DNA of 64,000 nt, taken from NCBI GenBank assembly GCA_016342355.1, contig JAEINP010000018.1, positions 1 through 64,000 of the forward strand, given 5' to 3'. The position numbers and the translations under genes are program-made. The notes under the pieces are model-generated. The model was not told the DNA's origin and searched no databases. It worked only from the letters and a program-made list of their open reading frames with translations. The DNA is from Desulfatibacillum sp. (GTDB lineage: Bacteria; Desulfobacterota; Desulfobacteria; Desulfobacterales; Desulfatibacillaceae). Positions 1 to 64,000 of the stretch are shown here, piece after piece; the first letter of the stretch is position 1; each line of letters starts with the position of its first letter.

Positions 1-728
1 ACTTTTATAATATCCTGAACGCCGGTTGTGGTAACCTGGCCAGGAGAGGTGTAACGGGTTTGAGCCCCACGTCCGCATTGTTTGGTGTCATTCCTGCCCC
101 ATGTCCAGACGGTGCCGTCGCCCTTCCTGGCAACCACATGATTAGCCCCCGAGTCAATGGCGCGGATATCGGTAAAGTCTGTGGCCGTGACCAAAACCGG
201 GACAATGCTCATGGTGGTCGATCCGTTACCGACCTCCCCGTAATAATTGTAGCCCCAGGCGTATACTGTTCCGTCATCTTTCAGGCAGACGGCACAACCT
301 CCGTTGGAGCCTGACACCTGAATGATGTTGGAAAGCCCGGTAATTTGAACAGGAAGATTTCGGGATTCTGTGTCTCCAACGCCAAGCTCGCCGCTGGCGT
401 TCCATCCCCAGGACCATAAAGTGCCGTCTGTCTTGATGGCGTAGGTAGCACTGTTGCCGATGGCAATGTATTTCACATCGCTAATACTGGCCTGCACAGG
501 AGGATAAACCACTGTTTCATAAACATAGGAGACCCCGTTCCCCATCTCCCCTGAGCCCCCTTGCCCCCAGGACCATACGGTTCCATCAGCTTTTAACGCG
601 ACCGTATAGGAATTGCTGACCGCCACCATGGGCGTGACATCCGCAGCTTGTGCTGTTAATGGCGCAAAGAGTCCAAACACTAAGGACAGATGGACACAAA
701 AAACCGTAAACAACCAGATTCTTTTCAT
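1..728 (-). CDS. Secreted RCC1-repeat protein, C-terminal part outside window
   Basis: The frame is open from an ATG at 728 to the window edge with no stop, so only the first 242 residues are visible. Residues 1-28 form a signal peptide: a KR start, a hydrophobic core and a TAQA cleavage site before ADV. The rest is made of repeats of about 50 residues with the core 'ALKADGTVWSWG', then 'AIKTDGTLWSWG', 'CLKDDGTVYAWG' and 'ARKGDGTVWTWG', each followed by a G-E-x-G-x-G type loop. This is the RCC1/BLIP-II beta-propeller signature. The start is supported by AAGGAAAG seven bases upstream. Bacterial RCC1 proteins are usually exported surface or adhesion-type proteins, but the partner is unknown. 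The gene faces away from the aro operon terminator. Confidence 0.85.
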   Translation of the reverse strand, partial: MKRIWLFTVFCVHLSLVFGLFAPLTAQAADVTPMVAVSNSYTVALKADGTVWSWGQGGSGEMGNGVSYVYETVVYPPVQASISDVKYIAIGNSATYAIKTDGTLWSWGWNASGELGVGDTESRNLPVQITGLSNIIQVSGSNGGCAVCLKDDGTVYAWGYNYYGEVGNGSTTMSIVPVLVTATDFTDIRAIDSGANHVVARKGDGTVWTWGRNDTKQCGRGAQTRYTSPGQVTTTGVQDIIK

Positions 729-807
729 ATTCTTTCCTTGTATTTTTGTATGGAGGGGGATGAACGGAAAGGCAGTAGCATAGATTCTTGAACTATGAAA
801 GCATTAT

Positions 808-822
808 CATGCAAATTGCATG
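808..822. promoter_or_regulatory. Palindrome upstream of RCC1-type gene, possible operator
   Basis: Perfect 7+1+7 inverted repeat CATGCAA-A-TTGCATG, 80 bases upstream of the RCC1-type gene. On the minus strand it abuts a weak -10-like GATAAT. It could be a regulator binding site. No good -35 was found. Confidence 0.3.
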
Positions 823-935
823 TTAAATATTTCACACTGGCTGTAATTCAAAACCAAAAAACCTGTTCTATTCAGGTAAAATTTCTTTCCCGGATTGAAA
901 ATAGCGGGTAGCCACGACAACTAGCGCCGAGGCTC

Positions 936-974
936 AAAAAAAATGGGGGATGTCCCACTCCCTGATTAGGGAGT
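936..974 (-). terminator. Rho-independent terminator of the aro operon
   Basis: On the minus strand the hairpin ACTCCCT-AATC-AGGGAGT includes the tyrA stop codon. It is followed by a short GC-rich element and a run of eight T (936-943). This closes the aromatic operon. Confidence 0.6.
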
Positions 975-1826
975 GAATTTCGCCAGGGTTTCCAGGCAGG
1001 CGTCGCTTTCAATCATGCCTTGCTCCGGGAAAGTCCCAAGGAAGGTGTCAATGGCTTCCATGATTCCGTTGTCGTCGCACAGGGTATCCTTCACCTGATT
1101 GGCTGAATCCAGAAATTGTCCCAACACTTCCAAAGCCATGGGATTCTTGCAGATAAGATTGCGGTAAAGCTCGGTGTCCTGGGCGAACATCCTGCCCAAA
1201 AGACCCAGTTTCAAACGAAAAATTGGCGTGGCGTAAGGCCGGATTTCCTTGGGGTCCACCCCCATCTGCTGGAGAGTCCGGCCAAAGGCGATGGTCATGA
1301 AATGGGTCAGGGCCTGGACCACTGCCATGTTGCGGTCGTGGGTGTAGCCGTCGGTGATGGTCACCACCGCCCCCTTGGCCTTAAACTGCGCCTCCAGCCA
1401 GGAAAGCCAGGGGCCTTCGCCCATGGGGCAGACGATCACGTTCTGGCCCGCCATGCCTGCGGTGCTGGGTCCAAACAGGGGATGGGTGCCGATGACCTGG
1501 GCGGTTGTGGATTCCTGCATGGCCTGGTTGATGTCGTGCTTCATGGAGCACATGTCCATGAGGAGTTGGTCCTGGTTCATCAGGGGGCCGACTTGGCGGG
1601 CCATATCGAGGGAGGCGTCCAGGGGCAGGCTGATGATCACCACTTGGCATTGCCGGGCCAAGTCCTGCCAGGCGAGTTCCGTCTTTCGCCCGGACACCAG
1701 GACCGTGTGGCCCAGGTTTTCAAAATACTTTTTGAACCACTGGCCCATCTGGCCGGTGCCTCCAATAATGCCTATGGTCGTAAACCCCGGTAATTCCACA
1801 TCCACCTCATATTCTTGTAAAATCAA
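966..1826 (-). CDS. tyrA: Prephenate dehydrogenase
   Basis: Oxidatively decarboxylates prephenate to 4-hydroxyphenylpyruvate, the committed step to tyrosine. The Rossmann dinucleotide motif GIIGGTGQMGQW lies near residues 18-30, and the conserved 'GTHPLFGPS' block lies in the middle. At about 286 residues it is a monofunctional enzyme: no chorismate mutase domain is fused (that domain is in pheA), and no clear C-terminal ACT domain is seen. The furthest possible start is a TTG at 1826, only three bases after aroC. GTG codons at 1805 and 1799 are alternatives, and no strong ribosome binding site decides. Last gene of the aro operon. Confidence 0.88.
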   Translation of the reverse strand: MILQEYEVDVELPGFTTIGIIGGTGQMGQWFKKYFENLGHTVLVSGRKTELAWQDLARQCQVVIISLPLDASLDMARQVGPLMNQDQLLMDMCSMKHDINQAMQESTTAQVIGTHPLFGPSTAGMAGQNVIVCPMGEGPWLSWLEAQFKAKGAVVTITDGYTHDRNMAVVQALTHFMTIAFGRTLQQMGVDPKEIRPYATPIFRLKLGLLGRMFAQDTELYRNLICKNPMALEVLGQFLDSANQVKDTLCDDNGIMEAIDTFLGTFPEQGMIESDACLETLAKFTP

Positions 1827-1829
1827 TTC

Positions 1830-2903
1830 TCAGGACGAAAACAACTCCAAAGCCCGCACCTGGGCTTGCCTGAGAACAAAATCCGCCAACACCAGATTGA
1901 GCATGGCCTCGCACACCACATTCACCCTTGGTATGGCCGAAATGTCGTGGCGCCCCCCCACCTGAATGGTTTCGGGCTTGCCCTCCAGGTCTACGGTCTG
2001 CTGGGGAACATTGATGGAAGGAATAGGCTTGACCGCCACCCGAACCACTATATCCTGCCCGCTGGAAATGCCCGCCAAAGTTCCTCCGGCATTGTTGCTT
2101 TCAAAGCCGCTTTCCAGGATGGGATCGTTGTTGGTGGAGCCAGTCAGGCGCGCTGCTTCAAAACCCGCGCCAATTTCCACGCCCTTGACTGCGCCGATGC
2201 TCATCATGGCCTTGGCGATATCGGCGTCCAGCTTGTCAAAAACCGGCTCACCCAGGCCAACAGGAACCCCGGTGGCCTGCACCTGGACAATACCGCCCAA
2301 AGAGTCGCCGTCCTTGCGCACTTCTTCAACCCGGACAGCCATTTTTTCAGCAGCAGCCATGTCCGGACAGGCAAAGGGATTTTGCGAAATAACGTCCATA
2401 TCCAGTTTTTTGGCCCGGACGCTCCCCAGTTCCAACGTAAAGGCGCTCACCTGAATCCCCACACGTTTGAGGATCAACCCGGCTACGGCGCCAGCGGCCA
2501 CCCTGCCCACGGTCTCGCGGGCCGAAGCCCTGCCGCCGCCCTTGTAATCACGGACTCCATATTTTTTCTGATACGAAATATCCCCATGGCCCGGCCTGTA
2601 AAGGTTCTTTATTGTACTATACGAAGCGGACTTGGCGTCCTTGTTTTTGACCATCAGACAAATGGGAGTTCCGGTGGTCTGGCCTTCAAATACCCCGGAA
2701 AGAATATGCACGATATCCTCTTCCTTGCGGGGGGTGCTGGCTGCGGAAGAGCCTGGCTTGCGCCGGTCCATCATGATTTGGATATCCTCCTCGCACAAGG
2801 GGATTCCCGGGGGGCATCCATCGATAACTGCTCCCACTGCGGGACCGTGGGACTCCCCCCAGGTGGTCACCCGAAAGGCCGTCCCAAATGTGTTTCCTGC
2901 CAT
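1830..2903 (-). CDS. aroC: Chorismate synthase
   Basis: Converts 5-enolpyruvylshikimate-3-phosphate (EPSP) to chorismate using reduced FMN. The N-terminus '[18 protein letters not shown]' is the family signature, and 'RPGHGD' and '[10 protein letters not shown]' follow. The length of 357 residues is normal. It starts three bases after aroK and ends three bases before tyrA, so the three genes are surely co-transcribed. Confidence 0.97.
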
Positions 2904-2906
2904 TCT

Positions 2907-3443
2907 TTAATCCTTTTGTATGTCCAGGTTCCCGGCCAGATCCATAATTTTCCCGCAAATCTCGTGTATGCCGGCGCCATCTGTGGCTACGGTGAGCATG
3001 GCCGCTCTTTCATACAAAGGCATGCGTTGTTCAAGCACTGTGTTGATTTCGTCCAGGACGCCCTGATCCGTAAGGGCTGGCCGTTGTGTATCTGTCTTAT
3101 CATCCTTGGCAAGACGATTGCAAATAACTTTAGAATCCGCGGTCAGCCAGACCACCAAACCAGTGTCTCGCATGGCCTGCACGTTGTCCGGGTCCAGCAC
3201 AGCCCCGCCCCCGGGAGCAACGATGTGGCCGTCCAGGGCGGACAGCCTGGCCAGAAGTTCCTTTTCCAGCCTGCGGAATTCCGGCCAACCATCCGACTCC
3301 ACAATACTGGCGATGGTCCGGCCCTGTTCCTTTTCCAGGACTTCGTCCGCGTCCACAAAAGGCTGGCCCATGGCCCGGGCCAGGGCCTTGCCCACGGATG
3401 TCTTGCCGGTCGCCCGGTATCCTACGAGGTAAATATTCGGCAT
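2907..3443 (-). CDS. aroK: Shikimate kinase
   Basis: Phosphorylates shikimate at the 3-hydroxyl with ATP. The P-loop is GYRATGKTS at residues 8-16, the shikimate-binding region has DADEVLE, and the APGGGAVL loop follows. At 178 residues it is of usual size. GAGAGG lies about nine bases upstream of the ATG. It is preceded by a 337-base gap after aroA, so this trio (aroK-aroC-tyrA) may have its own promoter or read through from upstream. Confidence 0.95.
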   Translation of the reverse strand: MPNIYLVGYRATGKTSVGKALARAMGQPFVDADEVLEKEQGRTIASIVESDGWPEFRRLEKELLARLSALDGHIVAPGGGAVLDPDNVQAMRDTGLVVWLTADSKVICNRLAKDDKTDTQRPALTDQGVLDEINTVLEQRMPLYERAAMLTVATDGAGIHEICGKIMDLAGNLDIQKD

Positions 3444-3780
3444 TTTAACTTGCCTCTCGGGATTGGATATACCAGGACGCCATGAATGGAGCGACCTGCG
3501 AACAGAAAAGCTCTCGGAAGCCGACGCCCTGAAAACTTCGTCCCTTCCCCCCTTGCGGGGGAAGGACAGGATGGGGGGTAAAAAAATGTGGTGTAATTGA
3601 CGAACAATACATTGTCATAAAATTATTATCCCGACCCTTTCTCTCAATGGGAGGGAGATTAAGGACGCCTTATCGCTTCCAAAACGGCTGCATGGATGCA
3701 CTGCGGTTCCCATTTCAAAAAATCAAAAACAATGTTGTATATTACCGCAGCATTTTCTCATATTTCCGAACCATAAAATT
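3444..3780. other. Intergenic gap inside the aro operon
   Basis: 337 bases between aroA and aroK with no supported gene. It contains the 9-bp hairpin listed separately, a second GC-rich patch near 3636-3662 (CTCTCAATGGGAGGGAG) and an ACAAT-AC-ATTGT palindrome at 3604-3615. No convincing sigma-70 promoter was found. Confidence 0.6.
3543..3565. repeat. Palindromic intergenic element
   Basis: Perfect 9-bp inverted repeat CCTTCCCCC-cttgc-GGGGGAAGG in the aroA-aroK gap, flanked by AGGATGGGGGG. This looks like the short GC-rich palindromes dispersed between genes in many genomes. Whether it recurs elsewhere cannot be seen here. It lacks an adjacent T-run on either strand, so it is not a classic terminator. 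Confidence 0.5.
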
Positions 3781-5040
3781 TCAATAGAACTTTTCCCATT
3801 CCCGCCAAAATCCGGGAAAGGACTTTTCCACACACGAAGGATCGTTGATGACCGTGCCGGGAGTAAGAAGCCCGGCCACGGCGAAACTCATGGCGATGCG
3901 GTGGTCGTTGTATGTGTCTATGGTGGCGCCCTTGGGTTTTCCGCCTATGATGGTCATGCCCGAATCCGTGCAGGTGGCCTGGACACCCATTTTATTGAGT
4001 TCCGTCACCACGCTAGTAATGCGGTCGCTTTCCTTGGCCTTGAGGTGGGCCACGTTTTCGATGCGGGTTTCGCCCTTGGCAAAGGCGGCCACCACAGCTA
4101 GGGTGGGGGCCACGTCGGGCATGTCGGACATGTCCACGGTGATTCCCTGGAGTTCCCGGCCGGTTATGGCCAAGCCCTCGGGGGTTTCGTCCAAACGGCA
4201 GCCCATGGATTTTAGTATGTAGGAGAAACGGCAGTCCCCTTGACACGAGGCGGAACGGGTGCCTGAAACAATAACCCTGGCCCCTGTAATGGCGGCAGCA
4301 GCCCAAAAATAGCTGGCTCCCGAAGCGTCGGCCTCCACCATATATTCTCCGGGCTGATATTGAGTCTGGCCGGGTACGGAAAACCAATTATAGCCTTCCC
4401 CTTTTACCGGAACGCCCATGGCCTGCATCACCGAAAGAGTCATGTCGATATAGGGTTTGGAAACCGGCCCTTCGGTCACGGTGATTTCCAGGCCTTCTTT
4501 GGTGTACGGGGCGATGAGAAGGAGTGCGGAAAGATATTGGCTGGATACCCCGCAATTGATGGATACCCTGCCTCCCTCAATAGCCGTGCCCTGAATCCTT
4601 ATGGGCGGACAGCCGTTGGTGGTTTCCACGGGAACACCCAGGCTTTCCAAAGACTGGGCCAAATCCAGGATTGGCCGTTCCTGCATGCGCTCGGTTCCCG
4701 TAAGGGTGTAGGTTCCTACGCCCATGGCCGCCACGGCGCACAACAGGCGGAGAGTGGTTCCCGCGTTACCCAGATGAATGGGTTCGGAATAGCGGCTGAG
4801 CTTCCCGCCCGTGCCTTCAACGAGAAAACGGTCTCCCTCGTGCCTGATGGCCGCTCCCATTTTATTGAGGCCGTCCATGGTCAGGAAGGTGTCTTCGCTG
4901 ACCAGCCCGTTCTTTATCCGGGATTCTCCGTCTGCAAGGGCCGCGCAAACAAGCATCCGGTGAGTATAGCTTTTGGAACCCGGCACCCGGGCCGTATGCT
5001 CGGTCCGGCCCATGGGCTGAATTGTAATTTGAGACTCCAT
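3781..5040 (-). CDS. aroA: 3-phosphoshikimate 1-carboxyvinyltransferase (EPSP synthase)
   Basis: Transfers enolpyruvate from PEP to shikimate-3-phosphate. It has the N-terminal 'PGSKSYTHR' substrate loop, 'GNAGTTLRLL' for PEP binding, 'KESDRI' and the C-terminal 'YNDHRIAMS'. At 419 residues it has the family length, with two inside-out alpha/beta domains expected. The serine-to-tyrosine wording of the first motif (SKSYTHR rather than DKSISHR) is a little unusual. Separated from aroE by one base. Confidence 0.95.
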   Translation of the reverse strand: MESQITIQPMGRTEHTARVPGSKSYTHRMLVCAALADGESRIKNGLVSEDTFLTMDGLNKMGAAIRHEGDRFLVEGTGGKLSRYSEPIHLGNAGTTLRLLCAVAAMGVGTYTLTGTERMQERPILDLAQSLESLGVPVETTNGCPPIRIQGTAIEGGRVSINCGVSSQYLSALLLIAPYTKEGLEITVTEGPVSKPYIDMTLSVMQAMGVPVKGEGYNWFSVPGQTQYQPGEYMVEADASGASYFWAAAAITGARVIVSGTRSASCQGDCRFSYILKSMGCRLDETPEGLAITGRELQGITVDMSDMPDVAPTLAVVAAFAKGETRIENVAHLKAKESDRITSVVTELNKMGVQATCTDSGMTIIGGKPKGATIDTYNDHRIAMSFAVAGLLTPGTVINDPSCVEKSFPGFWREWEKFY

Positions 5041-5041
5041 G

Positions 5042-5866
5042 TTACCTCTGGCCTAAAAGTGTTTCCACGGTTTCCCGCATTTGGACGACAGGGGCGTCCT
5101 TACCGGTCCACCATTCAAACTGCGATGCTCCCTGATACACGAACATGGCGATTCCGTCCACTGTGGCGCACCCGGCGTCTTGTGCGTCGGATAAAAACCG
5201 GGTCAACAAGGGACGATACACGATGTCCATAACCACCATATCTTTTTTAAAAAAAGACGCAGGCGCCGGACTCCTGGCCACATCCGGGACCATGCCCACG
5301 GAGGTGGCGTTGACCACAATCCCGCATGCCAGTTGATCCAGGGCTTCCAAGGGCTGAAAATCCACCCTCAGTTCCGCAGCCAGTGCTTCGCCTTTTTCCC
5401 GGGTTCGGTTGACAATGGTCACCTTGCCCCCCTGTTCCTTAAGCCCGTAAACAATGGCCCGGGCTGCGCCGCCCGCTCCCAGGACAACCACGTCCTTACC
5501 ATCAATGGGCGTTTTCTCCAAAATCGCCTTGACCGCCCCGGCGCAATCGGAGTTTTTCCCGGTCAAACGCCCCTGGTCATTGATGATGGTGTTGACCGCG
5601 CCCATGGCCCGGGCTGTTTCGTCCACCTCGTCCAGGTGTTCCATGACCGAAACCTTGTGGGGAATGGTTACGCTAACGCCTCCCATGTCAAAAGCCCGGA
5701 CCGCCTCCACGGCCTTCCCGATATCCTGGACGCAAAAAGCCATATAGACAGCGTTTTCGCCAATATGGGCGAATGCCCGGTTGTGCATGGCCGGGCTGAG
5801 GCTGTGGGCCACGGGATCGCCAAAGACTCCGTACAAACGGGTTTGTGCATTGATTCCGGCCATCAT
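5042..5866 (-). CDS. aroE: Shikimate dehydrogenase
   Basis: NADPH-dependent reduction of 3-dehydroshikimate. The N-terminal shikimate site is 'GDPVAHSLSPAMHN' (residues 16-29), with 'VTIPHK' carrying the catalytic lysine and 'NTDG'-like 'GKNSDCAGA'. The NADP Rossmann loop is GAGGAARAI. The length of 274 residues is normal. Its ATG overlaps the pheA stop by four bases (ATGA), so translation is coupled. Confidence 0.95.
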   Translation of the reverse strand: MMAGINAQTRLYGVFGDPVAHSLSPAMHNRAFAHIGENAVYMAFCVQDIGKAVEAVRAFDMGGVSVTIPHKVSVMEHLDEVDETARAMGAVNTIINDQGRLTGKNSDCAGAVKAILEKTPIDGKDVVVLGAGGAARAIVYGLKEQGGKVTIVNRTREKGEALAAELRVDFQPLEALDQLACGIVVNATSVGMVPDVARSPAPASFFKKDMVVMDIVYRPLLTRFLSDAQDAGCATVDGIAMFVYQGASQFEWWTGKDAPVVQMRETVETLLGQR

Positions 5867-6960
5867 GGCCTATCCCCTATGGGGTACGACCCCAACCATT
5901 TAACAAAGGAGCACAAAGTGCGCATTTTATCCACCACCTTTCGGATGGGGGCGTCCTTCATGTGCCCTTCCAGGTCCACAAAAAAGAGGTAATGCCAGCT
6001 TGCGCTTTTGGAGGGCCGCGATTCCAGCTTCACCATGTTCAGGCCCTCTTCCGAAATAGGCTGCAACACACTGTGGAGCGCCCCCGGCACATGGGGGATG
6101 GCGAACAGAAGCGAGGTTTTATCCCTGCCCGTGGGCTTCACCTTGTCCCGGCCAATCACCAAAAAGCGGGTGATGTTGGTCGTGGAGTCCTGGATGTTGT
6201 CCGCCAGGGTGTTCAGCTCATAGGTGATGGCCGCTTCCGAACTGGCGATTGCCGCGCCGCCGGGGGTGTTCAACGCCATGCGGGCCGCCTCGGAGGTGCT
6301 GGAGCATTGGTTTTGCAAAATGCCCGGCAGGTTCTTGCCTAACCATTTACGGCATTGGGCAATGGCCTGGGGATGGGAAAACACCACCATGATCTTGTCC
6401 AGGGAATCCTCGGCGGACAAGAGATCGTGACGGATGGAGGTATAAATCTCCCCGCAAATCCTCACGTCGCTTTCCTGGAACAGGTCCAGGGTCAGGTTCA
6501 CGGCCCCTTCCATGGAATTTTCCACCGGCACCACGCCAAAGGGTACTCTTCTTTTGTCCACCTCGTCGAACACATCGACGATGGTGGGCATGGGCGCAAA
6601 AGTGGTGGACCGGCCAAAATGATTCATGGCCGCTATGTGGGTAAAGGTTGCCTGGGGGCCTAAGTAAGCCACCTCCAGGGGTTGCTGGATTCTGCGGGAG
6701 GCGGCAATGATCTCCGTGTACAAAAGGCGCAGGGTTTCGTCAGGCATGGGGCCTTCGTTCAACTCCTGCAACTTGTTAAGCACGGCCCGCTCCCGTGAAA
6801 AATCCACCACAGGCATGCCCTTGCCCATTTTTATGGCGCCAATCTGCCTGGCTATGTCCAGGCGTTCATTGACCAGGGTAAGGATCTGGCGGTCGGTTTC
6901 ATTGATGGCCTGCCGCAAGGGCTCCAGGTCGGAATTACCATTGGTATTGGATGGTTTCAT
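5863..6960 (-). CDS. pheA: Bifunctional chorismate mutase / prephenate dehydratase
   Basis: Makes phenylpyruvate from chorismate through prephenate. Residues 10-90 are an AroQ-type chorismate mutase helix bundle (LRQAINETDRQIL, then ARQIGAIK). About 95-275 is prephenate dehydratase (AYLGPQATFTH, then TTNITRFLVIG with the catalytic TRF). About 280-360 is an ACT domain with PGALHSVL and LESRPSK, the phenylalanine feedback site. At 365 residues it is the standard fused form. It overlaps the upstream gene by four bases. Phenylalanine feedback is expected from the ACT motifs, in addition to the transcriptional attenuator at the operon head. Confidence 0.96.
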   Translation of the reverse strand: MKPSNTNGNSDLEPLRQAINETDRQILTLVNERLDIARQIGAIKMGKGMPVVDFSRERAVLNKLQELNEGPMPDETLRLLYTEIIAASRRIQQPLEVAYLGPQATFTHIAAMNHFGRSTTFAPMPTIVDVFDEVDKRRVPFGVVPVENSMEGAVNLTLDLFQESDVRICGEIYTSIRHDLLSAEDSLDKIMVVFSHPQAIAQCRKWLGKNLPGILQNQCSSTSEAARMALNTPGGAAIASSEAAITYELNTLADNIQDSTTNITRFLVIGRDKVKPTGRDKTSLLFAIPHVPGALHSVLQPISEEGLNMVKLESRPSKSASWHYLFFVDLEGHMKDAPIRKVVDKMRTLCSFVKWLGSYPIGDRP

Positions 6961-7949
6961 TTTTCCGTGATGGTCTCCTTGATTTTATGGCCAAAGTGCC
7001 GCCCGCCTTCCTCCAGGCTGGCCAGGACCTTGTCCCCGGGCTTGAGGGCCACTACGGAAAGGGGCTTGCCGTCCGTGGCAACCAGGCGAATGGTTTCGGC
7101 ATTCTGGCATATGGTGGTGATTTTCTGATCCCCGGCCTTGGCCGTAATGAGAAGCAAAGGCCGTTTTTCGATTTTGACCCTTCCCACCACGCCCAAGGTG
7201 CATTTGCCCTTGTAATCGGTAATCAAAATCTCGTCCCCGGCGCTGAGTTCGGCAAGATAACGGGTTTTGTTGCCCGGAACCTTGGTGTAGGCATGAACCG
7301 CCCCGGCGTTCACCCGGAACGGACGGGCCGCCACGTAAGGATTTTCTATGCTTTCCGCATGGACCAAAAACATGGCCGCCGAGGAATTGCCAACCAGCAT
7401 GCCTTCTCCGGGCTGCATGTCCGTGCAGGTATCCACACAAACCCGGTCCCCCATGCCCACAGCCTTCACTTCCACAATTTCCACCGGCGTCACGGCCACG
7501 GCCACGCCCTCCCCTTTTAAAAAGGATAGGGTGCGTTTGAGTTCCCCGGAATCGGCGGTGTCGATAAGCACGCCCCACACTCCGTGCTCCAAAATACCGA
7601 AGGCGGTCTTGGCCTCTTCCAGATTCTTTACCGGTGTAACAACCCGGGCGCCCTTGGCGATAAGATTTTCCAGGGGGATGATGCTCCAGTCCGGAGTATC
7701 CACGATGACCGGTCCCATGGCCTGGGCCTGGACTATGGCGTCCTCGTCGTCCTGGCTGGTGATGGCGATGGTGGTTAGATCCTTGCCGGGAACCATGTCC
7801 CCGTCCGCCGCAATGGTGGTGATCCGGCCCAGTTCCTTGACTTTGTCCGTGTACCCCTCGGGGACCATGAGAGCGTCCGCCCCGCCCTCCAGGGCGGTGG
7901 TTACCAGATCCTTGTTCCAGGGGTCCACTTTTACCCAAATGGCTTTCAT
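6957..7949 (-). CDS. aroB': 3-dehydroquinate synthase II (archaeal type)
   Basis: Oxidative deamination and cyclisation of 2-amino-3,7-dideoxy-D-threo-hept-6-ulosonate (ADH) to 3-dehydroquinate, the second step of the non-DAHP route known from methanogens. The 330-residue protein begins KAIWVKVDPWNK and carries the blocks 'GMGDRVCVDTCTDM', 'GEGMLVGNSSAAMFLVHAES' and 'RPFRVNAGAVHAY' typical of this family. It has no resemblance to the classical NAD-dependent AroB. It lies 15 bases after the ADH synthase gene and overlaps pheA by four bases. Confidence 0.93.
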   Translation of the reverse strand: MKAIWVKVDPWNKDLVTTALEGGADALMVPEGYTDKVKELGRITTIAADGDMVPGKDLTTIAITSQDDEDAIVQAQAMGPVIVDTPDWSIIPLENLIAKGARVVTPVKNLEEAKTAFGILEHGVWGVLIDTADSGELKRTLSFLKGEGVAVAVTPVEIVEVKAVGMGDRVCVDTCTDMQPGEGMLVGNSSAAMFLVHAESIENPYVAARPFRVNAGAVHAYTKVPGNKTRYLAELSAGDEILITDYKGKCTLGVVGRVKIEKRPLLLITAKAGDQKITTICQNAETIRLVATDGKPLSVVALKPGDKVLASLEEGGRHFGHKIKETITEK

Positions 7950-7964
7950 GACATATCCTTCCTC

Positions 7965-8759
7965 TTATAGGAGCTTCAGGGCTTCGTCCACAGAAACCTC
8001 GTCATGCACGATGGAGGAAATAGCCCGGACCATCCTTTCGGGGCTGGCATGCTGGAACACATTCCGTCCAATGGAAACGCCTGCGCCGCCCGCTTCCACG
8101 GAGCCTTTGACCATTTCCAGGATATCCCGGTCCGAATCCATCTTGGCGCCCCCGGCAATGACCACAGGAATAGCGCATCCCTGGGTTACTTCCAGAAAAC
8201 TTTCCGGAGTGCCCGTGTAAGGCACCTTCACCAAATCCGCGCCCATCTCGTGGCCCAGGCGGGCTGCATGCTTGACGTACTTGACATCGTACTCATTATC
8301 AATTTTATCGCCCCGTGGGTAGATCATGGCCAAAAGAGGCATGCCCCAGGTGCGGGCCTGGTAACTGATCTCCCCGAAATCCCTCAACATTTCCTTTTCC
8401 AGGCCGTCGCCCAGGTTCACATGGATGGATACGGCGTCCGCGCCCAGTTTGATGGCTTCTTCCATGGAACAGACAAGGGTTTTTGCATTGGGAAAGGGGG
8501 ATAAGGAGGTGGAAGCGGAAAGGTGGATGATCAGGCCGATGTCCGGCCCGTCGCCCCGGTGGCCTTCCATGACCAGCCCTTTGTGGACCACCACTCCGTT
8601 GGCGCCGCCCGCCGCGACGGAGTTGATGGCTGTTTTCATGTCCTTCAGGCCGTCAATGGGACCAACGGATATACCGTGATCCATGGGTACAAGCACGGTC
8701 CTGCGGGTTTTTCGGTTGAGAATTCGCTCCATCCTGATTTGTTTTCCAACGAAGGTCAT
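7965..8759 (-). CDS. aroA': 2-amino-3,7-dideoxy-D-threo-hept-6-ulosonate (ADH) synthase
   Basis: Class I aldolase-type enzyme that joins aspartate semialdehyde to a six-carbon ketose phosphate unit and so opens the archaeal-type shikimate route. The motif '[12 protein letters not shown]' near residue 24, 'MIYPRGDKI' with the active-site tyrosine, and '[12 protein letters not shown]' with the Schiff-base lysine are as in MJ0400-type proteins. The length of 264 residues fits. The same fold includes class I fructose-bisphosphate aldolases, but the immediate aroB' neighbour and the operon settle the choice. First structural gene of the operon, with AAAGGAG upstream of the ATG. No DAHP synthase is present in the window. 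Confidence 0.92.
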
Positions 8760-8840
8760 TTTCTTGCTCCTTTAAGAGTGGTTGCCTTCCCCGGAAAAGG
8801 GAAGGGCCATGAAGCCCATTTTCGGCTCCACAGCCCCTTA

Positions 8841-8884
8841 AAAACAAAAAAAGCCGTGGAGACTTGGTTGGTCTGCCACGGCTT
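8841..8884 (-). terminator. Attenuator terminator hairpin
   Basis: Minus strand AAGCCGTGG (8884-8876) pairs perfectly with CCACGGCTT (8859-8851) over a 16-base loop. The T-rich tract TTTTTTTGTTTTT follows. It lies 80 bases before the first operon gene, so it terminates leader transcripts rather than an upstream gene. Confidence 0.85.
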
Positions 8885-8907
8885 GGTTGTGTTTGTTGGG
8901 TTTCAGC

Positions 8908-8994
8908 TCACCCCCGCGCACCCCCGGGCAGACCGGTGCTAAAATAATAATAATAGCACTCATTGATAAAAAGTCTGCCGACGTTGGTTTTCAC
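8908..8994 (-). CDS. Aromatic operon leader peptide
   Basis: A 28-residue reading frame with a GTG start at 8994. GGAG lies eight bases upstream, and the frame ends with TGA at 8908. Residues 14-18 are four consecutive TAT tyrosine codons and a TTT phenylalanine codon, with another TTT at residue 9. It lies between a consensus promoter and an intrinsic terminator, upstream of an operon that makes Phe and Tyr. The peptide itself is expected to have no function beyond sensing charged tRNA-Tyr and tRNA-Phe. Confidence 0.78.
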   Translation of the reverse strand: MKTNVGRLFINECYYYYFSTGLPGGARG

Positions 8995-9038
8995 GAATAG
9001 GGCTCCGTTGCTGAAAAGATTTACTTCAAGTTGGCTCC

Positions 9039-9067
9039 TTGATACGGGATGCAAAATCCCTTGTCAA
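9039..9067 (-). promoter_or_regulatory. Sigma-70 promoter of the aromatic operon
   Basis: -35 TTGACA (9067-9062, perfect), 17-base spacer, -10 TATCAA (9044-9039, 4 of 6). The expected start of transcription is near 9032, about 38 bases before the leader peptide. The spacer itself is an inverted repeat GGGAT-TTTGC-ATCCC (9060-9046), which may be an operator for a repressor acting between the two hexamers. Confidence 0.7.
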
Positions 9068-9156
9068 GGGATTTTTTTGGGCCGCACAGTTATTTATCAC
9101 AAAACCGAAAGGTTTTCCTTCCCTCCGGCAATGTGTGGACCATTACGGATAACATG

Positions 9157-10227
9157 CTATTTTTTATTGCTTTTCATACTCTTTTGAAGCATGGCGATAT
9201 CCTTCCAACGCTCCTTTTCCACCCGGTTGGCGGACTTCTCCTGACGCTGGCTCATGAAATCGAGTTCCCGTTGCATTTTAAGGAAACTCTCCAGACGGTT
9301 CTGGGGAAGGTCCCCCGTGGCCACTGCTTCACGAACCCGGCACCCGGGCTCCTGCATATGGGAACAATCGCCAAAACGGCATTCCTGGCTCAGTGCCTGA
9401 ATTTCAGGAAAGGTGTCCCCTATTCTGCCGGTGTCTTCCCACAAGGCGATTTCACGGATGCCCGGATTGTCCAGGATCATTCCGGCCCCGGGTATGCTGA
9501 TGATGTCCCGGGTGGTGGTGGTGTGGACTCCCTTGCCCACGCTTTCGCTGATCTGCCTGGTAGCCTGGATGTCCTGTCCAAGCAAGTGGTTCACCAGGGT
9601 GGACTTCCCCACCCCGGACGAGCCTATCAGGGCCACGGTATGCCCGGGCAGCAGATACTGCCGGATGGATTCCATGCCCAGACCGGCAAAAGCGGATATG
9701 GCGTGCACCGGCACGCCAAGGGCCACGGACTCCACCTCGGCGACACATTCCTCCGGAGCCGGATGGATGTCCGCCTTGTTGAGGATCACCACCGGAGTGC
9801 ATCCGCAATTGAAAATAAGAGTCAGGAAACGTTCTATGCGGCGGAGGTTGAACTCGCGGTCCAGGCCGCATGTGATGAAAACCGTATCCAGGTTGGCGGC
9901 TATCACCTGCTCCTGGGTCGCGGCTGCAAACTTGCTGAACCTACGGCCCGAAGCGCCCCGGGACAGGGAATTTTTCCGGGGCAACACACTCACTATAACG
10001 TTGTCCCGCATGGCCACCCAGTCGCCAGCGGCCGGAAACAGGGCATCCGGGTTTTCGGCGTGAAACAGACGACCGGAAGCAGTGGCCGCAAATTCCTTGA
10101 CGCCGTCATTCACAACAAATTGATTTTTTCTCACACCCGTTACCCTGGCTGGCTTCCAATCGGGGTTTTCCAGGGAAAGGTAATTGTTTTCAAAAAAGCC
10201 ATTCCAGCCCAAATCCTTCAAACTCAT
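9157..10227 (-). CDS. rsgA: Ribosome small subunit-dependent GTPase A
   Basis: Circularly permuted GTPase that helps the late maturation of the 30S subunit. An OB-fold region is followed by the G motifs in permuted order: NKAD (G4), then GSSGVGKST (G1), TTTTRD (G2) and DNPG (G3). The C-terminal zinc motif is CX4CXHX5C. I place the start at the ATG of MSLKDLGWNGFFENN, where GGAGG lies eight bases upstream and where family members normally begin, giving 356 residues. The frame stays open upstream through a 105-bp duplication to ATGs at 10332 and 10347, so a form extended by 35-40 residues is possible. It is convergent to nothing and likely monocistronic. Confidence 0.92.
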   Translation of the reverse strand: MSLKDLGWNGFFENNYLSLENPDWKPARVTGVRKNQFVVNDGVKEFAATASGRLFHAENPDALFPAAGDWVAMRDNVIVSVLPRKNSLSRGASGRRFSKFAAATQEQVIAANLDTVFITCGLDREFNLRRIERFLTLIFNCGCTPVVILNKADIHPAPEECVAEVESVALGVPVHAISAFAGLGMESIRQYLLPGHTVALIGSSGVGKSTLVNHLLGQDIQATRQISESVGKGVHTTTTRDIISIPGAGMILDNPGIREIALWEDTGRIGDTFPEIQALSQECRFGDCSHMQEPGCRVREAVATGDLPQNRLESFLKMQRELDFMSQRQEKSANRVEKERWKDIAMLQKSMKSNKK

Positions 10228-10407
10228 GACATTATCCTCCATGCCAGATATTTTCGCCTGGACCCAAAGGGATCCAGCAAACAAAAAATTATATGATATC
10301 AAGCCGTTCCAGCCTGAATCTTCCAAAGCCATGACACTATCCTCCATGCCAGATCTTTTTGCCTGGACCCAAAGGGTTCAAGCAAACAAAAAACAATATG
10401 ATATCAA
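10198..10407. repeat. 105-bp tandem duplication over the rsgA start region
   Basis: Two diverged direct copies, 10198-10302 and 10303-10407, differ at scattered positions but align without gaps. Each unit holds, on the minus strand, the ATGGAGGATA ribosome binding site, an ATG and the first 18 or so codons of rsgA. A TATAAT sits at 10293-10288 in the gene-proximal copy. The 105-base period (35 codons) keeps the frame open, so the distal copy is translatable as an N-terminal extension. Confidence 0.85.
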
Positions 10408-10911
10408 AAAGTTAACAATGGATATTGGAAGATACATCAATAGAACGGTATGGTGAGGCAAAATCTAAAACCGGCAGGACGCCAGCCCAAAATTTTTGAA
10501 AGCTATCCTCCGGCCTGTTTGAGCCGGTAGGGTGCAACCAACCGCCTATTGCTGTATTTCCACAAGCACAGCGGCTGGCACAAGTTCCATTTGCTTCCTG
10601 AACACAAAACCTCCTGGGCATAGGGAATGCCATGGTAGATAGGGTTGGCCGGGGATCAAGCATGTCGTCCCCACCCGCATTAGCCAATACAGAATCCTTT
10701 AGGGATTGTCAACACCAGGCCTTGCGAAGAACAATTGGCCTGCCTGGCAACGGGAAGTGTTTGTTCAATATTCTCCGTTGCTTGAGTTTCCCACAGGGTT
10801 GTGGTAGGGTGCTGTCTCTCACAGGGCTGTTTGTAAATGGAATAAAAATAGTACCATTGGCAGGGGAATATCGACAACGCTTCCTTTTTCTTTAACAAAA
10901 TCAAGGGTTTT
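10408..10911. other. Intergenic region without a supported gene
   Basis: About 500 bases between the divergent rsgA and dCMP deaminase genes. It holds a small hairpin CCGGC-ctgtttga-GCCGG at 10510-10527, whose flanks (CTA/TAG) extend the symmetry. A Cys-containing 91-codon frame on the minus strand (10412-10687) has no recognisable family. Promoters for both neighbours must lie here, but none is clear. Confidence 0.5.
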
Positions 10912-11412
10912 ATGAGCCAGAAAAGAAATGACTACCTGACCTGGGACGAATATTTTATGGGCGTGGCCTGTTTGTCGGCCCTCCGAAGCAAGGACCCCAA
11001 CACCCAAGTGGGGGCCTGCGTGGTCAACCAAAAGAAAAAAATCGTGGGTATCGGATACAATGGGTTTCCCACAGGGTGCTCCGACGACATCCTGCCCTGG
11101 AGCCGGGAAGGCGGGGTCCTGGATACCAAATACGCCTATGTGTGCCATGCCGAGCTGAACGCCATTCTAAACAGCATTGTGTCGGACCTGGATGGCTGCA
11201 CCCTCTACGTGGCCTTGTTTCCCTGTAACGAGTGCGCCAAAATCATCATCCAGTCCGGGATCAGGGAAATCGTATATCTTTCTGACAAATACGCGGAAAC
11301 AGATCCGGTAAAGGCGTCCAAAATCATGCTGGACATGGCCGGGGTGAAGTGTCGGAGACTGAAGGGGTGCAGGGAGGCAATCTCTCTCATATTGACGGAA
11401 AAATGCGCCTGA
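10912..11412 (+). CDS. Deoxycytidylate deaminase
   Basis: Deaminates dCMP to dUMP, the substrate of thymidylate synthase. The zinc-dependent cytidine deaminase fold is shown by CHAELNAI (zinc His and catalytic Glu) near residue 82 and PCNECAK (two zinc Cys) near residue 104. An additional 'NTQVGACVV' and 'GYNGFPTGC' block is typical of dCMP deaminase (ComEB type). The length of 166 residues is normal. The start ATG has AAGG about eight bases upstream. No gene follows closely on the same strand. Confidence 0.93.
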
Positions 11413-11468
11413 TTATCAGATAATCATTTGAATTTATGACAATAATACGCTACCCTCCCAAATTACAA

Positions 11469-11511
11469 AAAGGCATGCCATCCCTCCAATGTAAAGGTCT
11501 GGTATGCCTTT
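11469..11511 (-). terminator. Possible terminator of the small basic ribosomal-type gene
   Basis: AAAGGCATGCCA (11469-11480) and TGGTATGCCTTT (11500-11511) pair with one mismatch. On the minus strand the stem is followed by TTTTTGTAATTT. It could end transcripts coming from the small gene at 11698-11796. Confidence 0.4.
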
Positions 11512-11642
11512 CTAAAATCGAGCAAACTGTGCTGGGCAGCAAAAATCCCGGTTGTCCCAAAGCGGACATGCCGCAGGCCGCAGGGACATTCCTATGCTGC
11601 AAAGCAGAGGGGATTCCTTCTGGCCCGAAAAGCAGGCTCAAA

Positions 11643-11680
11643 GGATGGGTATAACCGGGCAAGGCTCGGGCATCCCATCC
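11643..11680 (-). repeat. Hairpin downstream of the small basic gene
   Basis: GGATGGG (11643-11649) pairs with CCCATCC (11674-11680), with an inner stem CCGGGC-aag-GCTCGG allowing one G-U. It begins 18 bases after the stop of the 32-residue gene. No good T-run follows on either strand. Confidence 0.4.
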
Positions 11681-11697
11681 TCATAGCCAAATATGGA

Positions 11698-11796
11698 TTA
11701 CTTGCCCTTTCTCCTCTGGTGCCGGGTACGGGCAAGGAGTTTACGGTGTTTATGCTTGCGCATTTTCTTTCTACGTTTTTTAATGACGCTTCCCAA
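11698..11796 (-). CDS. bTHX/AURKAIP1-COX24-like small basic protein
   Basis: A 32-residue, very basic protein that begins GSVIKKRRKKMRKHKHRK and ends in RTRHQRRKGK. This is the pattern of the short bacterial AURKAIP1/COX24 (bTHX-like) 30S-associated proteins. It starts with TTG at 11796, preceded by the strong binding site GGGAGGTGA four bases away. A near-consensus promoter lies 42 bases upstream. It is too short for usual gene finders. The role at the ribosome follows from the family, not from the sequence alone. Confidence 0.82.
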   Translation of the reverse strand: MGSVIKKRRKKMRKHKHRKLLARTRHQRRKGK

Positions 11797-11837
11797 TGGA
11801 TCACCTCCCTTTAGAAGTTAATCTTTACAAAAGCGGT

Positions 11838-11866
11838 TTTATATCCCCTAAACCGGTCCTTGTCAA
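11838..11866 (-). promoter_or_regulatory. Promoter of the small basic ribosomal-type gene
   Basis: -35 TTGACA (11866-11861), 17-base spacer, -10 TATAAA (11843-11838). This is one of the best sigma-70 matches in the window, in line with high expression of a ribosomal component. Confidence 0.8.
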
Positions 11867-11929
11867 GAATCCTTCAAGTACTTTTTCTCCTGATTAAAAA
11901 AAACTATGGGGTTCGAGGCCATTCTCACC

Positions 11930-11958
11930 TTGACATTAAAAGCCCATTTCATTAGAAA
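11930..11958 (+). promoter_or_regulatory. Promoter of adk
   Basis: -35 TTGACA (11930-11935), 17-base spacer, -10 TAGAAA (11953-11958, 4 of 6). It would give a 5' leader of about 70 bases before the adk ATG. Confidence 0.6.
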
Positions 11959-12035
11959 ACTTTGCTGGATCAATTTGTGAAGTTATTCACGGCGCCGCAC
12001 AGGCAGCCTAACCCCATGAAAGGAGTTTGTTTACA

Positions 12036-12713
12036 ATGAAAATACTGTTTTTTGGCCCCAATGGCAGCGGCAAGGGTACTCAGGGTTCCATCGTCAAAGG
12101 CAAATACAACATCCCCCACATTGAATCCGGAGCCATTTTCCGCGAGAATATTTCCAAGGGCACCGAGATTGGCAAAAAGGCCAAGGCCTACATCGACAAG
12201 GGCGACCTGGTTCCCGATGAAATCACCATCCCCATGATCCTCAGCCGCCTTCAGGCCGATGATTGCGCCAACGGATGGCTCCTGGACGGCTTCCCCCGCA
12301 GCAAGGAACAAGCCATCAAACTGGACGAAGCCCTCAAGGCTGCCAATATGGCCCTGGACGTGGTCATTGAAATGCTCCTGGACCGCGAGATCGCCAAAAA
12401 CCGCATCATGGGCCGCAGACTCTGCGAAAACGACAACAACCATCCCAACAACATTTTCATCGATGCCATCAAGCCCAATGGAGACAAATGCCGCGTGTGC
12501 GGCGGCGCCCTCACGGCCCGCTCCGATGACCAGGATGAAGAGGCCATTAACAAGCGCCACAACATCTACTACGACACCGACACGGGAACACTGGCTTCCG
12601 CCTATTATTTCAAGGCCATCGCCGAAAAAGACGGTTCCGTAAAGTACATCACCCTGGATGGTGAGCCCAGCGTACCCCAGGTGACCGAAGAGTTGGTTGG
12701 CAAACTGGGATAA
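12036..12713 (+). CDS. adk: Adenylate kinase
   Basis: Interconverts ATP + AMP and 2 ADP. The P-loop is GPNGSGKGTQ at residues 7-16, 'IESGAIFREN' binds AMP and 'WLLDGFPRS' follows. A lid with CRVCGG suggests a half zinc-finger lid. At 225 residues it is of normal length. I chose the ATG at 12036, which has AAGGAG ten bases upstream, over the in-frame TTG at 12027, which would overlap the binding site. The GPNGSGKGTQ wording (Asn after Pro rather than Gly-Ala) is a variant within the family. It is monocistronic, with its own promoter and terminator. Confidence 0.93.
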   Translation: MKILFFGPNGSGKGTQGSIVKGKYNIPHIESGAIFRENISKGTEIGKKAKAYIDKGDLVPDEITIPMILSRLQADDCANGWLLDGFPRSKEQAIKLDEALKAANMALDVVIEMLLDREIAKNRIMGRRLCENDNNHPNNIFIDAIKPNGDKCRVCGGALTARSDDQDEEAINKRHNIYYDTDTGTLASAYYFKAIAEKDGSVKYITLDGEPSVPQVTEELVGKLG

Positions 12714-12745
12714 GTTACAAAAAGGCTTTCCAATATTATGGCAAG

Positions 12746-12776
12746 AGCCTGCAAAGGCTGTAGGCTTGTTCTTTTT
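12746..12776 (+). terminator. Terminator after adk
   Basis: AGCCTGCA-aaggc-TGTAGGCT forms an eight-pair stem with one G-U, followed by TGTTCTTTTT. Confidence 0.65.
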
Positions 12777-12847
12777 AGTTGTTTTCAGTTTAGCGCCATG
12801 TTATGGCGCAAAGACTAAAATCTCCATATGAAAGGGGGTTGAGAGTC

Positions 12848-13069
12848 TTGGGAAACGCAAAGGATTTAGAGGTCAAAGTCTTTGACAATGACCTGGAAAA
12901 GGCCATGCGCGTTTTGAAGAAAAAAATTCAAAATGATGGGCTTTTCCGCAGGCTAAAAATGAAAAAAGCCTATGAAAAGCCAAGCGAGAGCCGTCGCCGC
13001 AAACAGCGCGAATCGGTAAGGCGTCTTCGTATTGCGGCCAGAAAGGCCCAGTCTAGAGGCAACCGTTAA
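12848..13069 (+). CDS. rpsU: 30S ribosomal protein S21
   Basis: The core 'LEVKVFDNDLEKAMRVLKKK' and the basic C-terminal 'RRRKQRESVRRLR' define S21 (bS21), which binds near the anti-Shine-Dalgarno end of 16S rRNA. The frame is open further upstream to an ATG at 12803, but the AGGGGG at 12832-12838 sits at the right distance for the TTG at 12848. That gives 73 residues, the family length. It has a strong terminator of its own. Confidence 0.9.
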   Translation: MGNAKDLEVKVFDNDLEKAMRVLKKKIQNDGLFRRLKMKKAYEKPSESRRRKQRESVRRLRIAARKAQSRGNR

Positions 13070-13099
13070 ACCTGTTCCGTATGGCAGTTGGAAAATTAG

Positions 13100-13127
13100 G
13101 CAGGGGCCTTGCGCCCCTGCTTTTTTT
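13100..13127 (+). terminator. Terminator after rpsU
   Basis: Perfect 8-bp stem GCAGGGGC-cttgc-GCCCCTGC, followed by TTTTTTT. Confidence 0.92.
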
Positions 13128-13163
13128 GTTGGGCCACCAAAAAATCAACACGGATCATGAGTA

Positions 13164-14498
13164 ATGACAAATACTAATAATTTCGACCAAGCCATGGGGG
13201 AACTTTTTTCCCTGGGTCGTTTTGGCATCAAACTGGGCCTGGAAACCATTTCCGCCCTCCTGGAAGGTATAAACAATCCCCACTTGCGCCTCAAATGCAT
13301 CCACATTGCCGGCACCAATGGTAAAGGCTCCGTGGCTCAAACCACGGCATCCATCCTTCGGGCGGCCGGTTACAAGGTCGGGGTTTATACATCTCCCCAC
13401 CTGGTCCATGTAAACGAACGCTTTGCCGTAAACGGCCAGCCCATTTCAGACCAGGAAGTGCTGGACGCCTATCAGGCAGTGAAAAACGTCACCGGGCTGG
13501 AACGCCAGGCCACATTTTTCGAATACACCACCGCCATGGCCCTCTATGCCTTTGACAAAGCCAATGTGGACTACGCCGTCATGGAAACCGGCATGGGCGG
13601 ACGCCTGGACGCTACCAATATCCTAAAGCCCGAAGTCTGCATCATTACCAATGTCTCCGTGGAACACGAAATGTACCTGGGCTCCACCATCGCCGAAATC
13701 GCCATGGAAAAAGGCGGCATCATCAAGGAAAGCACTCCCGTAGTGACCGGGGTCCGCCAGCCCACAGCCATTAAAATGGTGGATAAAATCGCGAAAAACA
13801 AAAGCGCCCCTCTCTATCTTATGGGCAGGGATTTCAAAACACGCCGCCTGCCCGGCGGGGGGTTCTCCTTTTACGGGCAGGATGCAACCTGGAAGAGGCT
13901 AAACTGCCTGCTCAAGGGGGAATACCAGATTCCCAACGCCTCCCTGGCCCTGGCCGGTTGCCAGGTGCTTATAACCCGGGGGGCGAAAATCAACGAAGAG
14001 CACGTCCGGACCGGCCTGGAACAGGTCAAATGGCCCGGCCGTCTGGAAACGGTCCTGGAGTCCCCCATGGTCATCCTGGACGGCGCCCATAACCTGGCCG
14101 CCATGAAAGTCCTGACCAAATACCTGTCCGGCGCCTTTGCAGACAGGAAGATCACCGTGATCACCGGGTTCCTGGATGACAAGCCTTACAAAAGAATGCT
14201 CCCCATGCTGGACGCCCTGGCGGACAAAATGATTCTCACCCGACCCCAGATCAACCGGGCCATGGAGCCGGAAGCCCTGGCAGTTCTGCTCCCGGAGTCC
14301 CAAGGGCGGATTGTGACCCAGCCCAGTGTGGAAAAAGCCGTCCAATACGCCCTGGACCATGCCAACCAATCAGACGTCATCGTCATAGCCGGGTCCCTGT
14401 ACATTGTGGGAGAGGCCAAACAAGCCCTGCAAGCCATGGGCCTTGTTGAGGACCTGTCCAACAGCTCCCTTTCGCCAAGGAATATGGGGCCTGTTTGA
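13164..14498 (+). CDS. folC: Folylpolyglutamate synthase / dihydrofolate synthase
   Basis: Adds glutamate to dihydropteroate and to folates. The ATP-binding loop is HIAGTNGKGSVAQ near residue 47-59, 'YTSPHLVHVNERF' is a Mur-ligase-like block, and 'METGMGGRLDATN' and 'DGAHNLAAM' are folate ligase signatures. The length of 444 residues is typical. The binding site is weak (GGA nine bases before the ATG). It ends 46 bases before a tRNA gene. Confidence 0.94.
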   Translation: MTNTNNFDQAMGELFSLGRFGIKLGLETISALLEGINNPHLRLKCIHIAGTNGKGSVAQTTASILRAAGYKVGVYTSPHLVHVNERFAVNGQPISDQEVLDAYQAVKNVTGLERQATFFEYTTAMALYAFDKANVDYAVMETGMGGRLDATNILKPEVCIITNVSVEHEMYLGSTIAEIAMEKGGIIKESTPVVTGVRQPTAIKMVDKIAKNKSAPLYLMGRDFKTRRLPGGGFSFYGQDATWKRLNCLLKGEYQIPNASLALAGCQVLITRGAKINEEHVRTGLEQVKWPGRLETVLESPMVILDGAHNLAAMKVLTKYLSGAFADRKITVITGFLDDKPYKRMLPMLDALADKMILTRPQINRAMEPEALAVLLPESQGRIVTQPSVEKAVQYALDHANQSDVIVIAGSLYIVGEAKQALQAMGLVEDLSNSSLSPRNMGPV

Positions 14499-14544
14499 TT
14501 TTCTGCTTGATTTTAAAGGCTCCCTGGCATATATTATTTGTTGC

Positions 14545-14620
14545 GCGCCCGTAGCTCAGTGGATAGAGTGTCAGTCTCCGGAACTGAAAGTCGTAGGTTC
14601 GACTCCTACCGGGCGTACCA
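14545..14620 (+). tRNA. tRNA-Arg (anticodon CCG)
   Basis: 76 bases fold as a cloverleaf. The acceptor arm is GCGCCCG/CGGGCGT with a G-U first pair, and the D-arm is GCTC/GAGT. The anticodon stem TCAGT/ACTGA carries the loop CTCCGGA (anticodon CCG, codon CGG). The T-arm GTAGG-TTCGACT-CCTAC follows. CCA is encoded, followed by TTTTT. Confidence 0.96.
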
Positions 14621-14693
14621 TTTTTACCCACACCTGAATAATCCGCCCTATCCCTTGTCAAAAATTTTCATGTTGGAATAAAAAAACGCTGTC

Positions 14694-14731
14694 TTGACTT
14701 TCCGTCTATTCCTTGCCATAATTCGAATTAT
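14694..14731 (+). promoter_or_regulatory. arsR promoter with overlapping palindromic operator
   Basis: -35 TTGACT (14694-14699), 17-base spacer, -10 CATAAT (14717-14722). A perfect 14-base palindrome ATAATTC-GAATTAT (14718-14731) covers the -10 element and the first bases of the arsR start codon. This is the expected place for autorepression by an ArsR protein. The predicted transcript would begin at or next to the ATG. Confidence 0.7.
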
Positions 14732-15092
14732 GTCGAACTATAAAAATATAATCGAACGTTATGCGGAACAGTTCAAGGCCTTGAGCCATCCCCACCGTCT
14801 TGCCCTGTTCCACCGCCTTATCACCTGCTGCCCCCCCGGCACCCGATGCACCGCCGAGGAGGGGATGTGTTTCACCGTCGGCCAATTGGGGAACGGGATG
14901 TGTTTCACCGTCGGCCAACTGGGGGAAGGCCTTGACATTGCCCCGTCCACCGTTTCACACCACCTCAAGGAACTCAGGCGCGCCGGCTTGGTCCAGACTG
15001 CCCGCAAGGGCAAGCAGGTGGAATGTTGGGTGGAGCCGAAAACACTGGACCAACTCGCCTTGTTTTTTAGCGAGCCGGTTCTTCAACCATAA
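14730..15092 (+). CDS. arsR: ArsR-family transcriptional regulator
   Basis: A 120-residue winged-helix repressor. 'FKALSHPHRLALF' is helix 1, 'GLDIAPSTVSHHLKELRRAG' is the helix-turn-helix and 'VQTARKGKQVECWV' is the wing. The ATG at 14730 follows the -10 element by seven bases, with no room for a ribosome binding site, so the mRNA may be leaderless. Residues 45-66 contain a tandem copy of an 11-residue stretch (GMCFTVGQLGN/E) just before the recognition helices. Each copy adds one cysteine, and a CCPPGTRC cluster lies shortly before. These could be the metalloid ligands. The neighbour is arsM, so arsenite is the likely inducer. Confidence 0.88.
   Translation: MSNYKNIIERYAEQFKALSHPHRLALFHRLITCCPPGTRCTAEEGMCFTVGQLGNGMCFTVGQLGEGLDIAPSTVSHHLKELRRAGLVQTARKGKQVECWVEPKTLDQLALFFSEPVLQP
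14862..14927 (+). repeat. arsR: 33-bp in-frame tandem duplication within arsR
   Basis: Two nearly identical 33-base units (14862-14894 and 14895-14927) begin GGGATGTGTTTCACC. They add 11 residues and one cysteine to the regulator. The few differences at the end suggest a recent event. Confidence 0.9.
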
Positions 15093-15111
15093 GAATTTGA
15101 GGAGAATTCCC

Positions 15112-15978
15112 ATGAACGAAAAGAACCCCTGCTGCGGTCCTTCCACCGTGATTACCGGGAAAAGCAACACTTCTGCAAGTCACGATGCCTATCGGCAAAG
15201 CGTGCGTCTTGCCTATACCCGGGTTGCCAAAGCCAACAACTGCAAAGACGGCTGCGGTACCGGGGCCTGTTGCTGTGGCGGTGGAGACGATGGGGCGATC
15301 GGCGCTCTCATTTCCACGCGCCTCGGATACGCTAAGGAAGATCTTGAGTTGGTCCCTTCCGGGGCTGACATGGGCCTTGGATGCGGCAATCCCAAGGCAA
15401 TCGCTGCGCTAAAGAAGGGCGAGGTGGTGATTGATCTGGGAGCCGGCGGCGGCTTTGATTGCTTCCTCGCCGCGCATGAAGTGGGCGATACCGGCCACGT
15501 CATCGGGGTGGACATGACCCCGGAAATGCTCTCCAAGGCCAGAGCCAATGCAGCCAAGGGAATGTTTGAAAATGTGGAGTTTCGCCTCGGGGAAATCGAG
15601 CACCTGCCTGTTGCTGACGGGACCGCCGATGTAATAATCTCCAACTGCGTGATCAATCTGTCGCCCAATAAGCAACAGGTTTTCCGCGAGGCCTTCCGCG
15701 TACTTAAACCCGGGGGCCGGCTGGCCATCTCCGATGTTGTCGCCACGGTGGAACTGCCTGAGGAAATGCGCAATGACGCCAGGCTCATCGCCAGTTGCAT
15801 GGGTAATGCATCCCTCATTGAGGATCTGGAAAAAATGATGAGTGATTCCGGTTTCGAGCAGATTCGCGTCCAGCCCCTAAACGAGTCCAGGGAGTTCATC
15901 AAGGACTGGGCGCCGGGCCACAAGGTTACGGACTACGTGGTTTCCGCAACCATTGAGGCAACCAAACCCTCCGGTTGA
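15112..15978 (+). CDS. arsM: Arsenite S-adenosylmethionine methyltransferase
   Basis: Methylates As(III) to methylated arsenicals. The SAM loop is VIDLGAGGGFDC near residue 106. Conserved cysteines are seen at about 44-55 (CKDGCGTGACCCGG), 178 (SNCVINLSP) and 228 (ASCMGNAS), matching the four-cysteine ArsM pattern. At 288 residues it has the family length. I chose the ATG at 15112, with GAGGAG eight bases upstream. A longer in-frame opening overlaps arsR in another frame and is not real. It lies 19 bases after arsR, so they form one unit. Confidence 0.92.
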   Translation: MNEKNPCCGPSTVITGKSNTSASHDAYRQSVRLAYTRVAKANNCKDGCGTGACCCGGGDDGAIGALISTRLGYAKEDLELVPSGADMGLGCGNPKAIAALKKGEVVIDLGAGGGFDCFLAAHEVGDTGHVIGVDMTPEMLSKARANAAKGMFENVEFRLGEIEHLPVADGTADVIISNCVINLSPNKQQVFREAFRVLKPGGRLAISDVVATVELPEEMRNDARLIASCMGNASLIEDLEKMMSDSGFEQIRVQPLNESREFIKDWAPGHKVTDYVVSATIEATKPSG

Positions 15979-16029
15979 CGCTGCGGCAACGCCCAATGCC
16001 CCACGTTACACATTGAAGACAAGACGCAA

Positions 16030-16072
16030 AAAAGCCCTTGGAGGCATGGCCGCCAGGGGCTTTTATTTTTTT
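16030..16072. terminator. Bidirectional terminator between arsM and the OmpW-like gene
   Basis: AAAAGCCCTTGG (16030-16041) pairs with CCAGGGGCTTTT (16053-16064) with one mismatch. A T-run follows on the plus strand, and the A-run before it gives Ts on the minus strand. It serves the convergent genes on both sides. Confidence 0.85.
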
Positions 16073-16102
16073 TACAGCATGAACTTTTCAAATCTTCGCG
16101 GG

Positions 16103-16762
16103 TTAGTAGTAGTACTTCACGCCCACGGTTGCGGTGAAAGCGTCCATGTCCAAACTGCCACTGCTGATGGTCACGCCATTCAGGACTTCATCAAAGTCGG
16201 CACTGTTCCAGGTGTATTTCAGGTCAAAGTCCAACGCCACGTTTTCAGTGGCAAAAACTTCTGCGCCGCCATTGATATGGAAACCAAAGCTGTTTTCCAT
16301 GTCCAGGTCATAAGCCCTGGGAGCAGCCGCATTGACCAGAAAGCTGGAAGGATCAAAGTTGTTGAAGTAGTAGCCCACACCGGCGCCAATGTACGGGCTC
16401 ACAATGGATTCGTTGGGGTAATGGAGCCGGGCAGTGAGCAACCAGGGCACCGAGCTTACTTCACCCATATCAATGGACCTGCCAAAACCGTTGGCGTCCA
16501 CATCGGTTTTCGTGTAGTCCAGGGTCATTTCCATGCTAAAAAAATCGGTAAAAAAGTAAGATCCAGTAGCGCCGAAAATAAAGGAGCCGTCAAATTCCGC
16601 ATCCACCCCGGGAGCATCGGGAATACTGGAGTCTGAAATCTGGTTGTATCCCAGTTCCAGGCCCACACCCATTTTCCCGGCCGTGTCCATAGCCATGGCA
16701 GAACCGGCGAAAACCAGCAGTCCTATCAATCCTACTACCATTGCGACAGAAAATCTTTTCAT
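16103..16762 (-). CDS. OmpW-family outer membrane beta-barrel protein
   Basis: A 219-residue exported protein with a signal peptide (residues 1-24, cleavage after AMA). Alternating hydrophobic and polar strands suit an eight-stranded barrel. OmpW-type landmarks are 'GVGLELGYNQI', 'SPYIGAGVGYYFNNF', 'NGGAEVF' and the end 'ATVGVKYYY', where the terminal aromatics fit the BamA signal. OmpW proteins are small hydrophobic channels of the outer membrane; the substrate here is unknown. AGGAGG lies six bases before the ATG. It is monocistronic, converging on arsM. Confidence 0.8.
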   Translation of the reverse strand: MKRFSVAMVVGLIGLLVFAGSAMAMDTAGKMGVGLELGYNQISDSSIPDAPGVDAEFDGSFIFGATGSYFFTDFFSMEMTLDYTKTDVDANGFGRSIDMGEVSSVPWLLTARLHYPNESIVSPYIGAGVGYYFNNFDPSSFLVNAAAPRAYDLDMENSFGFHINGGAEVFATENVALDFDLKYTWNSADFDEVLNGVTISSGSLDMDAFTATVGVKYYY

Positions 16763-17162
16763 TGTGTTCCTCCTTTTCCCATTTTGAAATTGACGCCATA
16801 GCCGACAGTCGGCTGGAGGCGCAAGTTACATACAATAAGGTCCCCATTAAACTCTCATGCGGTATTTAGTACAGAACCCTAAAAAAAAGCCACCATTTTT
16901 TTTTGTTGAAGCATTCCAACGCCAGCTTGGGTTGGGCAAAAAAACAGCTCACGACGGTCCGGAAGTTTAATAAATCTTCAAGCAGCATGAAACCAAGATA
17001 CAGGCTTTTTTGTCAGAAGAAAAGAAAAAAGGCTCCATTTCCCCTCTCCCACGGTCAATTCCTTGTCATTATAAATTCATTGTGATATGTTGTGTCCTTG
17101 GATCGGGACAAAATTTTTTCTTGCAGACTTTTTTGCATGTCAGTAGTTTGGAGAGGAACCTG
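16763..17162. other. Divergent intergenic region with a 15-base palindrome
   Basis: 400 bases between the minus-strand OmpW-like gene and the plus-strand radical SAM gene. AGCCGAC-A-GTCGGCT at 16800-16814 is a perfect palindrome 38 bases upstream of the OmpW-like ATG. It could be an operator or a 5' UTR hairpin. A promoter for the plus-strand gene is listed separately. No other gene is seen. Confidence 0.5.
17063..17091 (+). promoter_or_regulatory. Candidate promoter of the radical SAM gene
   Basis: TTGTCA (17063-17068), 17 bases, TATGTT (17086-17091), 72 bases before the chosen start. Five of six and four of six matches. Confidence 0.45.
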
Positions 17163-18110
17163 TTGCAATATAAACACGTTTTCGGTCCCGTCCCTTCCAG
17201 GCGCCTGGGCATATCCCTGGGGGTGGACTTGGTGCCGCCCAAAACCTGCTCGCTTGATTGCATCTATTGCGAGTGCGGTTCCACCACCCATTTGACCGTC
17301 AAACGGAAGGAATACGTTCCGACCGAAGAAGTAATTGAAGAAATCCGCCTTTGCCTGGACCAGGATCCGGTCCTGGATTATGTGACCTTTTCGGGCTCTG
17401 GAGAACCCACCCTGCACAGCGGGCTGGGACGGATAGCCGCATTTATAAAAGATAATTACCCGAAATACAATCTGGCCCTTTTGACCAACGGCACCCTGTT
17501 TTCGCAGGAGGATGTGCGCCGGGATGCCGGGCAAACCGACCTTGTGATCGCCTCCATGGATGCGGGGACCCCAACGGTTTTCTCGAAAATCAACCGGCCC
17601 CACCCCAGCCTGAACGTGCCTGATATGATCAGGGGACTGGAAATTTTCCGGGATGACTTTAAGGGCCAACTCTGGATAGAGGTTTTTTTGGCAGCCAAGG
17701 TGAATGACTCCCGGGATGAATTAACAATGATCCAGGAAGCCATTGCCAGAATCAAACCGGACAAGGTCCAAATCAACACCCTGGATAGGCCGGGAACAGA
17801 GGACTGGGTCCAAGCGTCACCCCCTATAAGCCTGAAACGCGCCCGGGAAATCCTGGAAGGGGCGGAAGTTGTGGCTAAGGCCGTAGCAGCTTCTCCGGAA
17901 GCGGGCGATTTACGCCACAAGGAAGATCAGATTTTGGCGACCATCCGCCGAAGACCATGTACGGTCCCGGACTTGGTCCGTGCCCTGGGTATGCATGAAT
18001 CCCAGGTGAGAAAGCATCTTGCAGGTCTGGAACAAGCTGGAACGGTTATCAGCCAGCGCCAGGCCCGAGGGCTGTTTTACCGGGCTGTCCAGGGAACGGC
18101 GCAACATTAA
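17163..18110 (+). CDS. Radical SAM protein with C-terminal winged helix
   Basis: The iron-sulfur cluster motif CSLDCIYCECG (CX3CX2C) lies near residue 32, and 'FGPVPSRRLGISLGVDLVP' precedes it. This identifies the COG0731-like radical SAM family often called wybutosine-related in bacteria. 'FSGSGEPTLH' is the SAM-binding GE-type motif. From about residue 250 a small helix-turn-helix-like domain follows (LVRALGMHESQVRKHLAGL). The reaction is unknown. I start at the TTG at 17163 with GGAGAGG six bases upstream, giving 315 residues. The frame is open back to 17010 but that part is not protein-like. The pilC gene follows after 44 bases. Confidence 0.85.
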   Translation: MQYKHVFGPVPSRRLGISLGVDLVPPKTCSLDCIYCECGSTTHLTVKRKEYVPTEEVIEEIRLCLDQDPVLDYVTFSGSGEPTLHSGLGRIAAFIKDNYPKYNLALLTNGTLFSQEDVRRDAGQTDLVIASMDAGTPTVFSKINRPHPSLNVPDMIRGLEIFRDDFKGQLWIEVFLAAKVNDSRDELTMIQEAIARIKPDKVQINTLDRPGTEDWVQASPPISLKRAREILEGAEVVAKAVAASPEAGDLRHKEDQILATIRRRPCTVPDLVRALGMHESQVRKHLAGLEQAGTVISQRQARGLFYRAVQGTAQH

Positions 18111-18154
18111 GAAGCCCTGGTTGTTCTGTGCTCCATCAATGAGGGAGGAAAACC

Positions 18155-19366
18155 ATGCCAGTTTTTATTTGGGAAGGCAAAAACAGGAAAAACATCGCCC
18201 AAAAAGGCGAAATTGAGGCGCCGGACGAAAGCGCCGTCCGCTTGCACCTCAGACGTCTCCAGATCACCCCCAACAAAATCAAGAAAAAACCCAAGGATCT
18301 TTTTGAAAACCTGGAAATGTTCCAGCCCAAGGTGACCCAGAGCGAGGTCATCATTTTCGCCAGGCAGTTCTCCACCATGATTGATGCGGGCCTTCCTCTG
18401 ATCCAGTGCCTGGACATCCTCCACACGCAACAGGAAAATAAAACCTTCAAGAAAGCCTTGCGGGAAATCAAAAGCTCCGTGGAAGGCGGCTCCACCCTGG
18501 CGGACGCCCTCCGGAAATATCCGGCCCAATTCGACGACCTCTTTGTAAACATGGTTGCGGCCGGGGAGATCGGCGGTATCCTGGACACCATTTTGCAACG
18601 CCTTGCAGCCTATATGGAAAAAACCGCGGCCCTCAAAGCCAAGGTGAAGGGCGCCTTAACCTATCCCCTCATCGTTATTATTGTGGCCTCCGTTGTTGTG
18701 GGTATTATTCTGGTCTTTGTTATCCCGACCTTTGAAAAAATGTTCGCGGATTTTGGCAAGGCCCTTCCGTTGCCCACCCAATTGGTCGTCAACCTGAGCC
18801 GCTTTGCCACAGGTAATATTGTATACATAATCATCACCATTATCCTTTCCATCTTTTCCTTCAAAAAATTCCTGGCTACGTCAAAGGGGCGGATCCTATT
18901 CGATGACGCAATCCTCAAAGCCCCGATTTTCGGTCCTCTCCTGAGAAAGGTGGCTGTGGCCAAATTCACCCGTACCATGGGAACCATGATGGCCTCGGGC
19001 GTTTCCATCCTGGACTCCCTGGATATTGTGGCCAAAACATCAGGCAACAAGACCATTGAAAAGGCCATTTTTTCCGTTCGACAAGGCATTACCGAAGGCC
19101 GGACTATGGCAGACCCCCTGGCCGAAACCGGGGTTTTCCCCTCCATGGTCGTCCAGATGATCTCGGTGGGAGAGCAAACAGGCGCCCTGGATAACATGCT
19201 TTCCAAAATCGCTGATTTTTACGATACGGAAGTGGATCAGGCGGTGGAAAACCTGACATCCATGATCGAGCCCTTGATGATGGCCTTTTTGGGCGTGGTC
19301 GTTGGCGGCCTGGTTGTCGCCTTGTACCTGCCTGTGTTCCAGATGGCCGGTGCTGTCACCGGATAA
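18155..19366 (+). CDS. pilC: Type IV pilus / type II secretion inner membrane platform protein
   Basis: A 403-residue GspF/PilC protein with two copies of the T2SSF domain. The first starts at 'FARQFSTMIDAGLPLIQCL' (about residue 68). The second is around 'FTRTMGTMMASGVSILDSL' (about residue 271), with 'GEIGGILD' and 'GEQTGALD' as the matching loops. Three membrane segments are visible (about 168-190, 220-240 and 370-395). The platform organises pilin extrusion by the PilB ATPase. PilB and pilin genes are not adjacent here, but a PilS-like kinase follows. The ATG has GGAGG upstream. Confidence 0.9.
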   Translation: MPVFIWEGKNRKNIAQKGEIEAPDESAVRLHLRRLQITPNKIKKKPKDLFENLEMFQPKVTQSEVIIFARQFSTMIDAGLPLIQCLDILHTQQENKTFKKALREIKSSVEGGSTLADALRKYPAQFDDLFVNMVAAGEIGGILDTILQRLAAYMEKTAALKAKVKGALTYPLIVIIVASVVVGIILVFVIPTFEKMFADFGKALPLPTQLVVNLSRFATGNIVYIIITIILSIFSFKKFLATSKGRILFDDAILKAPIFGPLLRKVAVAKFTRTMGTMMASGVSILDSLDIVAKTSGNKTIEKAIFSVRQGITEGRTMADPLAETGVFPSMVVQMISVGEQTGALDNMLSKIADFYDTEVDQAVENLTSMIEPLMMAFLGVVVGGLVVALYLPVFQMAGAVTG

Positions 19367-19391
19367 TTCGCAAGGGAGAGTACTTAAACAG

Positions 19392-20732
19392 GTGTCAACC
19401 GCACGCGTCACATTCCAGGAAAGGCATGGGCCGGGCCCTGCCTCGGAACATGAAATACGGCCCAGACTCCAATGGCTCATGCTTTTAAGGGTGGTTTTCA
19501 CCACCCTTTTATTGGGGGCCACCATAGTGGTCCAGTGGCAGGACCCTCCCCAGACAACCACCCCACCCCTTCTGGTGCTGTACGGCATTATTGCCGGGAC
19601 CTATCTCCTGACTTTTTTATACGGCCTGTTATTCACAGCCATTCCCCTCCACGCCTTCTCCTATTTGCAACTGGCTCTGGATACAATTCTGGTTACCTTT
19701 ATTATATATGTAACTGGTGGTTATTCCAGTGTTTTTTCCTTTCTCTACCTGGTCATCATCATTTACTCCAGCCTCTTTCTGCAAAGAAACGGCACCGTGG
19801 TCATTGCGGCCCTGTGCAGCATTCAATATGGGCTCACCATCGACCTGGAGTATTTCGGCCTGCTGGACGCCTTTGACCAAGGCGCAGGCATATCTTCCGG
19901 CCTGGTGCCCTGGAACCAAATCGTTTTTAAAATCATCATGACCACCGTGGCCTGCTTCCTGGTGGCAGGCCTCAGCAGCCTGCTTTCAGAACAAGAGTAT
20001 AAAACCCGCCAGGAACTTCGCTCGGTCCGCCAGCATATGCAACGGGTGGAAAAAATGGCGGCTGTTGGCGAAATGGCCGCCCGCCTGACCCATGAAATCA
20101 AAAACCCCCTGGCAGCCCTGGTGGGCTCCGTACGCCTGCTCCAGGACGACCTTGCCCTGGAAGGAACCAACGAAAGACTCATGCGCATCATCCTGCGGGA
20201 AGCAGATCGCCTGGGAGGCTTGGTGAACGAGTTCCTCCAATTTGCCCGCCCTGTCCCCAAAAACCCCACCCCCATCTGCCTGGCCACCCACCTGACGGAA
20301 ATTGTGGAACTTTTCAGGCGAGACCGCCTGGCTACAGACCGCCTCACCGTAACCACCCAACTGAATCCCATGCACTGGATCGAAATGGATTCTTCCCATT
20401 TCAGGCAGGTTATATGGAACTTTCTCCTCAATTCCGCCCAGGCTATTGAAAGCCAGGGCCATGTCCGAATCATTACCGAAATTACAAACAACGATACCGT
20501 AGCCATCCGCGTCATCGATGACGGCTCCGGGATTGACGAAACAACCATGAAATCCCTTTTTGAACCATTTTTCACGACCAAATCCCAGGGCAGCGGCCTG
20601 GGACTATGCGTGGTGTACAGAATCCTGGAGGCCTACGGCTTTCTATTGGACGTGGATAGCGCGCCAGGACAAGGAAGCACCTTTTCCATCCTGGCCCGCC
20701 GGGCTTTTCCTCCTGCCACGGATGACAAGTGA
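19392..20732 (+). CDS. PilS-like membrane sensor histidine kinase
   Basis: About 446 residues. Six hydrophobic segments occupy residues 30-200 and a short coiled region follows. The phosphoacceptor box is AARLTHEIKNPLAALVGS (His near 234). The N box is 'FRQVIWNFLLNSAQAI', the G1 box 'DDGSGI', the F box 'FEPFFTTK' and the G2 box 'GSGLGL'. The membrane-sensor-plus-kinase layout and the position 25 bases after pilC suggest PilS. No PilR response regulator gene follows, so the partner is elsewhere. The GTG start at 19392 is chosen because AAGGGAGAG lies upstream. The longer frame overlaps pilC. Confidence 0.85.
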   Translation: MSTARVTFQERHGPGPASEHEIRPRLQWLMLLRVVFTTLLLGATIVVQWQDPPQTTTPPLLVLYGIIAGTYLLTFLYGLLFTAIPLHAFSYLQLALDTILVTFIIYVTGGYSSVFSFLYLVIIIYSSLFLQRNGTVVIAALCSIQYGLTIDLEYFGLLDAFDQGAGISSGLVPWNQIVFKIIMTTVACFLVAGLSSLLSEQEYKTRQELRSVRQHMQRVEKMAAVGEMAARLTHEIKNPLAALVGSVRLLQDDLALEGTNERLMRIILREADRLGGLVNEFLQFARPVPKNPTPICLATHLTEIVELFRRDRLATDRLTVTTQLNPMHWIEMDSSHFRQVIWNFLLNSAQAIESQGHVRIITEITNNDTVAIRVIDDGSGIDETTMKSLFEPFFTTKSQGSGLGLCVVYRILEAYGFLLDVDSAPGQGSTFSILARRAFPPATDDK

Positions 20733-20858
20733 CCAACCTTTCCACCCAAAACCACTTCCAAGAATGAACCGCTTTTTCAAAACCAGGATTCTTTGTTGCA
20801 AATCTTTGTTTTTTAAGCGATTATACCATACAAAAGGCAAGCGGCTGAATAATCCGGG

Positions 20859-20886
20859 TTGACACCTGCAAAACCTATGTTTTAAC
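20859..20886 (+). promoter_or_regulatory. Candidate promoter of the lysS-envelope operon
   Basis: TTGACA (20859-20864, perfect), 16 bases, TTTAAC (20881-20886, 4 of 6), about 130 bases before lysS in a 282-base gap with no gene. Confidence 0.4.
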
Positions 20887-21014
20887 AGTACCGGATTGCA
20901 GTTGCGAAAGAGACTTATACGCTCGACTCTGCCGCGCCGTCCGTGTTGGAACCAGGCCGCGGCTTGAATGAAAAAGCGGGATGCACCCGCCATAATGACA
21001 AGGGACAAAACCAA

Positions 21015-22532
21015 GTGAAAAAAACGGAACAGGATATCCGTCGGGAAAAAATGGAGACGCTGCGTGAGCAGGGCATAGATCCTTATCCCAACGGTTTCGA
21101 GGTCGACAATACCATTGCGGAAATACTGGCATTTACAGAAGACAGCCCGGATAGCATTACAGAAGAAGGGCCTGTTTTCGTGGTCGCAGGACGACTCATG
21201 GCCATCAACAAATTCGGGAAATCCGCCTTTGTCCGGTTTAGGGATCGCACAGGCCAAATGCAGGCATATATCCGCAAAGACCAGATAGACGAACAAGCCT
21301 TCATGCTCTATAAGGCCCTGGACATTGGCGATTTTGTCGGACTTAAAGGATCGCTCTTCCAAACCAAAACAGGGGAGTGGACCTTGGTGGTAAAGGAACT
21401 CACCCTCCTGTGCAAATCACTCCGGCCCCTGCCGGAAAAATTCCACGGCCTCAAGGACCCGGAAAAACGCTATCGCCAACGCTACCTGGACCTGATCATG
21501 AACACCGAAACCAGGGAGACCTTCATCCGCCGTAGCAAAATTGTCCGGGCCATGCGGACCTTCTTCGACCAAAGGGATTTCCTGGAAGTGGAAACCCCCA
21601 TGATGCAACCCATCCCGGGCGGAGCAGAAGCCTGCCCCTTTGTGACCCATCACAACGCCCTGGACATGGCCTTGTACTTGCGCATAGCCCCGGAACTCTA
21701 TCTCAAACGCCTCGTAGTGGGCGGGTTGGAACGGGTTTACGAAATCAACCGGAATTTCCGCAACGAAGGGGTGTCCACCCGACACAACCCCGAATTCACC
21801 ATGCTTGAGTTTTATTGGGCGTATGCCACGCACCACGACCTCATGGCATTGACCGAAGAAATGTTCCAATACGTGGCCCGGGAGGTTCTTGGGTCCACAT
21901 CCTTTATATACCAGGGTCAGGATATCAGCTTTGAAGGCCCATGGAAACGCTTGTCCCTGTACAATGCCCTCCTGACTATCGGAGGCGCGGACAAGGAAAT
22001 CCTGGAAGACAGGAACAAGCTCATTGCCTTTGCCGAATCCAAAAACGTACCCATAGATAAAAACGCCCGTACAGGAAAAATCATCACCAAACTCTTTGAC
22101 GTGCTGGTGGAGCCGGAGTTGATTCAACCCACCTTCATCCACAGCTATCCGGTGGAGGTATCTCCCCTTTCCCGCAGAAACCAGAAAGAGCCGGACCTCA
22201 CGGAACGGTTTGAACTGTTCATTGCAGGCAGGGAAATCGCCAACGGCTTTTCCGAGCTTAATGACCCGGATGACCAAAGGGAACGCTTTCTCCAACAAGT
22301 TGCCGACAAAGAGGCAGGAGACGAAGAAGCCCACTGGATGGATGAAGACTACGTGGAAGCTTTGGAATACGGCATGCCCCCCACAGCCGGTGAAGGGGTG
22401 GGCATAGACCGTTTAGCCATGCTTTTGACCGATGCGGCATCCATCAGGGAGGTGATCCTCTTTCCCCATATGCGCCACTCCGCCGCCACCACCAAGGCGG
22501 GGGATGAAACGCCAAAAAACAAGGAAGGATGA
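21015..22532 (+). CDS. lysS: Lysyl-tRNA synthetase, class II
   Basis: Charges tRNA-Lys. An N-terminal OB-fold anticodon domain (about residues 45-150, VAGRLMAINKFGKSAFVRF) precedes the class II core. Motif 2 is 'YEINRNFRNEGVSTRHNPEF' and motif 3 is 'GVGIDRLAML', ending IREVILFPHMR. I choose the GTG at 21015 (KKTEQDIRREK), 505 residues, with AAGGGA ten bases upstream. The frame is open 24 codons further. It is first in a long same-strand run of envelope genes, with lolC 12 bases after. Confidence 0.95.
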   Translation: MKKTEQDIRREKMETLREQGIDPYPNGFEVDNTIAEILAFTEDSPDSITEEGPVFVVAGRLMAINKFGKSAFVRFRDRTGQMQAYIRKDQIDEQAFMLYKALDIGDFVGLKGSLFQTKTGEWTLVVKELTLLCKSLRPLPEKFHGLKDPEKRYRQRYLDLIMNTETRETFIRRSKIVRAMRTFFDQRDFLEVETPMMQPIPGGAEACPFVTHHNALDMALYLRIAPELYLKRLVVGGLERVYEINRNFRNEGVSTRHNPEFTMLEFYWAYATHHDLMALTEEMFQYVAREVLGSTSFIYQGQDISFEGPWKRLSLYNALLTIGGADKEILEDRNKLIAFAESKNVPIDKNARTGKIITKLFDVLVEPELIQPTFIHSYPVEVSPLSRRNQKEPDLTERFELFIAGREIANGFSELNDPDDQRERFLQQVADKEAGDEEAHWMDEDYVEALEYGMPPTAGEGVGIDRLAMLLTDAASIREVILFPHMRHSAATTKAGDETPKNKEG

Positions 22533-22544
22533 TTCCTTTAAATC

Positions 22545-23792
22545 ATGGCCTTTGAGCTTTTTATTGGCGGCCGCTATCTCAGGGCCAAACGCAGGGAAGC
22601 CTTTGCATCTTTGATTACAGTCCTGTCCCTCTGCGGGGTGGGCCTGGGGGTCACCGCTCTCATCGTGGTCATTGCCGTCATGACCGGAGCCGAGGCCCAT
22701 ATCAAGGAACGCATTCTGGGCTCCACACCCCATATCATAGTCATGCCTGGCGGCGTGGCCGGTGGGATGGGGGCCTACGGAGACGCCCGGAAACAAATCC
22801 GTGAGGTCCCGGGCGTCCTGGGCGCAGCCCCTTTCATCCAAAGTCAGGCCATGATACGCAGCAGCCGGGGCGCTTCAGGCGCCCTGTTGAGGGGAGTGGA
22901 TCCCCTCCTGAGCAATGAAGTCTTTGACCTTGCGGGCAAGGTGGAGCCCCCCGAGGCATGGGACAGACTGGTCCCCAAAGACGCCGAGACACAGGACGGC
23001 CGTCCAGGAATTATTCTGGGCAAGGAAATGGCCAAAAACCTGAACGTGATCCCCGGAGACGTTGTGAGTATCATCTCCCCTTCAGGCGCCTTGTCCCCCG
23101 TGGGCCTCATGCCCACCATGCAAAGACTGGTGGTGGTGGGGACCTTCTCCGGCGGTATGTACGAATACGACTCCACCCTGGCTTGGATGGATCTCAAACA
23201 GGCCCAAAAGTTTTTGCGCATGGGCGACACGGTTTCCGGCATGGAAGTCCGGGTCAAGGATATTTACCAGGCAGACAAAATCGCCGCAGAGGTTTCCAAA
23301 ACCCTCGGACCCATGTTTTGGGCCACAGACTGGATGCGTATGAACCGCAACCTGTTCGAGGCCCTTAAAATGGAAAAACGGGCCATGTTCGTCATCCTGA
23401 TTTTAATCGTGCTTGTGGCGGCCTTCAATATTTCCACCACCTTAATCATGATGGTGACGGAAAAACGTAAGGATATAGCCATTCTTAAAGCCATGGGCGC
23501 CACCAAAAAAAGCATTTTAAAGATTTTCGTATTCAACGGAATGTTTATCGGAACTGTGGGGACAGCCTTGGGCGTGAGCCTGGGTACGCTCCTGTGCACT
23601 ATTTTGGAAAAATATAATTTCATCAAATTGGATGGTTCCGTTTACCTGTTCGACACCCTTCCTGTGAAAATGGAACTATTCGACGTGCTTGTGATTTCCG
23701 GGGCGGCCTTGCTCATTTGCCTGTTTGCCACCCTATATCCTGCCTGGCGGGCATCCCGCCTTGATCCCGTGGAGATCATCCGGTATGGTTGA
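22545..23792 (+). CDS. lolC: Lipoprotein-releasing ABC transporter permease
   Basis: A 415-residue inner membrane subunit of the LolCDE machine that hands lipoproteins to the LolA carrier. One membrane helix lies near residues 24-48. A large periplasmic MacB-like domain (50-270) follows, then three helices at about 280-305, 328-350 and 376-400. The end 'YPAWRASRLDPVEIIRYG' is the hallmark of LolC/E permeases. Only one permease gene is present, so a homodimeric LolF/LolC-type arrangement with LolD is likely. LolD overlaps it by eight bases. Confidence 0.93.
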   Translation: MAFELFIGGRYLRAKRREAFASLITVLSLCGVGLGVTALIVVIAVMTGAEAHIKERILGSTPHIIVMPGGVAGGMGAYGDARKQIREVPGVLGAAPFIQSQAMIRSSRGASGALLRGVDPLLSNEVFDLAGKVEPPEAWDRLVPKDAETQDGRPGIILGKEMAKNLNVIPGDVVSIISPSGALSPVGLMPTMQRLVVVGTFSGGMYEYDSTLAWMDLKQAQKFLRMGDTVSGMEVRVKDIYQADKIAAEVSKTLGPMFWATDWMRMNRNLFEALKMEKRAMFVILILIVLVAAFNISTTLIMMVTEKRKDIAILKAMGATKKSILKIFVFNGMFIGTVGTALGVSLGTLLCTILEKYNFIKLDGSVYLFDTLPVKMELFDVLVISGAALLICLFATLYPAWRASRLDPVEIIRYG

Positions 23793-24471
23793 GGTTCCGT
23801 GCATAGAGGCCATCGGCCTGACCCGGCAGTTTTCCGGCGAACAAAACCAATTGACCATCCTGGCCAACCTGGACCTGCAAGTGCCGGTAGGCCAAAGCGT
23901 GGCGGTTGTGGGAGCCTCGGGCATAGGCAAGTCCACCTTGCTGCATATTCTGGGCGCCCTGGATAAACCGGACTCCGGTACTCTTTTCCTGAACGGGCAG
24001 GACGTGTTTGCGTTGCCAGACACCCAGCTTTCCCGGTTCAGGAATCAAAATGTAGGGTTTGTTTTCCAGTTTCACCATTTGTTGCCCGGCTTTACCGCCC
24101 TGGAAAATACGGCCATGCCCGTGCGAATCAGCGGCATGGACAAAAACCAGGCCAGGGACAAAGCCATTGCTGTACTGGAAAGGGTTGGAATGAGCCACCG
24201 CCTGAATCACCGCATCGGGGAACTCTCCGGGGGGGAACAGCAGCGTGTGGCCGTGGCCAGAGCCTTGGTCATGGACCCTCCCCTTTTATTGGCGGACGAA
24301 CCTACGGGCAACCTGGATGTCAAAACCGGTAGTTTGATCCACGAGCTTTTGTGCGAGCTCAATGCAGAAAAAGGCATGACCATGGTTGTGGTCACCCACA
24401 ACATGCAACTGGCAGAAATGATGCAACGCCAAGTGACCGTTAGCGAAGGCAAGTTGATCCTTGAGCAGTAG
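23785..24471 (+). CDS. lolD: Lipoprotein-releasing ABC transporter ATPase
   Basis: A 228-residue ABC ATPase. Walker A is GASGIGKST, the Q-loop is 'FVFQFHHLLPGFTALEN', the signature is LSGGEQQR, Walker B is LLLADEP and the switch His is in 'VVVTHN'. 'FHHLLPGFTALEN' is typical of LolD. It starts at the ATG at 23785 inside the lolC end, so translation is coupled. It powers lipoprotein release, including the lipoproteins of the BAM complex encoded by its neighbour. Confidence 0.94.
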   Translation: MVEVPCIEAIGLTRQFSGEQNQLTILANLDLQVPVGQSVAVVGASGIGKSTLLHILGALDKPDSGTLFLNGQDVFALPDTQLSRFRNQNVGFVFQFHHLLPGFTALENTAMPVRISGMDKNQARDKAIAVLERVGMSHRLNHRIGELSGGEQQRVAVARALVMDPPLLLADEPTGNLDVKTGSLIHELLCELNAEKGMTMVVVTHNMQLAEMMQRQVTVSEGKLILEQ

Positions 24472-24479
24472 AGGTGATT

Positions 24480-27137
24480 ATGAAAAAACCCCTGTTAACC
24501 GCCCTGTTTCTATGCATGCTGGTAAACATTCCCACGGTGTGGGCAGAGTCCGCGCCCAAAGTGGAAATCCTCCCCTTTGCGGTCCATACTATGGAAAATC
24601 TGGGATACCTGAGTACCCAGATTCCCATGGAGCTGGAAAAGCACCTGGATCGTGAGGGCGCCCAGGCCACCGTAGGATCCGTGGCCACCCCCGGACAAAT
24701 CGATCCGTCCCGCATGGACATAAAAACCCTGCGAGAGTTGGGCAAGCAAGCCTCGGTCGATTATCTGGTTTGGGGCAGCTTTTCCAAAGTTGGCAATCGT
24801 TACAGCCTGGATGCCAAAGTCCTTTCCACCTATGTGGAATCGCCCATAAAGGCGGTCTATGTAGAGGGATACGGCATGGAAACCCTTATGGGCAAAGTCG
24901 GCCAGTTGGGCAAAGACGTGGCATCCAAGGTCCTGGGCAGGAAAACCGTGGCCGACATTGTGGTCACGGGCAACAACCGCATTGAAGGCGATGCCATCAT
25001 CCAAAAAATCAAGACCAAAAAGGGTGACATGTACTCCCCCGGAAACATGGCCGATGACATCCGCGCCATCTTTGCCATGGGCTATTTCGAGGATATCCGC
25101 GTGGAATCCGAAGACGTGGCAGGAGGCGTAAGAATTTCCTTCACGGTCATTGAAAAACCCACACTCCATATGATCAAGTTAAGCGGGAACAAAAAAATCA
25201 AGGATGAAGACATCCTTGCCACGATGGATATCTCCCGCGGGTCTATCCTCAATATCCGTCGCATTGAGGATAACATAAATAAAATAAGGGAGTTATACAA
25301 AGAGGACAACTACCACAACGCGGTGGTTACTTACGAGATTTCCCCTTATAAAGAACACCTTTCCAACCTTGATATCAAAATCGAGGAAGGCAAAAAGGTC
25401 ATGATCAAGGAAATCACCTTTGAGGGCAACAAGGCCTTTTCAGATAAAAAACTCAAAAAGGCCATGAAAACCTCCGAAAAAGGCTTCTTTTCCTGGATCA
25501 CCGATTCCGGAGAACTGAACACCGAAGACCTGAACCAGGATAACGCCAGACTGAACCAGTTCTACCACAACCACGGATATGTGGAGGCCAATATTTCCGA
25601 GCCGGAAGTCCGGGTGGAAGGCGAATGGATCTATGTTCTGGTCAAAATTAAGGAAGGCGAGCAATACAAGGTAGGCCAGATTACCTTGTCGGCCCCCCAA
25701 GGCGACACCCTTATTCTGCCCCAGGAGGATATGCTCGCCGTGCTCACCACAGGCAAGGAAAAAGGCTCGGTTTTTAGCCGCGAAACAGTCCAACGCGACA
25801 TCCTCATGCTTACGGACCTCTATATGGATGATGGGTACGCCTATGCGGAAATTTTTCCCATCATCCGACCTGACAAAGAAAAACTGGAGGTGAATATCAC
25901 CTTCAACATCTCCAGGGGCCCGGAAGTTTACTATGAAAAAATCATCATCACCGGTAACACCAAAACCCGTGAGAAAGTCATCCGCCGGGAACTGCCCATC
26001 CAGGAACAGGGCCTCTACAATGGCAGCATGATGAAGCGGGGAGTGCGTAACCTTGTCCGCCTGGACTTTTTTGAAGACGTAAAAGTGGACACGGTCAAGG
26101 GAAGTGACGAGAATAAGATGATCCTCAAGGTCAATGTGGCAGAAAAACCCACAGGCGCCTTTATGTTCGGCGGTGGATACAGCAACACCGACGACGCCTT
26201 TGGTATGGTTTCCGTGGGCCAGAAAAACCTTTTCGGCCGGGGCCAGTCTTTGGATGTGAAAGCCCAAATGGGCGGAAGCTCCAGCAAATACTCCATGAGT
26301 TTCGTCGAACCATGGCTTTTTGATTCCCGCTTGACAGCAGGCGCGGATGTCTATAATTGGACCCGGGACTACGACACCTACACCCGTGACCGTATCGGTG
26401 GCACTCTAAGCCTGGGATACCCTGTGTGGGATTATACCCGGGCCTATGTGTCCTATACCTACGATATATCCGATATTAACGACATCAGCATCTATGCTGC
26501 CGACGCCGTCAAGGCGGTGGAAGGCGAAAATGTGGAATCCAGCGTCATGACCACCCTGGCCTACGACTCCAGAAACAAGAGCTTTAACGCCACCAACGGT
26601 TCCTACCACAAAGCCAGCATCCAATATGCCGGCGGCCCCTTTGGAGGAGACCTGGCCTATACCAAGTACGTCGCCGAATCAGGCTGGTTATTTCCCCTCT
26701 TTTGGGATACAGTCTTTTTCGCCCACGGCAAGGCGGGTTTTGTGGAAGAAAACAGCGATGGCTATCTCCCCACTTATGAACGCTTTTACCTGGGCGGCAT
26801 AAACTCCATGCGGGGCTATACCTGGGAAGACCTGAGCCCCCTGGATCAGAATGGAGCAAAAATTGGCGGAAACAAGTTTGTCCAGTTTAACCTGGAATAC
26901 CATATTCCGTTGATCAAGGAAGCCGGTCTGGTGGGTGTGGTGTTTTACGACACCGGCGATGTCTATGATAACGGAAAACTGGTGAACCTCCAAAAACTCC
27001 GGGAAAGCTGGGGCGCTGGAATCCGGTGGTACTCCCCGGTTGGCCCCATCCGCCTGGAAAGAGGTTATATCATAGATCCCCGGGACGGAGAGGACACTGA
27101 CGGACGCTGGGAGTTCACCATGGGTGGTGCATTTTAG
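24480..27137 (+). CDS. bamA: Outer membrane protein assembly factor BamA
   Basis: An 885-residue outer membrane insertase. A signal peptide (1-22, cut after VWA) is followed by an extra domain of about 125 residues (PKVEILPFAVHTMENLGY to KDVASKVLG). Five POTRA domains begin with 'IVVTGNNRIEGDAII' near residue 160, and a 16-stranded Omp85 barrel occupies about the last 390 residues. The barrel holds 'VSVGQKNLFGRGQSL', 'FVEPWLF' and 'RFYLGGINSMRGY' (the VRGF/Y-type loop), and it ends in WEFTMGGAF with a terminal Phe. The start ATG at 24480 has GAGGTGA directly upstream. Eight bases separate it from lolD. Confidence 0.95.
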   Translation: MKKPLLTALFLCMLVNIPTVWAESAPKVEILPFAVHTMENLGYLSTQIPMELEKHLDREGAQATVGSVATPGQIDPSRMDIKTLRELGKQASVDYLVWGSFSKVGNRYSLDAKVLSTYVESPIKAVYVEGYGMETLMGKVGQLGKDVASKVLGRKTVADIVVTGNNRIEGDAIIQKIKTKKGDMYSPGNMADDIRAIFAMGYFEDIRVESEDVAGGVRISFTVIEKPTLHMIKLSGNKKIKDEDILATMDISRGSILNIRRIEDNINKIRELYKEDNYHNAVVTYEISPYKEHLSNLDIKIEEGKKVMIKEITFEGNKAFSDKKLKKAMKTSEKGFFSWITDSGELNTEDLNQDNARLNQFYHNHGYVEANISEPEVRVEGEWIYVLVKIKEGEQYKVGQITLSAPQGDTLILPQEDMLAVLTTGKEKGSVFSRETVQRDILMLTDLYMDDGYAYAEIFPIIRPDKEKLEVNITFNISRGPEVYYEKIIITGNTKTREKVIRRELPIQEQGLYNGSMMKRGVRNLVRLDFFEDVKVDTVKGSDENKMILKVNVAEKPTGAFMFGGGYSNTDDAFGMVSVGQKNLFGRGQSLDVKAQMGGSSSKYSMSFVEPWLFDSRLTAGADVYNWTRDYDTYTRDRIGGTLSLGYPVWDYTRAYVSYTYDISDINDISIYAADAVKAVEGENVESSVMTTLAYDSRNKSFNATNGSYHKASIQYAGGPFGGDLAYTKYVAESGWLFPLFWDTVFFAHGKAGFVEENSDGYLPTYERFYLGGINSMRGYTWEDLSPLDQNGAKIGGNKFVQFNLEYHIPLIKEAGLVGVVFYDTGDVYDNGKLVNLQKLRESWGAGIRWYSPVGPIRLERGYIIDPRDGEDTDGRWEFTMGGAF

Positions 27138-27182
27138 CTAAAAGCACAATAAAGCATTTTTAATTATCAAGGAGGCTGTTTG

Positions 27183-27704
27183 ATGCGTACAAAATTTGTG
27201 GTCCTAACCTTAATTCTTGTTTTCGCCATAGGGATACCCGGAGCTCTGGCCAATAAAATTGCCATAGTGGACGTCCAGAAAATCATGGAATCTTCCCAAA
27301 TGGGAATGGATTATTCCAATCAGTTGAAAACAGAAACCGAAAAGAAAATGGCCCTGCTGGAAGAAAAACAGACTGCCATAAAAAACCTGGAGCAAGCCCT
27401 GACCAGCCAGGCCAAGTACCTGAAAGATGAAGCCAAGGAAGAAAAGGCCAGACAGCTTAGGATTGAAGCCGGCGACTTCCAGATGCTCCAAAAAAAATAC
27501 CTGGATGAACTAAAAAAACTGGAATACAAACTGACCACGGAACTCCATAACAACATCCTGGAAATCGTGGGAAAAATCGCCGAAAAGGATCAATACTCCC
27601 TTATTCTGGAACGCAACGAAGGCGGAGTTATGTTCAACCTGGACGCCATGAACATCACCGACCAGGTCATCAAACAAATCAACGCGACGCATAAAAAACT
27701 ATAG
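27183..27704 (+). CDS. skp: Periplasmic chaperone Skp/OmpH
   Basis: A 173-residue periplasmic chaperone for unfolded outer membrane proteins. It has a signal peptide (1-22, cut after ALA) and then '[18 protein letters not shown]', the OmpH start. A long charged coiled coil covers about 45-135, with a small beta-strand return '[14 protein letters not shown]'. The position between bamA and lpxD is the conserved one. AAGGAGG lies seven bases before the ATG; a TTG three bases earlier is possible. Confidence 0.92.
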
Positions 27705-27708
27705 GGCT

Positions 27709-28740
27709 ATGAATACCTATTCCCTGGATCAAATAGCCAGACACCTGCAAGGCGCCCTCCAAGGTGACCCGGACCTGGATATTTCGGGCGTAAAACCCTT
27801 TGAAGAGGCTGGCCCCGCGCACATCACCTGCGCGGTCAACGCCAAATATTTCAAAAGGATTTCCAAAACCCGGGCCGGGGCCGTGATCGTTTCGACCAAT
27901 GCTCCGCACACGGACAGAAACGTCATCAAGGTGAACAACCCCTATGCCTGCTTTGCCAGAACCATAGCCTTGTTCAACCCGCCTGCCCAACAGAAACGGG
28001 GAATCAGCCCGGGAGCCCATGTGGGCGCCAATTTTTCCCATGGAACCGGCCTTTCTGTGGCCCCCGGGGTTGTGATTGGAAATGACGTCCAGGTTGGCGA
28101 TAACGTGACCCTCATGCCCAATGTGGTCCTGGGAAACAACGTCACCCTGGGAAACGACATAACCATCCATCCCAATGCGACTATCCTGGACCGATGCGAA
28201 ACAGGCAGCCGGGTGATCATCCACGCAGGCACTGTTATTGGGGCCGACGGATACGGCTTTGCCCCGGACGGAGAAACCTACGTCAAAATACCCCAAATAG
28301 GGATTGTCCGCCTGGGCGACGACGTGGAGATCGGCGCTAACAACACCATAGACCGAGGCACATTTGGCGCCACACACATAGGAAACGGAGTCAAAACCGA
28401 CAACCTGGTGCATGTGGGCCACAATGTGGTCGTGGGGGATAACACCCTTCTGGTTGCCCAGGCAGGAATATCCGGCAGCACCACCATTGGCAGACATGTC
28501 ATCATCGCCGGACAAGCAGGAATTGGCGATCACCTGACTATTGGCGATAACGCCGTAATCGCCCCCCAGGCAGGGATTGCCAAATCCATTGAACCCGGAC
28601 AAGTCGTGTCCGGCACCCCGGCAATCCCCCACCGCGTCTGGCTTAGGGTCCAACGGATTATTCCACTGCTTCCGGATCTGGTTAAGGACATTCGGGATCT
28701 TGCCAAACGCATCAAAAACCTTGAGGACAAAGTGCCATGA
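27709..28740 (+). CDS. lpxD: UDP-3-O-acyl-glucosamine N-acyltransferase
   Basis: Adds the N-linked 3-hydroxyacyl chain in lipid A synthesis. A uridine-binding N-terminal domain (1-100) is followed by a left-handed beta-helix of hexapeptide repeats (about 105-310: '[20 protein letters not shown]' and so on). '[10 protein letters not shown]' carries the catalytic His, and a C-terminal helix follows. At 343 residues it is of normal length. It follows skp by four bases and overlaps fabZ by four. Confidence 0.96.
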
Positions 28741-29177
28741 CAACTCTATTTGATGTCCGAAAAATCATGGAAATCATCCCCCACCGCTTTCCTTTCCTGC
28801 TAGTGGATAGAATTCTGGAGCTGATCCCGGGGGAAAGGGTAAAAGGCCTCAAGAACGTTACTATCAACGAACCTTTTTTCCAGGGCCATTTTCCCGGGGA
28901 GCCCATCATGCCCGGCGTTCTTATCCTGGAAGCCATGGCCCAAACAGCCGCGGTCCTGGCTTTTGAAACCCAGCCTGAACGCCAGCGCAGGGAGCCTATT
29001 TACTTTTTAGGGATAGATAAGGTACGCTTTCGCAAACCGGTTCTTCCGGGGGACCAGATTATTTTTGAGCTTACTGACTACAAACAAAAAAGAAACATCA
29101 TGAAAATGAAGGGAACAGCCACTGTGGAAGGCGCTTTGGCCGTAGAAGCCGAACTCATGGCAGGCTGGGGAAAATAG
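28737..29177 (+). CDS. fabZ: 3-hydroxyacyl-[acyl-carrier-protein] dehydratase
   Basis: A 146-residue hot-dog enzyme that dehydrates 3-hydroxyacyl-ACP and so competes with LpxA and LpxD for the same substrate. The family motifs are '[12 protein letters not shown]' and '[20 protein letters not shown]', with the active-site His and Glu. Its ATG overlaps the lpxD stop by four bases, and lpxA begins three bases after it. The coupling is likely to balance fatty acid and lipid A flow. Confidence 0.97.
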
Positions 29178-29180
29178 AGA

Positions 29181-29969
29181 ATGATCCACGAACAAGCAAT
29201 CGTTCATAAAGACGCTGAAATCGGCAATAACGTAAGCATTGGTCCTTTCACCGTCATCGAAAAGAACGTGAAAATTGGTGATAATACAGTCATCGGCTCC
29301 ATGGTGACCATCGATGAATTCACCTCCATTGGAGCAGACTGCACAATTTTCCACCATGCAGCTATTGGCGCGGCCCCCCAATCAGTTAAGTTCGCGGGTG
29401 AGGAAACCCATGTGGAAATCGGGGACCGATGCCTGATCCGCGAATTCGTCACTATACACCGCGGCACCGGCTTTGGCGGTGGTCTTACCCGGTTGGGCAA
29501 CGACAACTTTCTCATGGCATACACCCACATTGCCCACGACTGCATCACAGGCAATGGCGTGGTTTTCGCCAATGCAGCCACCCTGGCCGGACATATTGAA
29601 ATAGGCAATCACGCCACAGTAGGCGGCTTGGTGGCTATCCACCAATTTGCCAGAATCGGCGACTATGCCTTTGTGGGCGGCAAGTCCGCCGTCACCAAGG
29701 ACATCCCGCCTTATGTCATCGCCGCGGGAGACCGGGCCAGGCTGCACGGCCTCAACAAGGTCGGCCTGAAACGCCACGGATTCACACCCGAGGTGCTGGA
29801 TGCCCTCAAAAAGGCCTACCGCATAATCTTTAGAATAGGCCTGACTTTGAACGAGGCTATTGAACGCGTCAAGGCCGAAGTTCCCGACCTGCCGGAAGTC
29901 AACACTTTCCTCCATTTCCTGGAATCCTCCAAGCGCGGGGTCACCCGGGGGAAGCCGGGCCGGGATTAA
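29181..29969 (+). CDS. lpxA: UDP-N-acetylglucosamine acyltransferase
   Basis: First step of lipid A synthesis. Hexapeptide-repeat beta-helix ('IVHKDAEIGNNVSIGPFTVI' onward), the catalytic His block 'MAYTHIAHDC', 'VAIHQFARIGDYAFVGG' and the C-terminal helical domain 'GLKRHGFTPEVLDALKKAYR'. The length of 262 residues is right. Acyl-chain length and whether the acceptor is GlcNAc or GlcNAc3N cannot be read with certainty. Confidence 0.96.
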   Translation: MIHEQAIVHKDAEIGNNVSIGPFTVIEKNVKIGDNTVIGSMVTIDEFTSIGADCTIFHHAAIGAAPQSVKFAGEETHVEIGDRCLIREFVTIHRGTGFGGGLTRLGNDNFLMAYTHIAHDCITGNGVVFANAATLAGHIEIGNHATVGGLVAIHQFARIGDYAFVGGKSAVTKDIPPYVIAAGDRARLHGLNKVGLKRHGFTPEVLDALKKAYRIIFRIGLTLNEAIERVKAEVPDLPEVNTFLHFLESSKRGVTRGKPGRD

Positions 29970-30023
29970 TCCATTCCGGTCTTCCGGCAGTATTTCAAAC
30001 CCCATGCTGGGAGTCTCTTAACT

Positions 30024-30851
30024 ATGTCCCAAAATACAGCGAATATTGGCATTGTTGCAGGGAACGGACAATTCCCCCTGCTCTTTACCCGGGCCGCCCG
30101 TAAAGCTGGCATGAGGGTCTTTGCCGCAGCCCATATCAACGAAACCGACCAGTCCCTCGCTCCGGAGGTTGACGATATTCTTTGGGTGAAAATCGGCCAG
30201 TTGGAAAAAATCATGCATTTTTTCCGCCAGCATGGCGTAACCCGCGCCGTAATGCTGGGGGGAATCACCAAAGCCAGGCTCATGACCGATTTCGAGCCTG
30301 ACGCCCTGGCCCTGGAAGTCCTGGCTACCGTGGACACCACCGGAGACGACGTTGTGCTGCGAGCTGTTGCCCAGGCCCTTGAAAAACAAAATATCGAGGT
30401 GCTGGCAGCCACAAGCATTCTGCCCCAACTGCTTGCACCAGAAGGAATCTGGACCGAAAGACAACCCACGGAGCAGGAAATTGCAGATATTGCCTTGGGC
30501 CATGCCCTGGCAAAAAAAATCGGCCCCTTGGATATTGGTCAATGCCTTATCCTCACCCGAGGAACCGTAGTGTGCGTGGAAGCCATTGAGGGAACCGATG
30601 CAGCCATCCAACGGGCCGGAGACCTGGGCGCACAGAACGCTGTAGTGGTCAAGATGCCCAAATCAAACCAGGATCTCCGATTCGACCTGCCAGCCGCAGG
30701 AGCCAAGACCATAGAGACCATGATACCTAACGGCTGCACTGCCCTTGCCATTGAAGCCGGTTCATCCGTGGTCTTTGACCGCAAGGCCATGGTGGATCTG
30801 GCTAACCGCCACAACATAACCATCATGGCTATAAATCAAAACAAGGAATAA
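30024..30851 (+). CDS. lpxI: UDP-2,3-diacylglucosamine pyrophosphatase LpxI
   Basis: A 275-residue DUF1009 enzyme that cleaves UDP-2,3-diacylglucosamine to lipid X and UMP, in organisms without LpxH. The N-terminal 'IGIVAGNGQFPLLFTRAAR' and the C-terminal 'GAQNAVVVKMPKSNQDLRFD', 'PAAGAKTIETM' and 'AGSSVVFDR' are the family hallmarks. Located between lpxA and lpxB as expected. Confidence 0.94.
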   Translation: MSQNTANIGIVAGNGQFPLLFTRAARKAGMRVFAAAHINETDQSLAPEVDDILWVKIGQLEKIMHFFRQHGVTRAVMLGGITKARLMTDFEPDALALEVLATVDTTGDDVVLRAVAQALEKQNIEVLAATSILPQLLAPEGIWTERQPTEQEIADIALGHALAKKIGPLDIGQCLILTRGTVVCVEAIEGTDAAIQRAGDLGAQNAVVVKMPKSNQDLRFDLPAAGAKTIETMIPNGCTALAIEAGSSVVFDRKAMVDLANRHNITIMAINQNKE

Positions 30852-30863
30852 GGGATCTCTCCC

Positions 30864-31802
30864 ATGAATAAACTTCGTACAGCCGTTATTGGCGTTGGTT
30901 ATCTTGGCAAATTCCATGCCCAAAAATACGCGGCGCATCAAGATGCAGAACTGGTAGGCGTAGTGGACACAGACCGTAAAGCGGCCGACCAGGTTGCCAG
31001 GGACTGCGGTACACAGGCCTTTTATGATTACCGGGACCTTTTCGGCAAGGTCGACGCGGTAAGCGTTGCCGTCCCCACAGCCCATCATTTCCAAATCAGC
31101 AAAGAATTTTTAGAAAATGAGGCGGATGTTCTTATCGAAAAACCCATGACCAACACCCTGGACGAGGCAGACACCCTCATTGAACTGGGGGAATCCCGGG
31201 GCCTTATCATCCAGGTGGGACATTTGGAACGCTTCAACCCGGCAGTCCTGGCATTGAACGACATCGTCAAAAAACCCTTGTTTTTCGAAGCCCAAAGGAT
31301 GTCCTCGTTCAAACCCAGAGCCCTGAACGTCAGCGTTGTGCTGGACCTTATGATCCATGATATTGATATCATTCTGAACCTGGCAGGCTCCCGGTTGCAG
31401 AATATCCGGTCAACCGGTGTTTCTGTGGTTTCCGAACACCTGGACGTGGCCAACGCCCGGCTGGAATTTGAAAACGGGTGCGTAGCCAGTGTCACTGCAA
31501 GCCGAATGGCCCAAAACGACATGCGCATGCTCAGGATTTTCCAAAAGGAAGCCTGTATCACCGTGGATTTCGCCCAACGCAGGGTGGCTGTCACCAAGCC
31601 TCAGGATACCGGTGAAAACGGCATGGGCCTGGGCGTGCAGGAATCCACCTTCGAAACTGCCGATGCCCTGGCCGCAGAAATAGCGGCCTTTGTCAACAGC
31701 TCCATCAAGCGGGAAGCGCCCCGGGTCACGGGGCAGGTCGGCAGGCACGCCCTGGCTACGGCCCTCACTATCATGGGACAAGTCAGGCTGCAGCAAAAAT
31801 AG
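30864..31802 (+). CDS. Gfo/Idh/MocA-family oxidoreductase
   Basis: A 312-residue NAD(P)-dependent sugar oxidoreductase. The Rossmann loop is AVIGVGYLGKFHAQKYA, 'EKPMTNTLDEAD' carries the family EKP motif, and 'LMIHDIDIIL' is the substrate-domain helix with the catalytic His/Asp. It is encoded 12 bases after lpxI and 28 before lpxB, so a role on a nucleotide-sugar of lipid A is likely. GnnA, which oxidises UDP-GlcNAc to make GlcNAc3N lipid A, is of this family. No GnnB aminotransferase is next to it, so this remains a hypothesis. Confidence 0.88.
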   Translation: MNKLRTAVIGVGYLGKFHAQKYAAHQDAELVGVVDTDRKAADQVARDCGTQAFYDYRDLFGKVDAVSVAVPTAHHFQISKEFLENEADVLIEKPMTNTLDEADTLIELGESRGLIIQVGHLERFNPAVLALNDIVKKPLFFEAQRMSSFKPRALNVSVVLDLMIHDIDIILNLAGSRLQNIRSTGVSVVSEHLDVANARLEFENGCVASVTASRMAQNDMRMLRIFQKEACITVDFAQRRVAVTKPQDTGENGMGLGVQESTFETADALAAEIAAFVNSSIKREAPRVTGQVGRHALATALTIMGQVRLQQK

Positions 31803-31830
31803 CCGGTTTGCATGGGATGAGGAAACAGTC

Positions 31831-32976
31831 GTGCAGGAAACAGGCTCACATTGCGTGATGATTATTGCAGGGGAGGCCTCCGGGGACATCCATGGCGCCC
31901 GGCTGGTCCAGGCCATGAAAGCCCAAAACCCTGATCTGTATTTCTGCGGCATCGGAGGGCAGTCCATGGCCAAGTCCGGAGTGCGGATTCTGGTGGACGC
32001 CAAAGATCTCTCGGTAGTAGGGATTACAGAAATCCTGGAAAAGGCCGGAACCCTGGTGAACGGCCTCATGATGGCCAGAGAGGTTTTGCGACAGGTCAAA
32101 CCTGACCTGCTCATCCTCATAGATTTTCCCGACTTCAATCTTATGGTGGCCAAAACAGCCCGCAAACTGGGAATCAAGGTGCTGTATTACATCAGCCCCC
32201 AAATCTGGGCATGGCGCAAAAACAGGGTTAAAAAAATAAAAAGGTTGGTGGACCACGTAGCCGTTATTCTGCCTTTTGAAAAAGAATTTTACGATGCTTA
32301 TGACGTGCCTGCCACTTATGTAGGACATCCCCTCCTTGACCATGAGGGAGCAGACAACGAGCCAAAACAAAAACGCAACCCCAACCTCATTGGCCTGTTG
32401 CCCGGCAGCCGCAACCGGGAGGTGGCAAGCCTGCTTCCCGCCATGCTGGAAGCTGCGGCAATCATGAAAGAACAACTCCCGGACTTGCGTTTTGTATTAC
32501 CCCTGGCCCCCACTGTGGACCAGGACCTGCTGGATGGCATTATGGAAAAGGCCCATGCCGATGCATCCTGGGTGGAAGTCCGCCAGGGTGAAGCTCGAAA
32601 GGTTATGGAGCAAAGCCAGCTTGTGATTGCAGCGTCAGGAACCGTCACCCTGGAAGCGGCCCTGGCCCTGGCGCCCACAGTTATTATTTACAGAATGTCC
32701 ACCATAAGCTATTGGGTTGCCAAGGCTGTGGCTCAAGTGGAATTTGTGGGCTTGGCCAACCTCATCGGGAAAAAAGAAATCATGCCCGAATTGATTCAGG
32801 ATGAGGCCAACCCGGAGAATATGGCAGCCAAATCCCTGGAAATACTCTTAAATCCCAGGATACTTGCTGAAATCCATCGCGATCTGACGGAAGTGAAAAA
32901 GTTGGTGGGCGGACCGGGCGCCTCTCAATTGACAGCACAAATCGCTCTGGATCTTTTGGGAGAAACAGCATCATGA
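31831..32976 (+). CDS. lpxB: Lipid-A-disaccharide synthase
   Basis: A GT19 glycosyltransferase that condenses UDP-2,3-diacylglucosamine with lipid X. 'MIIAGEASGDIHGARLVQAM' at the start, 'IDFPDFNL', 'YYISPQIWAWRKNRVKKI' and 'GLLPGSRNREV' are classical LpxB blocks. I start at the GTG at 31831 (GAGGAAA upstream), giving 381 residues, as in E. coli. The frame is open further into the preceding gene but that part is not family-like. The stop overlaps the acyltransferase start by four bases. Confidence 0.95.
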   Translation: MQETGSHCVMIIAGEASGDIHGARLVQAMKAQNPDLYFCGIGGQSMAKSGVRILVDAKDLSVVGITEILEKAGTLVNGLMMAREVLRQVKPDLLILIDFPDFNLMVAKTARKLGIKVLYYISPQIWAWRKNRVKKIKRLVDHVAVILPFEKEFYDAYDVPATYVGHPLLDHEGADNEPKQKRNPNLIGLLPGSRNREVASLLPAMLEAAAIMKEQLPDLRFVLPLAPTVDQDLLDGIMEKAHADASWVEVRQGEARKVMEQSQLVIAASGTVTLEAALALAPTVIIYRMSTISYWVAKAVAQVEFVGLANLIGKKEIMPELIQDEANPENMAAKSLEILLNPRILAEIHRDLTEVKKLVGGPGASQLTAQIALDLLGETAS

Positions 32977-33656
32977 GTGAGGAATTAACCTCCAAAAGGT
33001 CAAAAAGGCTTAAATGGAGGCTGGTGGGTATTCTTGGCAAATTCGTTATAGACGCCTTGTTTTTTACATGCCGCATCCGCATCAAGGGTTACGAAGCTGC
33101 TCGTCCGGTAATGGAGCGCAAACCCTTTATCCTGGCGTTCTGGCATTCCAGGATTCTCATGGTAAGCTACCTGTTCAAGGGTTGGAACGCCGCCATTATG
33201 GTAAGCGCTTCGGAAGATGGAGAATACATCGCCCAGGTGCTTCAGCGCCAGGGGCACGATTGTGTGCGGGGTTCCAGCACACGCCATGGCATCCGTGCCA
33301 TGGCGAGTATGGTAAAAAAAATGCAGAACGGCCAGCCCGCAGGCATTGTGCCGGACGGTCCCCAGGGTCCCCGCCAAAAATTGCAGCCCGGGGTCATTTC
33401 CGTGGCAAGAAAAATGGGCGTGCCTATTGTGCCCATAACCTATTCGGCAAAGCGCAGGAAGGTCTTCAGCAGTTGGGACCGTTTTATCCTGCCTAAGCCT
33501 TTCACGGAAACCCTTGTTATTTACGGCAAGCCTGTTATGGTCCCCTCCGAAATGGCGCCTCATGAATTCGAGGCTAAAAGGCAGGAAGTGGAAGACGAAC
33601 TGAACCGCATTACTGCCCGGGCGGAAAATGAATACGGACACGAGGTGGATTATTGA
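32973..33656 (+). CDS. DUF374 lysophospholipid acyltransferase family protein
   Basis: A 227-residue protein with 'ILAFWHSRILMVSYLF' (the acyltransferase HX4D-like block, with His and Ser-Arg) and 'GIVPDGPQGPRQKLQPGVI', typical of DUF374. The N-terminus has a basic stretch and one membrane-associating helix. DUF374 members sit in lpx/msbA clusters and are thought to act as late acyltransferases on lipid A or on a glycolipid precursor. That role is from family context, not shown by sequence. Coupled to lpxB upstream and msbA downstream by four-base overlaps. Confidence 0.85.
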   Translation: MSEELTSKRSKRLKWRLVGILGKFVIDALFFTCRIRIKGYEAARPVMERKPFILAFWHSRILMVSYLFKGWNAAIMVSASEDGEYIAQVLQRQGHDCVRGSSTRHGIRAMASMVKKMQNGQPAGIVPDGPQGPRQKLQPGVISVARKMGVPIVPITYSAKRRKVFSSWDRFILPKPFTETLVIYGKPVMVPSEMAPHEFEAKRQEVEDELNRITARAENEYGHEVDY

Positions 33657-35428
33657 AATCCCATATTGAAAAATTCCAGGTGCGCAACCGGCACAGGAAA
33701 CTTTACGCGTTACTCAAGGAAAACTGGGGCCGTCTGGCCCTTGCCATGCTGGGCATGCTGCTCATGGCGGGCTCCAAAGGCGCCATCCCCTTGATGGTCA
33801 GGCCTGTGCTGGACTACATTTTTGTCAACAGAGACGAAAAAATGCTCACCTTGCTGCCGATTGCCGTGGTCACCCTGTTTCTGATTCAGGGCATAGGCCG
33901 GTTCATGCAGGAATATTTCATGTCCTTTGTGGGCCAGAAAATCATCAAGGATTTGCGTGACAGCCTGTACCACCACATCATGGAACTGCCTATCTCCTTC
34001 TTTCATGCGGAAAAGACCGGCAGCCTCATGAGCCGCATCACCTTTGACGTGAACATCATCAAAACCATGGTATCCTCCGCGGTCACCGCAGCTCTGCGCG
34101 ATTTCTTTACGGTCATCGTCCTGATCGGCGTCATCTTTTATCTTGACTGGAAGCTGGCCTCAGGCGCCATCCTGATTTTGCCTTTTGCCTATTACCCGGT
34201 GGTCTGGTTCGGAAAAAAGGTCCGTAGCGCCAGCACTGGCATCCAGGAAGCCATGGGCGATCTTTCTTCCTTTTTGCACGAAACCTTTGCAGGCAACAAG
34301 ATTGTAAAGGCTTTTGGCATGGAAAAGGCGGAAAAGGAGCGGTTTTACAATAAAACCCAAAGCGTGTTCAAGCTGGAGCTTCGCCAAGCCCTGGCACGTA
34401 GCATGTCCTCGCCGGTCATGGAGTTTCTGGCCGGGGTGGGTATCGCCTTTGTCATCTGGTACGGCGGATACAAGGTCATACACGATGCCTCCTATACACC
34501 GGGTACCTTTTTCGGCTTTATGACCGCCGTGCTTCTGCTGTATGATCCCGTGAAAAAAGTCGCCAACCTGAACAACGCCCTCCAGGAAGGCATGGCGGCC
34601 GTTGACCGTATTTTTGACATCATCGAAAGAAATCCGGACATTGTGGACCCGGAAAATCCGGTGGCCATATCCAAAAAGCCCCATACCCTCGCCTTCGAGC
34701 ATGTGGGCTTTAAATACGGCTCAACCATGGTGCTCCAGGATATCAACCTGGAAGTCAAACCCGGTGAAGTGGTGGCCCTGGTGGGCATGAGCGGGGGAGG
34801 CAAAACCACCCTGGTCAACCTTCTCCCCCGCTTTTACGACGTGGTGGAAGGGGCCATAAAAATTGACGGGGTGGACATCCGGGACGTGGCCATTGCGCGC
34901 CTGCGCCAGGAAATAGCCGTCGTGACCCAGGAGCCCATCCTGTTCAATAATTCGGTCCGGAACAATATCGCCTACGGCCAGATCGACGCCACTGAAAAAC
35001 AAATTGAAGAGGCGGCCAAGGCGGCCTACGCCTGGGATTTTATCCAGGGCTTTGACAAAGGTCTGGAAACCAGCATCGGCGAATTGGGAGGCAGGCTTTC
35101 CGGAGGCGAAAAACAACGCATGTGCATCGCCCGGGCCATTTTAAAGGATGCTCCCATCCTGATTCTGGACGAAGCCACCTCTTCCCTGGACACCGAGGCG
35201 GAAAGAGTGGTCCAAAAGGCCCTGGAAAACCTTATGCAGGGCCGGACCTGCTTTGTGATCGCCCATCGCCTTTCCACCATCATGCATGCGGACCGCATTG
35301 CGGTGATCGTAGGGGGCAAGGTGGTGGAAGAGGGCGCCCATGCGGACCTCCTGGCCAAACAGGGAGAATATTTCAAGCTCTATTCCATGCAATTTCGTGA
35401 AGACAAAGCCCCGGAGGGTGGAGAATAG
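33653..35428 (+). CDS. msbA: Lipid A flippase MsbA (ABC exporter)
   Basis: A 591-residue half-transporter. Six membrane helices lie in residues 25-320, then an ABC ATPase with Walker A GMSGGGKTT, Q-loop 'VTQEPILFNN', signature LSGGEKQRM, Walker B ILILDEATSS and the H-loop IAHRLST. It flips lipid A-core across the inner membrane. The start is a TTG at 33653 that overlaps the preceding stop, with GAGGTG upstream. Its place after lpxB and the acyltransferase gives the expected export step. Confidence 0.93.
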   Translation: MKSHIEKFQVRNRHRKLYALLKENWGRLALAMLGMLLMAGSKGAIPLMVRPVLDYIFVNRDEKMLTLLPIAVVTLFLIQGIGRFMQEYFMSFVGQKIIKDLRDSLYHHIMELPISFFHAEKTGSLMSRITFDVNIIKTMVSSAVTAALRDFFTVIVLIGVIFYLDWKLASGAILILPFAYYPVVWFGKKVRSASTGIQEAMGDLSSFLHETFAGNKIVKAFGMEKAEKERFYNKTQSVFKLELRQALARSMSSPVMEFLAGVGIAFVIWYGGYKVIHDASYTPGTFFGFMTAVLLLYDPVKKVANLNNALQEGMAAVDRIFDIIERNPDIVDPENPVAISKKPHTLAFEHVGFKYGSTMVLQDINLEVKPGEVVALVGMSGGGKTTLVNLLPRFYDVVEGAIKIDGVDIRDVAIARLRQEIAVVTQEPILFNNSVRNNIAYGQIDATEKQIEEAAKAAYAWDFIQGFDKGLETSIGELGGRLSGGEKQRMCIARAILKDAPILILDEATSSLDTEAERVVQKALENLMQGRTCFVIAHRLSTIMHADRIAVIVGGKVVEEGAHADLLAKQGEYFKLYSMQFREDKAPEGGE

Positions 35429-35432
35429 AATC

Positions 35433-36158
35433 GTGAAGTTATCTATCGTCATTCCCGCGTATAACGAAGAAGACCGGATTGTCCGCACCCTGGAGCAGAC
35501 CGTGGAATACCTGTCGGCCCAAGACTATACCAGCGAGGTGCTGGTGGTGAGCGACGGCAGCAAGGACGGCACAGTGGGCGTTGCCCGGAACTATTCACGG
35601 GAAGGAGGGCCGGCCATTCGGGTTCTGGAATACTTTCCCAACCGGGGCAAAGGCTACGCCGTACAGTACGGAATGCTCCGCGCCCGGGGGGAACGGGTGC
35701 TGTTCATGGACGCCGATTATGCCGTACCCATCGAAGAAATCACCAAGGCCCTTGCCCTTCTGGATAAAGGATGCCATATTGCCATTGCATCCCGGGCATT
35801 GCCCGGAGCCGTGGTGGAACGAACCCAGAACCTGCCCCGGGCCATATCCGCCAAAATTTACAATTTGGTGCAACGGCTTATACTGGGTATCGGGTATCCC
35901 GACACCCAATGCGGGTTTAAAATGTTCACCCGTGAGGCGGCCCGGACTTTATTTTCCATGCAAAAGCTCCACAGCGTGATCTTTGATCCCGAAATTTTGT
36001 GGCTGGCCCGCAAAAAGGGATATAAGGTGGGGCAATTTCCTGTAAAATGGACCCATGTGGAGGACTCCCGGATAGTGTACGATAGCTTGGGCAAGTCCCT
36101 TTCGGTGTTCCAGGAGCTGTTCAGGATCAGAAAAATCCACGGCTCAACGAGAAAATAA
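35433..36158 (+). CDS. Family 2 glycosyltransferase (dolichyl-phosphate-like)
   Basis: A 241-residue GT-A enzyme. 'SIVIPAYNEEDRIVRTLEQT' lies at the N-terminus, and 'VVSDGSKDGT', 'NRGKGYAVQYGM', the metal-binding 'MDADYAVP' and 'DTQCGFKMFT' follow. The pattern is that of dolichyl/undecaprenyl-phosphate sugar synthases (Alg5/DPM-like) without added membrane helices. It may supply a lipid-linked sugar for envelope glycans. GTG start at 35433, four bases after msbA, with GGAG upstream. Last gene of the envelope run. Confidence 0.88.
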   Translation: MKLSIVIPAYNEEDRIVRTLEQTVEYLSAQDYTSEVLVVSDGSKDGTVGVARNYSREGGPAIRVLEYFPNRGKGYAVQYGMLRARGERVLFMDADYAVPIEEITKALALLDKGCHIAIASRALPGAVVERTQNLPRAISAKIYNLVQRLILGIGYPDTQCGFKMFTREAARTLFSMQKLHSVIFDPEILWLARKKGYKVGQFPVKWTHVEDSRIVYDSLGKSLSVFQELFRIRKIHGSTRK

Positions 36159-36171
36159 CATAAATGGAATC

Positions 36172-36206
36172 ATTTGCTTGCCAAAAGCAAATTTTTCTGT
36201 CATTTT
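36172..36206 (+). terminator. Terminator of the envelope operon
   Basis: Perfect 8-bp stem ATTTGCTT-gccaa-AAGCAAAT, followed by TTTTCTGTCATTTTT. The remaining 195 bases to infC hold no gene. A weak promoter TTGCAA-17-TATCTA is seen at 36306-36334. Confidence 0.75.
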
Positions 36207-36401
36207 TAGGGTTTAATGCGGGAAATAAGAAATATCTCTCCCGCAAGCAAGGAAAGTGCCCTTGCAAGCCCACGCCATGCTGGGGAAACGCCTTTATTTT
36301 TCCTCTTGCAATATGGCATGTTGTATTGTATCTACCACACCATCTTGCACTATGGAGTATGGTTTTTAGGGCAAACATTTATTAGCTGGGAGGTGACGGG
36401 T

Positions 36402-36908
36402 ATAGATAAGCGGGTAAACATCAATAAGAAGATACGAGCCAAGGAAGTCCGCCTGATTGACCAAGATGGCAACCAGGTTGGGGTGATCCCGACCCACCAA
36501 GCCCTTTCCGTGGCGGAAGCGTCCGGCCTGGATCTTGTGGAAGTGTCACCGAACGCCTCCCCACCGGTCTGCAAAATCATGGACTACGGTAAGTTCAAGT
36601 ACCAGCAGACTAAGAAACTCCAGGAAGCCAAGAAAAAGACCTCGTCTTTTACTGTAAAGGAAATCAAGGTTAGGCCTAAAACAGGGGACCATGACCTGGA
36701 TACAAAAATCGGCCACATAAAACGTTTTTTGGCAAATAACGATAAGGTAAAAGTGACCGTAATGTTCAGGGGCCGTGAAATCGCCTTTTCTGACAGGGGA
36801 CGCGAAATGCTCAAACGCGTTGCAGAAGCTACGGCGGAAGTTGCTACGGTGGAACAGTTTCCCAAATTTGAAGGCAGAACAATGATTATGGTCCTGGCGC
36901 CCAAATAA
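36402..36908 (+). CDS. infC: Translation initiation factor IF-3, apparent ATA start
   Basis: IF-3 prevents 70S association and proofreads the start codon. 'KIRAKEVRLIDQDGNQVG' opens the N-domain, 'CKIMDYGKFKYQQTKK' leads to the linker, and 'KEIKVRPKTGDHDLDTKI' and 'VMFRGREIAF' form the C-domain. The strong binding site GGGAGGTGA at 36388-36396 is correctly spaced (eight bases) from an ATA codon at 36402 that opens the DKRVNINKKIR sequence. This gives 168 residues. The only nearby in-frame alternative, GTG at 36393, lies inside the binding site and has none of its own. Rare start codons in infC are a known autoregulation device. Confidence 0.93.
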   Translation: MDKRVNINKKIRAKEVRLIDQDGNQVGVIPTHQALSVAEASGLDLVEVSPNASPPVCKIMDYGKFKYQQTKKLQEAKKKTSSFTVKEIKVRPKTGDHDLDTKIGHIKRFLANNDKVKVTVMFRGREIAFSDRGREMLKRVAEATAEVATVEQFPKFEGRTMIMVLAPK

Positions 36909-36933
36909 ACAAATTTTCGCGCAGCCTATTCCT

Positions 36934-36966
36934 AACGCCCCGTACAAAACCGGCGGGGCGTTTATT
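36934..36966 (+). terminator. Hairpin between infC and rpmI
   Basis: A 9-bp perfect stem AACGCCCCG-...-CGGGGCGTT, followed by TATT. It may be a partial terminator that adjusts infC relative to the L35-L20 genes. Confidence 0.55.
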
Positions 36967-37034
36967 AATGTTTAGACGCGCAAGAGCGATACTTTGGTTC
37001 CGAAAATTCCGGAGCCTGAGAGGAGAAGGGAACA

Positions 37035-37232
37035 ATGCCAAAAATCAAGACAAACCGGGCCGCAGCAAAGCGGTTCAAAAAGACGGGCACTGGAAAAGTC
37101 AAATATTCCAAGTCTTTCGGAAGCCATATCCTGGCTAAAAAATCCCGGAAACGGAAAAGAGACTTGCGGCAGAGCCATATCCTGGACGGCTCCAATATGA
37201 AAAACATCAAAAGGCTCCTTCCTTACTGGTAG
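37035..37232 (+). CDS. rpmI: 50S ribosomal protein L35
   Basis: A 65-residue basic protein beginning [20 protein letters not shown] and ending IKRLLPYW, the complete L35 signature. AGGAGAAGGG precedes the ATG. In the universally conserved infC-rpmI-rplT order. Confidence 0.97.
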
Positions 37233-37302
37233 GATGCATTTTTAACAGACTGACCGGCCGGACGGCATACATGCTTGCCCTCCGTGCAACGGGAGAAGAA
37301 AC

Positions 37303-37653
37303 ATGCGTGTAAAAAGAGGTTTTAAGGCGCGCAGACGCCGTAAAAAAGTACTCAAGCTGGCCAAAGGCTTTCGTGGCGGCCATAGCAAGCTCTATCGCAC
37401 CGCCGCTGATACGGTGGACCGGGCGCTTATGTACGCCTACCGGGACCGCCGCCAAAGAAAACGTGATTTCCGCGGTCTCTGGATCGCCAGAATCAACGCG
37501 GGAACCCGCTTGAATGGCCTGACCTACAGCAAATTCATCCACGGCCTCAAACTGGCTGATGTTGCCCTGGACCGTAAAGTCCTGGCGGAACTCGCCATTT
37601 CCGACCCCGGATGTTTTGCTGAGATCACAAGCCTGGCAGCAAAACAGGCATAA
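37303..37653 (+). CDS. rplT: 50S ribosomal protein L20
   Basis: A 116-residue protein beginning [20 protein letters not shown], with '[18 protein letters not shown]', the L20 rRNA-binding core. L20 is needed early in 50S assembly and in many bacteria represses its own operon. It is followed by a strong hairpin. Confidence 0.97.
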
Positions 37654-37654
37654 G

Positions 37655-37720
37655 CAAAGCCCAAGGTTATTCCCGCCGCAGTCTTCATGACGGGTCCTCC
37701 CCTTGGGCTTTGGTTTTATT
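37655..37720 (+). terminator. Terminator/attenuator hairpin between rplT and pheS
   Basis: A 12-bp perfect stem CAAAGCCCAAGG (37655-37666) with CCTTGGGCTTTG (37701-37712), with an inner CCCG/CGGG pairing and then GTTTTATT. It separates ribosomal protein genes from pheST or regulates read-through. Confidence 0.7.
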
Positions 37721-37776
37721 AAAGGACGCCCCTCGGGACCTTGCGCCCCGTGTGCCGCCTTTCCTGTAATCATGTG

Positions 37777-37796
37777 CCCCGCGGTGCGCCGCGGGG
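37777..37796 (+). promoter_or_regulatory. GC-rich hairpin upstream of pheS
   Basis: Perfect 8-bp stem CCCCGCGG-tgcg-CCGCGGGG, 24 bases before the pheS start. It may affect pheS mRNA stability or translation. No regulator can be named. Confidence 0.45.
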
Positions 37797-37820
37797 AGGT
37801 TTATTTGTGAAAAGGCCACA

Positions 37821-38825
37821 GTGAAAACAAAAATCCAAGAATTACGGACCCAAGCCCTTGCCGAAATTCAATCAGCAGGGGATGCCAAGGCCATTGATGA
37901 ACTGAACATCCGGTTTTTGGGCCGCAAGGGCCTGGTGAACGACCTCCTGAAGGGGATGGCTAAAATTCCGGCCGATGAAAAACCCCTTGTCGGGAGTCTT
38001 GCCAATGAATTGAAAAAAGATCTCCAGGACGCCTTTGCCAAGGCCACGGAATCCTTTGACTCCGGAAACGGGACTGCCGACGCCATAGACGTCACCCTGC
38101 CCGGCAGGCCCGGGAAAGTGGGTGGACTCCACCCCCTCACCACCATCAACCTGGAAATCTGCGACATCTTCACCCGCCTGGGCTTCGACATCGCCCAAGG
38201 GCCCGAGGTGGAGCTGGATTATTACAATTTCGAAGCCCTGAATTTCCCCAAAGACCACCCTGCCCGGGACATGCAGGATACCTTTTTCGTCTCGGACAAC
38301 GTGGTGCTCAGAACACACACCTCCCCCATGCAGGTCCGCACCATGGAAAAACAGGCCCCGCCTGTCCGTGTGATTGCTCCTGGCAAGGTCTACCGGTGTG
38401 ATTCCGACATCACCCATACTCCCATGTTTGCCCAAGTGGAAGGCCTGGTGGTTGACAAGGGCATCTCCTTTGCCGACCTCAAAGGGGTCCTGACCACCCT
38501 GATCCACCAGATTTTCGACAACAAAACGCCGCTTCGCTTCCGGCCCAGTTTCTTTCCGTTTACCGAGCCCAGCGCAGAAGTGGACATTGGTTGCGTCATG
38601 TGCAAGGGCAAAGGCTGCCGGGTTTGCTCCCAAACCGGCTGGCTGGAAATCCTGGGCTCCGGCATGGTGCATCCCAAAGTATTTGAATTCGTGGGCTACG
38701 ACACTTCCCAAATTTCCGGCTTCGCCTTTGGAATGGGAGTGGAACGCATCGCCATGCTCAAATACGGGATAGACGATATCCGCAAATACTATGAAAACGA
38801 CGTACGCTTCCTCAACCAGTTTTAA
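37821..38825 (+). CDS. pheS: Phenylalanyl-tRNA synthetase alpha subunit
   Basis: A 334-residue catalytic subunit. It has an N-terminal coiled coil (1-85) and then a class II core with '[19 protein letters not shown]', '[17 protein letters not shown]' (motif 2 region) and '[17 protein letters not shown]' (motif 3). A Cys-rich loop, [12 protein letters not shown], near residue 258 resembles the zinc-knuckle insert seen in many bacterial PheS. The GTG start has AAAAGG upstream. Pairs with pheT 73 bases downstream. Confidence 0.96.
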
Positions 38826-38898
38826 ATCACATTGATTTCTGGCCAGGTCGTTTTCGCCCCATGATTTTGAAATATTTGAAAACGGATTAGGAAAGATT

Positions 38899-41304
38899 AT
38901 GTTAGTCAGTCTGAATTGGCTCCAACAATACGTTACCGTGGAAGCAGAACCCCGGGATATAGCCCATGCCCTCACCATGGCCGGACTCGAAGTGGAAGGG
39001 GTTCACGACAGGTTCGCACACCTGGAAACGGTGGTGGTGGGTGAAATTGTGTCCGCAGAACCTGTCAAGGGTTCGGATCACTTGCAGGTATGCAAAGTGG
39101 ACGCAGGCCAACAGACCTTTCAGGTGGTGTGCGGCGCCCCCAATGCACGGGCCGGACTCAAAGCCCCCCTGGCCCTCCAGGGAACCGAACTTCCCGACGG
39201 TGCAATAATCGCCAAGGGCAAGCTCATGGGCGTGGTTTCCGAAGGCATGCTATGCTCCGAAAAGGAACTGGAACTGGGCGTGGCTTCCGGCGGCATCATG
39301 GAGTTGGACCCCGCACTGCCAACCGGCCAGAACCTCGCCATGGCCCTCAATCTTTCCGATACGATTTTTGAACTGGGCATCACCCCCAACCGGTCTGACT
39401 GCCTGTCCATGATCGGCGTGGCCCGCGAGCTGTCCGCCATTTACGGCGTGGAAATGCGCCTGCCGGACATCAGCCTGCCCGAAGACGGCGAGCCGGTACA
39501 AGACATCACCTCCGTGGATATTCTCGATCCCGACCATTGCCCCCGGTACGCGGCCCGTGTGATCAAGGGCATTAAAATCGGCCCCTCCCCCGCCTGGCTG
39601 GCCCAAAGCCTGCTGGCCGTGGGTGTGCGGCCAATCAGCAATATCGTGGACGTGACCAACTATGTGATGATGGAAACCGGCCAACCCCTCCATGCCTTTG
39701 ACTTTGATCTGCTGGAAGAAGGCCGGATTGTGGTGCGTCTGGCGGAAAAGGGCGAAAAATTCATCACCCTGGACAGCCGGGACAATGAGCTGGAGCCGGA
39801 CATGCTCATGATTTGCGACGGAAAAAAAGCCGTTGCCCTGGCCGGCGTCATGGGCGGTCTTAATTCGGAAATCAACGACAACACCACCAACGTGTTGATC
39901 GAAAGCGCCCATTTCAGCCCCATGAGCGTAAGAAAAACCGCCAAACGCCTGGGATACCATACCGAAGCCTCCCATAGGTTCGAACGCGGCGCCGACCACG
40001 AAGGCGTCTTGTTCGCGGCCCAACGGGCGGCGCAACTTATGCTCCAAACAGCCGGAGGCGTATGCGCCAAAGGCGCGGTGGACGCCCATCCCGTGACCGT
40101 GGAAAAGGCGGAAATCACCCTCTCGGCATCACGGACCAACGTCATTCTGGGCACGGATATCAGCTACGACCGAATTGTGAAATATCTCGAATCCGTAAAC
40201 ATGGAAGTGGAAACCCTGGACCAGGACCTCATGATGGTCCGGCCTCCTGTCTACCGGGTGGATGTTTCCCGCCCCGAAGACCTCATGGAGGAAGTGGCCC
40301 GTCTGTTCGGATACGACAACATCCCCACCACCTGGCCCGCCGCCGCCATGGAGATTCATCGGGCGGACCCTGTACGGGATTTCGGACTCAAACTCCGCAC
40401 CGCCTTGTGCGGCCAGGGATTCCGGGAAGCCATCAACTACAGCTTTGTGGCCGCCGACACTCCCGACCGGTTGCAACTGAGTGAAAAGGACAAAAGAAGG
40501 CAGACACTGCCCATCCTTAACCCCCTGACCGAAGACCAGGCCGTGATGCGCACGTCCCTGCTACCCGGGCTCTTTGCATCCGTAGCCGTGAATGTCAATT
40601 ATCAAAACAAAGACCTGGCGCTCTTTGAAATCGGCAAAACCTTTATTGCTGAAAAAGGCCAGGAATTGCCCACGGAAACCGAAAGCCTGTGTCTGGTTCT
40701 TTCCGGAGCCAATATTTCCCAGTCCTGGCACGGCAAAGCGGTTCGTACCGATTTTTACGACCTCAAGGGATGTTGTGAAACCCTGCTGGCCGGCCTGCAT
40801 ATTGTCGATGCGGCTTATGCAAGGCTTTCCGATGACACCGCCCCTTACCTGACCAAGGGGCAATGTGCGGAAATCCTGTCCCGGGAAAAACGGGTGGGCG
40901 TCCTGGGCAAGGTCAGACCCGAGGTTCTGAAAAAATTTGATATCAAGCAGGATGTATTTGTGGCGGAAATTGACGTGACAAGCCTGTTGGAGGCTGTCCC
41001 CGAAAAAATCACCTATGAGGCCCCGCCCAGGTTCCCTGCCACGGACCGCGATATCACCATTATCTCGGACAAAGCTGTGGAGGCCGATGCAGTCCTGGCC
41101 CACATAAGAAAAATGAACCACGAGTGGGTCCGCTCCCTGGAGGTGGTGGCCGTCTATGAAGGCGATCCCGTACCCGAGGGAAAAAAGAGCTTGTCGTTTC
41201 GCATTACGTACCGGTCCGACACCACGACCCTGCAAGACAAGGAAGTGAACGAGGTGCATGAAGGCATAGGCAAGGAAGTGATGTCGACCTTTGCGGCTGC
41301 CTAG
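38899..41304 (+). CDS. pheT: Phenylalanyl-tRNA synthetase beta subunit
   Basis: An 801-residue subunit. An EMAP-II-like tRNA-binding domain (about 40-155, VVGEIVSAEPVKGSDHLQVC) is followed by the B3/B4 editing domain (210-390), the B5 DNA-binding-like fold (405-480), a catalytic-like core (490-690) and a C-terminal ferredoxin-like anticodon-binding domain (about 705-800, FPATDRDITII to DKEVNEVHEGIG). Forms the alpha2-beta2 enzyme with PheS. Confidence 0.96.
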   Translation: MLVSLNWLQQYVTVEAEPRDIAHALTMAGLEVEGVHDRFAHLETVVVGEIVSAEPVKGSDHLQVCKVDAGQQTFQVVCGAPNARAGLKAPLALQGTELPDGAIIAKGKLMGVVSEGMLCSEKELELGVASGGIMELDPALPTGQNLAMALNLSDTIFELGITPNRSDCLSMIGVARELSAIYGVEMRLPDISLPEDGEPVQDITSVDILDPDHCPRYAARVIKGIKIGPSPAWLAQSLLAVGVRPISNIVDVTNYVMMETGQPLHAFDFDLLEEGRIVVRLAEKGEKFITLDSRDNELEPDMLMICDGKKAVALAGVMGGLNSEINDNTTNVLIESAHFSPMSVRKTAKRLGYHTEASHRFERGADHEGVLFAAQRAAQLMLQTAGGVCAKGAVDAHPVTVEKAEITLSASRTNVILGTDISYDRIVKYLESVNMEVETLDQDLMMVRPPVYRVDVSRPEDLMEEVARLFGYDNIPTTWPAAAMEIHRADPVRDFGLKLRTALCGQGFREAINYSFVAADTPDRLQLSEKDKRRQTLPILNPLTEDQAVMRTSLLPGLFASVAVNVNYQNKDLALFEIGKTFIAEKGQELPTETESLCLVLSGANISQSWHGKAVRTDFYDLKGCCETLLAGLHIVDAAYARLSDDTAPYLTKGQCAEILSREKRVGVLGKVRPEVLKKFDIKQDVFVAEIDVTSLLEAVPEKITYEAPPRFPATDRDITIISDKAVEADAVLAHIRKMNHEWVRSLEVVAVYEGDPVPEGKKSLSFRITYRSDTTTLQDKEVNEVHEGIGKEVMSTFAAA

Positions 41305-41355
41305 CCCCTGGCCAAGGCCTTACGCCAGTCCTGCTTTTTCCCATGGAGGGTGTCC

Positions 41356-41706
41356 ATGAGCGAAGAATTTGTGCTGGACCCTGATAAACGGTATTTCAGG
41401 ATCGGAGAAGTCAGCTCCATAGCAGGGCTCAGGCCTTCCGTGTTGCGTTTTTGGGAAAGCGAATTCAAGCAAATCAAGCCCGGCAGATCCCTTTCAGGAC
41501 ACCGGGTGTACAAACGGAATGACCTGGAGTTGATCCTTCGTATCAGGGATCTCCTGTACAAGAAAAAATTCACCATTCCCGGTGCAAAAGCGGCCCTGGC
41601 AAAAGAGGCCAAAAGCCCCGGAACTGCTTCGGATAGCCTGGATTCCCCCCTGAGCCTGAAAAAAGTCAGGGAAGAATTGCTTGCCATCCGTCAAATACTG
41701 GACTGA
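41356..41706 (+). CDS. MerR-family regulator
   Basis: A 116-residue protein with a MerR-type winged helix at residues 14-84 ('YFRIGEVSSIAGLRPSVLRF', 'WESEFKQIKPGRSLSGHRVY') and a short C-terminal coiled coil ('SLKKVREELLAIRQIL'), with no evident metal or effector domain. Small MerR genes after pheT are common in this group, in the place of ihfA in enterobacteria. The target is unknown. ATG at 41356 with GGAGGG five bases upstream; a GTG two codons earlier is possible. Confidence 0.9.
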   Translation: MSEEFVLDPDKRYFRIGEVSSIAGLRPSVLRFWESEFKQIKPGRSLSGHRVYKRNDLELILRIRDLLYKKKFTIPGAKAALAKEAKSPGTASDSLDSPLSLKKVREELLAIRQILD

Positions 41707-41774
41707 CAGGGTCCTGGCTGACAAATAGCCAACCGCCCGGCAATCCTTTTCATTTCCCATATGGTTACAAGGCC

Positions 41775-44375
41775 TTGAAACCATTATTGGATACCCATTC
41801 TTCCGCATCAACAGCCATTTCCAGCTCCATCCTGGCCGGTATTTTTTTCACGGCAATGAGTGTGCTGGCCTATCAGGTGGGGCTCACCCGCGTATTTTCC
41901 ATCATCATGTGGCATCACCACGCCTATCTTGTGGTGTCTGTGGCCTTGCTGGGTTTTGGCGCTTCGGGCAGTTACGTGGCTGTACAACAAAATGGAATCG
42001 CCAACCAATCCGGCCTATTGTCCAGGCTGAACCGCTATGCCTTAGCCCATGCCCTAACCATTCCCGCCTCTTACCTCGTCGTCACCCGAATGCAGATTCA
42101 CTCCATGAATCTCCTTGGAAGCCCGGAGAACTTTTTGGCCTTTTTGTTTGTGCTGGGACTGCTCGCCGTGCCGTTTTTTTTTGCAGGACTGGTCATGGGG
42201 GTTTGCTTTCAGGCTTTTTCACAACAGGCTGGCAGGTTGTATGGCGCAGACCTCCTGGGCGCTGCTTTGGGCGCCTTTGCCGCTCCGTTTCTTCTCCATG
42301 CCGCAGGCGTGAACGGCACGGCCATGGCTGCCGCATTTTTCGCCGGACTCGGGGCCTTGTTCTTTTCCCAAAGCGCAAGTTGGGGCCGGAGAATCGCTGC
42401 AGGGCTGGTTGCATTATGCCTGCTGGCCTGTGTGGGTTTTTCCACCAACACCCTGTTTTGGGAAATCCCCCTGGACCCTTCCAAACAGGAAATGTCCTCG
42501 GCGTACACGGCGGATCCGCGCATAACCAAGGTGTTTTCCACCAAAATTCCGTTTTCCGGGGGCAGGCATTTTGTTTGGAAACGCTCGGCGCCGGACATGA
42601 CCCATCATGCAATCCTCCACAGCGCCATTGCCCAGTTGGACATATGGCCCGAACACACCATGCCCATGCTGGGCGGCGGAGAGTTCGGTAAAATTGACCG
42701 CCAAACAACCCCCATGAGGATGGTCACCCAGGACGGTATCGGCCCCACATTTTTATACAAGGACGCCGGAAACCTGAAAAAATTCCCTTCCCTGGACGAC
42801 TCCCAAATCGCCTCGGCCTATGTGGCGCAAAAGGCCCTTGACAAAACCCGGCCAGACGTTCTGGTAATCGGCGTGGGCGGCGGCATAGACGTGATGACGG
42901 CCTTATACCACAATGCAGGGTCTGTGACCGGGGTGGAAATCAACCGGGCCATGATCCGCATGGTCACCAGGGATTATGCCGGTTATCTGGGCCATTTGTT
43001 TTCCGATCCCCGAATTACCCTGATCCGGGAGGACGGACGCTCTTTTTTAAATCGCGATAAAGCCAAATACGACATCATCCAGCTTACCGGCGTGGACACC
43101 CTCACAGCCCTGTCCACCGGAGCCTACACCCTGAGCGAAAACTACCTGTACACGGTGCAAGCCATCCAAACCATGGTCGGTCGTCTGAAGGAAGGCGGAA
43201 TCATCTGCTATTCGCGCCCCATCTTCTCGCCGCCCCACCCTCCCCGAGAGACCCTGCGCCTTGCCAATACCGCCCGTGCGGCCCTTGAGGGACTGGGCAT
43301 GGAATCACCCTGGCAGAACATTGCTGTGCTTCAGGCAGGCCATTGGGCCTCCACAATGATAAAAAACGGCCCGTTTACACGGGAGGAATGCCAGACCCTG
43401 ACAGACTTTTCCAATGCAGAGGGATTCAAGGGCCTGGTTTTCAACCCCTGGCCCGATCACACGCAAAAAGATTTTCCCGGGGATGAAAATCTCAGACAAA
43501 CAAAAAAACAGTTTTTGACGGTGATGGCAGGGGAAGACGAGGAACGGAATGAGTTTATGCAACAATCCCCCTTTAACCTGTCCCCGCCCACAGACAGCAA
43601 GCCCTTCTTTTTCAATTATTATAAAATGTCCAATGTCCCGTTCTGGTGGGGACGTGGCGCATCGGGCAACATGTGGACAGAGTTTATCCCGGAATTTCCC
43701 GCAGGCCACATGATCCTGGCCGTGGCAGTGATCCAGGCAACCTTATTGGCCGGGTTATTCATCCTCATACCGGTTTGGTTTTGGAACCAAAAAGGTATTT
43801 TGTCTCCTGGCAAGGGGCGTACCCTCGCCTATTTTGGGGCATTGGGCCTGGGATTCATGTTTGTGGAAATCTGCCTCATGCAAAAATTCATATTATTTTT
43901 AGGTCATCCCACCTATGCTGTGAGCGTGGTGCTGGCTGGTATGCTGGCTTTTGCGGGCGCAGGAGCCTGGTTTTCGGAAAGGCTTCCCTGCTGGACCCGA
44001 AAAAACCTGTTGATTGCCGGGTTAACAGCCCTGGCCCTGAACCTTGCCAATGCCTTTTTGCTGGATTTTTTCCTGGATTGGCTGCCGGGCTTGCCTTTGG
44101 GCTTGCGCATAATTGCGGCCTTGGTGTTGATAGCACCTTCGGGCTTTGTGTTGGGCCTGTTTTTCCCCCTGGGAATACGCACTGTTGGCGACACCGCCCC
44201 GGAAATGGTGGCCTGGGCATGGGCCATCAACGGTTTTTTTACCGTATTGGGCTCTGTACTGGCTATCGTGGCGGCCATGACGCTGGGATTCACCTGGGTG
44301 CTGGTTCTGGCTGGATTGATCTACCTGGCTGGTCTTTGTCTGGGACCTGAAGCTGTGAAAAAACGTCCAATATGA
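41775..44375 (+). CDS. Polytopic membrane protein with embedded spermidine-synthase-like SAM domain
   Basis: An 866-residue protein in three parts. The N-terminal block (about 18-225) has six or so membrane helices. The soluble middle carries a SAM/decarboxy-SAM binding Rossmann core, 'VLVIGVGGGIDVMTALYHNA' near residue 362, with 'VTGVEINRAMIRMV' and 'DPRITLIREDGRSFL'. The C-terminal block (about 640-860) has six to seven more helices. The middle resembles the spermidine synthase fold that occurs fused to transporter-like domains. Whether it makes a polyamine is doubtful, since the usual catalytic 'GGGDG' aspartate is replaced by the G-I-D of GGGIDV. TTG start at 41775; other starts are possible. 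It opens the accessory region. Confidence 0.78.
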   Translation: MKPLLDTHSSASTAISSSILAGIFFTAMSVLAYQVGLTRVFSIIMWHHHAYLVVSVALLGFGASGSYVAVQQNGIANQSGLLSRLNRYALAHALTIPASYLVVTRMQIHSMNLLGSPENFLAFLFVLGLLAVPFFFAGLVMGVCFQAFSQQAGRLYGADLLGAALGAFAAPFLLHAAGVNGTAMAAAFFAGLGALFFSQSASWGRRIAAGLVALCLLACVGFSTNTLFWEIPLDPSKQEMSSAYTADPRITKVFSTKIPFSGGRHFVWKRSAPDMTHHAILHSAIAQLDIWPEHTMPMLGGGEFGKIDRQTTPMRMVTQDGIGPTFLYKDAGNLKKFPSLDDSQIASAYVAQKALDKTRPDVLVIGVGGGIDVMTALYHNAGSVTGVEINRAMIRMVTRDYAGYLGHLFSDPRITLIREDGRSFLNRDKAKYDIIQLTGVDTLTALSTGAYTLSENYLYTVQAIQTMVGRLKEGGIICYSRPIFSPPHPPRETLRLANTARAALEGLGMESPWQNIAVLQAGHWASTMIKNGPFTREECQTLTDFSNAEGFKGLVFNPWPDHTQKDFPGDENLRQTKKQFLTVMAGEDEERNEFMQQSPFNLSPPTDSKPFFFNYYKMSNVPFWWGRGASGNMWTEFIPEFPAGHMILAVAVIQATLLAGLFILIPVWFWNQKGILSPGKGRTLAYFGALGLGFMFVEICLMQKFILFLGHPTYAVSVVLAGMLAFAGAGAWFSERLPCWTRKNLLIAGLTALALNLANAFLLDFFLDWLPGLPLGLRIIAALVLIAPSGFVLGLFFPLGIRTVGDTAPEMVAWAWAINGFFTVLGSVLAIVAAMTLGFTWVLVLAGLIYLAGLCLGPEAVKKRPI

Positions 44376-44425
44376 GTGTAAACGATGTCCGGCTTGCACA
44401 ATAGGGTGCTTGGAATTAATTGTTG

Positions 44426-46576
44426 ATGGATGATTGGGAAAAAAATATCCCCAAGGCCTTTTGCCTGGGGAACTTCTGGTGCCTGGCTTTGGCCCTTGCC
44501 CATGGAGCCACCCTTGCCTACGCCAAGGTGGGCGTCGTCACCAGCCAAAAATCCATCCTCACCCTCATGCTTTTCTTCGTCCTATGCTCCTGGCTGGCCC
44601 GGACCTTTTACAGAAAATTGCAGGCCCTGAATAAGGAACAAAAAAACTGGGTGCTGGTCCTGACTTCGGTCTTTCCGGCAGGCGCCTTATCCTCCGTTTT
44701 TACCCACTCGTCCGGGGTAAGCGCCTTTTTTCTTCTGCCATTTATTCTTTACGCCGTGTTCCTATGGACGCCCCAATTACCAGGCCGAACCGCACCTGAT
44801 TTGGAAAGGCTGATCACCCTCTTTTGCCAGGTCATCGCCTTAAGCCTGTTAGTCCGCACCGGACCATACTACGCATTTTCCTTCATCCTGAGCACAGGGT
44901 TGGTTCTGGCCTATCATGGAATCCGGTCCAAAAAAATGTCCGAGGGCTATACCCTGGAAAAACTGGCCCTACCCAGCCCCGTCATGACATTGTGGTTTTT
45001 TGTCAGCCTTTCCAACCAAATTTCCAACCTGTTCCCCCGGTGGTCTCTGGCTTTGTTTTGGGCCGGACTGGCTGTTTCCCTGATTCTGGCTGGAATCCTG
45101 GCGAAACACCCCTTTGGCAAAACCCCGTGGATCAACCGCCTGTGCATGGTCTTGTTCGCCGCCAGCCTTGTGTTTGACCTGAACGTGAGCACAGCCCTGG
45201 CTACGCCCCTGGAAGCCTGGGACTTTCACTGGTGGGTCCATGTGGCTCCTGGCCTGGATGCCATGGGCTCGGTTATGCGCCCCTTTGTTGATTACGCCCC
45301 TATTGAGGGGGTTGGATGGGCTGCCTGGCTGCCGCGAGCCTGGTTTGTGATGCTGGATGGCAGCGTGGCCGGATATGAGGTCTTGTTCGCCCTGCTAAGC
45401 CTGTTGGCCCAGAGCCTGTATGCGGCCATGCTCGGCTATGTGTTGTGGAAAATCGCTGGAATGCAGCCCTTTGGAGCAGCCCTGGCTGCGGTTCTGATTG
45501 CCGTCGCCAATCTGGCCCTGTTGCAGACCTGCTACCCCTTTCCCGAAGGGTGGAGCATCGCGGAACGCACTCCAGGCCTGTTTTTCAGCGTTTTCCCGTT
45601 CCTGTTTCTTTTAAATATAACAGGACAGGATAAAAAATCCGGACTGACCTGGATTGCGTTTGGGGTGGGAGCACTGCATATGCTCTCGTTCTTCCTGGAA
45701 ACCCTCCTGGGCCTGGGCGCCATTGTGTCACTGCTGGGCGTGATGGCCCTGGTTCCCACACGGATTCCCCATAAAAAATATATCCTGCTTGGAGGCTTTA
45801 GCGCGCTGTTTCTATCCTTGCTGATAATCCGCCCCCCCTTGTTTGATTTTTTCCTTGTTCAGCCCATGACCCTGATACAGTCCGGCCTGGAGCATATGGA
45901 CCTCTCGGGCAGAGTGAACATTTTCGCCATATTCTACCGCAAAATGGCTCTTTCCACCTTTCATTACAGTTTCCCCCTGGCGGTTATGACTGCGTTTCTG
46001 ACGCTTTTGCCCTTTACGCCATGGAGGCGCAGCAAAGCCTTTGTCCCGGCCCTGTACTTTTTTCTCATTACCTTTTTCATGTTCATTTCCGGAGGACAGC
46101 GCTATTTGGAAGACCCCGAAGGCGCCTGTGGTGCCGTGTATTTTGCCGGGTTGTCTACGATCCTGACGATTCCCCTTTTGGTATGCGTTTTGAAAATCGC
46201 CCGGGATTTACGAAGCCCGAGCCCCCTGCCCTCCTGGCTGTCCAAAACCTTGGCTTGCGTCTTGATTGTAGCGGTTTGCTCCACCGGCCTGTTCTATGGC
46301 AAATCGCCAGGCCCCATGAAGATTCAGTTGGCTGGGCGCGTTTTCCACGCCACCGCCTGGGAGGATCAAGAGCATTTTTTATCGCCTCACAATTACGGAC
46401 TGCCGGACGTATTGGGCTATTATTACACTTATAAAAATCGGAAAGCCGTGCAGTCCGGCCCTGCGCCGCTGGAAGTCCATCTCCAGCCCTATTCTGCCTG
46501 GAAGGATAATCCCAAGGTGCTTGTGCCCATCCACCGAACCATGGGCTTTTTTCAACAACAAAGGTACAGGCGATGA
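44426..46576 (+). CDS. Polytopic membrane protein, paralogue 1 (unknown function)
   Basis: A 716-residue protein with about a dozen hydrophobic helices and a C-terminal tail of about 70 residues ending in soluble sequence. It shares blocks with the next gene: 'VVTSQKSILTLML' near residue 38, 'FHWWVHVAPGLDAMGSVMRP' near residue 268, 'CYPFPEGWSIAERTPG' near 369 and 'SGPAPLEVHLQPYSAW' near 680. The HWW-x4-PGLD-x-D-YAP-G block is vaguely like the first loop of GT-C membrane glycosyltransferases, but I cannot assign a family. The ATG at 44426 is used; its binding site is weak. Its stop overlaps the next start. Confidence 0.8.
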   Translation: MDDWEKNIPKAFCLGNFWCLALALAHGATLAYAKVGVVTSQKSILTLMLFFVLCSWLARTFYRKLQALNKEQKNWVLVLTSVFPAGALSSVFTHSSGVSAFFLLPFILYAVFLWTPQLPGRTAPDLERLITLFCQVIALSLLVRTGPYYAFSFILSTGLVLAYHGIRSKKMSEGYTLEKLALPSPVMTLWFFVSLSNQISNLFPRWSLALFWAGLAVSLILAGILAKHPFGKTPWINRLCMVLFAASLVFDLNVSTALATPLEAWDFHWWVHVAPGLDAMGSVMRPFVDYAPIEGVGWAAWLPRAWFVMLDGSVAGYEVLFALLSLLAQSLYAAMLGYVLWKIAGMQPFGAALAAVLIAVANLALLQTCYPFPEGWSIAERTPGLFFSVFPFLFLLNITGQDKKSGLTWIAFGVGALHMLSFFLETLLGLGAIVSLLGVMALVPTRIPHKKYILLGGFSALFLSLLIIRPPLFDFFLVQPMTLIQSGLEHMDLSGRVNIFAIFYRKMALSTFHYSFPLAVMTAFLTLLPFTPWRRSKAFVPALYFFLITFFMFISGGQRYLEDPEGACGAVYFAGLSTILTIPLLVCVLKIARDLRSPSPLPSWLSKTLACVLIVAVCSTGLFYGKSPGPMKIQLAGRVFHATAWEDQEHFLSPHNYGLPDVLGYYYTYKNRKAVQSGPAPLEVHLQPYSAWKDNPKVLVPIHRTMGFFQQQRYRR

Positions 46577-48708
46577 TGGATACAAAGAAAGACATCCGCT
46601 TTGTATTATGGCTGGGCAATTTTTTATGCATGGGCCTTTGCCTGGCCTATTGGGCCGGAGCCTGTTTTTCGTTGTTCGTACCTGTCACCAGCCAGAAATC
46701 CATTCTGGTGGTTCTAATCCTCACTCCCGCCTGCGTGTATCTTGGAAAGCATTTGTGGGAGCGCCTTGGCCTGCCAGGAAGCCCGGGCGGAGAATTTATT
46801 CTGCTTGCTGCCTTCATCTATCCGGCCAGCGCGGCAAACCTCATTTTCTCTCCAGGCCAGATGCCGGGCTTAAGCCTCGCTCTGCCCATTTTCGCCATTG
46901 CCTGGACCAAGTGGTTTTCAAGCGACGCCGCCCGAGTGGAGGAATATGCGGAAGATTTCCTGACCCTGCTTTGCCAGATAGCGGCACTGGCCCTGGTGCT
47001 TCGGATATCCGGCCAGTGGTGGCAGTGCATGGCGGCGAGCGCTTTGGTGTGCGGAGCCGCCTACTGGCTGATTGGCCAAAGCAGGCCCCAAATGCTCACG
47101 GTTATTCTGAGCCCTCTCATGGCCCTGTGGTTCTTCCTCAACCTTTCCAACCAGCTCGTGAACAGTTACAGCGGGTGGTCCCGATTTTCCCTGCTGGCCG
47201 GAGCTGCCTTATACCTGGGGTTCATAGGTATCGGCCGCCTGCTGGCTGTCCGCAACAGCCCGAACCTGAAAAAATTCAACCGGGCCTGCCTGCTGATCTT
47301 CGCCGCCAGCCTCATCACCGACTTCAACCCGGAAGCAGGTATGTCCACGCCGCTTCATATGCTGGATTTCCACTGGTGGATTCATGTGGCGCCCGGCCTG
47401 GACGCCATTTTCGACACCATGCAGCCTTATGTGCACTACATCCCCTTTGAGGGTTTCATCTTTGAAACCATGTTGCCCAGGCTGTGGTTTGTAGGACTTA
47501 ACCAGACCATGGGAGGATATTTCATCGTCATGGCCGCGTTTTGGTTTGCTTCCCTGGCGATTTACGCATTATTGCTTTATGCGCTCCTTACACGGGTCCT
47601 TGGATTGGAACAATTTGTGGCCGGGTTGCTGGCAAGCCTGTTGGTCATCACCAATTTTTCCCTGCTACAAATAGCATACCCCTTTCCCGGCGCCTGGACC
47701 GTGGCGGAACGGAGCTTGGTCTGCTTTGTGTGCGTACTGCTGTTTTTCCGGCTTCAAACCACGAAGTCCAAAGGCTGGCTTGGGGTCCTTACCGGCGGGG
47801 CTCATGCTTTCTCGTTTTTTTACGAGCCCTTTTTCGGGCTGGCCTGCCTGGTGGCCCTGGCAGGCGCCATGGCTATTAAACCCAAAAAATTGAACCACAA
47901 AATGGCTCTGATTGGCGGGACTGCAGGGATGTTGGCGCTTTTTATAGTGGCCTTCCGCATTCCCTTGTATATGTTTTTCATCCATCAGCCTTTAGCCATG
48001 GTGGATTCGGGAAACCAGATCGTCAAATTGGGCGAAGGTAAACACATTTTCCAGGCCTTGTTCCGGGATCACACGTTTTCCGCGTTCCATTACTGGAACT
48101 CGCTTGGAGCCATGCTTGTGTTCCTGGGGCTTGCGCCTACCCGGGCACGGCATCACAAATTTTTCAGCATGGCCTTGTACTTTTTCATAGCCACTTTTTT
48201 CATGGTAATATCCGGCGGCCAAAGATTTTTCGGGGATCCCGGGCAAACATTCAGCACCGTACATTTTGCGGCCATGGCCTCGGTGCTGGCTATCCCATTA
48301 TGGCTCTGCCTGATTCGCATGGGCCTGGATCTCCTTGAACCCGGGGGTATCAGCCGCAAGGCTTTGGTAATGACCTGCCTTACAGCTGCAATCTTTATCG
48401 CTTATACCGACGGAATTCACCGGGGGCTTGCGCCGGGTCCGACCAGGGCAGGCATCAGCAAACATCATTTTGAGGCCACGGCCTGGGACGAGCAAGTCCA
48501 TTATCAGGCAACCTTTTCCAATAGTATTCCTGTCATCCTTGAGTATTATCATACCTGCAAGTCCCGGAAGTATGTGGCAAGCGGACCCAAGCCTTTGGGC
48601 ATCTATTACATGCCTTATGAAACATGGAAAAACACCATCCTGCCCATGCAGCCGGTCCAGGATGTTCGGGCGTTTATCTCTCATTCCCGGATCAATAATA
48701 ACCGGTGA
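46573..48708 (+). CDS. Polytopic membrane protein, paralogue 2 (unknown function)
   Basis: A 711-residue homologue of the preceding protein, with the blocks in the same order: 'PVTSQKSILVVLI', 'FHWWIHVAPGLDAIFDTMQP', 'YPFPGAWTVAERSLVC' and 'SGPKPLGIYYMPYETW'. About 12 membrane helices are visible. The four-base ATGA overlap with paralogue 1 indicates one transcription unit and probably stoichiometric synthesis, as for a heterodimer. The conserved C-terminal tail may face the periplasm. Function unknown; a polymerase, flippase or GT-C-like transferase acting on a lipid-linked substrate is an inference from the neighbouring sugar genes. Confidence 0.8.
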   Translation: MMDTKKDIRFVLWLGNFLCMGLCLAYWAGACFSLFVPVTSQKSILVVLILTPACVYLGKHLWERLGLPGSPGGEFILLAAFIYPASAANLIFSPGQMPGLSLALPIFAIAWTKWFSSDAARVEEYAEDFLTLLCQIAALALVLRISGQWWQCMAASALVCGAAYWLIGQSRPQMLTVILSPLMALWFFLNLSNQLVNSYSGWSRFSLLAGAALYLGFIGIGRLLAVRNSPNLKKFNRACLLIFAASLITDFNPEAGMSTPLHMLDFHWWIHVAPGLDAIFDTMQPYVHYIPFEGFIFETMLPRLWFVGLNQTMGGYFIVMAAFWFASLAIYALLLYALLTRVLGLEQFVAGLLASLLVITNFSLLQIAYPFPGAWTVAERSLVCFVCVLLFFRLQTTKSKGWLGVLTGGAHAFSFFYEPFFGLACLVALAGAMAIKPKKLNHKMALIGGTAGMLALFIVAFRIPLYMFFIHQPLAMVDSGNQIVKLGEGKHIFQALFRDHTFSAFHYWNSLGAMLVFLGLAPTRARHHKFFSMALYFFIATFFMVISGGQRFFGDPGQTFSTVHFAAMASVLAIPLWLCLIRMGLDLLEPGGISRKALVMTCLTAAIFIAYTDGIHRGLAPGPTRAGISKHHFEATAWDEQVHYQATFSNSIPVILEYYHTCKSRKYVASGPKPLGIYYMPYETWKNTILPMQPVQDVRAFISHSRINNNR

Positions 48709-48814
48709 TTTTATTTGAAAAAATATTTTAAAATATCAGTACACTGTGCTATGAGTTCGTATTCGTAGCCAATTGGATTTTTTTGAAAAAATTTTCTTTT
48801 TCGTGGAGGGGTAA

Positions 48815-50488
48815 ATGACCCGGATATTTATGTGGCTTGCCTTAGCCTATATACTTGTAATCAATACACTTTTTGCCTCTGATTTTTCTGTGACCCCGAA
48901 CTCGGACATGGATTGCTCGGACTTTGACTGCACCCTGCAAGCTGCACTGGACGCGGCATCGGTTAACAGCCAGGACGACGTCATAACCATGGAGGCCGGG
49001 GAATATGTGTTTAATGCTCCCCTGGTTTACAACCCGGAAAACGAAAACCAGGCCCTGAGCATCATAGGACAGCCGGACGGGGCCACCCTGGTAAAGGGCG
49101 TGGATGACGGGCCTTTGCTGGGCCTGTACGTCACCCAGCCGGGAGACGCATCTAACGGAAACATTACGCTGAGACATCTTTGGATGGAAGAGGCGGAGGC
49201 GAAAAAACTGACGGCGACATCAAGAAAAAGCCCCGATCCTCCTTCTGAAGCCACCTATTCCGATCTGGACATCATTACGGGCGGCGACGTGATCCTGGAA
49301 GACATTCTCATTGACCTTGAAGAAGTCAGCGTGTGGGTTTACGCAGAAGGTGATCTGGAGGTGCAGGGAGAGGGCCTTGAAGCGTATGCCGAGGGTAATT
49401 GCAGAATAGATCTGACCTCGGATACAGTGTCAATTGAGAATCTTCTTGCACAATCACAAAATGGAGAGTCCGTGATAACGGTCGAGGCATTCACAAAAAT
49501 TATAGTCTCCGGTTACGCAGGTGCCCCAATTTATTTGAAGGGATTGACCATCGGCGGCACCAGCGGCGGGAGTAGCGGCGGGAGTAGCGGCGGGAGTAGC
49601 GGCGGGAGTAGCGGCGGAAATTCGGGAGGCGTTACCTTATGCGCCTTTGGCGACTGTGATTTCTTTCCTGACGGAACGGTTTCCCAGCCTGGACAAGTTG
49701 GCCCAAACCCAGGAAGTGAGGAAATTCATGTGGGCGTCCAAATACAGGAAGGGGCTGCCCATTCTCTGCCTGTTTATTCAAATGCCGCCAAGGAAATAGA
49801 GAGCGTGCTATGGACCCAAACTTGCGGGCCGGATGTAGCCTTGTCCGATCCCCAGGCCTATTCCCCCACCTTTATGCCTCCTCCCACCGGACAGTTGCCC
49901 GTGGACTTGTGCTTCACCCGTGTGGTTTCCTTCACAGACGGAACGACCAAAACCGCGAGGTTTTCTTACTTTGTAATGGATAACGGGATTGCAGGATTTC
50001 CCGAAGACGCCTACACGTTTCAAGGGATTAACAACCAGAACATGGGCGCCCGAATGCAGGCGGGAGGCAAAGTGGCCAGAATTGAGGTCATGGATCCTGA
50101 TAGCGTCGGGGACATAGCAGGAAAACCCAAAGATCTGATTTTTGGAGTGGTGGACATGGAAATCCGCGTGGACTCCCCCGGAGACACGGCCCAGGTCGTG
50201 ATATTCCTCCCGGAACCCGCGCCAATTGGCTATAAGTGGTACAAGTACAGTCCCGCTTTGGGATGGTACGACTATTCCGCCCACGCGGAGTTTAACGGGG
50301 ATCGCACCCAGGTCACGCTCACTCTCCAGGATGGAGGATTCGGGGATGACGACGGAGTGGTTAATGGGATTATAGTTGATCCTTCCGGGCTGGGCGCTCC
50401 TGTCGCGGACAATTCATCATCCTCAGTCACTGATGGCGGAGGCGGAGACGGGGGAAGTGGAGGCTGTTTTATTTCCGCTTTAAAATAA
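48815..50488 (+). CDS. Secreted choice-of-anchor U domain protein
   Basis: A 557-residue exported protein. It has a signal peptide (1-21). A beta-helix-like region (about 25-250) has Asp-rich turns and the opening 'CTLQAALDAASVNSQDDVIT', the usual start of parallel beta-helix proteins. A Ser-Ser-Gly-Gly linker occupies about 250-270. An Ig-like part (295-395) and a choice-of-anchor U domain (about 425-530: 'VVIFLPEPAPIGYKWYKYSP', 'TQVTLTLQDGGFGDDDGVVN') follow. It ends 'GGGGDGGSGGCFISALK' with no membrane helix after the Cys. GTGGAGGGG precedes the ATG. Likely a cell-surface or extracellular protein. Confidence 0.85.
   Translation: MTRIFMWLALAYILVINTLFASDFSVTPNSDMDCSDFDCTLQAALDAASVNSQDDVITMEAGEYVFNAPLVYNPENENQALSIIGQPDGATLVKGVDDGPLLGLYVTQPGDASNGNITLRHLWMEEAEAKKLTATSRKSPDPPSEATYSDLDIITGGDVILEDILIDLEEVSVWVYAEGDLEVQGEGLEAYAEGNCRIDLTSDTVSIENLLAQSQNGESVITVEAFTKIIVSGYAGAPIYLKGLTIGGTSGGSSGGSSGGSSGGSSGGNSGGVTLCAFGDCDFFPDGTVSQPGQVGPNPGSEEIHVGVQIQEGAAHSLPVYSNAAKEIESVLWTQTCGPDVALSDPQAYSPTFMPPPTGQLPVDLCFTRVVSFTDGTTKTARFSYFVMDNGIAGFPEDAYTFQGINNQNMGARMQAGGKVARIEVMDPDSVGDIAGKPKDLIFGVVDMEIRVDSPGDTAQVVIFLPEPAPIGYKWYKYSPALGWYDYSAHAEFNGDRTQVTLTLQDGGFGDDDGVVNGIIVDPSGLGAPVADNSSSSVTDGGGGDGGSGGCFISALK
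49562..49618 (+). repeat. 12-bp minisatellite coding for Ser-Ser-Gly-Gly
   Basis: Four exact copies of AGCGGCGGGAGT in a row (49562-49609), then a partial fifth. They encode the flexible linker of the choice-of-anchor U protein. Exact identity, including third bases, suggests slippage and possible length variation between strains. Confidence 0.9.
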
Positions 50489-50506
50489 TCGTCACAACGT
50501 AGCCAA

Positions 50507-50543
50507 TAAGCCTGTTCGCCCCTGGCGGGCAGGCTTATATTTG
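50507..50543 (+). terminator. Hairpin after the choice-of-anchor U gene
   Basis: TAAGCCTG (50507-50514) pairs with CAGGCTTA (50530-50537), with an inner CGCC-cct-GGCG stem. TATTTG follows. The 220-base gap to the next gene holds nothing else that I can support. Confidence 0.6.
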
Positions 50544-50708
50544 ACATTCAATCGCTTCATGTATCCAATGTCTGTGTGCATTAAAACCTCGCCCCCATGA
50601 TATCATTCATTAATTGAGGCAATTGCAATAGCCTTTGTTTGAATGCGGTATTTATGGGTGAGGGTGGAAATGTCTGCATAAATAATTGGAAGATATGGAA
50701 CAGGAAAA

Positions 50709-52169
50709 ATGACTCCACCCACCATCTGCAAGGCCTTTGTCATGGCCTCGGGCAAGGGCAGCCGCTTTGGACGAAAACCAAACGATCCTCCCAAGACCCT
50801 AAGCACTGTGGGCGGTGTGAGTCTGTTGGAACGCAATATCAGGCTATTGGATATGGCTTTTCCGCTGGATACGATTTTTCTAATCGCCGGAAGCCAACCC
50901 GGTGCTATCATGCAGGCCGCCCGGACTTTCGCAAAAACTCAAGCCAACATCCAAATCGTTGAAGCCACCAAGCAGGAAATAGCCGCAGGACTCCTTGGCG
51001 GTTTTGCCGCCATCGCCCCCTTTGTGGAACCGGAAGAATTATTTATAGCAGCCCTGGGGGACGAATACTACGACGGAGAAAACCATATAAAATTCGCACG
51101 GGCCGCGACTGCAACCAAGGAGTTTTCCGCCCTGTGCGCCATAAAACGCTGCCAAAGCCCAAAGGATTCCGGACGCAATTTCTCCCTGGTTTTTGACAAA
51201 TCCACCCTTCAGGTGGCAAATATCCGGGAAAAGGACCATAATGGCAACATGGAATATTTCGGCCTGGGACTGGTCTGCGCCAAGGGCGCTCTTGCCCATG
51301 CGGCCCAAGAGCAATGTAGAAAAAGCCGAATCATCTCCCCCTATGAATTAATCAACGAGCTTCCTGGAACGGCGCTCGGCTGCGAATTTTCATGTAAGTA
51401 TGTGAATGTAAACCGCCGTACCGACCTTCATCGGGCCAGGAATTGTGCCCGCAAAAATGAACGGATTCCCTTCAATGTGGACGTGGTCATCCCGGCCCTT
51501 AACGAGGAAGACAGCATCGCCCGGGTGGTGGCTGATTTTAAAAAATCCTGCTCCCAAGTGATTGTCATGGACAACATGTCCCGCGACCAAACCGCCCGAA
51601 TAGCCCGGAAAGCAGGGGCTGTTGTGGTCACCCAACCCATGGGAGGGTATGGGGACGCCATCGCAAAAGGGCTAAACCTGTGCACGGCCCCCATACTGGC
51701 TATCACCGAGGCGGACGGCTCTTTCCGCGCCTCGGACCTGGAAAAACTCCTGCCGCATCTGCTCAAGGCCGATGCGGTCCTGGGCGCCCGAACCTGTGAA
51801 CGCCTGGTTCAGCCGGGGGCGTTCATGCCCTATCCCTTACGATTGGGCAACCGGGCCGTGGGCCTGCTTTTGTCCAGCCTGTGGCCCGGCCACAAGGCGC
51901 ACTATACTGACGTGGGTTGCTCGTTGCGGGTCATGTGGCGGGATGCCTATCTGGATATCAGGGATGATTTGAAGGGACAGGGGCCGGAATTCGCCCCGGA
52001 AGTAGCCCTGGAAATCATGGATCACGGCCTGCGGGTGGCGGAAGTACCGGTGTCCTATTATCCCCGCCTGGGGGGCGGTTCCAAGCTCTCGGGCAATTAC
52101 CAGAACTCTGCCCGCACTGCGCTTAGGATGCTAAGGTTGATCCTATCCAAACGAATCCGTAAACTGTAA
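50709..52169 (+). CDS. Fused nucleotidyltransferase / family 2 glycosyltransferase
   Basis: A 486-residue two-domain protein. Residues 8-245 are a sugar-nucleotide or aminoethyl-type nucleotidyltransferase: 'VMASGKGSRFGRKPNDPPKT' is the GXGXR...K loop and 'FIAALGDEYYDG' carries the metal aspartate. Residues 255-480 are a GT2 domain: 'VDVVIPALNEEDSIARVVAD', 'VIVMDNMSRDQTARIA' and 'AITEADGSFRASDLEKLL', with 'DVGCSLRVMWRDAY'. The fusion couples activation of a sugar or alcohol phosphate to its transfer, probably to a polyprenyl phosphate. The ATG is preceded by CAGGAAAA. Converges on the giant gene. Confidence 0.85.
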   Translation: MTPPTICKAFVMASGKGSRFGRKPNDPPKTLSTVGGVSLLERNIRLLDMAFPLDTIFLIAGSQPGAIMQAARTFAKTQANIQIVEATKQEIAAGLLGGFAAIAPFVEPEELFIAALGDEYYDGENHIKFARAATATKEFSALCAIKRCQSPKDSGRNFSLVFDKSTLQVANIREKDHNGNMEYFGLGLVCAKGALAHAAQEQCRKSRIISPYELINELPGTALGCEFSCKYVNVNRRTDLHRARNCARKNERIPFNVDVVIPALNEEDSIARVVADFKKSCSQVIVMDNMSRDQTARIARKAGAVVVTQPMGGYGDAIAKGLNLCTAPILAITEADGSFRASDLEKLLPHLLKADAVLGARTCERLVQPGAFMPYPLRLGNRAVGLLLSSLWPGHKAHYTDVGCSLRVMWRDAYLDIRDDLKGQGPEFAPEVALEIMDHGLRVAEVPVSYYPRLGGGSKLSGNYQNSARTALRMLRLILSKRIRKL

Positions 52170-52194
52170 CATTTCCAGCCGGAACGCAGGCATT

Positions 52195-52234
52195 AAAAAA
52201 GGGAAGCCCCCTCAACGAGGGCTTCCCTTTTTTT
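52195..52234. terminator. Bidirectional terminator between convergent genes
   Basis: A 9-bp perfect stem GGGAAGCCC-cctcaacga-GGGCTTCCC, flanked by A-run and T-run. It serves the fused GT gene on plus and the giant surface protein gene on minus. Confidence 0.93.
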
Positions 52235-52249
52235 GTTGATTTCAATGGA

Positions 52250-55200
52250 TTAAACTCTGTGCTTGCGCACCGTACCTACCAAGCCCCCCGCCATCAGAAG
52301 CAGGATTAAGGCCCATGCCGCGCTTGCGTTGGCGCCAGAGGCCGCGTCCACAAAGCATCCGCCGCTTCCCCCACCCTCCGCCACGCCAATGGAGTTCTTG
52401 CTGGAGCCCGAATTGGCGCCGCTGGTTCCAGGAGCAGCCGGAGGCCTTTCCTCATCTGTAGCAGCCCAGGCAACCCTCTGGACCGCATGGCTGATCTTGC
52501 GGGTTACGCTTGCCAGGAACCCAAGATCAGACTTGCGGGAAGCCACCTTCTTCACATCCGTGAACGCGGTGGGCGGAATCTTGAGGGTGACCGGCTCATT
52601 GGTGGGATTGTTAATCCAGTAACCGCCGTTGGTTACCATTCCCGTAACCACCACATAACCATCCACTCCTGCCTCCGCATCCTCGGGATCATAGGTGAAC
52701 AGACTCTTGTCGAAGAGCGGCGAATCCTCCTCGGTCGGATAATAATAAATTTCTCCGTCCGTTGACGCCTCGGTGGCGTTCCAGTTGAGGCTATGGTCAA
52801 AGGGATTGCCGATCATGTTCCAGCCAGTCTGGAGCGTGATAAAGTAATTCTCGGAATCGTCATTGAGCAGTCCCGGCACATTCACGTTTCCGCCATAGCG
52901 GGAAATGAGCCAGTAGGCCTGCCCTGGCGCCATGGGGAATTGCAGGTCAAAGTCTGTTTCATTGCCCTCTACGTAATACTCGTTGGCGTCGCCGCTGGCC
53001 TGATCCAGGGGATCAAAGGCAAAGATGCGCCATTTGGTGTCGTCATAGGCGCCCAGGTTTGCACCGTCGCCCAGGAGTTCCACCATGGAATCCTCGGCAG
53101 CCGGATACAGCGGAAAACTGATCATGCGGTAGGACTCCACATCAGTCCCGGCGTCCACAGGCAGACCCGCAGAACTGGGCTCCGCCAGGGTGTACAAGGA
53201 CAAGTGCTCCAGATTGACCGTTATACTGGACCCGTCGTTGCCTTCATCGGGCACATATTCCCAACGTCCGGTTTCCGTGTTGAAGGTAAACACCAACTGG
53301 TCGTTGATGTCGCCGCCCCCGTAGTACGGGAAAGCCAGGGAAGCCGGAATGGAGAAGGTCGTGCCTTCCGGGCCGATCTGAACCACGGGCGAACTGCTCT
53401 CGCCCAGGAACGGTGTGCCTGTCAAAACCGTACCGATGGTAAAGGTCACCGGCGCTCCGGTGGAGGAGTTGGGCACAACAAAGCCCAAACCATCCAGATC
53501 CCCTCCCGGATCCGTCACACCCATGGTCACCCCTTGACCGGCTGGTACGTACTGAGGCGCCGCCACCAGGGTGGCCTCCACCTTTTGTATATTGTAGGGC
53601 CCGGCTGTCAGGCTGAAGCCTGCGTTGTCGTACACCCACAGGGAGGCGCTGCCCTTTGCCAACGGCATAAAGGTAAAGGTTCCGGCCGAGGCGTCCAGGT
53701 TCACAACAGATCCCAAAGTGGGATCCGCCACATCAACCGAGTAAGGCGCCATGCCGCCGGTAATCTGACAGTTGATGGCCACGGTAGTGGTCACAGCGTC
53801 GGTCACCAGAATCAGGGGAGAAGCCTTTTGGGGCGCCAAAGCCAGGGGCGATAGTGCGGTAACGGTCAACGCATCGCCCTGAACCATGTGTACCCCGTCT
53901 GATACCTGCACCTGGAAGGCCTGTGCTCCCAGTTGGGTCTGGGAAGGCGTCCACTCCAGCATACCTGTGTAGATGTCCGGGAAGTTCATCCCGTCCGGTC
54001 CCTCGTCCACGGAATACTCTAAGGCGGCTGATTCCGGATCGTAACTCGAAAACTCCAGGTGGAAAGCCCGGTTTACCATGCCGTAATAAGGCGGATAGCC
54101 CATGGACATGGGCGCGTCCGGGGCATTGTTCACCGCAATGATTTCCAGGGAAAAGGTCTGGTAAGTTGTCCGGCCGTAGGTATCGGTGGCCGAAATCTGC
54201 ACTGTGTAGATTCCGGCATCGCTATCCCCGGCTGTATAGGTCACTTCACCGGTCCCGCCATCAATATTCATCGACCCTGGAAGCCCGGCGTTGTCAGGCC
54301 CGAAGCCCCAATTGACCACGCTCCCGTACGCCGTGGGTTGATAAGTGTAGTCAGCGCCTTCATTCAGGGTGAGAGGCGGCGTGGAGGTGATGCCCAGCCC
54401 GTATTCCTCGTAGCAACCCATGTCGTATTCACTGTTGGGACCCAAAGGACGGGACCTGCCAAGCAAGTCAAGACCAGGAGCCGCAACGGCGCCGTCCTCG
54501 GCGATGGTTTGCGGAATGGCGTCAATGGCCGGGGAGTCGGGCATGAGCCGGAAATCCCCGTTTGCCGCATCCACGAACATGGGATCGACCTCAATGGAGC
54601 CGGGGACCATACCTGCACTGAAATTGCCCGAGGAGTTTTCCCAGCCGCAGTTGTAGCCCCGGGTTACGACTGAATTGCCGAAGAAATACCCATGGGTTCC
54701 GTTCATGGCCGACACATTGAACAAAAATACCGGAGCGGCATCATTGGTTGTAATGCCCGCCAGCGTGTTGGAAACCACTGTGTTGTTAATGATTTCGGGA
54801 GAAGGCTCGAAGGCGTCCCCTGTATCATAATCCTGAATCCGGATGCCCGACCCAAACTGGCTGTACCGCACCAGGTTGTTCTCCACCCGCACATTGGCGC
54901 CCACCGAGTAAATGGCCAGGTTGTCGCCGTAATTGGTGCACAGGATGTTGCCGCTTATCAGGACATTGTCCGTGTTCGCATCCACCAGAACACCTTCCGT
55001 GCCGTTCGTGATGGTAAAGCCTTGCAGGGTGAATCCGTCCACACCGGCAATGTCCACGGCAGGCAGAGTGGGCAGCCAGTCCTCGCCGTCATATTGCAAA
55101 ACCCCGCCTATAATGCTGACGCCCGGTCCCGCACCCTCCAGGGTGACCCCGTTGTGCTGATCCGTAATCACCAGGTTCTCCGTGTATGTGCCTGCCAGGA

Positions 55201-58200
55201 CTTCCACTGTGTCGCCCTGGGAAGCCGCGTCCAGGGCGTCCTGGATGGCGGCGTAATCCGTGGGCACCGTGATGGTCATGACATCCCGCACCGTCACATA
55301 TGTGTGAACCCGGGTGAAATTGCCTGCATTGTCTGTCAAGCCAATCCTGAACCACATGCTGGCCCCATGGGTCAAGGGAGCATCCGGCGTCCAGTATCCC
55401 AGCACCGTGCCGCTTATGGTCGTGGTGGTGGTCAGCACGCCTGTAACAGCCCCGTCGTCAACCTCTACATCAATTAACGCGGGATTTACGCCGGAAATAT
55501 CGTCCATCACCTCAAAGGTCCAGGGACCCGTGGGCGAAGCCTCCACTCCACCAGTCGGAATGGACCACAACAGGTAAGGCGCCTGGGTGTCCGCCAGCTC
55601 GTAACAGCCTATATCAAAACCATTAAGCTGGGGCCTTGCCACGCCCAGAATGTCCTCCGCCGGAGCAGCGGGAGGCGCAGCGGCTTCCACGCTGTCAAAA
55701 GCGTCCACACAGGGAGAATCGGGCATAAGGCTATAGTCGCCGTTTGCAGGATCGGTAAATCGGGGATCCGCCAGTATGGCGTTGGTTCCTGTGCCCGCCC
55801 CGTAATAATGGCCTGACGGGTTTCCATACAGACAGTTGTAATCGTTGATTATACTGCCGGTAATGCTCTCCAGGCCGAAGTCCTCATTGTAGGCGATAAT
55901 ATTATAATATGCCTCGGAAGTACTGTAATATTCGTAAATACCCGAGGATGTGTTGGAAACCACAGTATTGTTGACAATGACAGGAGAAGGCGTATTGGCA
56001 TCGCCTGTGTCCGCGTCTATCACCATGATGCCCTGGCCGTAATTTTCCAAGATAAGGTTGTTCTCTATACGGCAGGTTCCCTCGGATTCCAAATAAATGC
56101 CAGCGGCAGGCATCCAGTCTCCTGCAACGCCTCCGTCAATCAACGTGCCCGCGCAACCGGATATAATATTACCGGATATGAGGACATTGTCGGCAGCCTG
56201 TCTAATATACACATTGCGCGAGCCGCCTTTAAGGGTGAAACCGGAAAGCCGGAAGTTATCCACATCGCCGATTTCAACCACAGGCCCAACAGGAGCGTTC
56301 ACCTCCACGGCCTGTTCTTCGGAATTCAAGATGAACCTGTTTTCCCAAACGCTGGTGATGGAAGTAACCTCCGGTCCGCCCGTACTAGTCAGAATCACTC
56401 CGCTTTGCATGGAGGGGACTATCAAGTTATCCACATAGTTGCCGGGATTCACATACACAGTATCCCCGCTCACGGCCTGGGCCAGGACTTCACTGATGGA
56501 ATCGCCCGGGTTGACATACAGGCTGGTATTGCCCCGCGTGGTGAAGCAATAGGAATCCTGGTTCAGGCTGTTGCCCGCATAGTCGGAAATCGTCACGTCA
56601 ATGCAAACCTGGGAATCCAAAGGCGCCGGAACGGAGGGGTAAACATCCACCAACAAGGTCCCCGTGACCGTAAAGGACGTTACAATATTCGTTGACAGAT
56701 AACCGGAATTCGCACCCACATACAAGGTAGTGGGATCAATACCCGAGCCATTGTCCTGCAGTTCAAAATACCAGGGACCAGCAGGCGACGCGTCCGTATC
56801 TCCGGACCCGGGTATGGCCCACAGGATAAACGGCGCGGCTAAGTCTTGCATTTCGTAACACCCGGCGTCGTAATCGCCGCCCGGATTATACTGGGGACGG
56901 ACGATCTGTTCGATGTCATCCCCCGGAGCCACGGGCGGAGGATTGGTTCCCGGAACACCGTTGGGAATCATGTCAATGGCCGGAGATCCCTCGTCCGGAC
57001 GGAAATCCCAGTCCAGGGGGCTGACCGGGGAGATATCCATAAACAGAGGATCTTCCAACACATCATTGGTTCCCGCACTCAACCCGGTGTAATCGGCGGT
57101 GTTGCCATAAACCAGGTTGTAATCCCAGGTCAGGGAGTCGGTATCCAGGTAAAGTCCGTTTCCATTGTGAAAGGCCACAATATTATAATAGCCGGAATTC
57201 TGTCCGTCATAGGAATACACGCCGCCAAGGCTGTTGTAGGCAATGGTGTTGTTGAGAAGCTCGGCCTCCATGGGGGTTCCGGCTTTGGTGACGATCGTGC
57301 TAAACAGGTAAACGCCCCATTGGCCGTTATTGTGAATCAGGTTGTTGGTGATGTCATAGTAGGAATTGCCGGTAATGTGTATACCCGCCTCGGAGTTGAG
57401 GGCAATCTGACAATTAATAATGTCCACAATTCCGCCGCCATACACCTCAATGCCGTTGGCGCCGCTGACCACGGTCAAATCCCGGATCACTACATCCGAG
57501 GATTCATCCACAAAGATGACGGAAGCCGTGTTCCCCGACCCGTCCAGGACGGTCTGGCCATACCCGGAACCGGTAAAGGTGATCCCCGCGTGGCGGCTGG
57601 TCAGAACCAGGTTTTCCGTAAAGGTTCCCGATTCCAGGAGGATATGGTCGCCGGAAGTGGCGGCGTCCAGGGCTTCCTGGGCCGTGCCGTACTCCGTAGG
57701 AACCATGATGGGATCGCCCTCGCCCCGATTGGCCCTGATCGTAAAGGCAATCACGGCGGGATTGGGGTCAATGTCCTGACCTATATTATCCCGGGCGTAA
57801 ACATTCAGGGTAATGCTGTCTCCTGCGCCCCAGGGTGCGTCGGGCGTATAGGCAACCAGCACGTTGTTGGGGTCCGTGTCATCAATGACAAGACCCGTCA
57901 GGGAGACGCTGTTGAGGGTTATGTCAATAGAGGCCGCATCCACACCCGTCACGTCATCGGAAATCACCAGGGTGAAACCGGCGGCGGGCTGCACATCAAT
58001 ATCTCCGTCCACAGGAGAACTGGAGAACAGGTAAGGCCCTACGGTATCCTCGCCAAGGGTGAATTCCCTTTGTTCCGAAAGAGCCCCGCCCCAGTCGCCA
58101 AAGGGCAGGCCCTGGTCGGAGACAGCCACCACCCTCCATTGAAGAACGTCTCCTGTGGCGCCCAGGCTTAAATCCGCCGGGGTTTCAAAGGTGTAAGGCC

Positions 58201-61200
58201 CTGCCCTTCCATCGTCAGGGATATAGTAACTGGCGATCCTGGAAGCAAAATAATCCGATGAAAACTGGACATAATAACCGGAAACCGCCTCGGACATGGG
58301 CTCCCATTCCACCGTCACGGGCAGCAGCACCGTATTGCCGTTGGCAGGGCTGACCAGCGAGGGCGTGTCGCTGTACACCATAATGGGATGGCTCACCGTA
58401 GCCTGATGACAGGCTGTGTCGTAAGCAGTCACTTCCAAGATTTGCGGGCCTGCCGGGACAGAATCCCCCGGAGGCAGGGAATCAGTGGCATAATACCAAT
58501 AATTGCCGCCCATTCTATCCATGCTGGCGGAAAAAGTCCCCACAGTCATGGTTACGGTAGTGCCGAATATGGGATCCACCGCGCTGTCGCTCTTGCCGCC
58601 CTTATTCTCCCAGCCGCCCAAGCCGTCGTAATAATCGTCGGCTATGGTGGCGGTGGCATTGAGGTAAATTCCCCCTTGGGTGTTGTACACCTTGGGATAA
58701 GTGGGACCCATACGGGTGGTCAGACCATGAAGCGACGGCAGGGCATTGCCAAAGGTGGGCACTGTGCGCCACGAGAAACTTTGCTCGGCCACTCCTCCCT
58801 GGGGCACATTGCCTGAAAGATCGGTGACCGCATCGGGCGATTGAGTGTCCACGGTCAGGGTGATCACGGTATCGTTGGGAAAACTGGAGAATTGCCATTC
58901 CGGCTTGGGCACAATGCGCACACCCTGAGTAGGTTTGAAATATTGGGTCTCGAAACTGGTCGAGAAATCCTGGCCGCCCACATACAAATGCAGATTGGTT
59001 CCCATGACCAGGGTGGAGGGATCCAGTTCCTCGTCCGCATATAGCACCATGGCCGCCGATGTGGTGGCCACGTCCGTGGCGCCGTCCAGGGGCATACTCA
59101 ACGCCGGACCCTGCGTGTCGGCCGGTCCTGTGGTGAATTCCCACTCGTAGATGTCGCCCAAGGGGTTGGACGAAAGATCCTGGATTCCCGTAAAAAGCAT
59201 GACCTTATAGGTGGTGCCCCCCAATAGCGGGGCGTTGGGAAAAATGGCAAACCTGTTGCCCATCCACTGGCTGGATATGGGAACGGACGTCACGTTACCG
59301 CCGCCGGGTCCGGTCAACTGGAACATACTGGTGTATTCCGTGCCCATGGACTTGATGGCTTCGGAAAAAGTCGCCACAATGTGGTTGGAACTCATAAGCT
59401 GAGGAGTAACCGTGGGAACCCCGATTTGCCCGTCGTAAGGCACCGTGGCTACCACCGCCGGAGGCGTGGTGTCTCCAGCATCCGGCTCAGTCGTGAACCA
59501 GATAGTGAAATCCATGGGGTCTGTCGGCCATTGAGACTGATATTGGGTGGAATCCCTCAAAAGCACAGACACCCCGTAAGCCGTACCCGGTGCAAAATTT
59601 CCGATCTCGGGAGCATAATTCAGGGTATCATTGGCCTTGGTGGTGTCCGAAAAATTGGTGGAATAAGACCCGTCAGGTCCCAACTCGCTGTCCACCAGCA
59701 CGTTGCCCCACTGGTCAACCACATACAGGAAATAACCTCCCCACATTCCGGGCTTATCAATGGTCGCGGAAATTGCGCTGCCAGTGGGAACATTCATGTC
59801 GCCGGCATCAGGATATTGGGCGATGATCCGGGGACGAACAGCCTCAACCTCCTGAATTGTCCAATCATGCTGGACCTCGGTCCGGTAGGTCTTGTTCACA
59901 AAGCCGGGCAGCCATTCCAGGGAAGTACTCGCCGTAAGGGTCGCCTGTCCCAGGCTGCCGGGTTCGTTAATGTGCATACCAAATTCATCGGTCGAATAGC
60001 TTGCCGCACCCTGGTACTGGGTCAACCGGGCTCGGGTTTTGGACACAAATGTCACGTCGTTGGTCAGGCCTGTCGCCGTTGTCACATCCACAATCTTGGA
60101 GTACGCATACCGATGGCCGATGATGGGATTTTGGATATTGTAATATGCGTAATTCCAGGCGTCATTATAAACATCATCGACGTCCTGACCGTTCTCGTCC
60201 TTGCCCGGGGTCCAGGACCGTATCTCGCTGTATCCCAGGTTGTTCTGCCCCTGATAAATCCGCAGTTGGAGGACGCCCGGAAAAACGTCCCCGGGCGTTC
60301 CATCCGTGACAGCCGCTTCCAGGGTGACTTTTTGCTGGAAGGTCCCCCTGCCGGAATTCACGTCCACGGACCTGGAGACCTCCAGGTTGGGAGCCCAGGT
60401 GGAAGCTGCGCTTTCCACAAAGGAGTATTCCACCCCCTCCGTCATGCCCATGGCGAAATACAGAGGATTATTTTCCCAACTGTAAGACGGATTGGCGCAG
60501 ACTTCCGCGCATTGGGGACCGCACACATCAACATTGCTTTCCGGTATGGAATCCTGCGTCATCCAGTATCCGTCGTTGAGTTCATCCTGGGACGCCAGGA
60601 CGTTTTCCACGACCTGTCCCGGTTGCAAGGTCGCAGTCAGATCATCAATGTTCAACTGGACCCCGTAAGGCGCCTCCAGCCACAGGGAGTGGCGGATTTG
60701 ATATTGATAATCCCCCCCCACGGTCCGGGTTCCATCAAAAACATCCGTGTCGGCATTGATCCGATGGTTTTCGATAACCGTAAGGGATGGGGTGTGGGTT
60801 CGGGCAATCTCCAGGTTACCGAAAAAATCCATGCCTTCTTCCGTGGATTCTCCGGGAGATTGGGGCGGAGCAGCGCCATCCGTAGGATCATAGGCGTTGG
60901 TTATGTAATCGGTCCCGGTGGGAATACGGTACAATTCGTAGCCGTCCATGTTGCTGTAAGTCCAGCCCACAATTTCCCCGGCGGCGTCCGTGACGTACAC
61001 CATGGCGCCGGAAACAGTGCTATACCCGCTGTCTCCGGTCACGGTTCCGTATGCTTTCATGTCGTAGGTCGCCGGCAGAGTGAACGTAATCACGGAGGTG
61101 GCCGTGATGGGCACGTTCAAAGCCCTGTCCAGAATGGTGACGGAATCTTCCCCGATGACATTGGACTGAACCCAGGTAAGGTACAGATCAAAAGTTTCCC

Positions 61201-64000
61201 CCAGGGGGAAAGGCGCCATAAGGTTGCCCACTCCCAATGTGGTGGAGAGAACCTGGCTGGTCACGGGATTTTGGGTGAGAATGTTTGGATCCAACCCGCT
61301 GGCCAGGGTTCCCGGAGCAAAAGCCGCACAAACCAACTGGCCCCCTGAGGAGTCCCAGGTGGGATCGGCCTCCACCCCTACCGCCAGAGCCCCGCCATCC
61401 AACAAAAAGGTGGCGAAAAGGTCCGGCGCCTGCACAGCCTGGGTCCAGGAAGCCACATCCCCCGCCGTAATGGTCAGGTCCACAGGCATTCCGGCAAACA
61501 GACTGTTGGGAGGCGCGCTTTCGGAAGGCCAGTTGGGCAAATCGCGGCCATCATAATAAAAACCGTCCAAATAAAGGGCATGCTGGCCTTCCGGCATCAT
61601 CAGGGTGTAGGTTCCCTCGCAGGTGCGGGCCGAGGCGTGAAAAGACAGGTCCCCCGCCTCCACATTCACCCCGGACATGGGTCCCATGGACACCGAATCC
61701 AGCACATTGCCGGTCACAAGGGTTCCCCGCTGCAGCCGGATAAGGCCTGCGGCAAGTCCGCCTCTCAGGTCGTCATAAGTCACGTAATGCCTGCCGGAAG
61801 CACAATACCCCATGTAGGGATCAGGCTGGGCCGTCACATAACCGGAAGCGCCGTCAGCCACCCCGCCAATGAAAAATTCGCCCCGGCTATTTGTATACTC
61901 TGTAATCCTGAGGGGGGAATTTGTCTGATAAAACGTGACGGGCGAACCTTCTATGGCGTATCCGTCCGCATCGGTTACAGTCCCGAAAACATGGGTGCTG
62001 TCATTCACCACAAAATCATGGGTTTCGGTTGCTGACAGGTTCAGATCAAGAGCCAGGGCGCCAAAAGCGGAATCCATGGGCCTGACGCCCACCACGCAGT
62101 CTCCCAAAGGCAGGCTGGTCAGGGTGTAGTTGCCGTACCCGTCGGTCATCACCTCATGATATATGCCCAGAGCGTCGTTCTGGTAAAAGACATGGGCTTC
62201 AACCGAATTGGTGTTATAGTCCGTGATAGCGCCGGAGACAGTGACTCCCGTATCAGGCCACAGGCTGTAATCCAAAATCCCGCCGCCCAGATAGGCCGGG
62301 GAGGCCACCGCAAGTTCCGAGGGCGGAAATTCCACGGTCGTGTCCACGTCCGAGGGATCGACCAGTATCTCGTAGCATCCTTCGGAAACAAACAAATAAT
62401 AGTAACCGTTGCCGTCTGTTTTCACGGATGTCATGGTTCCGTAAAGGGGGTCCACAGCCTGGACTGAAACTCCCTGGGCGGAACTTTCATCTATGGAGAC
62501 AAAACCCCGGATCAAATGATCCAAACCGGCTGTTTCCGCAATCTCAAGAAAATTCAGATCCTTATCATAAACCCGCACGTCGTCGATGGTCCCCGCAAAA
62601 TTGCTGCCGTCGCCCGAACCGATGGTCAGGGCCGCGGAGCTTGCGTAAACAGGCCCTATCATGGAATCGGAGCCCACCAGATTGCCGTTGACGTACAGTT
62701 TCATGGTGGCGCCGTCAAAGGTTCCGGCCAAATGGTACCACTGGCCCGGGTTCAAGCTCGTGTCCGAAGCGTAAACCTCCCCTTCCCAGCCGGTCCCGCC
62801 TGACGAAAGCCGGAACTTGGGCGAACCATAATAGGTTCCCATCCAGAACCCGTAATCGGCTCCAGCCCCGGTTTTCGCTACAACAGGGCGATAGTCATCG
62901 GTGGAATCCAGATCCATATAAATCCACCCCGCCAGGGTGAGGGCGGAGCCTACGGCGGTGTTGAAGCCCGCGGAACTGGGCACGGAAACATCGCTGGCCC
63001 CGTCAAAATACAGGGCGTTGCCCGGGGCCTTGGTCCGGTCTTCGGTCCAGGATGCCCCGTTGATGGTTCCGTCATACCCATTCACCGTGGCGTCGTTGGC
63101 CACGGCGCCTGTGCCTTCATTAAAGGCCCAATGCCCCACAAGATGGCTGTCCAGGGTGTCGCCCAATTGAGCATTACCCATCAGCGCCCAATCCACCTCA
63201 TAGGGAGAGTTGGCGATGGAATAAACAACCAGGGTGTCCAAATTGCTGCCATAGGCTGTGGCAGGGTGTCTGGCGTCGCCTTCCAGGCCCACAACCATGT
63301 GCTCCCGTTCCGGGTACAGGTCATAGGCTCCGGAAACCATATTTATCAGACGGCCGAAAATTGCCCCATAAGGACTGCCAGGCCCTGCCAGGGGGTCGAA
63401 GCGGGTGTCTTCCCAAAGCACGCCCACGGCTCCCATGCCTGTGGAATCCAGGGCCGGAGAATATTGGTCATAGGGGCTTTGACAAATGGCAAGGTCCTGA
63501 ACCAGTGACCTGGTTGTTGTAATAACCACCTGCCCGTAAATGTCGGACCATGTTTCCGTGGCGTTTCTGGTATCTTCCCAGACAATGACAAAAGACTGGG
63601 AATAGGTATCATAGACTACTGCCGGTACGAACCGGTCTCCCTCCGCCGTGTTGTCGCTGACAGGAAAATTCACATAGGGCATGGAGCCGGAATTGACGAC
63701 CCCGCTGCCCACCGAATCGACCATGAATTGGCCCAAAATCTCGTTATGGGAATCGCGGTCGTCGGTAAAGACAACCAGATACCGGGCATTCACCGGGTCA
63801 TAGGCCGCGTCGGGATTCAGCTTGTTGGAAGTGGCGTAGGTGGCTACCTGGGCCGGATTCCCTTCAACAAATCCCGCGCTGGTGACCAAGCCGGCCATGA
63901 TGTCAAAAACCGTCCCATTGTACTGGGCCCAGGCAATCATGAACTTGGAGGCCGAGGAAGATTGGTTGTTCGCAGCTACAGCCACGCTCTTTTTGGCCTC
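52250..64000 (-). CDS. Giant multidomain surface protein, N-terminus outside window
   Basis: The frame is open through the window end, so at least 3,916 residues are encoded. Order from the visible N-terminus: a non-repetitive start with beta-propeller-like repeats (1-280); a LamG/concanavalin-like domain (about 282-470, 'LVGHWAFNEGTGAVANDATV'); about five CnaB/carboxypeptidase-regulatory-like modules (490-1020); Big_5-like Ig domains (about 1385, 1505, 1620, 1980); three parallel beta-helix modules (about 2090-2380, 2490-2795, 2905-3195), each closing in a GCYE motif; cadherin/He_PIG-like domains (3200-3380); and a 'GWNMIGNPF' region (near 3715). The C-terminus is GGGSGGCFVDAA, a membrane helix (WALILLLMAGGLVG) and KHRV. 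This is a Cys-TM-basic sorting-type tail. Confidence 0.9.
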   Translation of the reverse strand, partial: EAKKSVAVAANNQSSSASKFMIAWAQYNGTVFDIMAGLVTSAGFVEGNPAQVATYATSNKLNPDAAYDPVNARYLVVFTDDRDSHNEILGQFMVDSVGSGVVNSGSMPYVNFPVSDNTAEGDRFVPAVVYDTYSQSFVIVWEDTRNATETWSDIYGQVVITTTRSLVQDLAICQSPYDQYSPALDSTGMGAVGVLWEDTRFDPLAGPGSPYGAIFGRLINMVSGAYDLYPEREHMVVGLEGDARHPATAYGSNLDTLVVYSIANSPYEVDWALMGNAQLGDTLDSHLVGHWAFNEGTGAVANDATVNGYDGTINGASWTEDRTKAPGNALYFDGASDVSVPSSAGFNTAVGSALTLAGWIYMDLDSTDDYRPVVAKTGAGADYGFWMGTYYGSPKFRLSSGGTGWEGEVYASDTSLNPGQWYHLAGTFDGATMKLYVNGNLVGSDSMIGPVYASSAALTIGSGDGSNFAGTIDDVRVYDKDLNFLEIAETAGLDHLIRGFVSIDESSAQGVSVQAVDPLYGTMTSVKTDGNGYYYLFVSEGCYEILVDPSDVDTTVEFPPSELAVASPAYLGGGILDYSLWPDTGVTVSGAITDYNTNSVEAHVFYQNDALGIYHEVMTDGYGNYTLTSLPLGDCVVGVRPMDSAFGALALDLNLSATETHDFVVNDSTHVFGTVTDADGYAIEGSPVTFYQTNSPLRITEYTNSRGEFFIGGVADGASGYVTAQPDPYMGYCASGRHYVTYDDLRGGLAAGLIRLQRGTLVTGNVLDSVSMGPMSGVNVEAGDLSFHASARTCEGTYTLMMPEGQHALYLDGFYYDGRDLPNWPSESAPPNSLFAGMPVDLTITAGDVASWTQAVQAPDLFATFLLDGGALAVGVEADPTWDSSGGQLVCAAFAPGTLASGLDPNILTQNPVTSQVLSTTLGVGNLMAPFPLGETFDLYLTWVQSNVIGEDSVTILDRALNVPITATSVITFTLPATYDMKAYGTVTGDSGYSTVSGAMVYVTDAAGEIVGWTYSNMDGYELYRIPTGTDYITNAYDPTDGAAPPQSPGESTEEGMDFFGNLEIARTHTPSLTVIENHRINADTDVFDGTRTVGGDYQYQIRHSLWLEAPYGVQLNIDDLTATLQPGQVVENVLASQDELNDGYWMTQDSIPESNVDVCGPQCAEVCANPSYSWENNPLYFAMGMTEGVEYSFVESAASTWAPNLEVSRSVDVNSGRGTFQQKVTLEAAVTDGTPGDVFPGVLQLRIYQGQNNLGYSEIRSWTPGKDENGQDVDDVYNDAWNYAYYNIQNPIIGHRYAYSKIVDVTTATGLTNDVTFVSKTRARLTQYQGAASYSTDEFGMHINEPGSLGQATLTASTSLEWLPGFVNKTYRTEVQHDWTIQEVEAVRPRIIAQYPDAGDMNVPTGSAISATIDKPGMWGGYFLYVVDQWGNVLVDSELGPDGSYSTNFSDTTKANDTLNYAPEIGNFAPGTAYGVSVLLRDSTQYQSQWPTDPMDFTIWFTTEPDAGDTTPPAVVATVPYDGQIGVPTVTPQLMSSNHIVATFSEAIKSMGTEYTSMFQLTGPGGGNVTSVPISSQWMGNRFAIFPNAPLLGGTTYKVMLFTGIQDLSSNPLGDIYEWEFTTGPADTQGPALSMPLDGATDVATTSAAMVLYADEELDPSTLVMGTNLHLYVGGQDFSTSFETQYFKPTQGVRIVPKPEWQFSSFPNDTVITLTVDTQSPDAVTDLSGNVPQGGVAEQSFSWRTVPTFGNALPSLHGLTTRMGPTYPKVYNTQGGIYLNATATIADDYYDGLGGWENKGGKSDSAVDPIFGTTVTMTVGTFSASMDRMGGNYWYYATDSLPPGDSVPAGPQILEVTAYDTACHQATVSHPIMVYSDTPSLVSPANGNTVLLPVTVEWEPMSEAVSGYYVQFSSDYFASRIASYYIPDDGRAGPYTFETPADLSLGATGDVLQWRVVAVSDQGLPFGDWGGALSEQREFTLGEDTVGPYLFSSSPVDGDIDVQPAAGFTLVISDDVTGVDAASIDITLNSVSLTGLVIDDTDPNNVLVAYTPDAPWGAGDSITLNVYARDNIGQDIDPNPAVIAFTIRANRGEGDPIMVPTEYGTAQEALDAATSGDHILLESGTFTENLVLTSRHAGITFTGSGYGQTVLDGSGNTASVIFVDESSDVVIRDLTVVSGANGIEVYGGGIVDIINCQIALNSEAGIHITGNSYYDITNNLIHNNGQWGVYLFSTIVTKAGTPMEAELLNNTIAYNSLGGVYSYDGQNSGYYNIVAFHNGNGLYLDTDSLTWDYNLVYGNTADYTGLSAGTNDVLEDPLFMDISPVSPLDWDFRPDEGSPAIDMIPNGVPGTNPPPVAPGDDIEQIVRPQYNPGGDYDAGCYEMQDLAAPFILWAIPGSGDTDASPAGPWYFELQDNGSGIDPTTLYVGANSGYLSTNIVTSFTVTGTLLVDVYPSVPAPLDSQVCIDVTISDYAGNSLNQDSYCFTTRGNTSLYVNPGDSISEVLAQAVSGDTVYVNPGNYVDNLIVPSMQSGVILTSTGGPEVTSITSVWENRFILNSEEQAVEVNAPVGPVVEIGDVDNFRLSGFTLKGGSRNVYIRQAADNVLISGNIISGCAGTLIDGGVAGDWMPAAGIYLESEGTCRIENNLILENYGQGIMVIDADTGDANTPSPVIVNNTVVSNTSSGIYEYYSTSEAYYNIIAYNEDFGLESITGSIINDYNCLYGNPSGHYYGAGTGTNAILADPRFTDPANGDYSLMPDSPCVDAFDSVEAAAPPAAPAEDILGVARPQLNGFDIGCYELADTQAPYLLWSIPTGGVEASPTGPWTFEVMDDISGVNPALIDVEVDDGAVTGVLTTTTTISGTVLGYWTPDAPLTHGASMWFRIGLTDNAGNFTRVHTYVTVRDVMTITVPTDYAAIQDALDAASQGDTVEVLAGTYTENLVITDQHNGVTLEGAGPGVSIIGGVLQYDGEDWLPTLPAVDIAGVDGFTLQGFTITNGTEGVLVDANTDNVLISGNILCTNYGDNLAIYSVGANVRVENNLVRYSQFGSGIRIQDYDTGDAFEPSPEIINNTVVSNTLAGITTNDAAPVFLFNVSAMNGTHGYFFGNSVVTRGYNCGWENSSGNFSAGMVPGSIEVDPMFVDAANGDFRLMPDSPAIDAIPQTIAEDGAVAAPGLDLLGRSRPLGPNSEYDMGCYEEYGLGITSTPPLTLNEGADYTYQPTAYGSVVNWGFGPDNAGLPGSMNIDGGTGEVTYTAGDSDAGIYTVQISATDTYGRTTYQTFSLEIIAVNNAPDAPMSMGYPPYYGMVNRAFHLEFSSYDPESAALEYSVDEGPDGMNFPDIYTGMLEWTPSQTQLGAQAFQVQVSDGVHMVQGDALTVTALSPLALAPQKASPLILVTDAVTTTVAINCQITGGMAPYSVDVADPTLGSVVNLDASAGTFTFMPLAKGSASLWVYDNAGFSLTAGPYNIQKVEATLVAAPQYVPAGQGVTMGVTDPGGDLDGLGFVVPNSSTGAPVTFTIGTVLTGTPFLGESSSPVVQIGPEGTTFSIPASLAFPYYGGGDINDQLVFTFNTETGRWEYVPDEGNDGSSITVNLEHLSLYTLAEPSSAGLPVDAGTDVESYRMISFPLYPAAEDSMVELLGDGANLGAYDDTKWRIFAFDPLDQASGDANEYYVEGNETDFDLQFPMAPGQAYWLISRYGGNVNVPGLLNDDSENYFITLQTGWNMIGNPFDHSLNWNATEASTDGEIYYYPTEEDSPLFDKSLFTYDPEDAEAGVDGYVVVTGMVTNGGYWINNPTNEPVTLKIPPTAFTDVKKVASRKSDLGFLASVTRKISHAVQRVAWAATDEERPPAAPGTSGANSGSSKNSIGVAEGGGSGGCFVDAASGANASAAWALILLLMAGGLVGTVRKHRV

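Follow-up and report, generated by a model that had tools for sequence, protein, structure and literature searches.

The locus considered here raises the question of how an aromatic amino acid operon that starts with the archaeal-type enzymes of the pathway is controlled in Desulfatibacillum sp. The window, which is the whole stretch of 64,000 nucleotides that was analysed, constitutes the first 64 kb of the 85.6-kb contig G000:C54 of the source genome (G000), and the operon lies on its minus strand in the order ADH synthase, DHQ synthase II, pheA, aroE, aroA, a 337-bp gap, aroK, aroC and tyrA. The first gene (aroA', 7965..8759) reaches 369.1 bits with TIGR01949 against a cut-off of 299.45, and the second, a 3-dehydroquinate synthase II gene (aroB', 6957..7949), reaches 511.5 bits with NF002627 against a cut-off of 392, so that the first-pass annotation was right to assign both enzymes to the ADH synthase/DHQ synthase II route. 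The chorismate mutase/prephenate dehydratase gene pheA (5863..6960), the shikimate dehydrogenase gene aroE (5042..5866), the EPSP synthase gene aroA (3781..5040) and the chorismate synthase gene aroC (1830..2903) were recognized by NCBIfam and Pfam profile searches. The shikimate kinase gene aroK (2907..3443) exceeds the cut-off of Pfam SKI and obtains a top NCBIfam score of 152.4, below the cut-off of 161; the prephenate dehydrogenase gene tyrA (966..1826) exceeds those of Pfam PDH_N and PDH_C, with no NCBIfam model above its cut-off. None of the eight genes is a trp gene, and trpD is located on a different contig of the same genome. The order of the operon is conserved in D. alkenivorans, whose ADH synthase (L011) is 92% identical to that of the window, and in G002, and aroK occupies the same position in G002 and, past an insertion, in D. 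alkenivorans, while all operon genes except aroK were detected in the G007 stretch. The insertion in D. alkenivorans (L061 8516-13025) measures about 4.5 kb and carries a Rhs-like gene, named by eye, together with others between aroA and aroK.

Upstream of the ADH synthase gene, the minus strand from 9067 to 8841 contains all the components that had been described in the first-pass annotation. The promoter TTGACA-N17-TATCAA (9039..9067, with TTGACA at 9067-9062 and TATCAA at 9044-9039) agrees with the consensus at 10 of 12 positions, is retained as TTGACA-N17-TATCAC in D. alkenivorans, and would start transcription at about 9032; a general promoter scan does not list it because that scan requires T at the last -10 position. 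In the interval between rsgA and this promoter, a terminator-like hairpin at 9104-9129 probably marks the end of the rsgA transcript. A GGAG ribosome binding site (9003..9006), which is also found 5' of the D. alkenivorans GTG, precedes a leader ORF of 28 codons (8908..8994, start GTG at 8994, stop at 8910-8908), encoding the peptide (V/M)KTNVGRLFINECYYYYFSTGLPGGARG. Four consecutive Tyr codons (8955-8944) are directly followed by a Phe codon (8943-8941), another Phe occurs at codon 9, and Trp is absent; the aromatic run is kept in relatives. Three mutually complementary segments are arranged along the leader, namely segment 1 GGCAGAC (8973..8979), segment 2 GGTCTGCC (8927..8934), which encodes Gly-Leu-Pro, and segment 3 GGCAGACC (8870..8877), which overlaps the 5' arm of terminator 1. 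The latter (8846..8884) is a perfect 9-bp 3:4 stem, AAGCCGTGG/CCACGGCTT, at 8884-8876/8859-8851, with seven T at 8852-8846. A second hairpin, which had been missed in the first-pass annotation, is situated between terminator 1 and the ADH synthase gene (8804..8837, segment 5 at 8837-8826 and segment 6 at 8817-8804) and is followed by a weak T run.

Leader-peptide attenuation is a classical mechanism, and the window element is in all likelihood (roughly 0.93) a ribosome-mediated transcription attenuator that senses a shortage of charged aromatic tRNAs. When charged tRNA-Tyr and tRNA-Phe, and in most relatives tRNA-Trp too, are ample, the ribosome would complete the leader, upon which 1:2 and then 3:4 would form and transcription would end at terminator 1. 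With uncharged tRNA, the ribosome would stall in the aromatic run, and 1:2 would be blocked because the stalled ribosome sits in that run, between segments 1 and 2; 2:3 could then form ahead of the synthesis of segment 4, and RNA polymerase would pass terminator 1. The genes downstream, in the operon as well as in related loci, encode enzymes of the aromatic pathway, which make the amino acids that would be sensed.

The folding of the leader agrees with such a choice, and the comparison of 1:2, 2:3 and 3:4 pairings that had been proposed with the first annotation bears out mutually exclusive alternatives, by folding as well as by conservation. The RNA 9010-8841 folds at -59.3 kcal/mol (z = -3.67; equally stable shuffles 0/200), and the free RNA is dominated by 1:2 (P = 0.998) and 3:4 (P = 1.000), which together represent the OFF state. 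With segment 1 masked and segment 4 not yet made, 2:3 is formed with P = 0.999, and the barrier from 2:3 to terminator 1, again with segment 1 masked, amounts to about 17.5 kcal/mol by a simple direct-path estimate, as distinct from a cotranscriptional simulation. In the interval between completion of terminator 1 and synthesis of segment 5, the equilibrium prefers 3:4 (P about 1) even with segment 1 masked; the switch must therefore be kinetic, and the near-complete 2:3 pairing before segment 4 appears, combined with the height of the barrier, makes a kinetic decision plausible. When the RNA extends to segment 6 with segment 1 masked, the minimum-energy fold is 2:3 together with 4:5. Assuming a downstream footprint of 15 nt, stalling at codon 16 or beyond already places the ribosome over part of segment 2, so that only the earlier Tyr codons of the window would leave this segment free.

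The first-pass annotation had made its reading depend on whether the aromatic run and the complementary segments are preserved in related genomes. Relatives of the ADH synthase were collected from 50 loci in named genomes, from eight of nine family genomes and from 296 phylum genomes, 78 of which have a match at 1e-85 or better. After eight duplicates had been dropped from the 145 upstream stretches, 136 were long enough for a 400-nt test, and an ORF with at least five F/Y/W per seven residues was found within 400 nt in 88 of these 136 non-identical stretches; dinucleotide shuffles yielded 3.8 and the reverse complement 5. At six or more of seven residues, the figures for the same stretches were 78 against 0.4 and 1, respectively. 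The aromatic run is thus conserved in relatives, and a chance aromatic ORF was rejected on these counts. Extending the search to 700 nt raised the number of leaders to 91 of 137 non-identical stretches, and no strong leader was present within that distance in the other 46, which comprise some incomplete stretches, some paralogs, one archaeon and many real absences. Paralogous ADH synthase genes of 50-56% identity (L002, L138, L139, L167) are devoid of a strong leader. In G340, G162, G323 and G111, a covariance model of the leader places it 1.4-2.3 kb upstream of the ADH synthase gene, with aroK-aroC or aroC intervening in G340 and G162. Promoter-like sequences upstream of the run are weakly enriched (mean best score 9.2 vs 8.1 in shuffles, 89 leaders).

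The composition of the aromatic clusters in the 91 leaders, which is F+Y+W in 64, F+Y in 26 and Y+W in one, places the window leader among the minority without Trp. Sensing of charged aromatic tRNAs, which had been proposed for Tyr and Phe, is supported by the conserved run, while the restriction to these two amino acids is wrong for most relatives (F, Y and W in 64/91). The Desulfatibacillum leader might respond to tyrosine alone, with its Phe codons being incidental; its four consecutive Tyr, one adjacent Phe, Phe at codon 9 and lack of Trp would suit this narrower response, which we nevertheless regard as rather unlikely, given that in the sister species, D. alkenivorans, the run contains F as well as Y (CYFYFYYFF) and that the operon makes both Tyr and Phe. 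The codon content points to, rather than fixes, the amino acid that would dominate the response.

Since F, Y and W interchange while the aromatic character stays, and the peptide tails vary by lineage, the codons appear to be the signal. These observations bear on the proposal of a functional small protein, rich in aromatic residues, as the product of the ORF, with the hairpins being ordinary terminators. Such a protein would account for the conservation of the ORF; what is conserved, however, is limited to aromatic character, with free exchange among F, Y and W, and lineage-specific changes in the coding tail are matched by changes in the RNA segment with which it pairs, on which grounds the small protein was rejected as scarcely credible. 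Aromatic operons of other phyla are regulated by a T-box, a riboswitch or an RNA-binding protein, and any of these might replace the translated leader here. The conserved feature is nonetheless a translated aromatic run, and no Rfam family reaches its gathering score in the window leader, the sole match in the window being a tRNA. Twenty related loci searched at E up to 0.5 gave one match above the gathering score, a tmRNA away from the leader; sub-threshold matches overlap the leader region in L020 (STnc400) and L025 (RNAIII). A T-box or riboswitch was accordingly rejected, and the whole class of alternatives, RNA-binding proteins included, is very improbable.

The ribosome-mediated attenuator is further supported by the stems, which were aligned in 42 Desulfobacterales-type leaders. 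In the 3:4 stem, 92.6% of cells are paired and seven of 12 pairs have changed on both sides, a level reached in 0/500 shuffles. The 1:2 stem is paired in 86.6% of cells as opposed to 26-51% when slid, and its covariation score was matched by 0/500 shuffles and its count of double-change pairs by 59/500. For 2:3, 83.8% of cells are paired against 33-49% when slid, and no covariation was detected within this alignment, as the score was reached by 81/500 shuffles. Segments 2 and 3 vary between lineages of the phylum yet remain matched, and the complementarity was followed in 88 leaders: the pairing of segments 2 and 3 from the same leader is stronger than the permuted one (-19.5 to -19.8 vs -15.6 to -16.6 kcal/mol) and was unmatched by 50,000 permutations in sets of 15, 28 or 54 divergent representatives. 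These greedy representatives superseded a lenient clustering (86, 1, 1) that had left three representatives and gave p = 0.16, and relatedness among the leaders remains in the figures of all shuffle and permutation tests. The segment complementarity is therefore kept in relatives, 1:2 and 3:4 by covariation and 2:3 by change in step among divergent leaders. That segment 2 falls inside the ORF partly reflects the search itself, which ran only from the middle of the run to 8 nt beyond the stop; the chosen 2:3 pairing extends past the stop in one of 88 leaders. In 88 of the 91 leaders, the stop is followed by a hairpin with a T run at no more than 62 nt, and in 81 at no more than 43 nt, terminator 1 being absent by this criterion in three. 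In seven of the 88, the first hairpin appears 46-61 nt after the stop, and in L074, L078, L086, L087 and L092 this late hairpin resembles a second terminator and 2:3 is weak.

The separate trp operons of the same genomes are likewise preceded by Trp leaders, of which 27 among 36 stretches are credible. These contain on average 3.1 Trp, 0.5 Phe and 0.4 Tyr, and Phe and Tyr occur near the Trp run in 13 and nine of the 27, respectively. In the window genome, the separate trp operon is headed by the Trp leader MNTLNKTFALNNCCWWQAWMRCVFVSGPS and tandem terminators (L099 452-541, G000:C39).

A second hairpin with a T run follows soon after terminator 1 in 48 of the 91 aro leaders and in 25 of the 27 trp leaders, and is absent by criterion in 43 of the former; its T run, weak in the window, is stronger in many relatives. 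Terminators 1 and 2 have similar 5' arms in the aro as well as the trp set, and either of these arms can therefore serve as pairing partner for the 3' arm of terminator 1. In lineages possessing the second terminator, the freed segment 4 could accordingly pair with segment 5, and 4:5 would hold terminator 1 open and at the same time pre-empt terminator 2, producing a switch with two gates, or 'domino' switch. When segment 1 is masked and the RNA reaches segment 5, mean P(4:5) is 0.72 against 0.12 for P(3:4) in the 48 aro leaders, and 0.74 against 0.13 in the 25 trp leaders. Individually, 4:5 is ahead of 3:4 in 42/48 and 21/25, and not ahead in 6/48 and 4/25; after shuffling of segment 5 and the loop, it leads only in 6/48 and 1/25. 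Even in RNA free of ribosomes, 4:5 leads in 22/48 aro and 7/25 trp leaders. The strict terminator-2 pattern has a single genome-wide match in G000 and another in its genus-mate G001, both in the aro leader, and is missing from four additional genomes, where second terminators may depart from so strict a form; a dispersed genomic repeat was rejected on the strength of these single matches.

Terminator 2 may also be nothing but a backup or leaky terminator, with attenuation itself correct and 4:5 a by-product of a shared GCCGYGG core, a reading to which we give a little under even odds. Complementarity between loci is indeed high as well (-13.7 vs -14.6 for own pairs in the aro set), and in many loci 4:5 is kept through G-U pairs instead of strict covariation. 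Own 4:5 pairing nevertheless beats the permuted one (p = 0.00095 for aro and 0.00025 for trp, with relatedness remaining in these figures), and the folding preference is abolished by shuffling of segment 5. In a swap test that controls genome composition, segment 5 was exchanged between the aro and trp leaders of one genome: over 20 genomes, own 4:5 was better in 14, equal to one decimal in three and worse in three (Wilcoxon p = 0.031), so that the balance favours own pairing even though six of 20 genomes are worse or equal. An independent strong terminator would, moreover, be expected to lower expression even under induction. On the folding models, we lean towards 4:5 acting as a lock of the ON state.

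Applied to 395 genomes of the phylum with an E limit of 0.01, the leader covariance model gave matches in 199, some of them without a close ADH synthase. The best 30 matches all have an ORF with at least five F/Y/W per seven residues, and they precede ADH synthase in 14 cases (nine of which are loci used to build the model), DAHP synthase I-beta in six, I-alpha in five, aroK-aroC in four and a periplasmic binding protein in one; TIGR00034 is taken by us to denote DAHP synthase type I-alpha and TIGR01361 type I-beta. Among the matches listed, 40 more were picked by hand, in front of DAHP synthase I-beta (17), I-alpha (3), aroK/aroC (5), binding proteins (4), ADP-forming acyl-CoA ligases (2), and one each of DHQ synthase II, tyrA, trpE, an aminotransferase, a phenylacetate-CoA ligase and a metallo-beta-lactamase-fold protein; the downstream gene is unassigned in three, one of which (L263) is without an aromatic leader.

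Codon identity tends to follow the downstream gene, as illustrated, rather than statistically established, by single cases: L254 before tyrA is a Tyr-only leader, and the one before DAHP synthase-trpEGDCFB (L257, L276; trpF under its curated cut-off) is Trp-only. Three leaders coexist in G416 (L253, L270, L273), located before DAHP synthase, before DHQ synthase II-pheA-aroE-aroA and, with Tyr alone, before tyrA. The operon of L277 consists of aroK, aroC, DAHP synthase, AroB (335.1 bits vs cut-off 305), aroE and aroA, and that of L278 of aroC, ADH synthase, pheA, DHQ synthase II and aroA; a like leader on similar operons with one route or the other implies that the leader may have survived an exchange of routes, to which a separate origin of each leader is a viable alternative.

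Several matches lie outside the biosynthetic operons. Another locus of the window genome (L252, G000:C81:13634-13506) carries the leader MSGLYFYFYFTRSAREMAR and tandem terminators before a phenylacetate-CoA ligase gene (TIGR02155, 639.8 bits, slightly below the cut-off of 646.3), downstream of which lie branched-chain-type ABC transporter genes, whose LivG and substrate-binding matches stay below cut-off, and another paaK-like gene; this arrangement suggests a salvage of aryl acids for amino acid supply. Tyr-rich leaders, one with eight consecutive Tyr, stand before ADP-forming acyl-CoA ligase-like genes in L230 and L249, and six Tyr precede the metallo-beta-lactamase-fold protein in L247. In L216, L229, L232, L258 and L260, Phe-rich leaders have periplasmic binding protein genes downstream, possibly an aromatic uptake system under attenuation. 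At L266 ~150-560 (G056:C66), two consecutive aromatic leaders with terminators, recognized by eye, are followed by a small gene ending LEYALARPV.

It seems to us an even call that these loci form a Desulfobacterota-wide aromatic regulon, in which one leader type, with Phe, Tyr and Trp codons suited to the gene, would persist through enzyme exchange (ADH synthase and DHQ synthase II vs two DAHP synthase subtypes and classical AroB), would cover the activation and uptake of aryl acids, and would commonly employ two terminators with a 4:5 lock, both opened by one antitermination event.

The first-pass annotation was not aware of attenuation described for the ADH synthase/DHQ synthase II route. 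Table 7 of a 2005 study (PMC1173090) nevertheless enters a putative attenuator, drawn from a web database of such elements, for the Desulfovibrio vulgaris supraoperon aroA'>aroB'>aroQ-pheA>aroF>tyrA>[trp], which is of the same type as the window operon and has the same first two genes; the route is consequently not wholly undescribed in this respect. In the portion of that source available, the word 'leader' is absent from the main text, and neither peptide, codons nor conservation are given for this attenuator. Table 2 of a 2009 study (PMC2700814), as far as accessible, reports conserved sequences, given without mechanism, 5' of Geobacter aroG-2 (Gmet_R0069 = GSUR082), a Thermotoga-type DAHP synthase gene, and of iorAB-paaK. 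The former presumably encodes the DAHP synthase type that many model matches precede here, an attenuator also stands before paaK in the window genome, and the Geobacter sequences may be leaders of the present kind. A literature search of partial coverage, and hence weak evidence of absence, retrieved no mixed Phe/Tyr/Trp leaders, no regulon of this composition and no coupled tandem terminators. A comparative attenuation study by Lopatovskaya, Seliverstov and Lyubetsky from 2010 may hold related predictions.

Taken as an attenuator, the element specifies how sulfate reducers and their relatives would regulate the archaeal-type aromatic pathway, and it offers a mechanism for the listed, unexplained D. 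vulgaris attenuator and possibly for the conserved Geobacter elements. It suggests that a cis-regulatory leader persisted while the entry enzymes of the pathway were replaced, and it hints, for some of the paaK, ABC-transporter and acyl-CoA ligase genes, at a role in aromatic amino acid supply in addition to catabolism. Coupled tandem terminators, if real, would represent a new way of tightening attenuation.

Among known systems, multi-amino-acid leaders are exemplified by that of ilvGMEDA. A related system is the aroF entry, 'attenuator sensing tyr-tRNA', among the Shewanella predictions in Table 3 of PMC2659441 (citing Camakaris 1980), which likewise concerns a DAHP synthase gene attenuated by charged tRNA-Tyr, but belongs to Gammaproteobacteria and is described there with neither a mixed aromatic leader nor tandem terminators. 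According to the accessible part of PMC3766115, the amino acid attenuators then in Rfam were only those of His, Leu, Thr and Trp, and others had been characterized for Ile/Val and Phe. The E. coli trp, pheA and ilvGMEDA leader-peptide attenuators, listed in the part of PMC1183508 that was available, share with the present element a leader ORF with regulatory codons, the 1:2/2:3/3:4 alternatives and an intrinsic terminator before the cognate operon. Unlike them, the leaders described here occur in another phylum, have no Rfam match, mix Phe, Tyr and Trp codons on the common aromatic pathway, and often possess a second terminator able to pair with the first. The principle of the element is an ordinary one, yet its distribution is wide, it is of the multi-amino-acid kind and it may have two gates.
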